Positions 1 through 37,643 of a DNA stretch of 37,643 bases are shown here, piece by piece. The position numbers and the translations under genes are program-made. The notes below the pieces were generated by a model that did not search any database, was not told the origin of the DNA, and saw only the letters and a program-made list of their open reading frames with translations. This stretch comes from a virus. Position 1 is the first letter of the stretch, and every line of letters begins with the position of its first letter. The stretch is taken from positions 1-37,643 of IMG/VR virus record IMGVR_UViG_3300042509_000432. The stretch is one strand, 5' to 3'.

Positions 1-110
1 CGCTCATGTGCTGCAACAAGTGCGGCGAAGCGTTCAAGGTTCTTAAATAAGCAGAACCGCACATCGTTTGTTGGTGACGGGTAAAACTCGATTCCAGCCT
101 CTTTCGCCAT
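1..110 (-). CDS. N-terminal fragment of the gene at 37387-37626 (cut by contig end)
   Basis: This is the first 36 codons of the 79-residue small protein described at 37387-37626, repeated here only because the contig ends overlap. The start codon is at 108-110, 16 bases after the stop of the gene at 127-432. It is not a separate gene. Confidence 0.85.
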   Translation of the reverse strand, partial: MAKEAGIEFYPSPTNDVRFCLFKNLERFAALVAAHE

Positions 111-127
111 CTTGATAATGTCGTCTC
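1..127. repeat. Terminal direct repeat, left copy (assembly overlap)
   Basis: Positions 1-127 are identical, base for base, to 37517-37643. A 127-base exact overlap is what a de Bruijn assembler run with k=127 leaves at the ends of a circular contig, so this most likely marks a circular or circularly permuted genome rather than a biological terminal repeat. It lies inside the 5' part of a minus-strand gene. Confidence 0.95.
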
Positions 128-432
128 TATCCACCGTTCTTCTCCTTTAGTTTGGCTTCGACGGCTTCAATCAAATAAACACCCCAATCCCTAGTCCTTA
201 ATAATTCCTCATAATCATCATCAGTCAGCCCAACCCATTCACGCTTTCGTGGTGCATGAACCATCTGCTCACCTTCCCACACAGCACCGCAGACGCAGGT
301 CAAGTCACGTTTAGGTGGTGCAGCGTAAAGTTTTGCGCCAACCTTAATCTCACTTGCATCATCCCATGCGACACAAGGTCTACCATTTGCTTCAATTCGA
401 TAAACATGCGCTACAGGCTCTTGTTTGCTCAT
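127..432 (-). CDS. Small early phage protein with PVAHVYRIE/LYAA domain, paralogue of the next gene
   Basis: A 101-residue protein of unknown function. Residues 6-38 form a compact domain starting PVAHVYRIE and ending KLYAAP, a signature seen in many small early proteins of proteobacterial phages. The middle carries a CxC pair (TCVCG), and the C-terminal third begins WVGLTDDDYEELL, a common phage 'WVGLTDE' element predicted helical. The start ATG overlaps the stop of the upstream gene by ATGA, so the two are translationally coupled. The N-terminal domain is nearly identical to that of the upstream neighbour, showing tandem duplication. Family resemblance is by recollection; no biochemical role can be assigned. 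Confidence 0.75.
   Translation of the reverse strand: MSKQEPVAHVYRIEANGRPCVAWDDASEIKVGAKLYAAPPKRDLTCVCGAVWEGEQMVHAPRKREWVGLTDDDYEELLRTRDWGVYLIEAVEAKLKEKNGG
320..420 (-). repeat. Diverged tandem duplication, copy 1
   Basis: This 101-base segment encodes the PVAHVYRIE...LYAA domain and aligns without gaps to 586-686. By my count 88 of 101 positions match, and nearly all differences fall at synonymous third positions. Confidence 0.85.
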
Positions 433-794
433 TGATTCTTTTCCTTTAATTTAGCTTCGACGTAACTTGCAAACGCTTTGCACCAGCCTTCAGGGTCATC
501 GTTCCAATCCTGATTGGCATCGTATTCAGCGTGACAAAAGGCATCGTGAATGTCATCGCTTGTAAGACCGACCCATTGACCAGACGCAGCGTAAAGTTTT
601 GCGCCGACCTTAATTTCACTTGCGTCATCCCATGCCACACAAGGCCTGCCGTTTGTTTCAATCCGGTAAACATGAGCCACAGGCTTTGGTTCCCAACTCT
701 CACACTCACACACATACCTGTCAGCATTATGTGAGGCATTGCGGTCAAAGCCATGCGGTGCATCTGGATGGGTTTTACAAGTTACCTCGGCCAT
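429..794 (-). CDS. Small early phage protein with Cys-rich N-terminus and PVAHVYRIE/LYAA domain
   Basis: A 121-residue unknown. It begins with a Cys/His-rich stretch (C6, H8, then CEC at about 29-31) that could bind a metal. The duplicated PVAHVYRIE...LYAA domain follows, then WVGLTSDDIHDAF and a C-terminal helix ending EAKLKEKN. That tail is shared with the downstream paralogue (VEAKLKEKN), so both ends of the two proteins are homologous while the central inserts differ. The start at 794 overlaps the end of the upstream 61-residue gene by 13 bases, and its stop forms ATGA with the next start. It sits in the early minus-strand cluster. Function is unknown. Confidence 0.75.
   Translation of the reverse strand: MAEVTCKTHPDAPHGFDRNASHNADRYVCECESWEPKPVAHVYRIETNGRPCVAWDDASEIKVGAKLYAASGQWVGLTSDDIHDAFCHAEYDANQDWNDDPEGWCKAFASYVEAKLKEKNQ
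586..686 (-). repeat. Diverged tandem duplication, copy 2
   Basis: Ungapped partner of 320-420, offset by 266 bases. The encoded 34-residue domain differs at a single residue (Ala/Thr before NGRP) despite 13 nucleotide differences, so the duplication has been kept under protein-level selection. Confidence 0.85.
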
Positions 795-967
795 AGGTAC
801 GTCGCTGCTTGAAATGCGCCAGCGTCCACTAATGTTTCTTCGTCAATCTCACGGCCACCGGGAAGCACATAGACGTTCTTCTTGATGTAATGGGGAACAA
901 TGGTGATCTTCTCGTAGAGATACACTTTGACCCAGTCACGCTCTTGTTTCGGTTCTTGTTTTTTCAT
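782..967 (-). CDS. Small hypothetical early protein (61 aa)
   Basis: The open frame extends upstream to 1069, but I place the start at the ATG at 965-967 (MKKQEPKQ). The longer frame would overlap the winged-helix gene by more than 130 bases, and a GGA Shine-Dalgarno-like triplet lies about 8 bases ahead of this ATG. The protein is charged at the N-terminus, then has a strand-rich centre (YLYEKITIVPHYIK) and ends GAFQAATYLWPR. It shares 32 bases with the end of the upstream gene and 13 with the next one, typical of this tightly packed block. No family recognised. Confidence 0.6.
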   Translation of the reverse strand: MKKQEPKQERDWVKVYLYEKITIVPHYIKKNVYVLPGGREIDEETLVDAGAFQAATYLWPR

Positions 968-1274
968 GTTGAATTCCAAAAGGGTTATTCCATAGAAAAG
1001 GTTTGTTTCTGTTTTGTAACTTGATTTCGACTGCGTTATAACCGTATGCCCTGCCAATCTTTTTAGCAACCGATGACTGATGTGAAAGCAGCCTTCTTGT
1101 GATCTTGCCCTCGGCTAGTAAAGGCATTAGCGCGTTTTGAATCAACTTTGGGCTTATCTTCAGCTTTTCGGCCAGTTCTTTTACTGTCACTGGGCCAATT
1201 CGTTTCTGCATATATTTAAGACAGGCCAATCCACGATCAATCTTTGCCTGCTTTTGAAGTCTGGTAAGACTCAT
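936..1274 (-). CDS. Winged-helix DNA-binding protein
   Basis: A 112-residue basic protein. Residues 10-65 read as a winged helix: a helix ending KYMQKRIGPVT, then VKELAEKLKISPKLIQNALMP as the helix-turn-helix, then LLAEGKITRR as the wing. It is therefore probably a sequence-specific DNA-binding regulator acting in the host cytoplasm during early infection. The C-terminal third is unrelated to anything I recognise. The ATG overlaps the stop of the MazG-like gene by ATGA. A second winged-helix protein lies at 36708-37019 in the same transcription run; the two could regulate the early/late switch, but that is inference. Confidence 0.65.
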   Translation of the reverse strand: MSLTRLQKQAKIDRGLACLKYMQKRIGPVTVKELAEKLKISPKLIQNALMPLLAEGKITRRLLSHQSSVAKKIGRAYGYNAVEIKLQNRNKPFLWNNPFGIQHEKTRTETRA

Positions 1275-1612
1275 TTATCCGCTCTCCTTTGCGCTGCTTC
1301 GTTCGTATATTTCGTTCCGTAGCGCCTTCTCAGTTTCTCGATGTTGTGCTCGAGGATCATGTTTCTGTTAAGGCCGAGCTTTTGTCTTATGCCCTCAAGA
1401 TAAAACTCAATGTCGCCCAGCTCCTCGATGACGTTGTCAATGTCCAAAGGTTTTTGGTAAATCGCCCACTTCTTGATTGCGTCTAAAAGCTCTCCAGACT
1501 CCCCAGAGACTCCGATGGTCATGTGCAGCACAAACGCTTGATCCGGGCTGAGATCGTCAAGGATGTCGCATCCCGGTTTAGCAAGTGCAGTGACTAATTC
1601 TGTGTGGTTCAA
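1271..1612 (-). CDS. MazG-like nucleotide pyrophosphohydrolase
   Basis: A 113-residue all-alpha NTP pyrophosphohydrolase of the MazG type. The metal-binding signature ExxE-x22-ExxD is visible as E38-S-G-E41 (GESGELLDAI) and E64-L-G-D67 (VIEELGDIEFYL). Family members hydrolyse (d)NTPs to monophosphates and pyrophosphate; phage versions may cleanse or re-tune nucleotide pools, with ppGpp proposed as a target in some phages. The start is a TTG at 1610-1612, chosen because a strong GAGGAG lies 8 bases upstream. It overlaps the stop of the 44-residue gene by two bases, and its own stop forms ATGA with the winged-helix gene. Confidence 0.8.
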   Translation of the reverse strand: MNHTELVTALAKPGCDILDDLSPDQAFVLHMTIGVSGESGELLDAIKKWAIYQKPLDIDNVIEELGDIEFYLEGIRQKLGLNRNMILEHNIEKLRRRYGTKYTNEAAQRRADK

Positions 1613-1743
1613 AATGGTGACTCCTCAATCGTTTTCAAAATGTCGCGCTTAGTGACTTTCTTTTTCTTAACCCACTTGCCTTTTACTAACGTCTGCTGAA
1701 ACGGCCAGTTAGGATGTTTTGCTAGCTCTTTAGTTGGTTCCAT
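1609..1743 (-). CDS. Small basic protein (44 aa)
   Basis: A short gene between the helicase and MazG-like genes. It begins MEPTKELAKHPNWPF, is rich in lysine in the middle (KGKWVKKKKVTKRDI) and ends EESPF. Its ATG is preceded by a near-perfect Shine-Dalgarno (CGGAGGT, 3-4 bases from the start), overlaps the helicase end by 14 bases, and its stop overlaps the TTG start of the MazG-like gene. Coupling on both sides plus the strong ribosome site make it a real gene. A basic peptide beside a helicase might bind DNA or protein, but no function can be assigned. Confidence 0.7.
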   Translation of the reverse strand: MEPTKELAKHPNWPFQQTLVKGKWVKKKKVTKRDILKTIEESPF

Positions 1744-2716
1744 AAGACCTCCGTAAAACATCATCTTCGATGTCTTGCTTGATTTCTGCTAGAGCTTCCC
1801 GATGAGTGTACGTTTTGGGCTGATATTCGGTAGGCAGCCCTCCAACTTCCTGAACGTACTGTTGGCTCTGTCTGTCGAACCAGAGCTTCGCAACGCCCTC
1901 CCACTCACCATTCCGCTGTTTCTCAAAAGATAGGAAGGCATCAGGAATGGAATGATCCACTACACCATTGGCCTCAAAATCGCGCTCCTTCGATTTATTT
2001 CTGTGCATGAGGATTACATTGTCCACTTGATCTGCGACGCTCCCAGACCCCTTCAAATCGTTTTTAGAGGGTGTTCTGTTGTCATCCGACTGTTTCCTGA
2101 TATGGTGGACAAGATGAATGTGAATATTCTGATCTCTCGCAAGACCGCACAGCTCGTCTGTAAAATTTTTCTGTGCGTTGTAATCGTCCTCGCCACGAAC
2201 GCACTTCATTAGGCTGTCAATAAAGTAGTGCTGGCAACCGAGCATCGTCTTGCAGTAAACCCCGACTCCTAGAACTTGAGGTGGGCTTACAGTTCCCTGT
2301 ACGTCGTAGAACCAGAGTCGGTCTTTAACCCATTCCTTAAACTTCTCGTGAGCCTGCATTGTGGGAAACGACGACCGCGACCACTGACGCACCATCCGCT
2401 TAAGTGTTCGAACCGGCTTCATCTCGAACGAAGCGATCACCACCTTTTGATTTTGGTGAATCAGGTGCAGAGCGATCTGCCCCGCAAGCAAGGATTTGCC
2501 AGATCCGTTTTGGCCTGCAAGCACCGTGACCTCACCTAAGCGGTAGGTGAACTTGTCCGCGAGCTTCTCAAACGGCATAACGATGTTGGGCTCTTCCGAC
2601 GGATTCCTCATTTCCTCAATGAGATCGTCCATACAGTCGGCAGCGGGTCTTACTTTCACAGATGCTTCCATCTGCTCATACCAGGCCTTGTAATCAAGGT
2701 TTTCTAAGACGTTCAT
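1730..2716 (-). CDS. DnaB-like (RecA-fold) replicative helicase
   Basis: A 328-residue RecA-fold ATPase resembling the C-terminal motor of DnaB/gp4/Twinkle helicases, which unwind DNA at the phage fork. Visible are Walker A GQNGSGKS (68-75), a Walker B-like YFIDSLMK (164-171), HLVHHIRK (201-208), the DNA-loop/motif-4 element DLKGSGSVADQVDNVI (220-235) and the FEKQRNG element (264-270). Length matches a helicase motor without the DnaB N-terminal domain, and no primase domain is present. I chose the ATG at 2714-2716, which has AAGGA 6 bases upstream; the frame runs on to 2797 but would overlap the methyltransferase. The replisome-organiser-like gene two genes upstream probably supplies loading. 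Confidence 0.85.
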   Translation of the reverse strand: MNVLENLDYKAWYEQMEASVKVRPAADCMDDLIEEMRNPSEEPNIVMPFEKLADKFTYRLGEVTVLAGQNGSGKSLLAGQIALHLIHQNQKVVIASFEMKPVRTLKRMVRQWSRSSFPTMQAHEKFKEWVKDRLWFYDVQGTVSPPQVLGVGVYCKTMLGCQHYFIDSLMKCVRGEDDYNAQKNFTDELCGLARDQNIHIHLVHHIRKQSDDNRTPSKNDLKGSGSVADQVDNVILMHRNKSKERDFEANGVVDHSIPDAFLSFEKQRNGEWEGVAKLWFDRQSQQYVQEVGGLPTEYQPKTYTHREALAEIKQDIEDDVLRRSYGTN

Positions 2717-2727
2717 ATATTTTCCTT

Positions 2728-3678
2728 TTAAGTCAAAAAACCCAGAGTATTTAATCTTTCTTCCTGCAATTTTTTGTAATCTGAATTTAACTCGCATCCC
2801 AAATATTTACGAGAATGAATTTTTGAAACATAAGCAGTTGTCCCGCTTCCCATGAACGGATCAAGCACGATGTCGCCTTTCCTGCTGCCAGCTAATATGC
2901 AAGGTTCGATCAGCGAAGGCGGAAACGTGGCAAAGTGAGCGCCTTTGTACGGGCGGGTGGCGACTGACCACACGCTGCGGCGGTTGCGGGTCTCCCATTC
3001 AACTCCAGCTAGCGCCACTAAACCGGCCTTTGTGCGATGTTCCTCACTGGTTCCAGTTTTGTATGCGTCTGCGTACTTGTGACGCTTGTTTCCAGCAGGT
3101 TTCTCGCTGACTGCCGGTTCCTTGCTGGCTTCGTGGTCGTAAAAGTAACGCTCCGACTTCGACAGCAGAAAAATGTACTCATGCGCCTTTGTGCAGCGGT
3201 CGCGCACTGACTCAGGCATCGGGTTCGGCTTGTGCCAGATGATGTCCTGACGCAGATACCAGCCATCAGCACGAAGAGCGAAAGCAAGCATCCAGGGAAT
3301 ACCAATCAAGTCCTTCTCTTTTAACCCGTCCAACTTATTTCCACGCCTTGCACATACATCCGGCAAATCTTGTCTTGTTGCACTGACAGACTGCTTGACT
3401 AAAGCCTGACCCTTGCCGGGCCGATAGTTGTAATAGCTATCCCCAATGTTCACCCACAGCGTCCCATCGTCGGCCAGCACATCACGCACGCATCGGAACA
3501 CCTCGACCATCGCGGCGATGTACTGCTCGGGCGTTTGCTCCAGACCGATTTGACCGTCGACCCCGTAATCACGAAGCCCAAAATAAGGCGGAGAGGTTAC
3601 GCACGTTTGCACCTTCACGTTATTAGAAGCCCACCGACGCATGATTTCGCGACAATCTCCGAATTCAATTGAGTTCAT
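2728..3678 (-). CDS. Site-specific DNA methyltransferase (N6-adenine or N4-cytosine, SPPY type)
   Basis: A 316-residue amino-methyltransferase that transfers a methyl group from S-adenosylmethionine to DNA. Catalytic motif IV is TSPPYFGLRDYG at 28-39, and the SAM-binding motif I DPFMGSGTT is at 273-281. This order (IV before I) is the beta-class arrangement. IIWHKPNPMPESV in the middle and LGCELNSDYKKL at the end are also typical. No restriction endonuclease accompanies it, so it is an orphan, probably protecting phage DNA from host cleavage or marking replicated DNA. The target base and sequence cannot be read from the gene. Its start overlaps the stop of the upstream gene by ATGA. Confidence 0.9.
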   Translation of the reverse strand: MNSIEFGDCREIMRRWASNNVKVQTCVTSPPYFGLRDYGVDGQIGLEQTPEQYIAAMVEVFRCVRDVLADDGTLWVNIGDSYYNYRPGKGQALVKQSVSATRQDLPDVCARRGNKLDGLKEKDLIGIPWMLAFALRADGWYLRQDIIWHKPNPMPESVRDRCTKAHEYIFLLSKSERYFYDHEASKEPAVSEKPAGNKRHKYADAYKTGTSEEHRTKAGLVALAGVEWETRNRRSVWSVATRPYKGAHFATFPPSLIEPCILAGSRKGDIVLDPFMGSGTTAYVSKIHSRKYLGCELNSDYKKLQEERLNTLGFLT

Positions 3679-3962
3679 GCGTCGACCTCCGAATCCCAGT
3701 AGAGGCCGGGAGCGTAGTTAGCGATAACGCGGGCCGGGGCACATATTTTCAGAGCTTGCAAGATAAGGTGGACGTGGTCAGGATCGCCTCCATTAAGATG
3801 CACCCGTAGTCCTTTGACCCACCTAAAGTCTCGGTCTTTAGGCTCAACGACAACAACGGGATACTCCGGGTCATCGTCCGGTTGTCCAACAAAGTCGATA
3901 AAAACAGCTTTAGGTGGTTTGCCTGCAAGCTGTAGGTTGTTTACGAAGTCGTGGCCTTTCAT
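3675..3962 (-). CDS. Hypothetical early protein (95 aa)
   Basis: A 95-residue acidic/strand-rich protein that I do not recognise. It contains AVFIDFVGQPDDDPEYPVVV, then RWVKGLRVHLNGGDPDHVHL and ends YAPGLYWDSEVDA. Asp and His residues cluster in the GGDPDHVHL loop, but there is no established catalytic signature. The start forms TAATG with the stop of the replisome-organiser gene and the stop forms ATGA with the methyltransferase start, so it is translated as part of the replication operon. Confidence 0.65.
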   Translation of the reverse strand: MKGHDFVNNLQLAGKPPKAVFIDFVGQPDDDPEYPVVVVEPKDRDFRWVKGLRVHLNGGDPDHVHLILQALKICAPARVIANYAPGLYWDSEVDA

Positions 3963-4579
3963 TACGTTGCCCTCCGATTTAGATCGTTCATGTTTGAAGG
4001 GCTGCTGACTTGAACTTGAACTGCATTGCCACGCTTTTCTCTAAGTACCCAATTCTTGAAAGCTCGTGACCAATCCCTTTTCTCCGCATCTCGGCCTTTC
4101 TTCTCCAGCCAATATGCCTTGAAACTGAAGATGACATGCTGTGGATTTAGATCCGGTCTTTCCTTTGCCATAAAAGCCAGATCGTCTGCACTCGGCATCC
4201 AATCTTCGGGGAGACGCGTAGCTTTGGGGAGTTTCTTTGCCTCTCTCTCTGTCTCTTTCTCTGTCTCTCTCTCTAGAGCATCATGTTGATATTCACTTGA
4301 TATCAAGTCGATATCATCTTGTACCACCCAGTGACCGAGCTTTGAAATGTCATTTCTCAGCTGCTGAATGGACAATCTAAGCCTAAAAGCTAAGGTTTCT
4401 TCGTCGGGCAAACGACCATCGTCCTCGCTAGCTATAACCCAAAGCATGACAAGCGTTTTAGCTGCTTTTGGCTCAAGGTTATGCCATTCCCTATCGTCCA
4501 AAATGTCACGATAGAGCTTGATCCACGGTGGTTTGCGGTCGCGAAAATGCTGAAACTTCGACCAGTTCTTGATCTGCAT
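3962..4579 (-). CDS. DnaT/replisome-organiser-like replication protein
   Basis: A 205-residue protein. The N-terminal ~85 residues (WSKFQHFRDRKPPWIKLYRDIL through LRNDISKLGHW) match the winged-helix 'PPWIKLY' N-domain common in phage replication initiators. A charged linker follows, and residues ~140-195 resemble a DnaT-like C-domain (LPEDWMPSADDLAFM ... RDWSRAFKNWVLREK). Such proteins bind the phage origin and recruit or load the helicase. The start at 4577-4579 is supported by AAGGA 7 bases upstream; the longer frame to 4681 has no ribosome site. It lies directly upstream of the methyltransferase and helicase genes. Domain assignment is from pattern recognition. Confidence 0.7.
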   Translation of the reverse strand: MQIKNWSKFQHFRDRKPPWIKLYRDILDDREWHNLEPKAAKTLVMLWVIASEDDGRLPDEETLAFRLRLSIQQLRNDISKLGHWVVQDDIDLISSEYQHDALERETEKETEREAKKLPKATRLPEDWMPSADDLAFMAKERPDLNPQHVIFSFKAYWLEKKGRDAEKRDWSRAFKNWVLREKRGNAVQVQVSSPSNMNDLNRRAT

Positions 4580-4694
4580 AGGACTTTCCTTCAAAAAGTC
4601 ATCTTCACTGAAAGGTGCAAACGGCAGGCAGGTGAAGAGTCTGCTTTTCCCCCCGTCAGGGTAGCCGCTGCTATCAAACAATCTTAAGTCTAAA

Positions 4695-5009
4695 TCAGAA
4701 TTCGAACACCTTGCAAGTCCACCCGGCTTTTAACTTGCCCCAACCGTGAACCTCGATCTTCCATCCCGCCTTAAGGATTGCTGGCAAATGCTCCGATTCC
4801 TCAATTTTCCTGATCCTTGCGTTCACATTCCCTCGGCTTGTTGTCTGCACCAGCAGCGTCTCAGTGTCCCTGATAGCTAGGATGTCGCCGATCCCGAATA
4901 GGTCCTGCCTGATGCGAGCATGTGGGTTCCACTTCTCGACAATCTGACAGAGATAGCCGTCTTGCCTGAGTTTCTCTAGGCTTCGTTGCGTTGGTGATTT
5001 GCCGCTCAT
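4695..5009 (-). CDS. PD-(D/E)XK-fold-like protein with degenerate active site
   Basis: A 104-residue protein, first gene of the leftward operon. The core DLFGIGDILAIRDTETLLVQTT looks like the beta-hairpin of a Holliday-junction-resolvase/restriction-type nuclease: an Asp in GIGD followed by a strand that normally carries ExK. Here that strand reads QTT, so the usual Glu and Lys are missing. R61, R64 and K66 plus WKIEVHGWGK downstream remain basic. It may bind DNA without cutting it, or use other residues. The ATG at 5007-5009 has an AGGT about 10 bases upstream. A 115-base gap to the next gene contains only an open frame without a ribosome site. Confidence 0.6.
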   Translation of the reverse strand: MSGKSPTQRSLEKLRQDGYLCQIVEKWNPHARIRQDLFGIGDILAIRDTETLLVQTTSRGNVNARIRKIEESEHLPAILKAGWKIEVHGWGKLKAGWTCKVFEF

Positions 5010-5050
5010 CGTGTAGAACCTGCCTTTCGTCTGCTGGTATTAAATTTGTC

Positions 5051-5078
5051 TTGCAAGCCTTTGTGGTTTCGCTAAGAT
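5051..5078 (+). promoter_or_regulatory. Candidate sigma-70-like promoter for the rightward recombination operon
   Basis: TTGCAA (5051-5056) and TAAGAT (5073-5078) are separated by 16 bases and lie about 25 bases before the first rightward start codon. Each hexamer matches the sigma-70 consensus at four of six positions. The gap 5010-5104 is the only divergent junction in the genome, so promoters for both arms should be here. I could not pick a convincing leftward one. Confidence 0.4.
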
Positions 5079-5104
5079 TACTCCACCAACTAACGGAGAG
5101 CGAT

Positions 5105-5314
5105 ATGAAAGCAAATAAATTTTTGTTCCGCTGGGCAGATTCATCAAAACTAACTGCCGACAAAGCAATGACGCGCATTAGATTAGCCTGCGATTTACGG
5201 GCTTTTCGCAAAGACCCAAACGTAACCATCAAGCGTTACAAAAGCGTCAACCAAACCGTTTTTCACGTCCAAAACAGCGCCGCGAATGTTTCGGCTTACT
5301 TTGTGATGAGATAA
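5105..5314 (+). CDS. Small basic hypothetical protein, first gene of the rightward operon
   Basis: A 69-residue basic protein (MKANKFLFRWADSSK...). The ATG at 5105 was chosen over earlier in-frame codons because a clear GGAGAG lies 4-9 bases upstream. It has a Lys/Arg-rich centre (RIRLACDLRAFRKDPNVTIKRYK) followed by a strand-like VNQTVFHVQNS. That composition fits a nucleic-acid-binding protein. Its place immediately after the divergent promoter region is where phages often put a regulator such as a Cro-like protein, but no helix-turn-helix is recognisable. Function unknown. Confidence 0.6.
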   Translation: MKANKFLFRWADSSKLTADKAMTRIRLACDLRAFRKDPNVTIKRYKSVNQTVFHVQNSAANVSAYFVMR

Positions 5315-5337
5315 CAACCGAGCTGGCCCCTTTTGCT

Positions 5338-5580
5338 ATGAACGAAGATTATTATTTCGACAGGATGCTATATGAACACGATAGAGAAAGAGAAGAAGAT
5401 GAGATCGTTGCTAGACTGGCTGACAGCGATAGTGTTTGGGATTTTGTTTGGGACGATGATGTTCCTTTTCATAAGATAGAACGTTTTTACAGGATAAAAC
5501 GATATGCAGAAAGTTTACGAAGCAATAAGCAAGGTGATGAGTGCGATCTCCAAAGCAGGGATTGCCAAACAGAGAACTAA
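5338..5580 (+). CDS. Small acidic hypothetical protein
   Basis: An 80-residue frame rich in Asp/Glu (REREEDEIVARLADSDS, WDFVWDDD). No good Shine-Dalgarno precedes the ATG at 5338; a second Met ten codons in has AGG directly before it. Its last 77 bases overlap the start of the ERF gene. The acidic, Tyr/Trp-containing first 55 residues look like real protein; the tail overlapping ERF looks less so. It could be a small regulator or DNA mimic, but that is speculation. Confidence 0.45.
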   Translation: MNEDYYFDRMLYEHDREREEDEIVARLADSDSVWDFVWDDDVPFHKIERFYRIKRYAESLRSNKQGDECDLQSRDCQTEN

Positions 5581-6100
5581 CGAAGCGCAGAGATACCAGT
5601 TTCGCGGTATTGACGATGTTTACAATGCAATGGCTCCCATCCTTGCGGAGCATAAGCTGTGCATCCTCCCTCGCGTTACAGACCGACAGGTTGTTGAGCG
5701 TGTCAACAAGTCCGGGACTGCTTTGTTCTATGTCACCGTCTCAATGGAGTTCGCTCTTGTGTCCGGCGAAGATGGCTCTAGCCACGTCATATCGACCATT
5801 GGCGAGGCTATGGACTCCGGTGATAAGGCAACTAATAAAGCAATGTCAGCGGCTTATAAGTACGCTCTCATGCAGGCCTTTTGCATCCCAACAGAGGGCG
5901 ATAACGACAGTGAGAATCAAACCCACGAAGTAATGTCCGAATCCAACTTCGACAAGGATCTTGAGAAGATCGCCAGCGCTAAGAAAGAAGATCTTAGGAA
6001 GGTTTATGAGGAGGTTTTTGTTAAGCACAAGAAATCGCCTGACCTTGTAAAACAAATCGAAGCAGCCAAAGACAAACGTAAGAAGGAGCTAGGCCTGTGA
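5504..6100 (+). CDS. erf: ERF-family single-strand annealing recombinase
   Basis: A 198-residue ERF superfamily protein. Family members bind single-stranded DNA and anneal complementary strands during phage recombination and genome circularisation. Diagnostic stretches are the N-terminal QRYQFRGIDDVYNAMAPILA (about 28-47) and the signature AMDSGDKATNKAMSAAYKYA (about 107-126) followed by LMQAFCIPTEGD. The C-terminal 55 residues are charged and helical. An AGGA lies 9 bases before the ATG. It is followed by overlapping start codons of nuclease genes, and its partner exonuclease (YqaJ type) and SSB are four and five genes downstream: a Red-like recombination set. Confidence 0.9.
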   Translation: MQKVYEAISKVMSAISKAGIAKQRTNEAQRYQFRGIDDVYNAMAPILAEHKLCILPRVTDRQVVERVNKSGTALFYVTVSMEFALVSGEDGSSHVISTIGEAMDSGDKATNKAMSAAYKYALMQAFCIPTEGDNDSENQTHEVMSESNFDKDLEKIASAKKEDLRKVYEEVFVKHKKSPDLVKQIEAAKDKRKKELGL

Positions 6101-6510
6101 GACCCGTTTACGAAACTGAACTTGATAGGAAACGAGAGTTAGCCGTCGCGCAAACGTTTGCTGATCGCTTTAACTACGACATTTACCGACTGCCTAAGTT
6201 CTACGAAATGGACTTTGCCGCCTATCAGAACGGGCAACTGGTCAGATGGGTAGAAGTAAAAATAAGAAATTGTAAGTCGACCGACTACAACACTTATATG
6301 CTTGATTTTGGAAAGTTACGATCTGCCATCAGCATCCAAAACGCTTCGCAAAGATCGGTTGTTCTTGTTGTCCAGTGGACTGACACGATGAAGTATTGGA
6401 CGTTTCGCGTTGGCTATCCAATCCTCCCCGGTGGCCGTACAGACAGAGGAGATCCCGATGATGTTGTTCCTTGTGTTCATATTCCTATTCATCAATTTAT
6501 AGATGTATGA
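6097..6510 (+). CDS. PD-(D/E)XK nuclease-like protein
   Basis: A 137-residue protein starting at GTG 6097, which overlaps the ERF stop (GTGA). The core reads FYEMDFAAYQNGQLVRWVEV: Asp39 on the first strand, then Glu53-x-Lys55 (WVEVKIR) on the next. This is the PD-(D/E)XK metal-dependent nuclease motif, followed by a helix containing FGKLRSAI. A free-standing small nuclease beside ERF suggests processing of recombination intermediates or host DNA. Specific substrate is unknown. Unlike the leftward-arm relative at 4695-5009, the active-site residues here look intact. Confidence 0.65.
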   Translation: MRPVYETELDRKRELAVAQTFADRFNYDIYRLPKFYEMDFAAYQNGQLVRWVEVKIRNCKSTDYNTYMLDFGKLRSAISIQNASQRSVVLVVQWTDTMKYWTFRVGYPILPGGRTDRGDPDDVVPCVHIPIHQFIDV

Positions 6511-6830
6511 AAGACCCGCACAAAGCCGTCGACTACATCCTTAAGCACGCTCGGCAGTTCGCCGATGCTAAAGCCCAACGGGTCTATTTAGAAGAGTTCA
6601 GGAAGTCTAAGAAAGCTATCCTGATGAAGGCTAGTCTTGAGAACGCTTTAGGTGCTCAGGAAAGAGACGCTTATGCTCACCCGGAGTATCTGGAGCTTCT
6701 AAAAGCATTAGAGGCTGCTGTGCAGATCGAAGAGAAGTTACGGTGGGATCTTATTGCAGCGCAAGCAAGGATCGAGATCTGGAGGTCTGAGCAGGCTAAC
6801 CTGAGAGCCGACATTAGGAACACTGCGTGA
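6507..6830 (+). CDS. Conserved phage coiled-coil protein
   Basis: A 107-residue highly charged helical protein (KDPHKAVDYILKHARQFADA..., YLEEFRKSKKAILM, ERDAYAHPEYLELLKAL, RWDLIAAQARIEIWRSEQA). I recognise the pattern EFRKSKKA ... YAHPEY ... RIEIWR as a conserved phage family found beside recombination genes, but know of no function. The start at 6507 overlaps the previous stop (ATGA); the frame extends to 6471 without a ribosome site. It may act as an accessory factor for ERF/exonuclease, inferred only from position. Confidence 0.7.
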   Translation: MKDPHKAVDYILKHARQFADAKAQRVYLEEFRKSKKAILMKASLENALGAQERDAYAHPEYLELLKALEAAVQIEEKLRWDLIAAQARIEIWRSEQANLRADIRNTA

Positions 6831-7120
6831 ACTGGCGATCTAAGAAACTACTTGAGGCTTGCAGGGATCTTCCTTGTGGTCTCTGTGGTGTCGAGGATGG
6901 AACGGTTGCCGCGGCTCACTCTAATCAACAAAAGGACGGTAAAGGAACGGGTATCAAAGCACATGACTTTCGGGTCGCTGCGCTCTGTTACAGATGCCAC
7001 ATGCAGATAGATCAAGGAGGCGCAGGGAAAGAAGAGAAAAGGCAAGCGTGGGAAGAAGCTCACAGGAAAACGATTGGTTGGTTATTTGAAAAAGGAATAG
7101 TGAATGTCATCAGTAAATAA
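6827..7120 (+). CDS. DUF1364 / YbcO-type HNH-like nuclease
   Basis: A 97-residue zinc-binding nuclease of the DUF1364 family, to which the E. coli DLP12 prophage protein YbcO belongs. Visible are [14 protein letters not shown], the C17-x2-C20 pair, [19 protein letters not shown] (H31, H46) and [12 protein letters not shown] (C54, C57, H58), the expected order of a beta-beta-alpha-metal nuclease. It starts at GTG 6827, overlapping the upstream stop (GTGA), and its last 17 bases overlap SSB. In phages this family sits with recombination genes and may act on branched or nicked DNA. Confidence 0.85.
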
Positions 7121-7469
7121 AGTGATCTTGATTGGCAACGTAGGCAAAGACCCTGAATGTCGTTACACGGAAGCGGGAACGGCTTTAGCGAATCTCACGT
7201 TGGCGACAACTAATCGCTGGAAGAACAAACAAGGCGAGCCTCAAGAAGAAACCGAGTGGCATCGTGTTGTTGCCTACGGAAAGTTAGCCGAGATCATCGA
7301 GAAGTACGTTCAAAAGGGAAAGCCGTTGTACATAGAAGGTCGTTTACAGACCCGGAAGTGGACGGACAAACAAGGTGTCGACAGATACACCACCGAGATC
7401 ATCGCTGAGAGCCTCCAGATGCTCGGGCAAAAAGGTCGAAAAGACGACGATGACGAGATCGCATTCTGA
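7104..7469 (+). CDS. ssb: Single-stranded DNA-binding protein
   Basis: A 121-residue SSB with the OB-fold in residues ~3-105 ([47 protein letters not shown]). The acidic tip DDDDEIAF resembles the DDDIPF tail that recruits partner proteins. It coats and protects single-stranded DNA and probably feeds ERF and the YqaJ exonuclease. The linker between OB-fold and tip is very short compared with bacterial SSBs. A Shine-Dalgarno (AAGGA) lies about 9 bases before the ATG. Its stop shares one base with the exonuclease start. Confidence 0.95.
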
Positions 7470-8053
7470 TGGAACAGGGAACCGAGGAGTGGAGGCTTGC
7501 AAGACTAGGGAAGGTGACAGCTTCCCGCGTCTCAGATGCAAGGGCTAAAAAGGGTACGGCTACAAGGGCAAATTATCTTGCAGACATCCTTGCAGAAAGA
7601 CTGACAGGAACGGTAGCCGAGACATTTACGAACAGTTATATGGAATGGGGAACACTAAATGAGCCTCTCGCTCGTGCCGCGTATCAAATAAAGACGGGAC
7701 GTTGGGTAGAACAGATCGCTATCGTCGATCACCCAACAATCCCTTACTTTGCAGCATCGCCTGATGGTCTAGTTGAGGATGGGCTTATCGAGATTAAGTG
7801 CCCTAAGACCTCAACACACATAAGCTACTTAACCGCTGGAGAAGTGCCTACAACTTACAAGAATCAGATGATGGCTCAAATGGCTTGTACGGGTCGCAGG
7901 TGGGTCGATTTCGTTTCCTTTGATCCTAGACTGCCTGAACGACTACAGCTCTTTGTGGTGCGTTTTGAGCCGTCTGAAGAGGATATTAAAAGCCTAGAAA
8001 CGGACGTTGTTAATTTTCTGACTGAAGTAGATAATTTAATGGAGAAGCTATGA
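7469..8053 (+). CDS. YqaJ-type recombination exonuclease (lambda Exo-like)
   Basis: A 194-residue alkaline-exonuclease-type protein that would digest one strand of duplex ends to give ssDNA for ERF. Motifs: EEWRLARLGKVTASRVSDA near the N-terminus, MEWGTLNEPLARAAYQ (58-73), and the PD-(D/E)XK core ASPDGLVEDGLIEIKCP with D99, E108 and K110, followed by a helix with YKNQMMAQM. The start is coupled to the SSB stop by TGATG. Together with ERF and SSB it completes a two-component recombination system. Confidence 0.9.
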   Translation: MEQGTEEWRLARLGKVTASRVSDARAKKGTATRANYLADILAERLTGTVAETFTNSYMEWGTLNEPLARAAYQIKTGRWVEQIAIVDHPTIPYFAASPDGLVEDGLIEIKCPKTSTHISYLTAGEVPTTYKNQMMAQMACTGRRWVDFVSFDPRLPERLQLFVVRFEPSEEDIKSLETDVVNFLTEVDNLMEKL

Positions 8054-8232
8054 ACTGGAAAGAACTGATTGAAAGCCAACGATCCCCACGAACCTTCAGA
8101 CCTGTCGAGGAGATCTGGCGCGAACACGGCTGGAGACCTCCCTCCACAGAATGCCCAGACACCATCGAAAAGCACCGAGCCTTTAGAGCGTGGTCAATGG
8201 CTGGAGATCATCAAAGCGGTGAAGTCCAGTGA
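8050..8232 (+). CDS. Small hypothetical protein (60 aa)
   Basis: A 60-residue frame starting with ATGA overlap of the exonuclease stop. The first 45 residues (MNWKELIESQ..., FRPVEEIWREHGWRPPSTE, EKHRAFRAW) look like an authentic phage protein; the last ~15 (SMAGDHQSGEVQ) are less convincing. The neighbouring frame looks protein-like from about the same point, so this could be the first half of a gene broken or recoded by a +1 shift. Function unknown. Confidence 0.55.
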   Translation: MNWKELIESQRSPRTFRPVEEIWREHGWRPPSTECPDTIEKHRAFRAWSMAGDHQSGEVQ

Positions 8233-8428
8233 TCGATCGGAGATTGCGCAGGCTTATGAGGCTGCTATGCCGTATGTCGTACAAGACTGGGCTCACTGGC
8301 TTTTATCGAAGCCTCGTGCGGCTCGGCTACCGCTGATAGAAAAGATTGCGAAACACCACGGTGATGAAGTTGGAGAAATGGTGAAGAGGAAACTTACCGA
8401 GCTACACTTTTCTAAAGTACGAAAATGA
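8219..8428 (+). CDS. Small hypothetical protein (69 aa; start uncertain)
   Basis: The reading frame is open from TTG 8069 to 8428, but it would overlap the previous gene by 164 bases. I use GTG 8219, which has GGAG 12 bases upstream, a weak site. The convincing part is WLEIIKAVKSSDRSEI, AAMPYVVQDWAHWLLSK and AARLPLIEKIAKHHGDE: amphipathic helices of a small soluble protein. Residues upstream of WLEIIK in this frame look random. Either two coupled genes or one frameshifted gene is possible. No family recognised. Confidence 0.5.
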   Translation: MKSSDRSEIAQAYEAAMPYVVQDWAHWLLSKPRAARLPLIEKIAKHHGDEVGEMVKRKLTELHFSKVRK

Positions 8429-8442
8429 TGTATTCTTAATGT

Positions 8443-9024
8443 ATGAATATTTGCAAAATAGAAAATTGTCACTCAGTCGTTACGGCAAGAGGCTTTTGTA
8501 ACAAGCATTATTTGCGCTGGTATAAACACGGAAACCCACACGTTGTACTTGATACATCAAAAGGCATTTCCAAAGCGGCAAAAACAAATACTAAACACGG
8601 GTGCTGGAATCATGAGCTTTATCCGGTATGGCACTCAATGATGGCAAGATGTTATAAAACACATCATCACAAGTATAAAAACTACGGTGGAAGAGGTATT
8701 TATGTATGCGAACAATGGCATGACATACGGAACTTTATTGCCGATATGAGTCCGAGGCCTATTGGTTTGACATTAGACAGAATAAATAACGATGGTCCTT
8801 ATCGCAAAGAAAATTGTCGATGGGCAACTAAAGAGCAACAGGCAAGAAACTCTACCAAATCAAAATTGACTGATGATATTAGAGTGCAAATCATCAACAA
8901 CTATGAAAAATATGGTTCACCAAAAAAAGTAGCTGAAATGCTATCAATTCAGGCCTACGATGTTAAAAACGTAGTATATAAAATAAAAAAACTTAAGACT
9001 TTGCAGGCGGCACTACGCCCTTAA
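8443..9024 (+). CDS. Free-standing HNH-type endonuclease with N-terminal zinc finger, probable mobile gene
   Basis: A 193-residue protein. An N-terminal C-x4-C-x9-C-x2-H module (C4, C9, C19, H22) is followed by KHGNPH and the phage/homing-type core YPVWHSMMARCYKT, KNYGGRGIYVCEQWHD, LTLDRINNDGPYRKENCRWA and TKEQQARNSTKS, a pattern typical of HNH endonucleases inserted in phage genomes. A C-terminal KYGSPKKVAEML segment looks like a helix-turn-helix. The gene is visibly more AT-rich than its neighbours, lacks a good ribosome site, and runs 32 bases into the convergent holin gene, all consistent with recent transfer. Confidence 0.75.
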   Translation: MNICKIENCHSVVTARGFCNKHYLRWYKHGNPHVVLDTSKGISKAAKTNTKHGCWNHELYPVWHSMMARCYKTHHHKYKNYGGRGIYVCEQWHDIRNFIADMSPRPIGLTLDRINNDGPYRKENCRWATKEQQARNSTKSKLTDDIRVQIINNYEKYGSPKKVAEMLSIQAYDVKNVVYKIKKLKTLQAALRP

Positions 9025-9418
9025 CGCGCTCGAAACTCCTCATGCCAGCAATCCCCAACATCCCGCTCAAAATAACCCACAGAGCCTCTGTATCCAGCAT
9101 AGGAGGAGGCTTTACTTCTTTGGGAACATAACCCTCGGCCTGCAGCCAGACCCACGCCCAGACAAGAAGAGGGTAGAGAAGAAACTGATAGGCCATCGCG
9201 CCAGCACCAACCCAACCTATTGCAGGTCTCCAACCGGCCACAAAGAGATTCTGATTAGCAGCCTCGACCTTATTAACTTCCATTTGACCGAGGTCGACAG
9301 CCTGATCTATTCTTTTCGCCTCTAACTCCAGCTCCATCCGTTCTTTATCGGACGTGTGAAGGTCTCCGATAACCTTCCCAACAGATTCAACGACAGAGGA
9401 GATACCGAGGATGTTCAC
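8993..9418 (-). CDS. Holin of the 3-TM (GTA-holin-like) type
   Basis: A 141-residue membrane protein. An amphipathic charged N-terminal half (KERMELELEAKRIDQAV) precedes FVAGWRPAIGWVGAGAMAYQ and LLYPLLVWAWVWL (about 60-92), a short polar loop with KPPPMLDTE, and a second hydrophobic region ALWVILSGMLGIAGMRSFE (112-130). The GWRPAIGWVGAGA...YQF...YPLL and MLG.AG.RSFE pattern is that of the phage 3-TM holin family, which permeabilises the inner membrane and lets endolysin out. It starts at GTG 9418, coupled to the endolysin stop (GTGA). It is the last gene of the late operon. Confidence 0.8.
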   Translation of the reverse strand: MNILGISSVVESVGKVIGDLHTSDKERMELELEAKRIDQAVDLGQMEVNKVEAANQNLFVAGWRPAIGWVGAGAMAYQFLLYPLLVWAWVWLQAEGYVPKEVKPPPMLDTEALWVILSGMLGIAGMRSFERVKGVVPPAKS

Positions 9419-9909
9419 AGCTTGAGCGCTCGATTGATCCAGCCTAAAAGAAACTTAATCTGGCTTCGGTCTCTCATCACAATGTCCCGATACCTAGCGA
9501 TCTTAGCAAGGGCATAGGAAGCCACAAAGAGCTCTTCGTTCATTTGGTTGAGGGCTTGTATGGACTTAGGACCGATAACGCCGTCTGGAGCCGTTTTAAC
9601 GCATATCTGGGCTAGTTTGGAAGCTACAGAAACGCCAGCATTCACGGCAAAGTTAAAGATAGAAGATGCGACAACAGGGTTCAGTTGGTCGCCTTGTATG
9701 CGATCCCAGAATTCAGACTTGTAAAAGTCCCTGACCATTTGAGTTGGTGGGGTTTCGTCTCTGTCGATAAAGCCCCATCCCGGCCAGTGAGGGTTCTTGT
9801 TTCTTGCAATCCCTGCATAGGTTAAACCGCCCGTGTCGCCTTTTACTTTATGCAGGACATAGCCACCTTCGTCCTGAATCATCTTGTCAAAGGCTGACTC
9901 AAAACTCAT
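9415..9909 (-). CDS. Endolysin, GH108-type muramidase
   Basis: A 164-residue glycoside hydrolase family 108 lysozyme. The catalytic signature IQDEGGYVLHKVKGDTGGLT lies at 11-30 with Glu14 as the expected acid, followed by YAGIARNKNPHWPGW. The C-terminal half has the peptidoglycan-binding-3 type pattern FNFAVNAGVSVASKLAQ and DGVIGPKSIQAL. It would cut the glycan backbone of murein. No signal peptide or signal anchor is visible, so export depends on the holin. Its ATG overlaps the stop of the small membrane protein and its stop overlaps the holin start. Confidence 0.9.
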   Translation of the reverse strand: MSFESAFDKMIQDEGGYVLHKVKGDTGGLTYAGIARNKNPHWPGWGFIDRDETPPTQMVRDFYKSEFWDRIQGDQLNPVVASSIFNFAVNAGVSVASKLAQICVKTAPDGVIGPKSIQALNQMNEELFVASYALAKIARYRDIVMRDRSQIKFLLGWINRALKL

Positions 9910-10139
9910 TTGTCGGCTTTTCCCTCAAGCCGGTCAAAGATCTTGCCGAGCATAAATTTAATCTCGTGAATATCGGTCTCGTAATCCTTCTTAAGGACAT
10001 AATCGTGAGGCAGATTCTTTTCGATGTCCCGAAGATCGCGTTGCATTTCTTTTACAGCCTCCCAAACAACTCGGAAGATCCAACCGAAAGCCGCTGAGAT
10101 TGCGCCGAATAAGATGTTAATGAGAGTTTGGCTGTCCAT
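9906..10139 (-). CDS. Small one-TM phage membrane protein of the lysis cassette
   Basis: A 77-residue protein with one hydrophobic segment near the N-terminus (about 5-26: TLINILFGAISAAFGWIFRV) and a charged helical C-terminal domain (EMQRDLRDIEKNLPHDYVLKKDY..., HEIKFMLGKIFDRLEGKADK). The MDSQT start at 10139 is preferred because family members start MDxQT; an upstream pair of ATGs at 10167-10172 is possible. Its position ahead of the endolysin suggests a second holin, antiholin or inner-membrane spanin-like role. No lipobox protein is seen to pair with it. Confidence 0.6.
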   Translation of the reverse strand: MDSQTLINILFGAISAAFGWIFRVVWEAVKEMQRDLRDIEKNLPHDYVLKKDYETDIHEIKFMLGKIFDRLEGKADK

Positions 10140-11184
10140 AGTATTCAAGATTCCTGATAAGCCGTTCATCATCTGGAGACAGCCTGACTGCCTCCGCTCC
10201 GTGTCTTATCGCCTCGTCTTTCATACCTAGATGAAACGCCGAGATCGCTGCAAGATCATGCGGCTTAGATCCCCACACTTCAGGATCGCACGTGTAGACA
10301 AGCTCTCTATCTACGATGCTGAGCGCCATTGTAGCGGCGTGGTGGCATTCTTTCCATAAGTGTTTCTTATAACAAGACATCGCAAAGTCAACCCACGGTT
10401 CTCGTGTTCCCGGAGCCTCAGCAATCGCCATACGAAACCACTTTAGAGCCGTCCAGTAATCAAGTTTCTCGTCATAAGCCTGACCTAAGAGCCGCATCGC
10501 ATAACAGCGCTCATTCGGCCACGTTGCTTCAGGCATATTCAAATAAGCGTTTAGAGCCTCTATAGCCTCATCCCAGAGACGGTAGAAGGTTAGCTCACGC
10601 GCGAAGTAGAAAGCGTTTCTAGGGCATCTAGGATCCTCTTTAACAGCCATTCTGAGGAGGTCGAGATATTGCCCACGTGACTTCGTAGGATCGGGGTGAT
10701 GAGAGACTAAGAGCTTGTCTGTTTGGGCATAGACTTCTTTTATGCGGAGATCGGGGCGAGGGTATTCATGGATGCTATGGTGGAACCTGTAGCCCTTCTT
10801 TGCGAAGATCTTTTCGTAGTAAAACAAAATGCCGTGACCCCAATCAAACTTGTACCTAAGCCTAGTAGTCTCTGGAGTCCAAACTCGCTCGATTTCTTCC
10901 CGCCATCCCGGTTCTAAGACTTCATCAAGATCAAGAGACACGATGACATCAACGTCGGCAGGCACTAAAGCTAGAGCTGCATTTCTTGCTAGGTCAAATC
11001 GCCACGGGATGATTGAGATGTCGTAAACAGTGATGCCGCATTCTCTTGCAAGATCAGCAGTTCCGTCTGTTGATCCGGTATCAGCAAGGATGATTAAGTC
11101 AGCATCTTTGGCCGACTCGTAAAAACGCTTTACAAACTGAGCTTCGTTTTTTGAGATTGCGTTAACGCAAATCTTTAGTGTCAT
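10117..11184 (-). CDS. GT2-family glycosyltransferase with C-terminal TPR-like helices
   Basis: A 355-residue two-domain protein. Residues 1-~185 have the GT-A fold: VNAISKNEAQFVKRF, LADTGSTDGTADLA (33-46) for the nucleotide-sugar, and SLDLDEVLEPGW with the DxD motif at 85-87 for metal. Residues ~190-350 are repeated helices of TPR type (RNAFYFARELTFYRLWDEAI, RLLGQAYDEKLDYWTALKWF, AISAFHLGMKDEAIRHGAEA). It should transfer a sugar from a nucleotide donor; the acceptor is unknown. Lying between the fibre genes and lysis genes, it may glycosylate a virion protein or alter host surface glycans. Confidence 0.8.
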   Translation of the reverse strand: MTLKICVNAISKNEAQFVKRFYESAKDADLIILADTGSTDGTADLARECGITVYDISIIPWRFDLARNAALALVPADVDVIVSLDLDEVLEPGWREEIERVWTPETTRLRYKFDWGHGILFYYEKIFAKKGYRFHHSIHEYPRPDLRIKEVYAQTDKLLVSHHPDPTKSRGQYLDLLRMAVKEDPRCPRNAFYFARELTFYRLWDEAIEALNAYLNMPEATWPNERCYAMRLLGQAYDEKLDYWTALKWFRMAIAEAPGTREPWVDFAMSCYKKHLWKECHHAATMALSIVDRELVYTCDPEVWGSKPHDLAAISAFHLGMKDEAIRHGAEAVRLSPDDERLIRNLEYYGQPNSH

Positions 11185-11193
11185 ATTTTCTCA

Positions 11194-11505
11194 CTATGTT
11201 ATTTGTGATGTTGTTAGGTTGGCTACCTGTGAAGAACTGAAGTTGGTTATGTCGATGACTGTAAGAGGCTCTACAACCTCCACAGTCCCCCACGATCCTT
11301 CTACCCAGCTTCGTGTGTCGTGCTGCCAATTCCATTGGTAACCGGCTCTGTCTGCTGGCTTAGGGTCTCTTATGATCCATTCCCAGTTTAGCCACACAAG
11401 TTCCTTGCCTTCAGGGATGTCTGTAGGAGGTGATGGAGCCTGTTGCCAGCCCTCTGTTCCGTCTGTCTCTTGTGATGGGATAGACCCGTTCTTAGTCCAG
11501 TACAT
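11194..11505 (-). CDS. Trp-rich tail-associated small protein
   Basis: A 103-residue protein beginning MYWTKNGSIPSQETDGTEGW. The central KELVWLNWEWIIRDPKPADR and YQWNWQHDTRSW contain most of its tryptophans. Proteins with this pattern are common next to phage tail-fibre genes and may be small virion or fibre-associated proteins. The C-terminus (DITNFSSSQVANLTTSQIT) is Ser/Thr-rich with helix-like repeats. It sits between the LamG protein and the glycosyltransferase. No catalytic motif is seen. Confidence 0.6.
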   Translation of the reverse strand: MYWTKNGSIPSQETDGTEGWQQAPSPPTDIPEGKELVWLNWEWIIRDPKPADRAGYQWNWQHDTRSWVEGSWGTVEVVEPLTVIDITNFSSSQVANLTTSQIT

Positions 11506-11514
11506 ATCTATCCT

Positions 11515-13770
11515 TTATAACGTGGGAAACGCTGCTGTTGGTGCAGTGAAGTTGGCTGTATAGCGAGCGTAGCCTTTGGTGATGCGAAGGTCTTGTATGT
11601 AGCCGTTTACCGAAGATCCTAAATTTGTTCCATTTGCCCCGATAATAGGCCTGTTTGCCGGATTTATATAAACAGTAGAATCTGTATAAGTAGATCCACT
11701 TTGTGTGCCATCTATAAATAATTTAGTGCTAGTACCACTTCTTGATACTGCAACGTGATACCACGTATTTGTAGACAAAGCTGAAGAACTGATTCTATCC
11801 GCTGCATTTACATAATAATTAATAGCAGAGCCATTAGCATAAATCATAGGATATGCACCATCAGTACCAGTCGGTCGTGAGTCATATACCATTTGAAATC
11901 CTGATAACACATTAAAGCGAATCCAAAATTCAATCGTGAAAGCACCACTTCCAAATGCGTATAAATCGGCAGTTGCAACGTTTGGCAACAAATAATCCCC
12001 CGTCCCATCAAACGCCATAGAGCTACCACCCCACTTGCTCTGCGCCGTACTTATCTGAGCATTGCCCACCGTCTCCAGATCATTCTTGCTAGTAGCATCG
12101 TAAATACCAGCGTTAGTGTAGTTAAGGAGGAGGGAGGTGTTGGTGATGGCAGTGAGAGGTGCTGTGGGAGGTGTGAAATTAGCCGTGTAGACAGCAGTTC
12201 CTGCAACGGTTCTTAAATTTGATAAATAACCGTTTATATAGGATGTCGTTACGGAATCTCCAGCCGTGCCAATCCAGTTGGTTCCAGAAGTGCCATTTAA
12301 TGTTGCAGAGGTTGTGTATGTTCCGTCAGCAACGCCATTAATATAAAGAGTAATTACACCGCTGTTTCTTACAACCGCAATATGATTCCATTGGTTATAA
12401 ACAATGTCTATTGTGCTTTGTATTGTTGGAAAAGATGCTCCGTTAATCGCAACCTGATATTTTGTCGCCGCAGAAGCTCCGGCGTATACACCAAACGATC
12501 CAGATGTATAAGACGAATAATTATTGTATAGACACGGATACGTCGTAGCCTTAGAAGTCAAATACGCCCAACATTCAAATGTAAAGTTTCCGCTACCTAG
12601 CTGCCCTGATGTGGATGCACCCGTCAAATAATCCCCATTCCCATCGAAATACCCTGACCCACCATAAGTCGCAGCAGACCAGCTAGCACTGGGGTTGAAT
12701 GGAGAGAAGGCTTGTACGGAGGGAGAGCCGTTGACTGTGATGGTCTTTGCAGTTGTCTGCGTGTTTGTGTCAATAAAACGATTAGATTGGCAGGTTAATA
12801 AACTCGTTCCTGTTACCGCAGTCAAAGGCGTGGTCGGTGGCGTAAAGTTACTTGTATAAAGACCGTACCCGTTTACTACTCTGAGGTTTGATATATAGCC
12901 AGTTAACCTTGATTCAGTTCCGTCTTGATCTGCGCCAATAGTAAAGTTTCTACTTCCTACACCAACAGTCGTTGAGTTTGTTGAAAAACTTTGCCCAACG
13001 CCGTTTACAAATAGTTTGAAGTTATTAGACGCTGTTCCTGATCTTGTTGCAACAACATGATTCCAGCTATTTAATGTAAGTGCTTGAGTTGTGTTTGTGA
13101 AACTTGTTGCTGTAGGCTGAATATAAACAGTTAATTGCAAACTTGAATTAACAGCCATATTCCAATCAGAATCAAGACCGTACTCCCCAAATCCCATTAC
13201 TTGAGATCCTTCAGCTCCTGGGGTTGCTGTTAAATAAACCCATGCCTCAAATGTAAAATCTGTATTTGCCGCTGGTAATAAGTCTGAGTTTCTTGCAACA
13301 CTTAAATACGTTCCTGACGCACCTGTAAAATAATTCCCCCACCCCGTCTGCGAGAACGGTGAGAAAGTGCCTTGTGTCGTATTGCCGTTGCGGGTGATTG
13401 GGAAGCCGTTAGAGGTAATCGTTGTGCTTGAAACGGTCTGTGATTGATTGACTGTATAAGTACCTGTGCCGCCTGTACCAGTGCCTAATGCTGTGATCGT
13501 TGTCTGAGGCGAAGCTGTAATGCCACTGCCGCTAATCCACTGACCAACCTTGATAGTTCCAGACGCAACCGCAGTAACCGTAAGCGTTGTGCCTGAAATA
13601 GAACCAGTGAACTCAGCAGGGTTGCCAGAGTCTAAGAACGTGTTGTTCTGTGCGCCGTTGGTTCCGTTGCCGGGAAGCAATAGCGTGGTGTATTCGAAAT
13701 AAGGGTCGGTGATTACTGGAGTGCTTCCTCCATAAATCTGCCCTATAAGCATAGACAAAATGCCTGTCAT
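11515..13770 (-). CDS. Triple LamG/concanavalin-like tail protein, probable receptor-binding protein
   Basis: A 751-residue virion protein. After an N-terminal beta-rich segment (residues 52-125, with [20 protein letters not shown]) it has three successive LamG-3/concanavalin-type jelly rolls at about 146-312, 373-535 and 586-744. Each shows the landmarks FT(F/I)E.W, W(N/Y)H(V/I)A and GYI(S)(N/D)LR...YT.NFT.PT. Such domains bind carbohydrate, so host-surface recognition is the likely role. The ATG at 13770 overlaps the upstream stop (ATGA) and has AGGGA 8 bases ahead; the frame's earlier start at 13794 is less good. Confidence 0.8.
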
Positions 13771-14474
13771 GACACGTTCCCTGAAACAACACAAACCGTA
13801 CTAGATATAAACAGAATTGTCGCAACACCTCTGGTTGCAAGCGTCATCGTATTCTTATCCGTGTCTGTTCCAGCTATATAAGCCGTTGTGATCGACATCG
13901 TAAGCGTGATGGATGACGATGAGTTGTTAAAGATGACAACCACATCACCCGGTGCAAAGGTTGAGTTAGGAACCGTCTGACCTGCCGTAACCGACAACAC
14001 CTTGCCAACATCACCTACTACTAACGTATTGGTTGCGTTGCTTGATATAGGTACGTTTCTAAACCCAACGGGATTAGTGCCATCTACCGTACAGTTAGAT
14101 AAAGTTCCTGAACTAGGAGTTCCTAGAGCACCGCTAGGAGCCACATAATCCGTTCCTGCTGTCGCCGCAGAGATTGCAGTGCCATTACCCTTCAGGACTC
14201 CCGTAACGCTCGTGGTAAGCGTTATAGCGGGTGTTGTCGTTGCTGTTGCTACAGTACCCGCAAAGCCGTTAGCCGTGACAACGGACGTTGAAGTAACCGA
14301 GCCTGTGCCAGCAGATGAGAAACTTAAGTTTCCAGATCCGTCTGTAGAAAGCACCTGACCCGCAGTTCCATCTGTGCCGGGAAGGGTGAACGTTTGTGTC
14401 GCTGAGGTATTAGCCGATTGAAATGTCGTGGAGCCTGTCCCACTGGCATTCCCTTTTACGATAAGCGCAGACAT
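13767..14474 (-). CDS. Tail fibre-like structural protein
   Basis: A 235-residue Ser/Thr/Gly/Ala-rich protein without cysteine-rich or catalytic features until its end. It contains [20 protein letters not shown] and [20 protein letters not shown], motifs typical of trimeric phage fibre shafts; the GTPSSGTL element also occurs in the upstream collagen-like fibre. The C-terminal 90 residues ([20 protein letters not shown]...) look like a beta-sandwich cap. Probably a short fibre or adaptor carrying the LamG protein encoded just after it. Confidence 0.7.
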
Positions 14475-14484
14475 AGAAGTTCCT

Positions 14485-16812
14485 TTAATACAAAGTTGCT
14501 AGCGCATTGGGTTTGAGTATGTACCAACTTTGATCGGTTGGAACGGTTACAGACACGCCAGAGGCTAACGTAATAGGACCAACCCCAACATTAGCGCCCG
14601 TGATCGTTAAGTCACTACCTCCACCACCTCCTCCGGCAATCGTTACTGTCACGGCATTACCCGCAGCCGTTGCGCTTACGCCAGACCCAACAAAGTTGAA
14701 AGAAGAAACCGCGGCTGTAATCTGTGTGCCTTCATCCGAGACCGCGATATTGGCTGATGTAGATGGAGTAGCCCACGTTCCATCACCTCTCCAGAACGTC
14801 GAGGAAGATGCGCCCGTTCCTGAGTTCAGGTTCGTAACCGGAAGGTTTCCTGTTACACCTGTCGATAAAGGCAATCCCGTGGCGTTAGTGAGCGTTCCAG
14901 ACGAAGGTGTACCTAATGCCCCACCGTTAACCACAAACGCGCCAGAAGAGCCTACATTGACTCCTAAAGCGGTAACGACACCTGTTCCTGTTGTGGCTGA
15001 GGTAATCCCAACGCCAGAACCGCCGCCAACAAGAATCGCGTTTGTGAGCAGCGTTCCTGCCTGCGTCACCATCCCGCTTACGGTGTTAGTCTGAACACCT
15101 AGCGCAGTAACAACACCTGTACCTGTCGTTAGGTTTACAAACCCACCGGAGCCATTGCTTGCAAGTAACTGGTTAAGAGCGCCCGTAGTGGCTGGAGCGT
15201 AATCCGTACCAGATGCAGCCGCAGCAATAACGCCAGACGTTGCTTTCAACAAGCCCGTAGTCGTAGCCGCTTTGATGAGCTTGCCAGTGGTTCCGTTGAA
15301 TAACGCAATCTGACTATCAACCGCGCTCGCAGGGCCAGAAACATCGCCTGATCCCGTTGGGCTATCCCAAACAAATGTCGTTCCATTCCACTTGAGATAA
15401 GTGTTAGTAACCGTTGGAGCTGTTGCAAACGTTGTCGTTGATGCAGCAGACTGATAGAGAATTTGATTTGCAGTGCCGCTCGCTACATTGGCCGCGGTTC
15501 CTGTGATCGAAATACCCCACGATCCCGAAGCATTTGCTCCTGTAGTCGATGGTGCGCCAACCGTGTTGTAGCTGATTGTCCGAGCCGCAGACCCATTGAA
15601 AGTGGTTCCAGACGCATCGCCGGAGCCTGAATTATTGAACGTAGCCGCGTTAGTGGTCGTTCCAGAAACGGATGACCAGACATAAGCCGAGCCGTTCCAT
15701 TGGAGATAAGTAGATGATGTTGTAGGAGCATCTATAAACGATGTCGCACCTACACCCGTCTGATAAACGATCTTGTTAGCAGCACCCGCGGCGACATTCT
15801 GAGCGGCAGTAGCAAGTGTTGCAGAGGCAGCAACTCCACTAATAGAGATCGGCCACGTTCCACTAGCATTTGTTCCGCTTGTAGCCGCAGCGCCAATCGT
15901 GTTGTAACTAATCGTCCGCGCTACAGAGCCGTCGAAGGTTGTTCCTGACGTTGCACCAGTGCCGGAATTGTCCATCGTCAACGGGTTGGTTGTTGTACCT
16001 CCACCCGTTCCGGCCGGCCCTGTGGGTCCCGTAACCCCTTGAATTCCTTGACTTCCTGTCGGGCCGGTCACCCCCTGAGCCCCGGTCGGGCCCTGACTCC
16101 CGGTAGGCCCAATATTGCCCTGCGGGCCCGTGGGTCCGGGAACCGTAGAAGGGTCACCCGTCGGGCCTTGAGCCCCGGTCGGGCCGGTGGCCCCCTGCGG
16201 GCCGGTAGGTCCGACAACCGAGGTAACACTAACTGTGACAGCATCGCCAACAGCGGTTGCCGTTACTCCAGATCCGACAAAATCAAAAGATGTAACGTTT
16301 GTGGTTAACGTCGTGCCTTCGTCTTTTACTTCGATTGCACTTCCTGCACCGGGAGCCCCGGTAGGCCCGGTCACCCCTTGAATGCCTTGCGGTCCAGTGG
16401 CTCCCTGAGCGCCGGTAGGTCCGGGAACTGTGGATGCCGCCCCCGTAGGTCCCTGTACCCCAGTAGGGCCTTGCCCCCCAGTAGGGCCGGTCACTCCCTG
16501 AATGCCCTGCGGGCCGGTCGGGCCGGGAACCGTAGAAGCCGCGCCTGTTGGGCCTTGCTCGCCCGTCGGTCCGGTAATAGATAAGCCCTGCGGCCCTGTT
16601 GGGCCCGGAACTGTTGATGCAGCGCCTGTCGGACCCTGTGCGCCTGTGGGGCCGGTAATCGACAAACCCTGAGCGCCTGTCGGGCCTGTGGCTCCCTGAG
16701 CCCCCGTTGGTCCGCCCGCGGGCCCCGCCGGTCCGGTAGGGCCAATAATCCCTTGATCTATCGTGAGGGCAATCTGGTTGCCAGACGTGACAACTAAGTT
16801 AACGTCGCTCAA
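14485..16812 (-). CDS. Collagen-like tail fibre protein
   Basis: A 775-residue fibre. Collagen-type Gly-X-Y repeats dominated by [14 protein letters not shown] run over residues ~24-156 and ~201-270, which should form a thin triple helix. Between them (159-195) and again near the C-terminus lies a beta-module with the pattern (K/S)DEGT...SF(D/N)FVGSGV.AT..G.AVTV. The rest is Gly/Ser/Thr-rich shaft with [15 protein letters not shown]. The start is a TTG at 16810-16812 overlapping the previous stop (TTGA), with GGGGTG about 6 bases upstream. The collagen-coding DNA is strikingly GC-rich. Confidence 0.8.
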
Positions 16813-17291
16813 TTTGTCACCCCGTCAGACCTGATGAGGAACAGCAAAAAAATAATCATGTCTTGAGCCGGAGTAGATCCGCTAGCAGGAATAGCGACCT
16901 TGATGTTCCCTGAAAACCCCACGGGGTTTGTCGCGTTGATGTCTAGCTCTGGATCTGTGGAAAGAACCGACCACGCAGATTCATCTATCACCAGAGTAAA
17001 CGATCCGCCAGCAAGATTCTGATTTGCAATCGTCAGGCTTACAGGCGTAGGTGTAGGCGTGTAGTCGGCTATATCGAATGTGAGACCGTAGCGTGAGTCT
17101 CTAACATTAGAGAGCTGCCTTCGTAAAATCTGGCTTGTGATTGTGGAACCCGTAAGGTCTAACGGTGTTCCGTCTGAGTTAGCTAGCGAGACATTCCAAA
17201 AGGTCTTTTGGTTGTAGACAAGCTCGCCCGCAATAATCTGGTTGTTGAATCCGCTAACTTGTGTCAGCGTATTGCGATTAAAGATAGCTAT
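16809..17291 (-). CDS. Tail/baseplate-type structural protein with apparent ATA start
   Basis: A 160-residue protein whose frame has no ATG, GTG or TTG near its 5' end; the first canonical codon is a GTG at 16991, which would remove two thirds of it. I start it at ATA 17289-17291, giving (M)[20 protein letters not shown], with AGGG 7 bases upstream. The sequence [31 protein letters not shown] then resembles phage upper-baseplate/fibre N-domains, and [15 protein letters not shown] echoes TNPVGF in the fibre at 13767-14474. Its stop overlaps the collagen-like fibre start. Probably a structural adaptor between tail tip and fibres. Confidence 0.65.
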
Positions 17292-17378
17292 GGTTTTACC
17301 CTGCCTTTCCCTTGCTCGGTAATTGACGCGGTCTATGCACTCACAGATCCACGGAGGCTATCTTGTCTTTTCTAGAGT

Positions 17379-17669
17379 TTAACCCCACGGCAGCGGTGGG
17401 TCAATCGTTGAGGGTGACTGCTTTTCCTGAAGCCTTGTACTAACAATCTCCTCAGTTCCTTCCTTACTGACTTTCTGCCAAACCCATCCTAAAACCTGAT
17501 CTTGCGTAAGGCTGTTGTAAGGTGTGAAATCGCCGCTAGGAGGGCTTAATAATGTCACTCCTGAGAATGACTCATCCGCCTCATTTACAGTCCACGAGGC
17601 CGCGATAACAACGTCTGAGAGGCCATCTACAATGGGTTTCACTTCTAGTTTGGTGATCTGCCAGTTCAT
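17379..17669 (-). CDS. Conserved small tail-region protein
   Basis: A 96-residue protein with the pattern WQITKLEVKP...GLSDVVIAASW, GDFTPYNSLTQDQVLGWVW and a C-terminal DPPLPWG. I recognise this as a widespread small protein encoded next to phage tail-fibre and tail-tip genes, usually ending PLPW; no function is established. The start overlaps the stop of the tail-tip gene (as ATGA reading leftward). Downstream, 17292-17378 is an 87-base gap with no recognised element other than the ribosome site of the next gene. Confidence 0.65.
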   Translation of the reverse strand: MNWQITKLEVKPIVDGLSDVVIAASWTVNEADESFSGVTLLSPPSGDFTPYNSLTQDQVLGWVWQKVSKEGTEEIVSTRLQEKQSPSTIDPPLPWG

Positions 17670-20600
17670 TCTAGCTCCGCAAGTCTAGCCTCTAATGCCT
17701 CAACCTTATGAATCAACTCCAGTAAAGCAAGATCTTTTAGCATCTGGAATTTAGTGTTATCAAACGTTAAAACTCGATCATTCGTCCCCGGCACTTTTTG
17801 ATAATCGCCGTTAGGAAGCATTGGTGATTCAACTAAAGCCTCTGCAATACCTGCGCCGACTTGCTGCGCCGTGTAACCCCAGACTGGATTAGATGCTTCA
17901 TGCTTCCATTTCCAAATAACCGGTTTGCCGATTGCTTTTATAGCCTCCAGTGCATTAGGGACAGGAATGTCTCCTAATACATCTTTCATTCTTGCGTCAG
18001 AGGTTAGCGTCGACCACGTTGATGTCGATCCTCGCTGGTTAATATAAACGCCCGCATAGGTTCCGCCTGAGAGCGTGTAGTACACCATATTCCCGGTCGT
18101 GAGATTGGTGTTCTCTGATCCTAAAAATGTTTGCAGGGTCGCTGTAGAACCGGTTCCCGCCGCCCCAACTACTGAAGTTGACCCGTTCTTAAATCCGCCA
18201 ACATAGGCCTCGGAAACAAGCCCGCTTGTAATCTTGCTGCCGGGAAGATTAGGAATGTCCGAGGAACTAAGGCTGATCGTCCCGCCGAGCGTAAGACTTC
18301 CGCTTGTCGTAACCGTCCCGCTTAAAGTGATCCCAGAAACAGATCCGGTTCCACTAACGCTTGTAACCGTTCCTCCTGCTGGAGTGGCAAACGTTCCATC
18401 GCCTCTCAGGAATTGAGTCGTAGATCCGTTGAAGGCAGAGAACGTATAAGAACCGTATCGTATTGATCCGCTGCGGATGTTTAGCGCATAACCTGAAGAG
18501 TCTGCAATGGATACTTCCGTTCCGCCGCTCGTGTTGTATCCCCTGACAGCAGCCGAATAAGATCCATCCTGATAGCCTAAGAAACCACTGACAACACCTG
18601 AGCCGTAATCTCTGGTTCCACTTGCGCCCGACCGAATGTTTGTCGAACCTGTTCCGACCCACGCTCCTAATGTGCCTTCAATCGAAGCATCAACTGTTTT
18701 TGAGTAGTAACCATAGGAACTATTACTAAGCCCCGTGACGTTGGGAATCTCTGCGCTCGCTCCTACTGCCGTCGATCCGGTGATGACAGGGTTAAGCCTT
18801 AGTAGTGCGTCTGTGCTTGTGCCAGTGCCTCCAAATGTCGCTAGTAATGTATTACTAGAGTTGTAAACCGCAACCTTATTAGAGACTCCCTTGTTGATCT
18901 CGACCCGCTGCGCCCCGCTTACGCCCGTAACTAATTCACCTCTAAGGTAAGCAGCATTCGCGTAAAGATTTCCTGAAGGTTGATCGAGATACCAGCCGAG
19001 GGTTCCAAAATTTGTGGTTGTCGGAGGAGTCGGCCCGTTGTAGTTATCGGACCTAATGCTTTGAAAGATGGAAGCGGCAATCGGGCCCGTCCACGCTGTC
19101 GAGTTAGCCGGAACACCGTCCACCGTGACTGCATTGGCGTTATATCGTCCTTGTATGTACCAAAGCACTTGCCCGATAGACACCGCAGGAGTTGATGAGG
19201 ACCATCCACTAGGAACCGCAGATCCAGAGGTCGGAGTCGTAAAGGTTGGTGCTGATGCGCTTTGTGACTGAACAAGATAAGCCGTCAGTGCGGCAATCCC
19301 TACCAAACCAGAACTGCCGGTAGCCCCGCCTGCCCCGGTAGGGCCAGTGGCTCCGCCCGCCCCGGTGGGGCCTGTTGGTCCCGCCAAAGCCGTTGGAGAC
19401 CAAACTAATACCGCGCTTGTAGCTGAAAGAGCGCTCTTTGCAGAATCGTTTTCCACCGAGAAAGCGAAGTAATAACTCGCCGCAGAAAGTGTAATGTTGT
19501 CGAACTTAAAAGTTGATGAGTTTGCAAAAGTAGAGCCATTGGAAAGAATGGCTGAACTCCATACCTTCCAATCGGTAGCAGATGGGCTTGCAGAGGTCGT
19601 GTAAAACAAGGTGATCGTCGTTACTCTTCCGACCGCTGGCATCGTGCAGGTAGCCGAGAAAGTCGGAGGAGCTGCCGAAGGTGCTAGATCTCCAATGACC
19701 GGAGCGTTTAGGGAAGAAAAGTAATTAGGACTCGGCAGGCTTGAATTGGGAGCGGCAGTAAATGCGGTGATGCTCGCATCGTCGTAAACCACCGCGTTGT
19801 ACTCAGAAAGCTCTAGGCTTGCACCGAGGTTGCCGTCATCGACAGTCGCCTCGGATACCTTCATTACTCTAAATAGTTTATTCGTCCATCCGTAGTCAGC
19901 GTTTGTAATATCAACCACATCTCCCGCGTCAACCTGAATGCCGGGGTAAGTGGAAGTGATCGTGACAATCAAATCCTCTCTGGCTTGCTCAAGCCTACGG
20001 TTACCTAAGTATTGAGCCTGCACAGAGTCGTTCGTAAATTCTAGAGTTGTCGTCTGTCTGTTGGGTGGCTCGTTGGGATATAAGAGACCCGCAGGAGTCT
20101 CCATATAAACAAGATCCGGCTGATCTCTGTTTAACTTAGATGGAAACTCAATCTGAATTTGATTGATCTGCTGATTGATGTCTGTGGCCGAAACTCTGAT
20201 CTCACCGATAAGATTTGTATCGTTAAATGAAAAGGTCGAGCTTTCTGCTTTGTTGATGACAATCGACCAGAGACCCGAAGCCGCGTTGTAAGCCATCCAA
20301 CTGTCTGAACACTCCAGCATCTTCTCGACGTTCTCAAGAACCGGCCTTCCTGTGTCGACAACACCGTTAATCCTGTAGCGTGCCTGTGTAGCTGATCCGC
20401 CGCCAGCGGGTGTGTATGTAATTGTCTGATCGGAGTAAGTATTAAGAGCCGTCGCACTTGTAGAGTCCACTAGACCCGTCATGCCAGCGCCGTATCTCGT
20501 GTCTGTCATGTAGTCGTACCAGACGTCACCCGGCTTTGCTACGGTCCCGCCTTTGGGGTAATGCTTGCAGTAAAACGTGATTGGCTGGAGCCCGGTTGTT

Positions 20601-21214
20601 CCTGCGTCTGCGCTGTAATTAAGTTTGACAATCGCAAAGGCCAAACCATTCATCTGCCGCCCTGATGAAGGCCAACGTAACGCGACAGGAACATCTGATC
20701 CGCCCATAAAGACATTAGGCGCGGTTCCGTTTACAGATGTAATGGTTCCTGCATTTGTCGACGTGTAAAGACTGATATACAGATTGCCGGAAATTTTTGT
20801 GTCGACGTTTCCATCACCGTCGGTCAAAGACACTACTTTAGTCTGGTCCGTTCCATCGAAAGTGACTAAGCGATCACCGTAGTAAAACTTTGTGCGGTCA
20901 TAAGAAAAGGTCGCGCTTGCGTCCGATGAGATAGAACTGATTGCAAGAACGTAGTACATCGTTTTTTGATCGCTCGACAAGACTGCGTCGACAAAAACGC
21001 CACCTAGCCACGCATCACCATAAACGACAGGGATTGAGTTGTTGTTAGCTGGAGGAACCTGTTGCCTTGCGCCTGTGTCCTGTGAGTTTGGAGGCTTAGA
21101 CCCGAACACTCTTGTGATGACATAAGAGACGGCGAAGTTGACCGCAAAGGCCGCCGCAGTAAACGCTACCGTTCCTGCCGCGAAAAAGTAAGCTGCAACA
21201 ATTGTTCCGGGCAT
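17666..21214 (-). CDS. Large tail-tip/central fibre protein (J-like) with C-terminal S74 chaperone-protease
   Basis: An 1182-residue virion protein. An N-terminal hydrophobic stretch (5-36) and ARQQVPPANNNSIPVVYGDA precede the J-like/phage-tail-3 region (about 300-460: NQQINQIQIEFPSKLNRDQP, RRLEQAREDLIVTITSTYPG, VDAGDVVDITNADYGWTNKL). A short collagen-like patch (GPTGPTGAGGATG) lies near 611-635, then a beta-rich fibre shaft, then a peptidase-S74 intramolecular chaperone from Ser1072 (SDARMKDVLGDIP, WGYTAQQVGAGIAEAL, and a terminal coiled coil KVEALEARLAELE). The S74 domain should trimerise the fibre and then cut itself off at the Ser. It recognises or opens the host envelope at the tail tip. 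Confidence 0.85.
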   Translation of the reverse strand: MPGTIVAAYFFAAGTVAFTAAAFAVNFAVSYVITRVFGSKPPNSQDTGARQQVPPANNNSIPVVYGDAWLGGVFVDAVLSSDQKTMYYVLAISSISSDASATFSYDRTKFYYGDRLVTFDGTDQTKVVSLTDGDGNVDTKISGNLYISLYTSTNAGTITSVNGTAPNVFMGGSDVPVALRWPSSGRQMNGLAFAIVKLNYSADAGTTGLQPITFYCKHYPKGGTVAKPGDVWYDYMTDTRYGAGMTGLVDSTSATALNTYSDQTITYTPAGGGSATQARYRINGVVDTGRPVLENVEKMLECSDSWMAYNAASGLWSIVINKAESSTFSFNDTNLIGEIRVSATDINQQINQIQIEFPSKLNRDQPDLVYMETPAGLLYPNEPPNRQTTTLEFTNDSVQAQYLGNRRLEQAREDLIVTITSTYPGIQVDAGDVVDITNADYGWTNKLFRVMKVSEATVDDGNLGASLELSEYNAVVYDDASITAFTAAPNSSLPSPNYFSSLNAPVIGDLAPSAAPPTFSATCTMPAVGRVTTITLFYTTSASPSATDWKVWSSAILSNGSTFANSSTFKFDNITLSAASYYFAFSVENDSAKSALSATSAVLVWSPTALAGPTGPTGAGGATGPTGAGGATGSSGLVGIAALTAYLVQSQSASAPTFTTPTSGSAVPSGWSSSTPAVSIGQVLWYIQGRYNANAVTVDGVPANSTAWTGPIAASIFQSIRSDNYNGPTPPTTTNFGTLGWYLDQPSGNLYANAAYLRGELVTGVSGAQRVEINKGVSNKVAVYNSSNTLLATFGGTGTSTDALLRLNPVITGSTAVGASAEIPNVTGLSNSSYGYYSKTVDASIEGTLGAWVGTGSTNIRSGASGTRDYGSGVVSGFLGYQDGSYSAAVRGYNTSGGTEVSIADSSGYALNIRSGSIRYGSYTFSAFNGSTTQFLRGDGTFATPAGGTVTSVSGTGSVSGITLSGTVTTSGSLTLGGTISLSSSDIPNLPGSKITSGLVSEAYVGGFKNGSTSVVGAAGTGSTATLQTFLGSENTNLTTGNMVYYTLSGGTYAGVYINQRGSTSTWSTLTSDARMKDVLGDIPVPNALEAIKAIGKPVIWKWKHEASNPVWGYTAQQVGAGIAEALVESPMLPNGDYQKVPGTNDRVLTFDNTKFQMLKDLALLELIHKVEALEARLAELE

Positions 21215-21217
21215 GAT

Positions 21218-21655
21218 TTACTCTCGAAAAAAGGTAGCTTGCAAGGGCTTGTATTTGTATCGTGTGTAATCAATGTCTGGACTAGATGGCATGAGGCTTG
21301 TGCAAACAATGTCTACTCGCTTAGAGTCCAACATGTACTGAGCAAGTTTGTTAAACCTTAACCAAAGCCTGCCACCGAGACTTGTGTTCCTGTACTCAGG
21401 CATGACCCACCACGCTACCTCGTGAAGCTCTCTGACGTAGCGATTCCAAAAGTTTCTTGTGATGTACGCAGCAAGGAATCCGTGTAGGTTGTCATCAACC
21501 AAAACAAATCCTCTGCCATGAATCATCTGATCGAAAAGGTTTCGGACTTGCGGTTCGTTTTGATTGTGTTTTAAGGCTTCTATGCCTGCTTCGTCTGCAT
21601 ACGCCTTCATCATCTTAATAAGATGAGGCACATCGTATTTTGTCGCTTCTCTCAT
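21218..21655 (-). CDS. GNAT-like acetyltransferase encoded in the tail module
   Basis: A 145-residue GNAT-fold protein. The N-terminus REATKYDVPHLIKMMKAYAD is the usual alpha1 entry, GFVLVDDNLHGFLAAYI forms strands 2-3, and HEVAWWVMPEYRNTSLGGRL (78-97) is strand 4 plus the acyl-CoA pyrophosphate loop. Phages often carry such proteins between tail genes, and some are virion components. Whether it acetylates a protein or small molecule, or is only structural, cannot be told. It lies between the minor tail genes and the tail-tip gene, its start overlapping the upstream stop. Confidence 0.75.
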   Translation of the reverse strand: MREATKYDVPHLIKMMKAYADEAGIEALKHNQNEPQVRNLFDQMIHGRGFVLVDDNLHGFLAAYITRNFWNRYVRELHEVAWWVMPEYRNTSLGGRLWLRFNKLAQYMLDSKRVDIVCTSLMPSSPDIDYTRYKYKPLQATFFRE

Positions 21656-22308
21656 CCCGCGTCTCTTATGTCGTTAGGGTCGGGTAATTGGGTTTGTGCG
21701 CTTCCGGGATCTGACTGTGAGCCAGACTTAGGAGGAGCTCCAAAGTCAAAGTATTGACCAGCAATCGCTGCAACCCTGCTCATACTCGTGTCGGAGGCAT
21801 AGCGCTGTTGCCACGTCGTGAGATTGGTTTTTATCCCTGCAATCCGATTTTCAAGAATTGACCGGAAAGAAGAACACGAGATGGAACACGTTGCAGTCCT
21901 GCTTCGTGCGTTCTCGTCCCAATCCTCAGTAATGGACATGTTTGAGACGATGCCCTGATAGCGCTTAAAAAACTGCGTTGTCGGGCTTGTGATGATCTGA
22001 TAGTTAGAGTCGAAGAATCCGCGCCAGATCTCGACAGTAGAGCCTTTGATGTTTGATCCTAAGACCAAAGAAATGTTTGTCGGGTCGATGCCTATAAGAC
22101 CAATCACCATATCTATTGAAGTCGCCTTGATCTCACGATTTACCGCCCCAACAGACAAGAGACTTCCGAGGCTTGTAAATGTATTGCCTCCGACTGTGAT
22201 CGGAGCTGCTGCATTGCAAAATGTGTAGGTCGTGGTCGATGTTGTTAACTTTACAAACTCACCGTGTGTAATCGTTGCGCTATTCAGCGCTGTCATCGGG
22301 GTACTCAT
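21652..22308 (-). CDS. Minor tail protein (distal tail complex)
   Basis: A 218-residue protein starting MSTPMTALNSATITHGEFVKL. The start at 22308 forms ATGA with the upstream stop. Strand-rich stretches (ATSIDMVIGLIGIDP, GSTVEIWRGFFDSN, FFKRYQGIVSNMSITEDWDE, RTATCSISCSSFRSIL) resemble lambda gpL-like/DUF2163-type minor tail proteins that build the tail tip between tape measure and J. Four cysteines are clustered in TCSISCSS and elsewhere, which in gpL-type proteins can bind an Fe-S cluster, but here I count too few to claim that. Placement is the main evidence. Confidence 0.65.
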   Translation of the reverse strand: MSTPMTALNSATITHGEFVKLTTSTTTYTFCNAAAPITVGGNTFTSLGSLLSVGAVNREIKATSIDMVIGLIGIDPTNISLVLGSNIKGSTVEIWRGFFDSNYQIITSPTTQFFKRYQGIVSNMSITEDWDENARSRTATCSISCSSFRSILENRIAGIKTNLTTWQQRYASDTSMSRVAAIAGQYFDFGAPPKSGSQSDPGSAQTQLPDPNDIRDAG

Positions 22309-22952
22309 TGAACGTTCTCTCTGAAAACGAAGTCGGCATCCCAATCAACAAAAGCGCCATTCGTCATCGGTCTTAGTGTGTAAGTCGGGCAGACCTCAGC
22401 AACGACAGAAAACGTGCAGGAAGCCCCTACAGCCGTCAATGTTCCCGTCGAGGGTGTTCCTATGATCGGTCGATGAATCGTGACGCTAACGGTCGATCCT
22501 GAGCCTCTCAAGACCTCTGTGGTGACTTTGTAGGGATAGTTGCCAATCTGGATGAAGTCGCCAGCAGCAAAAACAACCACTCCTGATGCAACCGCTGGCA
22601 GATTGCCGATTGAGATCGTTGTCGCATTGGCAGCAGGAACGCTCGCAAGAGTCAGCGCCGCGGCCTGAACCGAACTGAGACCGCCCTTATATTCCGTGAA
22701 CCACTGAAGGTTTGTAGTGTTGAATGTGATGGTCGCTGCATTCTGTCTATCCAGATTGTCAATCGTCTGAATGACATCCCTGACTTGCGGGTAATAGAGA
22801 TAAGCATGAGGCTTAACTGTGAACACCCACGGAACCGAGGTCACATACTGAGCTGTCCTTACTTGCCCTGATCGTGAGTATTGCTGCCCAACCATTCTTC
22901 GGTTGTTAACCGTGATGGATTGTGAAATGTTTAGGATGGTCTGGAAGCTCAT
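22305..22952 (-). CDS. Minor tail protein (distal-tail-like)
   Basis: A 215-residue beta-rich protein directly after the tape measure. The N-terminus ILNISQSITVNNRRMVGQQY and RTAQYVTSVPWVFTVKPHAY fit a distal-tail/gpM-like fold, then a central insert (AANATTISIGNLPAVASGVV ... GDFIQIGNYPYKV) and RPMTNGAFVDWDADFVFREN close it. Position between tape measure and gpL-like protein is that of lambda gpM. It would form the hub ring at the tail end. Both ends overlap neighbours as ATGA. Confidence 0.65.
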   Translation of the reverse strand: MSFQTILNISQSITVNNRRMVGQQYSRSGQVRTAQYVTSVPWVFTVKPHAYLYYPQVRDVIQTIDNLDRQNAATITFNTTNLQWFTEYKGGLSSVQAAALTLASVPAANATTISIGNLPAVASGVVVFAAGDFIQIGNYPYKVTTEVLRGSGSTVSVTIHRPIIGTPSTGTLTAVGASCTFSVVAEVCPTYTLRPMTNGAFVDWDADFVFRENVQ

Positions 22953-24679
22953 GCTCGACCTCTAGGTGATAGTGATTTTTGAGCGTAGGAGTTTGCCGCC
23001 CATACCGCTCGATTGCTGCCCATGATCCGATCTTCAAAAGACTTAACGTCAATGGCTTGTATGTTGTAGTTGTTAACAGTGGTCGCTCCGCCCATCGCGT
23101 AATTTGGTACAACCTGCCCAGACATGCTCGGCACAAACAACTCAGGACCTCTTTCGCCCACAATGTAAGGGCTCCCGGAATTAACCGGACCTCCTCCGGC
23201 TCGCTTGCCAAAGATCCCGCCGATAACGGGAATGGTCGACATGAAGTTCTCAAACAATGAGGGAGCGCCCGTCATGTTTGGCTTAAAGATGGCATCCAAA
23301 AACTTATCAAGCGATCTTGAGGCGAGTTTCTGTAAGAGTGAACTTAGTGCAGACTTGAAAGCCTGTGAGGCTGACTTACCTTGCATGAAGGCTTCGACAA
23401 TCGTAGTGCCGAGAGATTTATAACCGTCCCGAAGATCCTCAAGAAGCTCTAATTGCTCGTCCTTTTCTTTCTTCGTGAGATCCATCGCCTCTAGTTCTTT
23501 GTTGGCAGTGACCTCGGCCTGCCACATTGTGTCAAGCATGACCTGTTGAGCTTCTTTCTCTATCTCAATCTGTTTCTCGTAATCCTTAATGATCTGGTCC
23601 TGCCGCATCTTTCGCAGATCTTCGGCTGCCGCTATTTCTTGCGCGGCTTCCTTTGCATTCCTTTGTAGTTGCTCCTGCATCTCAGCTTCTTCTCTGCGGA
23701 GCTTGATGATTTGCTCCATCTTTTCTAAGCCAGCAGGGCCACCTTGTTTTGCAGCCTCAAACCTAAGTGCGGCTTCCTCGCCTTCTCTGAGTTTGAGAAT
23801 CTGAGCGTCTAAGCCTTCTAAATAAGACTTAAGTGCTTTCGCCGCTGAGTCTGCGCTTGTGTCCTTTACAGGCTTAACTCTCGTTCCTGACTGTATGCCG
23901 CCCTTTGCAACATTCACAACCGGAGCAGGAGCTTCTTCTTCGCCAAATCCTAAGAACTTCTTGATGCCCGTCCACGCGTCTCTAGCTTTGCCCATCATCG
24001 TAAGAAAGCCGATCTTTGCCTTCTCGGTTAACTGGTCGATTGCGTCACCGATTTCACCAATAGCTAAAACACCCTTTTTAGCTTCGCCGGTGAACTTGTC
24101 GGTGTTTCTTGAGAGCTGGTCGATCTTAGATATATCTATGTTGGCAAACTGTTTACCAAACAACTGAACCTGAAGTCTCGCCCGCTCTGCGCCCGGACCC
24201 ATTTGGGAAAGCACCGAGGTTAAGTCTCTAAAGATCTCGATCTCAGGACGCAGCATCCCGCCAGCATCGGCAATACTTACACCGAGTTCCTTAAACAGAT
24301 CGGCTTGTTCCTTTTGCCCGTCAGCGGCCCCACCTAAAGTCGTAGAGAACCGATCCCACATCTGTGCGGCATTGTCTGCTTCCTTCCCTGACTGCACCAT
24401 CGCGCTTTGCAGGGCTAGGACTTCCTCAATCGCTAGACCGGAGCCCTCAGCAAAGTCATTAACCGCATCTGCTGCTTTGAAAAAGGATGTAGCAAAAGCT
24501 GTGGCAGCGCCCGCGGCTAATAACATCGGGCTGCGTAGTGCGCCTATAGCCGTACCTAAAACATCTACGGATACTTTTAGCTCGCGGGTTTTTTGTCTCG
24601 CCCTGTCGACTTCTTGAACAAACTTTGCACTCTCTAGACCGAGAGCTACTTGTAGGGCTGCAATGAGTTTACCCGCCAC
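22949..24679 (-). CDS. Tape measure protein
   Basis: A 576-residue protein that sets tail length and is ejected on infection. The N-terminus (LGLESAKFVQEVDRARQKT) and hydrophobic ALRSPMLLAAGAATAFATSF (48-67) are followed by long amphipathic coiled coils (LRREEAEMQEQLQRNAKEAA, EKQIEIEKEAQQVML). The C-terminus bears the familiar RAGGGPVNSGSPYIVGERGP-ELFVP element. It is short for the family: at roughly 0.15 nm per residue a tail of about 85-90 nm is expected. The start is GTG 24677-24679 with GGGGGAAA upstream; the gene overlaps the frameshifted chaperone by 11 bases. Confidence 0.9.
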   Translation of the reverse strand: MAGKLIAALQVALGLESAKFVQEVDRARQKTRELKVSVDVLGTAIGALRSPMLLAAGAATAFATSFFKAADAVNDFAEGSGLAIEEVLALQSAMVQSGKEADNAAQMWDRFSTTLGGAADGQKEQADLFKELGVSIADAGGMLRPEIEIFRDLTSVLSQMGPGAERARLQVQLFGKQFANIDISKIDQLSRNTDKFTGEAKKGVLAIGEIGDAIDQLTEKAKIGFLTMMGKARDAWTGIKKFLGFGEEEAPAPVVNVAKGGIQSGTRVKPVKDTSADSAAKALKSYLEGLDAQILKLREGEEAALRFEAAKQGGPAGLEKMEQIIKLRREEAEMQEQLQRNAKEAAQEIAAAEDLRKMRQDQIIKDYEKQIEIEKEAQQVMLDTMWQAEVTANKELEAMDLTKKEKDEQLELLEDLRDGYKSLGTTIVEAFMQGKSASQAFKSALSSLLQKLASRSLDKFLDAIFKPNMTGAPSLFENFMSTIPVIGGIFGKRAGGGPVNSGSPYIVGERGPELFVPSMSGQVVPNYAMGGATTVNNYNIQAIDVKSFEDRIMGSNRAVWAANSYAQKSLSPRGRA

Positions 24680-25486
24680 GATTTCCCCCTAGTATTTCAA
24701 GAAACTCCGCTTTGAATCCGGGTAGCGAAGTGAACGCCAAAAAATCACGCTCTTGTTTTGTCATGTAATTGGGAGGAATAAAATACTCCTCCAGATGCGG
24801 GAAGAACTCGCGGCTTTTCATCGGGTTCTTAGACAATGCCTTGTAAACAATTGCCATTAAGTGCGAGATCAATATTAAGTTATGTCTCGCCCCGATCATG
24901 CCGTCGCGGTACATCAATTCTAACTCTCGGACGGTCGCCACATCAAGGCTATCGAACACTTCAGGACTTTGGCCGTTAAAGATCGCCGTAGCCCTAACCT
25001 GACGATATAGCGACCCCTTTAGTTTTTTTGGATGGCCTCGTAATCAGGATTGACTGCTTTCTCAATCAAACTGACTAAGTGCTTAATCTGCGCCTCTGAA
25101 AACGTCTCGGAGATTTGCTCGTAAGATAGCGCAAGCATTTCGTAGCCCTCTTCAAATCCGACCAGATTTACATAGGCGATTTCGCGCATCAAATCCTGAG
25201 CCTTAAACTTTGCCGCCTCTCTTAAACTTCTTCCCTCTACAACAATGTCATCGTCCTTAAACTCAGCATTGACGTTTTGATTAATTTTGTAGAGCTTTTG
25301 AAATGTGGCGTGTAGCTTCTCGTATTCTTCAGCTATTAAAGCATCCGGTGGGTTCTTGATCTTGTCCTCAAGTCCTAACATTTCTTTCCGAGTCGGAAGA
25401 TAGACTTTCAAGGTATGCCCGGCGAAATCAATATCCGCGTGAGTCTGTCGTTGAAATGACTTTCCAAATCTGTCCTGTATTTTCAT
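24669..25486 (-). CDS. Tail assembly chaperone GT fusion made by -1 frameshift
   Basis: Ribosomes that slip back one base at 25022-25028 would read past the first stop and add 117 residues (LKGSLYRQVRATAIFNGQSP..., FDSLDVATVRELELMYRDGM, FIPPNYMTKQERDFLAF), for a total of about 272. This matches lambda gpG/gpGT: the long form carries a T domain that binds tail tube subunits while G binds the tape measure. The second frame is open continuously from the slip site; its only internal start, a GTG at 24959, lacks a ribosome site, so separate translation is unlikely. The T end overlaps the tape measure start by 11 bases. Confidence 0.85.
25019..25486 (-). CDS. Tail assembly chaperone, short form (gpG-like)
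   Basis: A 155-residue protein (MKIQDRFGKSFQ..., DIDFAGHTLKVYLPTRKEML, SLREAAKFKAQDLMREIAYV, EAQIKHLVSLIEKAVNPDY) ending in the slippery sequence. It occupies the position of lambda G, just upstream of the tape measure gene, and is mostly helical and acidic like known chaperones. It should keep the tape measure soluble during tail assembly and not be in the virion. Its ATG overlaps the upstream stop. Confidence 0.8.
   Translation of the reverse strand: MKIQDRFGKSFQRQTHADIDFAGHTLKVYLPTRKEMLGLEDKIKNPPDALIAEEYEKLHATFQKLYKINQNVNAEFKDDDIVVEGRSLREAAKFKAQDLMREIAYVNLVGFEEGYEMLALSYEQISETFSEAQIKHLVSLIEKAVNPDYEAIQKN
25022..25028 (-). promoter_or_regulatory. Programmed -1 ribosomal frameshift site (A AAA AAC)
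   Basis: In the 0 frame the end of the short form reads CAA AAA AAC TAA, which holds the heptamer A AAA AAC in the right phase for a -1 slip, two codons before the stop. A possible stem (GGTCGC pairing with GCGATC about 22 bases later, one G-U pair) lies a few bases downstream and could stimulate slippage. Confidence 0.85.
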
Positions 25487-25959
25487 TTTCTAACCTTTGC
25501 TCGTTGTTTTGCTGCCCAGAGATCCATATGAGCGCCCAGTAAAGACGCTAGACGATCAAGGGCAGATGATGCCATTGATTGAAAAGAGTTACGGATAAAC
25601 GGTCTTGCGGGTTGCTCGGCAGTGCCGAATTCTATGGCTTCGGCAGCGGGTCGATATTCGCCCTTCGCATCTCGGTAACCAACACCGACATCGACAAAAC
25701 CAAAAGCCACGGTATCGCGGCTTAGATACTTTTTGCCTTTGTCTTTTCGGGTTGCAACCTTTGCGCCGTTTCTGACTTTTAACTGGAGCTTGCCAGTATC
25801 GACGGGAACCCGTCCCTTGATCGCAGCCTTAACGGGCTCCATCGCGGATTTGAGACCGGGAAGTAAAGAGCGTCGAGCTTTGGTCGTGCCAAATTCCTCG
25901 GCTAACTCTAATAAGGAATCTTCAAACTCTTTGAATCCCTTAGCTTCAAGTTTGCCCAT
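25483..25959 (-). CDS. HK97 gp10-like head-tail/minor tail component
   Basis: A 158-residue protein of the HK97-gp10-like family: GRVPVDTGKLQLKVRNGAKV in the middle and the hallmark EFGTAEQPARPFIRNSFQSM near 110-129, ending in a helical LLGAHMDLWAAKQRAK. Family members take part in tail completion at the neck. In most siphoviruses this gene lies before the tail terminator and tube genes; here it comes after the tube and two small genes. The start overlaps the 74-residue gene by 14 bases. Confidence 0.8.
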   Translation of the reverse strand: MGKLEAKGFKEFEDSLLELAEEFGTTKARRSLLPGLKSAMEPVKAAIKGRVPVDTGKLQLKVRNGAKVATRKDKGKKYLSRDTVAFGFVDVGVGYRDAKGEYRPAAEAIEFGTAEQPARPFIRNSFQSMASSALDRLASLLGAHMDLWAAKQRAKVRK

Positions 25960-26170
25960 TGGTAACGATGCGCTTAAAAATCTGATCGTTTAATTTCAGG
26001 ACGTAATCAACAATTTCATCTGGTGACATGCAGTCAGCGTGATTAGCTGCAATCTGATGGCACAGTGAAATATTGATGAGCCGTTGTTGTGGATACCCAA
26101 ACCAGTTCTTAGCACCGGTTTGGGCCTGCGCGATTAAATAGCTCAGTAAATCGTCACTCGCTCGCTGCAT
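25946..26170 (-). CDS. Small hypothetical tail-region protein (74 aa)
   Basis: A 74-residue helical protein. It contains SYLIAQAQTGAKNWFGYPQQ, SLCHQIAANHADCMSPDEIV and DYVLKLNDQIFKRIV. Two Cys/His pairs (C37-H38, H44-C47) might bind metal, but spacing does not match a known finger. It overlaps its neighbours by 17 and 14 bases, showing coupled expression with the tail tube and gp10-like genes. Possible assembly factor; no family recognised. Confidence 0.6.
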   Translation of the reverse strand: MQRASDDLLSYLIAQAQTGAKNWFGYPQQRLINISLCHQIAANHADCMSPDEIVDYVLKLNDQIFKRIVTNGQT

Positions 26171-26336
26171 AAAGCCTCATCACATTGAGACAGACAGCTT
26201 CAGCGGCTTCGGCTTCCTGTAAGGCGGCATCCACCTCTTGAAGGGTAAAGGGATGCCCTTTTGCCATTGCATGAAGGTCACCCCTAAATTCCACCATCAG
26301 CGCTACTAATTCATCAAGTGTTGTTTGACCAGCCAT
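26154..26336 (-). CDS. Small hypothetical tail-region protein (60 aa)
   Basis: A 60-residue acidic helical protein (AGQTTLDELVALMVEFRGDL, FTLQEVDAALQEAEAAEAVC). The frame extends upstream to 26423, but the ATG at 26334-26336 has GAGGGG about 8 bases ahead, so I start there. It overlaps the end of the tail tube gene by 23 bases. Size and place, directly after the tube protein, suggest an assembly accessory; nothing more can be said. Confidence 0.6.
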   Translation of the reverse strand: MAGQTTLDELVALMVEFRGDLHAMAKGHPFTLQEVDAALQEAEAAEAVCLNVMRLYAASE

Positions 26337-26808
26337 ATTGATTGCCCCTCGGATGAATGGTGAACGTGACTTGAGCTTCAGCGCCGGGAGCTGGATCAAT
26401 CGTCCACTGCGATACGCGACCATTAAAGGCGTAATTCACAATGTTAGTGCCATCCGTCGCTGAGATCACGAACGTACGGTCAATTGTGCCGTTGTAAGCA
26501 TCCGCACGAAGCAAAAGAAGGTTTGTGTCGGCAGGATTCCATGCGGCTACAACCGTCATGCTGGTGGGCGCAGACTGAACCGGAATCTTGTCAGATTGAC
26601 GCGAGCCAGCAACTGCAAAGTTGGCAACCGCATCGTCTTGACCAAATGCTGGAATTGCCTCGACCGGAACAAGATTGCCAGAGACAGCAATCGCGGAAGT
26701 CGAAGCGTAAACGCTAAGATTGGCCGTTGTTAAAACGGTTGGAGTAGCCCCCGGCTGGCAGTATAAGGAGGCTGAAAAGCCGGGTAAAACTTTATTGGGA
26801 AGAGCCAT
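26314..26808 (-). CDS. Major tail tube protein (probable)
   Basis: A 164-residue beta-rich protein lacking Cys-rich or enzymatic motifs apart from one Cys. MALPNKVLPGFSASLYCQPG is followed by AVSGNLVPVEAIPAFGQDDA, SDKIPVQSAPTSMTVVAAWN and TFVISATDGTNIVNYAFNGR, then WTIDPAPGAEAQVTFTIHPR. Beta-sandwich composition with a gene order of head closure, DUF3168-like terminator, then this gene places it as the tube subunit that stacks in hexamers around the tape measure. Sequence alone is not diagnostic. Confidence 0.7.
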   Translation of the reverse strand: MALPNKVLPGFSASLYCQPGATPTVLTTANLSVYASTSAIAVSGNLVPVEAIPAFGQDDAVANFAVAGSRQSDKIPVQSAPTSMTVVAAWNPADTNLLLLRADAYNGTIDRTFVISATDGTNIVNYAFNGRVSQWTIDPAPGAEAQVTFTIHPRGNQYGWSNNT

Positions 26809-26816
26809 TTTTCACC

Positions 26817-27221
26817 TCACGCAGGAATGTCTAAAGTGCAATCAAGAACGATTTGATTTAATTTACTGTCATTGTCGTAGGTGTGAAAGAGCCAATCTAC
26901 ATCGACCTTTGACACAAAAAAGAGACCACCGAAAGTACCTTGATAACCGTGTAAGGCATCCACAATCTGCTGCGCCTTACTAAAACAATTCGCCATAAGT
27001 TGCGCGAACACTGTAGCCTGAAACACCGGTCGATCTATACCCTTAACCGACTGTGGCCCCGTATACACCGGCTGATGAACATCTCTGAGCTGCCACGTTA
27101 CAAAAGTCGGTTCGCTTGCAAAGTTACGGTTAAACACTGCATAAACTGGAGTCGGTGTGCAAACTGTGACTAGTTGCGCTTGTATCGCCTGAGCATAAAC
27201 AACCGCGCTATTTTGCCCCAT
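26817..27221 (-). CDS. Tail terminator/completion protein (DUF3168-like)
   Basis: A 134-residue protein. QAIQAQLVTVCTPTPVYAVF and TWQLRDVHQPVYTGPQSVKG-IDRPVFQATVFAQ show the helix-then-strand layout of tail terminator/gp17-type (DUF3168) proteins, with a second helix ANCFSKAQQIVDALHGYQGT and a final strand LNQIVLDCTLDIPA. It would cap the finished tube and join it to the head. It lies between head closure and tube genes, the expected place. Confidence 0.7.
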   Translation of the reverse strand: MGQNSAVVYAQAIQAQLVTVCTPTPVYAVFNRNFASEPTFVTWQLRDVHQPVYTGPQSVKGIDRPVFQATVFAQLMANCFSKAQQIVDALHGYQGTFGGLFFVSKVDVDWLFHTYDNDSKLNQIVLDCTLDIPA

Positions 27222-27222
27222 A

Positions 27223-27564
27223 TCAGACCGCCACGCTAGGTTCGTTTCGATAACACATCAGCGAGACCCACTGTCTGTCATCGTGCTCAAAAACCTCTGC
27301 GATTCGCCAACTATTGCCTCTAAACGTAATCGAGTAATCCTCTTGATTATCCGATACGGTCCGTATATTCGGCGTGTAGTTAACGATAAAGTCCATCATG
27401 TTGTCGTATTGCCTGAACTTCTCTAACGTGCGAATCCGATTGTGAACCGACTTAGTTTTTGCTCGCGTCTTAAACCAAAGCGTCTCGACCGTCGTTTGCT
27501 CACCTAAATTCGTGATGGTGAACGACAGATTATTGATGCTTATCTCGTCGACGCGTAAGACCAT
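27223..27564 (-). CDS. Head-tail joining/head closure protein
   Basis: A 113-residue beta-barrel-type protein (GEQTTVETLWFKTRAKTKSV, EDYSITFRGNSWRIAEVFEH, DDRQWVSLMCYRNEP). The ...W.I..V...DD R.WV.. ending is characteristic of phage head-tail joining (SPP1 gp16/HK97-type stopper) proteins, which seal the connector after packaging. TAATG links it to the connector gene before it. Assignment combines pattern with order. Confidence 0.7.
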   Translation of the reverse strand: MVLRVDEISINNLSFTITNLGEQTTVETLWFKTRAKTKSVHNRIRTLEKFRQYDNMMDFIVNYTPNIRTVSDNQEDYSITFRGNSWRIAEVFEHDDRQWVSLMCYRNEPSVAV

Positions 27565-28208
27565 TACATCACCAGCGGCTTGTAGACGCGTAGAAGCTGA
27601 TCCACTGCAAAAGGAATCTGTTTTAGATTTTCAGCGGATGTAGCCGAGCGGTTGTTGTACAAGTGAGTAAGAAGCATGAGACCGGCTTGCTTGACCACAG
27701 GATACTGGCCGATTACCGAGCCCTGTAAGGTGTACTGACAAAGCATCGGAGCAGTCATGTAGGTGTTGATGTTGTTGGGAACCTCAAAGAGAACAATTTT
27801 GTTCCCGGTGGGGTCGTAGTAATAGTTTGAGCTTGTGATCGTCGTTAAGACCGGAGGATTCAGGTCGTTGTAATACTTGATCCAATTTATCGTCACACCA
27901 TTTTGCGAGACTTCGGGTAGATCAAGACTTACAGGTGCAGCCATAAGCCCCGAAATCATGTAGGAAGCCTGATAGGTAACGTTAAAGACCGGAACGCCTA
28001 AGTAGTCCTCAATCGCCATCCTTGTGGCAAGTTCTAACTGAGCAAGGTAATCGTCTTGCGACTCATCTTGAAACAAATTCAACTGATTGGTGATTTCTTC
28101 GTAAGTAAGCCATTGAGTCACCGGATCACGGGTGCTCTGAATGACCTTTGAGTAGTTGAACGGGTTTCTAGAACCCGCTCCGAAGTTACCTTGCAGTTGT
28201 GATGGCAT
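27564..28208 (-). CDS. gp6-like head-tail connector (adaptor) protein
   Basis: A 214-residue protein. The N-terminal helical part (TYEEITNQLNLFQDESQDDY-LAQLELATRMAIEDYLGVPV) and C-terminal VVKQAGLMLLTHLYNNRSAT ... IPFAVDQLLRVYKPLVM are the hallmark of HK97 gp6-like connectors, here separated by a strand-rich insertion (PEVSQNGVTINWIKYYN, SSNYYYDPTGNKIVLFEVP). It should form a ring under the portal. Located directly after the second capsid gene. Confidence 0.85.
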   Translation of the reverse strand: MPSQLQGNFGAGSRNPFNYSKVIQSTRDPVTQWLTYEEITNQLNLFQDESQDDYLAQLELATRMAIEDYLGVPVFNVTYQASYMISGLMAAPVSLDLPEVSQNGVTINWIKYYNDLNPPVLTTITSSNYYYDPTGNKIVLFEVPNNINTYMTAPMLCQYTLQGSVIGQYPVVKQAGLMLLTHLYNNRSATSAENLKQIPFAVDQLLRVYKPLVM

Positions 28209-28209
28209 C

Positions 28210-29235
28210 TTAGGTTCCGATCAAACGTACACCGGCAGTTACATCACGAACGGTCGAGACCATCCGCTTTTCAGCATAGATCGTAATCGTTCCGGGTTGG
28301 GTCTGCTCCATTCTCTGAAGCGTCATCTCTGAATGATCGACGATCCACATAAACCGCGGCCAGTTCGCAAGATAAATCGGAGAAGCACCGGCAGCGGGAG
28401 CATCCAAATAAGGATTAGCAATAACCGGCCAGCCCATAATGTTTACCGCAGGGCCTTCGTCCTTTTCGCCAACTTCAACAAGCGCGTAAGAATTACCAGA
28501 GTGTGCATACTCTCGGAGAATCTGAATAGCTGTCGGGTGCATCATCCACGCAGTTCCCGGCATTCTCCAAAACTGACCGGGAAGAGCATTAGCAACGTCT
28601 ACAAGCGTTTCCCATTCAAGGTTTGTATGCGTAAAGCCAACCGTGTTAAGTGTGTGAATGCCCGCTGTGATGGCCGTTCCTGACGTTCCGTAAGCAGCGG
28701 ATGATCCAGCAGTGCCAGCGTACATCTTCAAGCCTCTAAGACCGTTTGTAGCGCCTGTGGAGGTTGTTGTAGAGCCTGCCTGATCGTTATTGATTGCCAT
28801 AGACGCAGCTTCGATCTGGCTAAATTCCATTGCGAGATCTTCAACAAGCGCAGCGTCTAATCCGTTGATGTCATCCATCGCCGCTGCCCTGATTGGCATC
28901 TGAGCGGAAATAACACGCATCGGAAGCTGCCAAATGGATGTGGCGATGTTGGGTGAGCCTGAGTTAGCGTTGACTGTGTAGCCCCACGGGTTTGTGGAGT
29001 TCGCAGCGTTACCCGTTTTGACAACAAACTGAATATCCGAGTCTGCCGTCATTGTCTGATTTGCATAAACCCGAAAAGGGTTCCAGTAACGAAGCGATGC
29101 AAACACATCTTCGTTGTATACGCGACCGCCAACCCCGCTGCCTGAGCCGGTTAGGGCTGAGGCTTCCGAGAGGTTGACAGTGCTTTTGCCCTCGTGGAGA
29201 GCCTCTTTCAAGCCTTCCAAAATCACCTGTTTCAT
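28210..29235 (-). CDS. Second HK97-fold major capsid protein paralogue, without delta domain
   Basis: A 341-residue HK97-fold protein clearly homologous to the gene just upstream. Shared blocks include EASALTGSG..VGGR, VKTGNA...WGYTV, ATSIWQ, AQ.PIR.AA.DDI.GL.A, MEF.Q..A.SM..NNDQ.G, GLRGL..YAG, FGTSGTA/YGTSGTA and QT.PG.IT.Y.E.R..(S)TVRD..AGVR. It begins MKQVILEGLKEALHEGKSTV and has only about 23 residues before EASALTG, so it lacks the coiled-coil scaffold domain. The ATG at 29233-29235 has GGAG 5-7 bases ahead; an earlier in-frame ATG at 29277 would place the intergenic hairpin inside the gene. It may form pentamers, decorate or co-assemble. Confidence 0.85.
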   Translation of the reverse strand: MKQVILEGLKEALHEGKSTVNLSEASALTGSGSGVGGRVYNEDVFASLRYWNPFRVYANQTMTADSDIQFVVKTGNAANSTNPWGYTVNANSGSPNIATSIWQLPMRVISAQMPIRAAAMDDINGLDAALVEDLAMEFSQIEAASMAINNDQAGSTTTSTGATNGLRGLKMYAGTAGSSAAYGTSGTAITAGIHTLNTVGFTHTNLEWETLVDVANALPGQFWRMPGTAWMMHPTAIQILREYAHSGNSYALVEVGEKDEGPAVNIMGWPVIANPYLDAPAAGASPIYLANWPRFMWIVDHSEMTLQRMEQTQPGTITIYAEKRMVSTVRDVTAGVRLIGT

Positions 29236-29251
29236 AGTCTCTCCAAAAGGG

Positions 29252-29269
29252 AGAGGGCTTGCGCCCTCT
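29252..29269 (-). terminator. Terminator-like hairpin between the two capsid genes
   Basis: On the minus strand AGAGGGC-GCAA-GCCCTCT forms a perfect 7-bp stem with a GNRA-type tetraloop, followed by CCCTTTTGG. The T-run is only four bases, so it is at best a leaky terminator; it could also be an mRNA-stability or processing element. It sits in the 38-base gap between the two capsid genes, just before the ribosome site of the second. Confidence 0.6.
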
Positions 29270-29273
29270 TTGA

Positions 29274-30623
29274 TCAAGCAGCCGTACCGGTCGAACGATA
29301 ACGCACACCAGCGTTAGGATCGCGCACCGAAGTGGCTGCACGAGTCTCGCCATAGAACGTGATCGAACCGGGGAGCGTCTGGTCGTATCTCCTTAGAACC
29401 ATCGAGAGACGCATAACGATCGTGTGGAACTGCTGCCAGTCGCCGAAATACATCGGATAGTAAGACGTAGTTCCTGCTGCGCCGGTGGTGGGCTGGCTGG
29501 GGTTATCAAGGTACTTGTTGACTGCAACCTTGAAGCCGAGCAACTCACCAACGATGCCATCAGTGCGCGACAGACCGTCGATGTAGATCGGACGCTTTTG
29601 ATCGTCCACGAGACCGCGGATGCCCTGAAGGAGGATCGGGTTGATCATGAACGCTGCGCTGGCCGTCCAATACTGCTGTGGCAAGCTGTAGATGAAGTTA
29701 ACAACATCTTTGTAGACGATATTGTTAGCTGCAACCGTGTTGGCGTTTGTCGTAAGCTGATCGTAGGTAGCAAGCGAGTGCAAACCGTTGGTAGTTGCAG
29801 TTCCCGAAGTACCGAAAGCAGCCGTCGAGCAAGAACCGCCCGTGTAGGTTGCATTAGCGCCTGCGTATTGATCTAAACCGCGCAGACCATCAGCGCCACC
29901 CGTCGTTACAGAGGTTCCGGTTCCCGACTGATCGTTATTCTGGATCATTGAGGTTGCCATTGCCTGCTGGAACTCCATCAGCATATCGTCAACAACGTTA
30001 GCCTCGAGGCCGTCGATGTCATCAAGTGCTGCGGTACGGATCGGGAACTGAGCGTTCAAGTCCTTAAGGATCACTTGCCAAATGCTTGTGGCTTCAGTCG
30101 TGGGTGTGCCGTTGTTTTGAACGGTGTAGCCCCACTGAGCGCCTGCATTGCCGGTTTTGACTCTAAATTGATATGCGGAGCCGTCAGTTGCAACAATGCG
30201 CGACAGATCCATCAAGGGATTTCCGAGCCTCTTTGCAGCGAACACGGGATCGTAAGCTGTACGGCCACCAACGTCGTAGCCCGAACCCGTAAGAGCCGAG
30301 GCTTCCTTGATGTACGCTTCGCACTGATCGACCGATTCAAAGATCTTGACTTCGCGCTCAATGTTGTTACCGGCCTTAACGTACTCTTTGAGAACGTCCT
30401 TAAAGCGACGATTTGCTTCGCCACGAACGGTCTTGTGAATCGGACGGATGATCGAAGGAGCGGCAACTTTTGCCTCTAAAGCGGCAATCTTTGCCTCTGT
30501 TTCAGTCTTAAGCGACTCGACAGCCTCAGCAACTTTTGCCTCAACAGCCTGTGCGGTTTCTGCCAATTTGGCAGCGCTAGATGCTTCAATTGCATCCAGT
30601 TTTTCAATGACTTTTTCCAACAT
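29274..30623 (-). CDS. Major capsid protein, HK97 fold, with N-terminal delta/scaffold domain
   Basis: A 449-residue capsid subunit. Residues 1-55 are an Ala/Glu/Lys coiled coil (KVIEKLDAIEASSAAKLAET ... EAKIAALEAKVAA), the delta domain that serves as internal scaffold and is removed by the prohead protease; the mature protein probably begins between ~90 and 107, before EASALTGSG. The HK97 fold follows (QFRVKTGNAGAQWGYTV, DDIDGLEANVVDDMLMEFQQ, SLPQQYWTASAAFMINPILL, SITFYGETRAATSVRDPNAG). A clear AGGAG lies 9-10 bases before the ATG. Flanked upstream by the protease and downstream by its own paralogue. Confidence 0.92.
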   Translation of the reverse strand: MLEKVIEKLDAIEASSAAKLAETAQAVEAKVAEAVESLKTETEAKIAALEAKVAAPSIIRPIHKTVRGEANRRFKDVLKEYVKAGNNIEREVKIFESVDQCEAYIKEASALTGSGYDVGGRTAYDPVFAAKRLGNPLMDLSRIVATDGSAYQFRVKTGNAGAQWGYTVQNNGTPTTEATSIWQVILKDLNAQFPIRTAALDDIDGLEANVVDDMLMEFQQAMATSMIQNNDQSGTGTSVTTGGADGLRGLDQYAGANATYTGGSCSTAAFGTSGTATTNGLHSLATYDQLTTNANTVAANNIVYKDVVNFIYSLPQQYWTASAAFMINPILLQGIRGLVDDQKRPIYIDGLSRTDGIVGELLGFKVAVNKYLDNPSQPTTGAAGTTSYYPMYFGDWQQFHTIVMRLSMVLRRYDQTLPGSITFYGETRAATSVRDPNAGVRYRSTGTAA

Positions 30624-30634
30624 TTTGAAATCTC

Positions 30635-31396
30635 CTAACGGGTTGAAATAGCTTTGAGCAACTCGCGGTATTCAAGCGCTTTCAGCAACTCCGCCGCATC
30701 AGACTCACTCTGAGTGGCAGTTTGTTGATCGCCCACAGCATCACGCTGTTCCAAAATGGCTTTCAACACACCGGACGCGGCGGTCGCATCCCGGCGAGAT
30801 AGCCCTGCATCACGCAAAGCCTTCTCAATCGTTCTCGGATTGGGTTTCGTTCCCATCCAATACTCAAGTCTACTAATCTCAGCCTTCGGGTTATTCGGCT
30901 GCATCACAATGGAAACTTCGGCTAGACCACCTTTGACGATCTGAAAGAACATGTCGGGATCGTCTGTAGGCTCGCCGTTTTCATCCACCATTTGATACTC
31001 ATCTGCATACGCACCAACAGAAACGCCACCAACCATCCGGGGCGATTCCTTCATGATCGTATAAAGATCAGACCCGGAAGTGGTGTTCAGGAAGATCTTT
31101 CCTGTGCCGGTCATGCCTTCGTCCGTAATGTCGAACTTCGACCACTCACCAACAGGCATCATGTCTGAAGAGTGCTGGAAGTACATAGGAAGCGGCCTTC
31201 CTGCTTCCATCCACATCTCGTGCCACGCCTCAAAAGCCTCTGGCGTATAAAAGAACCGTCGACCGTCTGCGCCTTCTCTCGCGCCCCACGTCGTAAGTGT
31301 GGCTTCGATTTCACCCATAGGTTCGCCCGTTGCCTCGTCAGCTTTCCTGCCTAACTCAACTTTGGCTTCGTAGAAAAAAGTGATGTTCTTAGCCAT
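30635..31396 (-). CDS. Prohead maturation protease (HK97 family)
   Basis: A 253-residue protein. The catalytic region reads RPLPMYFQHSSDMMPVGEWS with His75, then GTGKIFLNT and RMVGGVSVGAYADEYQM with Ser126, then GGLAEVSIVMQPNNPKAEI, matching the HK97 prohead protease (His-Ser) fold. It cleaves the delta domain off the capsid subunits during maturation. The C-terminal ~70 residues (LSRRDATAASGVLKAILEQR ... ALEYRELLKAISTR) are helical and probably serve as a scaffold/targeting tail. The ATG at 31396 has AAGGA 9 bases upstream and overlaps the small gene before it. Confidence 0.88.
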   Translation of the reverse strand: MAKNITFFYEAKVELGRKADEATGEPMGEIEATLTTWGAREGADGRRFFYTPEAFEAWHEMWMEAGRPLPMYFQHSSDMMPVGEWSKFDITDEGMTGTGKIFLNTTSGSDLYTIMKESPRMVGGVSVGAYADEYQMVDENGEPTDDPDMFFQIVKGGLAEVSIVMQPNNPKAEISRLEYWMGTKPNPRTIEKALRDAGLSRRDATAASGVLKAILEQRDAVGDQQTATQSESDAAELLKALEYRELLKAISTR

Positions 31397-31493
31397 TGAT
31401 AGGTTCCTTTTTAACCATTCCATCTACCAACTTAGGCTTTGGCTTTCTCTTGTCTGCCGCGGCCTTGAGTTTCTCTAATAGATCCTTAAGCAT
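31389..31493 (-). CDS. Possible small basic protein between portal and protease (34 aa)
   Basis: A 34-codon frame, MLKDLLEKLKAAADKRKPKP then KLVDGMVKKEPING, starting 8 bases before the portal stop and ending 8 bases into the protease gene. Overlap at both ends and sensible amphipathic/basic sequence support translation by coupling, but there is no independent ribosome site. The frame is open further upstream inside portal (to 31682) in a less plausible sequence. It might otherwise be merely the leader that couples protease to portal. Confidence 0.4.
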   Translation of the reverse strand: MLKDLLEKLKAAADKRKPKPKLVDGMVKKEPING

Positions 31494-32883
31494 TTCCGGC
31501 TCTGCCTGTTTTACCGACCACCTTAAGGTTTCCGCCGCCTCCCGTGTCTTGCGGAGAGCTACCGGGAATAGCGCCAGCATCACCAGCGACAAGCAGCAGA
31601 TCATCAGCACCATCGAGAGAGTTAAGTCCCAAATATTCACGTGCCTCATTCTGAGTAAGAATCCCATTCTTAACTCCTGCAACGACGTAATTCATCTGAT
31701 CCAGCGGAGCGCCCTTTAGGAAGTCTTGCGTCTGAAACTGAACGTGTAAATTTGGATAGCCTTTTAGTAGCGCCAATTTTAACCGCTGCTCGACGTTCGT
31801 AATGAACGGCATCATCGTGCTCTTGTAAAACTCATCTAGCATCGTTTGAGTATTGTTGTACTTTGACTCACCGACTCCGATCATCGCGGGAGGCACACCA
31901 AACAATCCACAAATTCGCGTCATTGTTTGTTTCTTAAGCTCTCTTGCATCCACATCCTGAAGCGTGAGAGGCTTGATGGCTTCGTAGGTCATGCCCTGAT
32001 CCAACAACATAGACTGCCCCGGCTTACTCTGATCCGAAGGCTGGCTATTAAGCATGTTCGTCCACGCTTCTTTTAGCCTGCTAGCAATCTCTTTGAACTT
32101 TGAGTCAGGGATGACTTGCTCAGTACGGAATAAACCCGAGGGTTTTGCACCGTTAAGCATAATGAAGTTGGAATAGAGGTCGATGTCCTGATCTAAGGAA
32201 ACCAACTCGACAGCTTGCAAGCGGTTGAACGAACTGGAACCTTGCCACGGCTCGCTCTTCGTGTGCATCACCTGAAAGTACTTGAGTGGCTCGTCTTTAT
32301 TGAAGCCGTAAGACGAACTTGTAAGCGTGTAGAAGGGATAACGCGTCTCTGAGATCCTCGGCACGATTAGCGTCGAGTCTAAGACGTACATCTCCAGCGG
32401 GATCTGCGTCGGTTCCTGCGCGTCTTTCCTCCAGAGTAATACAAAAGTCTCACCGGCTAGCTCATGCCACATTGTGAACTGATACCAAAACTCGTATTGA
32501 CTCTGGAAATTATTAGGATTCGCAAGCAAATTAAGAACGCTTGCTGCTCGGCTCTTTTCGCGTTCAGGAACAGTCGGATCGGTCTGTGTGTCCACAAACG
32601 TGCCGTCAGCCTGCTTAGACATGATCTTTACAGGCAGTTGAGCAAGAGAACGTGCTTTTGCCCCTACGCAAGCCATTACAGTTGAGTTTCTAGCAAGTGT
32701 CGTTATATCGACAGTTCGCCCTGCTTCGTTAACAGCAGAGGTCGTTACATACAGTAATTGGTTAGATCCGTAGCCCTGCCCCTTACCGCGGAGCATGACG
32801 TTGTTGCCTAAAACAGTGTTGCCAAAGAGCGAATTCGACTCTTTTTTGTCTGTTTTACGCTTAAATACGTCGAATAAGCCCAT
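31486..32883 (-). CDS. Portal protein (HK97 family)
   Basis: A 465-residue portal subunit. MGLFDVFKRK, RNSTVMACVGAKARSLAQLP and NPNNFQSQYEFWYQFTMWHE are N-terminal hallmarks; later come FQVMHTKSEPWQGSSSFNRL and CGLFGVPPAMIGVGESKYNN with the following EFYKSTMMPFITNVEQRLKL, the classic HK97 portal segment. It forms the dodecameric gate for DNA. The ATG at 32881-32883 is preferred over TTG 32895 because GAGGA lies 5 bases upstream. The C-terminal tail is Gly-rich and disordered (PQDTGGGGNLKVVGKTGRAG). Confidence 0.92.
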   Translation of the reverse strand: MGLFDVFKRKTDKKESNSLFGNTVLGNNVMLRGKGQGYGSNQLLYVTTSAVNEAGRTVDITTLARNSTVMACVGAKARSLAQLPVKIMSKQADGTFVDTQTDPTVPEREKSRAASVLNLLANPNNFQSQYEFWYQFTMWHELAGETFVLLWRKDAQEPTQIPLEMYVLDSTLIVPRISETRYPFYTLTSSSYGFNKDEPLKYFQVMHTKSEPWQGSSSFNRLQAVELVSLDQDIDLYSNFIMLNGAKPSGLFRTEQVIPDSKFKEIASRLKEAWTNMLNSQPSDQSKPGQSMLLDQGMTYEAIKPLTLQDVDARELKKQTMTRICGLFGVPPAMIGVGESKYNNTQTMLDEFYKSTMMPFITNVEQRLKLALLKGYPNLHVQFQTQDFLKGAPLDQMNYVVAGVKNGILTQNEAREYLGLNSLDGADDLLLVAGDAGAIPGSSPQDTGGGGNLKVVGKTGRAGNA

Positions 32884-32891
32884 TTTTATCC

Positions 32892-34550
32892 TCAAAAGAC
32901 TCTGAATCCGTACGATTCAGACGGCATCGGGTTGTCCAGACTACAGTGCATCGCAATAATCAAGGCAATAATCCCGTCAACCTTAGCGTGGCGATCCACA
33001 CCGGCTTTCTTGACTTTGATGTTGCCTTGAACGTCTGTAAACACTTCGCAATTGCCCAGTTGATGTCCTAAGAATGGGTTTCCGTCGTGTCTGATTTTGT
33101 GGCTTAGAATGAGTCGCTCGACATGCTTCGACGGGTTAGAAAGCACCGCCATTCCTTGACCGACTTTCTTTACCGGCATTCCAACTTCATAAAGCCTTGC
33201 TACTAAAGCCGCAGCATTGTAAGCGTCGTAGCCTACTTCTTTTATGTCGTATTTCTGGCTTTGCCCAATAATATACGCCGAAATCTCTCTATCGTCCATC
33301 ACGTTACCTTCCGTGATGTGCAAGATCCCCGAATTGATCGCTTGTCTAAAGATGTCTTGATAATGAGTAGGCAGTAATTCAAAGCCATCCTCGGGAAGAA
33401 AGAACTTCCACTCGGCTTCGTAATCGTCCTCGGCAAACCTCTTTAACGTACAAACCGCGTTTAGATCTCGTGTTGCTGCTAGGTCAAAACCGATAAATAC
33501 AGCTTCGGGTTCTCTTTCTGTCAGCCCTACGGATTCATCCCAGTGAGTCCTATCGACCCACGCGGTTTCAGCAGAGACGTAAACGTTAAGTGTTTTGCAA
33601 AGAAACTCGTTAAGCGCAGCGGGCTTAATCTTCGCCTCTTCACATCGCGCAACAATCGCGTCGTGCGAAACCGAGATATTGTGCATCGGGTTAGCTTTAG
33701 CCCACGTCTTTTCGTCTCTCCAATCGTCTCCGGCATCCAGAGAGTAAAGAAGGCCAAACCATCGAGGATTGTCAGGAACATCCTGATGGAGGATATGCTC
33801 CATCACCTGAAAGTCCTCGAAAAACTTTGTGTCGCGAGTAAAAGAAGCGGTCGTAATGTATAGCCGAAGAGGATTAAGCCGAGATACCATCCCTGAATGC
33901 AAGACCTCAATCGCATTCCTGTCTACGATCTGGCTCGCTTCGTCAATGATCGCGCAAGAAGGGTTGAGCCCGTCTCCGGTCTTTTTAGTGTCTCTGGAAA
34001 GAGCTTTCATCATGCTCTGGCTGTCGCCAGATTTGGTGATCGTAAACTTACCGGGAACAAACAAACCGGAGAGTTCTTTCGGCATTGTCTCAACAAAGCC
34101 CTTAGCCGTCGTGAAAACAATTGAGGCCTGATCCCGGTTTGTAGCGAGCGTGTAAACCTCAGCTCCTGCTTCTCCAAACCCTAGCTCATAAAGTGCGATC
34201 AGCGCCGTTAATGTCGATTTACCAGCCTTGCGCGGGATGTAGACAATGACATCCTGCACCATCCGCTTTTGTCTGTCTTTCTTACTCCTGAATCCGTAGA
34301 TGGCACAGATAATAAGAATCTGGAAAGGCTCCAGCGTAACGGGATGTCCAGCCCATTGACCTTTTACATGCTTGCAAAGTGCGGTGAACTGTAGAAAGTG
34401 ATTGACAGGGCCGGGATCAAATATCCATTCCCATTCTTTATTTTCTATGTGATTTAGAAACCGCTGGCAAGCGAGACGCACATTTCTACACGCGTCAATA
34501 TCACCCTTTACTACGCTAACAGCGTACTCAATCCCATCTTCTAGTTTCAT
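32892..34550 (-). CDS. terL: Terminase large subunit
   Basis: A 552-residue packaging motor of the HK97/Terminase_1 type. The ATPase has a deviant Walker A PRKAGKST (106-113) and Walker B CAIIDEAS (199-206) followed by the coupling strand LRLYITTASFTRDT. The C-terminal RNase-H-like nuclease starts at VFIGFDLAATRDLNAV with Asp356 and continues with EVGYDAYNAAALVARL and a final Asp in HAKVDGIIALIIAM. It cuts concatemers and pumps DNA into the prohead. The start overlaps terS (ATGA) and the portal ribosome site overlaps its stop. Confidence 0.95.
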   Translation of the reverse strand: MKLEDGIEYAVSVVKGDIDACRNVRLACQRFLNHIENKEWEWIFDPGPVNHFLQFTALCKHVKGQWAGHPVTLEPFQILIICAIYGFRSKKDRQKRMVQDVIVYIPRKAGKSTLTALIALYELGFGEAGAEVYTLATNRDQASIVFTTAKGFVETMPKELSGLFVPGKFTITKSGDSQSMMKALSRDTKKTGDGLNPSCAIIDEASQIVDRNAIEVLHSGMVSRLNPLRLYITTASFTRDTKFFEDFQVMEHILHQDVPDNPRWFGLLYSLDAGDDWRDEKTWAKANPMHNISVSHDAIVARCEEAKIKPAALNEFLCKTLNVYVSAETAWVDRTHWDESVGLTEREPEAVFIGFDLAATRDLNAVCTLKRFAEDDYEAEWKFFLPEDGFELLPTHYQDIFRQAINSGILHITEGNVMDDREISAYIIGQSQKYDIKEVGYDAYNAAALVARLYEVGMPVKKVGQGMAVLSNPSKHVERLILSHKIRHDGNPFLGHQLGNCEVFTDVQGNIKVKKAGVDRHAKVDGIIALIIAMHCSLDNPMPSESYGFRVF

Positions 34551-35020
34551 GTTCCGAACTTAGGTCCTTTCAGGAAGTCGTTTATTTTCGTGTTGTCATC
34601 GAGCTTATTGGCTGCCAACCTAGACTTTGGTGTTAGCCCCAACTCAGACATAAGTTTAATGGCATTCTCCATCGCCTTATTTGCAAGGCTGATGTAAGGA
34701 TTAGGCGCAAACGTTTTACCAGCGTTAGTTTCCACAATAAGCGGCTGACTATCTATCGCCGACCTTGCGTCAATGTAGATCTGAAGCTGATCGGCAAGCA
34801 TCATCAGCGTGTGCCGGTCTTGCTCCGAGCCAATCCCATACACGCTGAACAAATAATCAGCCGTTTCCTTGACGAACTTTTTGCGCGTAAACGATTTGGG
34901 GTTATCTGCCCACTCAGCAAAAGGAATCCTGCGTTTTAAGTCCTCTGGCAGGAATACGCCTTCCTTCGTTCCTTTGGTTCCGTGAATACGATGGATTTCA
35001 ACGGGAATTCTTGCGGTCAT
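34547..35020 (-). CDS. terS: Terminase small subunit (P27 family)
   Basis: A 157-residue P27-type small terminase. ADYLFSVYGIGSEQDRHTLM, LADQLQIYIDARSAID and VETNAGKTFAPNPYISLANK with MSELGLTPKSRLAANKL are the familiar P27 blocks (pattern A..LG..P..R). It recognises the packaging start on phage DNA and presents it to TerL. I start at ATG 35018-35020, which has AAGGAG about 9 bases upstream, rather than at 35071. The palindrome-rich DNA immediately upstream is a candidate binding site. Confidence 0.9.
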   Translation of the reverse strand: MTARIPVEIHRIHGTKGTKEGVFLPEDLKRRIPFAEWADNPKSFTRKKFVKETADYLFSVYGIGSEQDRHTLMMLADQLQIYIDARSAIDSQPLIVETNAGKTFAPNPYISLANKAMENAIKLMSELGLTPKSRLAANKLDDNTKINDFLKGPKFGT

Positions 35021-35055
35021 GACGGTTCTCTCCTTTGCATCTAATGTGCGTCTTT

Positions 35056-35098
35056 TTGCGTAGCCACGCAAGGGGAATTCCCTATTTTGGGTTAACCC
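35056..35098. other. Palindrome cluster upstream of terS, candidate cos/pac or operator
   Basis: Three inverted repeats lie within 43 bases: TTGCGT-agcc-ACGCAA (35056-35071), GGGAATTCCC (35073-35082) and GGGTTAACCC (35089-35098). They fill the non-coding gap between the HNH gene's terminator and terS, where HNH-P27-Terminase_1 phages often have cos. No overhang or nick point can be read directly. Confidence 0.5.
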
Positions 35099-35102
35099 CC
35101 CC

Positions 35103-35127
35103 TAAAAACCAACTTTGCAGAAAGTTG
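35103..35127 (-). terminator. Rho-independent terminator after the HNH gene
   Basis: On the minus strand CAACTTT-CTGC-AAAGTTG is a perfect 7-bp stem with a four-base loop, followed at once by GTTTTTA. The stem is AT-rich so moderately weak. It lies 53 bases past the HNH stop and about 85 bases before the terS start. Confidence 0.65.
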
Positions 35128-35179
35128 AGGCCGCGCTTGCGCTTGCGTAGTGTCGATTTTTTTTAACTTATTAAATTTA

Positions 35180-35563
35180 TTATAACGGGATGATCTCGCC
35201 CCTCACATAATCGTGAGCCTCGCCTTTCTTTTCGAGCCCTGTTTTGATGGAGTGGCACTCGTGGCAAAGAGACTGAAATCGGTTGCCCATCCATTTGTCC
35301 CTGTCTTGCTTGTGCGGGATGATGTGGTCAACGTGATGGGCAGGTGCGATCTTTCCTAGGCTTTGACATCGAGCGCAGATCGGGTGCTTTGATAGCTGAA
35401 TCTGTCTAAATTGCTTCCATTGTTTTGTGTTGTACAGCTTGTTGAATGATCGTCTGGTTTCCGTGAGTGATCCACCGTGGTCAGTGCAGAATGTTGAGCC
35501 GTTGACCTTTGGATTCTTGCAACCTAACTCTCGACAGGTTGTTTGCTTCGGTGTTCGCGGCAT
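35180..35563 (-). CDS. HNH endonuclease next to terminase
   Basis: A 127-residue nuclease. An N-terminal C-x4-C-x10-C-x2-H module (C10, C15, C26, H29) precedes YNTKQWKQFRQIQLSKH, then the zinc HNH core C63-x2-C66 (ICARC), AHHVDHIIP with H76/H77-D79-H80, N94, and CHECHSIKT (C100, C103, H104). Small HNH proteins adjacent to P27/Terminase_1 genes (HK97 gp74 type) are needed for cos cleavage in several phages, so this is probably part of the packaging machinery. AGGA lies 8 bases before the ATG. Its start overlaps the preceding small gene by 83 bases. Confidence 0.85.
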   Translation of the reverse strand: MPRTPKQTTCRELGCKNPKVNGSTFCTDHGGSLTETRRSFNKLYNTKQWKQFRQIQLSKHPICARCQSLGKIAPAHHVDHIIPHKQDRDKWMGNRFQSLCHECHSIKTGLEKKGEAHDYVRGEIIPL

Positions 35564-35675
35564 CTTTATATCCTGATGCGTATGCTGCTCTTGCTACAGA
35601 CTGAGCCTTTTGTAGGGTGGGGAATGGTCCCTTGCTTCCCCAGTACCATCCCTTTGATGTCTTTTTGTAGGGCAT
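35481..35675 (-). CDS. Small conserved phage protein (MPYKKTSKGWYWGSKGPF type)
   Basis: A 64-residue basic protein whose first 38 residues, MPYKKTSKGWYWGSKGPFPT and the following LQKAQSVARAAYASGYK, match a small family I have seen repeatedly near phage terminase/HNH genes, of unknown function. The remaining 26 residues overlap the HNH gene in another frame. TAATG couples it to the DUF5856 gene. Possibly DNA-binding given the basic, aromatic content, but this is a guess. Confidence 0.65.
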   Translation of the reverse strand: MPYKKTSKGWYWGSKGPFPTLQKAQSVARAAYASGYKDAANTEANNLSRVRLQESKGQRLNILH

Positions 35676-36076
35676 TACTTTAGGAATCTGAGTTTGTAAA
35701 GCGTTGACTGCATGAGCGCAACGATCTCGTCAATACTGTTTTGTATGGCTGAGTCATCACCCATCGAGCTTCTATAGACCCTTACATACTCAAGCATGTA
35801 CTCTAATTCAGCTATTGCTGTTTGCTCTGGTGCTCTGTACTCGACAGGGTAGTTGAGAATCTTAGCTTCCAGACCTTGATACTGTTCCACCACTGAATCT
35901 ACTAAGTCACCGAGGTCATCGTAGTAAGAGCCTAGAGCTTTGTGCTCGGCATAAGACTTAGACTGTAGATGAAGAATGTGTGCGTTGGTGACACCGTGTA
36001 ACAGGCACATAATGAATTCGCCCGGACTTTTAGCCGGTCGTTCAGCTCGCAAGGCTTCCAGAAAGTGCTTTTTCAT
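35675..36076 (-). CDS. Ferritin-like DUF5856-type protein
   Basis: A 133-residue all-helical protein: MKKHFLEALRAERP, GEFIMCLLHGVTNAHILHLQ, SKSYAEHKALGSYYDDLGDL, VDSVVEQYQGLEA, then YMLEYVRVYRSSMGDDSAIQ. The LH..TNAH.LHLQ...YAEHKALG.YYD.L.DLVD pattern recalls the DUF5856 ferritin/Dps-like phage family, with histidines on adjacent helices that could bind metal. Role unknown. The ATG at 36074-36076 is used; the frame to 36121 passes through the terminator hairpin. Its Shine-Dalgarno AGG directly abuts the terminator's T-tract. Confidence 0.7.
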   Translation of the reverse strand: MKKHFLEALRAERPAKSPGEFIMCLLHGVTNAHILHLQSKSYAEHKALGSYYDDLGDLVDSVVEQYQGLEAKILNYPVEYRAPEQTAIAELEYMLEYVRVYRSSMGDDSAIQNSIDEIVALMQSTLYKLRFLK

Positions 36077-36086
36077 TGCGTTGCCT

Positions 36087-36111
36087 AAAAAAATGCCCTC
36101 ATTGCGAGGGC
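36087..36111 (-). terminator. Rho-independent terminator between early and late minus-strand genes
   Basis: On the minus strand GCCCTC-GCAAT-GAGGGC is a perfect 6-bp GC-rich stem followed by A and seven Ts. It is the strongest intrinsic terminator I see in the genome. It lies 40 bases after the 61-residue coiled-coil gene and only about 10 bases before the next start codon. Confidence 0.85.
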
Positions 36112-36150
36112 TAACCAACAAGGAGGAGGTCCGAAATCATTGTAATTCGC

Positions 36151-36336
36151 TCAATGTTTGGAATCAAGGTCCTTTTTGAACGCTTCGATTGACTTGAGCA
36201 GCTCTTTACTTTTCTCTTCTAACTCAGCCGACATCTCTTCTATTTCTTCAAGTTGTAGTTCAATTTTGTCCCAATCCGTAAGATCCTGAGTCAGACTGTT
36301 CACATACGCTTGTCTTGCTGCTTTCTTGAGATCCAT
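36151..36336 (-). CDS. Small coiled-coil protein (61 aa)
   Basis: A 61-residue highly charged helix (DWDKIELQLEEIEEMSAELE, EKSKELLKSIEAFKKDLDS) with heptad-like spacing, so it probably oligomerises or binds a partner. AAAGGA lies 6-7 bases before its ATG. It overlaps the tail of the DUF3310 gene by 77 bases. It is the last gene before the strong terminator. Function unknown. Confidence 0.65.
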   Translation of the reverse strand: MDLKKAARQAYVNSLTQDLTDWDKIELQLEEIEEMSAELEEKSKELLKSIEAFKKDLDSKH

Positions 36337-36532
36337 TGTTTATCCTTTCAATTTCTCGGTTGATATACCAAATTGCTTTCTTAAGATCCTCGACTTGCTT
36401 TCCTTTTAGGTCTGCTCGCCAAATGTACTTAACTGCATTTCCTAAATTAAAGGTCATGTGTTCGGTGATCTGGATGCACTCAACACCAGACGGATGCTCT
36501 GTGTAGTGCTTTGGGTTTATCGGGTCGTTCAC
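36260..36532 (-). CDS. DUF3310 protein
   Basis: A 90-residue protein with the DUF3310 signature: NPKHYTEHPSGVECIQITEH, FNLGNAVKYIWRADLKGKQV and EDLKKAIWYINREIERI (residues 6-63). The family is widespread in phages and related to a 'nucleotide kinase'-annotated small domain; its function is not settled. The final 25 residues (GSQESSKTSVCEQSDSGSYG...) are low complexity and overlap the next gene. The start overlaps the upstream stop as ATGA. Confidence 0.85.
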   Translation of the reverse strand: MNDPINPKHYTEHPSGVECIQITEHMTFNLGNAVKYIWRADLKGKQVEDLKKAIWYINREIERINNGSQESSKTSVCEQSDSGSYGLGQN

Positions 36533-36711
36533 AGTAACTCCTTAATGTGCTCAGGGACCTTCGGCAAAGGAGCCCACGCTACTGCCCAATCTGCCCAGTG
36601 ACCAATGACACAGACTCCACTGGGGTTAAGTAAGAGCATCTTAGAACCTAGCGGTGGTGTCTTGTCTTTGGGTGTCATCCAGACCGTATGACCTGCGGTG
36701 TAGTCTTTCAT
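36529..36711 (-). CDS. Small DUF551-like protein (60 aa)
   Basis: A 60-residue protein: GHTVWMTPKDKTPPLGSKML, LLNPSGVCVIGHWADWAVAW and APLPKVPEHI. The PP.G.K.LLL...GV...G.W...W.PLP..P layout matches short DUF551-like early phage proteins of unknown function. I start at ATG 36709-36711, which overlaps the preceding stop as ATGA; the frame's upstream extension to 36735 is inside the winged-helix gene. Confidence 0.6.
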   Translation of the reverse strand: MKDYTAGHTVWMTPKDKTPPLGSKMLLLNPSGVCVIGHWADWAVAWAPLPKVPEHIKELL

Positions 36712-37019
36712 TTTTTGAAGTAGTACCACGCCCACGCTCCGTGTTTGCCTTCAGTCCATTTATACCGAGTCTCCCTGTCCACAAGACCTTTTGCCATCAG
36801 TGCTTTCAAATGCTTCCTTGCGCCCTCTGTCGTGCAGCCAAAGTGTTTTGATAACTCTATCAGCGAGTAAGGCTGAGTAAGGTGGTTAAGGTAGATCTTC
36901 TCGGTTTTGGTCAGCGGTTTGTGTTTTTTTAGGATCTGACGGACTAACCATTTGACTTGATCGGTATGGTGAACAAGTCCGAGGTTATGCGCCATACGTT
37001 GTATCTCAGCGCCGGTCAT
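36708..37019 (-). CDS. Winged-helix DNA-binding regulator
   Basis: A 103-residue basic protein. After a helical start (GAEIQRMAHNLGLVHHTDQV-KWLVRQILKKH) residues ~45-85 form a winged helix: LNHLTQPYSLIELSKHFGCT and TEGARKHLKALMAKGLVDRE as helix-turn-helix, then an aromatic-rich wing (YKWTEGKHGAWAWYYF). The resemblance is to ArsR/MarR-like small regulators in fold only. Being near the end of the early block and just upstream of the terminator and late genes, it is a candidate late-gene regulator. Coupled on both sides by ATGA. Confidence 0.7.
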   Translation of the reverse strand: MTGAEIQRMAHNLGLVHHTDQVKWLVRQILKKHKPLTKTEKIYLNHLTQPYSLIELSKHFGCTTEGARKHLKALMAKGLVDRETRYKWTEGKHGAWAWYYFKK

Positions 37020-37040
37020 TGCTCACCCCTTGCTCTGATG
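37016..37040. repeat. 25-bp direct repeat, copy 1
   Basis: Exactly matches 37387-37411. Read on the minus strand it encodes IRARGEQ, the stop codon and the next gene's ATG. Confidence 0.9.
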
Positions 37041-37390
37041 TCATTCATCTCCGATGGAATTTGGAAATTACGCCTCATGCCATCACTTTGACCCTCAGCA
37101 TATGCTTGATATAAGAGGTCTAATAACTCCCTGTAAGTTAGTGCCACGGCATCTAGTTTTAGGACAACACCTTCAGGTGCTTCATAGCGTTGTATATAGG
37201 TATGGTTGTAAACCTTTTTAGTAAACTCATGTGCAATAGCATCAGCCGCTCTGCGAAATAAGAACTCTTGAAAGTAGTCGTCTGGCAATTTTCGCTGTGC
37301 AATCTCTTGCCAGGTGGTCGTCTGCTTATAGTGGTACATGTCCGCTTTGTTGGCGAGTTGTCTTACTACTGGTGGGTAATCGAGTTTCAT
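37016..37390 (-). CDS. Hypothetical early protein ending IRARGEQ (124 aa)
   Basis: A 124-residue helical protein (VVRQLANKADMYHYKQTTTW, FQEFLFRRAADAIAHEFTKK, LTYRELLDLLYQAYAEGQSD). It ends DIRARGEQ, the same seven residues as its upstream neighbour, and this end is encoded by an exact 25-base DNA repeat. No function recognised. Coupled at both ends by ATGA. Confidence 0.65.
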   Translation of the reverse strand: MKLDYPPVVRQLANKADMYHYKQTTTWQEIAQRKLPDDYFQEFLFRRAADAIAHEFTKKVYNHTYIQRYEAPEGVVLKLDAVALTYRELLDLLYQAYAEGQSDGMRRNFQIPSEMNDIRARGEQ

Positions 37391-37411
37391 TGCTCACCCC
37401 TTGCTCTGATG
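37387..37411. repeat. 25-bp direct repeat, copy 2
   Basis: Partner of 37016-37040, 371 bases away. It spans the C-terminal codons of one small gene and the start codon of the next. Confidence 0.9.
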
Positions 37412-37626
37412 GCGGCGGAAAAATTCAGCAGCACCGTCGCAGTCCAGCTTTGCAAGCGATGGTCAGCATCCATTGAGCTGAGGTCTACGTTCAAGAGCAA
37501 ATTCGCACACGCCTCACGCTCATGTGCTGCAACAAGTGCGGCGAAGCGTTCAAGGTTCTTAAATAAGCAGAACCGCACATCGTTTGTTGGTGACGGGTAA
37601 AACTCGATTCCAGCCTCTTTCGCCAT
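37387..37626 (-). CDS. Small early protein of the 'LERFAALVAAHEREAC...IRARGEQ' type
   Basis: A 79-residue protein that bridges the contig ends: its first 36 codons lie in the terminal overlap. MAKEAGIEFYPSPTNDVRFC, LERFAALVAAHEREACANLL and AAIRARGEQ match a common family of small early proteins in betaproteobacterial phages whose function is unknown. In the circular genome the next gene upstream is the one at 127-432. No strong Shine-Dalgarno precedes the ATG. Confidence 0.7.
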   Translation of the reverse strand: MAKEAGIEFYPSPTNDVRFCLFKNLERFAALVAAHEREACANLLLNVDLSSMDADHRLQSWTATVLLNFSAAIRARGEQ

Positions 37627-37643
37627 CTTGATAATGTCGTCTC
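37517..37643. repeat. Terminal direct repeat, right copy (assembly overlap)
   Basis: Identical to 1-127. Removing one copy gives a circle of about 37,516 bp. Confidence 0.95.

Follow-up and report, generated by a model that had tools for sequence, protein, structure and literature searches.

The window, by which we mean the whole 37,643-nucleotide stretch of viral DNA analyzed here, carries two tandem genes for HK97-fold capsid proteins, of which the first product, MCP1, has an N-terminal delta (scaffold) domain and the second, MCP2, has no delta coiled coil. Judged from gene content and sequence, the pair is confirmed as an old, fixed arrangement in a widespread freshwater phage group. The best explanation, which we favor with moderate confidence, is that MCP1 forms the hexamers of the shell and MCP2 serves solely as the pentamer (vertex) subunit. 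The two genes lie in a head module on the minus strand, in the order portal, S78 protease, MCP1, MCP2, with the following features:

32892..34550 (-): terminase large subunit (TerL; PF20441, PF03354)
31486..32895 (-): portal protein (PF04860, E 3e-56)
30635..31423 (-): prohead maturation protease, peptidase S78 (PF04586, E 3.5e-9)
29274..30623 (-): MCP1, HK97-type major capsid protein with N-terminal delta (scaffold) domain, 449 aa (PF05065, TIGR01554)
30459..30620 (-): delta-domain coiled coil of MCP1, residues 2–55 (helix 2–54 in the model; no MCP2 counterpart)
29245..29269 (-): GC-rich hairpin AGAGGGC-GCAA-GCCCTCT, then CCCTTTT, between the MCP1 stop and the MCP2 start (stem -12.8 kcal/mol)
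29236..29244 (-): MCP2 Shine-Dalgarno (GGAG) and spacer, from the sequence
28210..29235 (-): MCP2, second HK97-fold capsid protein without the delta coiled coil, 341 aa (TIGR01554, structure model)
29170..29235 (-): short N-terminal segment of MCP2, residues 1–22, helix and strand in the model, kept in relatives
27564..28208 (-): head-tail adaptor (phrog_40), beginning 1 nt past the MCP2 stop without a hairpin between

The original prediction of two tandem HK97-fold capsid genes holds, as both open reading frames are present and a BLASTP comparison of their products gives 144/342 identities (42%, E 1e-65). The alignment begins at EASALTGSG, runs over 342 columns, and ends near the C-terminus, and the sequence blocks that the two proteins had been said to share are found within it. 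MCP1 scores well above the cut-offs of both PF05065 (E 1e-22; 81.2 bits against 24.2) and TIGR01554 (92.9 bits against 27.5; profile positions 13–381). MCP2 likewise exceeds the TIGR01554 cut-off (62 bits against 27.5; profile positions 87–381), but has no match to PF05065 at E 0.001, TIGR01554 being the only curated model of which it is a member; it also matches phrog_10, and the HK97-type family represented by TIGR01554 and phrog_10 is common to both proteins. Sequence searches of the PDB with MCP1 or MCP2 as single sequences returned nothing meaningful. Matches came with profiles built for each protein, and the best sequence-profile match to both is the capsid protein of the R. capsulatus GTA (RcGTA). 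The structure model of MCP2 (pLDDT 67, pTM 0.72) retrieves the same capsid, 6tb9, as its top structure (E 2.4e-16), with HK97 structures among the next best, and a complete HK97 fold in MCP2 is well supported by this modeling. The model of MCP1 is poor (pLDDT 52) and too unreliable for a domain-by-domain comparison. Translation of MCP2 starts at the ATG at 29235, with GGAG 5 nt upstream; a longer form of 355 aa from the TTG at 29277 was ruled out, because relatives conserve the inner ATG.

The two proteins differ most visibly at their N-termini. MCP1 has the hallmarks of a delta scaffold, namely the modeled helix 2–54 and a TIGR01554 match that begins at profile position 13, whereas MCP2 has a short leader and a match that begins only at position 87, which indicates that most of the delta region is missing from it. 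No counterpart of the MCP1-type coiled coil was seen in any MCP2 examined. An N-terminal coiled coil with linker had been described for MCP1 only; this is borne out for the coiled coil, but MCP2 retains a conserved short leader, modeled as a helix (residues 2–15) and a strand (residues 17–21). The leader motif, ILxGIKxALxEGxxVxxxL, is conserved in relatives and precedes the shared E-A-S motif. The accompanying idea that MCP2 needs no delta cleavage may be wrong, since residues 1–22 could be a short propeptide and gp24 of T4, likewise an MCP paralog and the nearest known analogue of MCP2, is cleaved too (PMC5694885).

A survey of relatives for the two-gene arrangement, which the original prediction had proposed, found MCP1 followed by MCP2 at 260 of the 281 related loci collected from contigs of IMG/VR and GTDB, a set that includes some contigs fetched twice and yields 176 distinct pair sequences. 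Of the remaining 21 loci, 19 have only one of the genes, located where the contig ends, and two have a single frameshift, one in MCP2 (L130) and one in MCP1 (L212); these frameshifts are most simply explained as assembly errors. No single-MCP relative within the family was seen among the 281 loci, each lone gene being located at a contig end. In a tree of 70 representatives, all MCP1 sequences fall on one side and all MCP2 sequences on the other, and since each protein thus forms one clade, a single duplication before the spread of the group is indicated; the root is only weakly placed, since the outgroups KS9, RHph, and YPHTV sit on very long branches. Both MCP1 and MCP2 have a median dN/dS of 0.063, a sign of strong purifying selection, and the second gene appears to be retained, with neither relaxed selection nor loss of core residues seen in relatives. 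The only named phage with the pair is the Methylophilaceae phage P19250A (KX815270), a 38.6-kb siphophage of freshwater LD28 (PMC8163748), in which MCP2 is annotated as 'hypothetical protein'; a search for further cultured relatives with their own two capsid proteins found none. Pair-bearing phage contigs from GTDB (L179, L181, and L182) are also binned in MAGs assigned to Alphaproteobacteria, Gammaproteobacteria, and 'Candidatus Nitrosotalea'; the archaeal case is probably mis-binned phage DNA. Two capsid proteins of uncultured Caudovirales in BFVD (A0A6J5SIT1 and A0A6J5N0Q7, 414 and 435 aa) have 37–38% identity to the MCP2 model and are possibly relatives of MCP1 or members of a single-MCP sister group.

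The spacer between the two genes, on which the original prediction did not comment, holds a conserved hairpin, defined here as an uninterrupted stem of at least six pairs, at least four of them G-C. Of the 119 distinct spacers of up to 110 nt, 115 have one directly 3' of the MCP1 stop, compared with 13% of dinucleotide shuffles, and two of the four exceptions (L272 and L273) still fold strongly and have a T-run. The 5' arms comprise 71 distinct sequences, which implies that pairing is maintained as the sequence varies; at least five T follow within the next 12 nt in 83%. The T-run of the window itself (CCCTTTT) is weak, and the site falls below the terminator cut-off of the prediction tool. 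Behind MCP2, no hairpin was found at any of 109 loci in relatives, where the median gap between MCP2 and the adaptor gene is 2 nt, and a search for a promoter of MCP2 found none. The hairpin is likely a partial terminator or attenuator of transcription, but its role may instead be to protect the end of the mRNA. A hairpin is also present 3' of the single MCP of KS9 and RHph_X2_25, which suggests that MCP1 holds the ancestral high-output position; MCP2, in turn, seems to occupy the transcript segment behind the hairpin.

The spacers show some further variation. At 29239–29256, CTCTCC and GGAGAG can pair as a second hairpin, which would hide the Shine-Dalgarno sequence of MCP2 and exclude the first hairpin; this pairing is found in all 14 distinct spacers of the window's clade and in none of 110 others, and could be an extra translational control of MCP2. 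One lineage with four distinct spacers (L188, L189, L198, and L265) has an open reading frame of 100 aa, with no significant match in Pfam, inserted between the hairpin and MCP2, and here the hairpin stays with MCP1. Another locus (L261) has a small open reading frame, HNH-endonuclease-like by eye, between the two capsid genes.

Codon usage, as an independent estimate of expression, separates the two genes in the same direction. In the window, the ENC is 42.7 for MCP1, 49.7 for MCP2, and 58–61 for the genes of TerL, portal, protease, and adaptor, and the share of AGA, AGG, CGA, and CGG among arginine codons is low in MCP1 (19%) and the major tail protein (20%) and higher in MCP2 (62%) and in the four genes just named (40–85%). 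MCP1 has the strongest codon bias of the genes tested, its ENC being below that of MCP2 at 97 of 109 loci. When codons are scored on an index derived from the MCP1 gene of the respective phage, MCP2 is level with the major tail protein (0.615 against 0.614) and scores higher than the portal in 64/69 comparisons, the adaptor in 84/98, and TerL in 51/52. This grading suggests a requirement for MCP2 in the range of tens to hundreds of copies, fewer than for MCP1. Together with the hairpin after MCP1, which like codon bias is an indirect predictor of expression, it leads us to predict that MCP2 is a shell protein of lower copy number than MCP1.

The sequence divergence between the paralogs is unevenly distributed. 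With segment borders set by hand, the two families share on average 0.55 identity in the N-arm and 0.53 along the spine helix, and the value drops to 0.19 in the segment corresponding to MCP1 residues 337–362, for which conservation within the families is 0.64 and 0.43. By its position in the HK97 fold, this segment would belong to the axial domain, which lines the capsomer center, where pentamers and hexamers differ most. That the paralogs diverge most there and are most alike in the N-arm and spine helix fits MCP2 as a vertex subunit. As a point against this reading, the axial domain varies more than any other part among the MCP2 sequences themselves.

These observations bear on several alternatives to a hexamer/pentamer division. 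The main rival, which we regard as rather unlikely, is a mixed shell, in which MCP1 and MCP2 share the same hexamers (and pentamers) in a fixed or variable ratio, and MCP2 dilutes the interior delta domains or tunes stability. The conservation between the paralogs in the N-arm and spine helix, higher than elsewhere in the proteins, would suit such mixing, and two HK97-fold paralogs of a Family 2B encapsulin do form variable mixed shells (PMC12407261), so that the same is conceivable for MCP1 and MCP2. However, the asymmetry in expression signals is itself conserved, in both the hairpin and the codon bias, and the strong divergence of the axial segment makes mixing inside one capsomer less likely.

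Alternatively, MCP2 might act only during assembly or at a special place, such as the portal vertex, in procapsid nucleation, or in size control, leaving few or no copies in the virion. Its gene almost abuts that of the head-tail adaptor and lies behind the hairpin with low-copy genes, as this would predict, but its codon bias matches that of the major tail protein and surpasses that of portal and adaptor, and it retains the full shell fold, which is why we consider such a role improbable. That MCP2 is a redundant copy, a duplicate in decay, or an artefact of assembly is made very unlikely by the survey: although two frameshifted copies could be read in this way, each affects one paralog, as random assembly errors would, and the fixation of the pair, the low dN/dS, the single old clade, and the presence of both genes in the cultured P19250A all speak against it. 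Of the earlier proposal that MCP2 is a vertex or minor subunit, a retained shell subunit without its own scaffold is upheld by fixation, strong selection, signals of lower expression, and the full fold, and the vertex is the most plausible of several candidate placements.

For the favored division into MCP1 hexamers and MCP2 pentamers, we infer copy numbers, T number, vertex position, processing, and attenuation by the hairpin as follows. MCP1 and MCP2 would descend from a single HK97-type capsid gene by one ancient duplication and would now share the shell. Abundant MCP1, with its own delta scaffold, would form the hexamers, amounting to 360 copies if T=7, the value expected for a 38-kb genome. 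MCP2, encoded behind the attenuator hairpin alongside connector genes, would be made at a lower level and, having no coiled-coil scaffold, would enter MCP1-scaffolded procapsids as pentamers, amounting to 55 copies if T=7. Cleavage by the S78 protease would then release the delta domain from MCP1 and perhaps the short leader from MCP2. Counting against a vertex role, single-MCP phages of equal genome size, to our knowledge, need no vertex subunit. A literature search for virion proteomics or cryo-EM of this phage group found none.

Among known systems, P19250A has the same tandem pair (58% and 56% identity), gene order, and hairpin after MCP1, and does not differ in kind. Burkholderia phage KS9 shares the order portal, protease, MCP, hairpin, adaptor, but has a single MCP in place of the pair. 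The RcGTA capsid protein Rcc01687 (6tb9) is the closest solved fold as well as the best profile match to both proteins; RcGTA uses one capsid protein only. The named single virus with two HK97-fold proteins in separate roles is T4 (PMC12407261), where gp23 forms the hexamers and gp24 is present at the vertices in 55 copies, both having N-terminal propeptides (PMC5694885). Like the phages described here, T4 has two HK97-fold paralogs; in T4 the second is the lower-copy one and located at the vertices, as is proposed for MCP2. Unlike T4, the present phage is a 38-kb siphophage with an S78 protease and a delta domain fused to MCP1. Neither MCP1 nor MCP2 matches the T4-type capsid family in Pfam at E 0.001, which, together with the different class of phage, argues for a duplication separate from that of gp23 and gp24. 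Whether small siphophages have thereby arrived at an independent second vertex/hexamer split, through MCP duplication, loss of the fused scaffold, and a dose set by a conserved attenuator, is in our judgment an evenly balanced question.

Paired HK97-fold shell paralogs also co-assemble in the two-component Family 2B encapsulin of Streptomyces lydicus (PMC12407261), but this is a cellular compartment with cargo, a nucleotide-binding insertion, an irregular mixed shell, and neither portal nor protease. Instead of lying in a cargo operon without packaging genes, as in two-component encapsulins, the pair described here is flanked by genes for portal, TerL, protease, and adaptor. An MCP duplicate is also known from phage Colossus, where it is translocated and diverged (PMC3556154). 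A search of the literature on tandem capsid genes in small phages found nothing specific; JBD30, SU10, and Adjutor were rejected as precedents, being matches of wording only, as were Brevibacillus paralogs, which are regulators. New here are the conserved hairpin after MCP1 and the graded codon bias.

A freshwater lineage with a fixed pair of scaffolded and unscaffolded capsid proteins would provide an independent natural experiment on how pentamers are distinguished from hexamers, and would also bear on whether every shell subunit needs a scaffold. As P19250A is cultured and carries the pair, the question is directly testable, and many genes now annotated as 'hypothetical' would gain a function.
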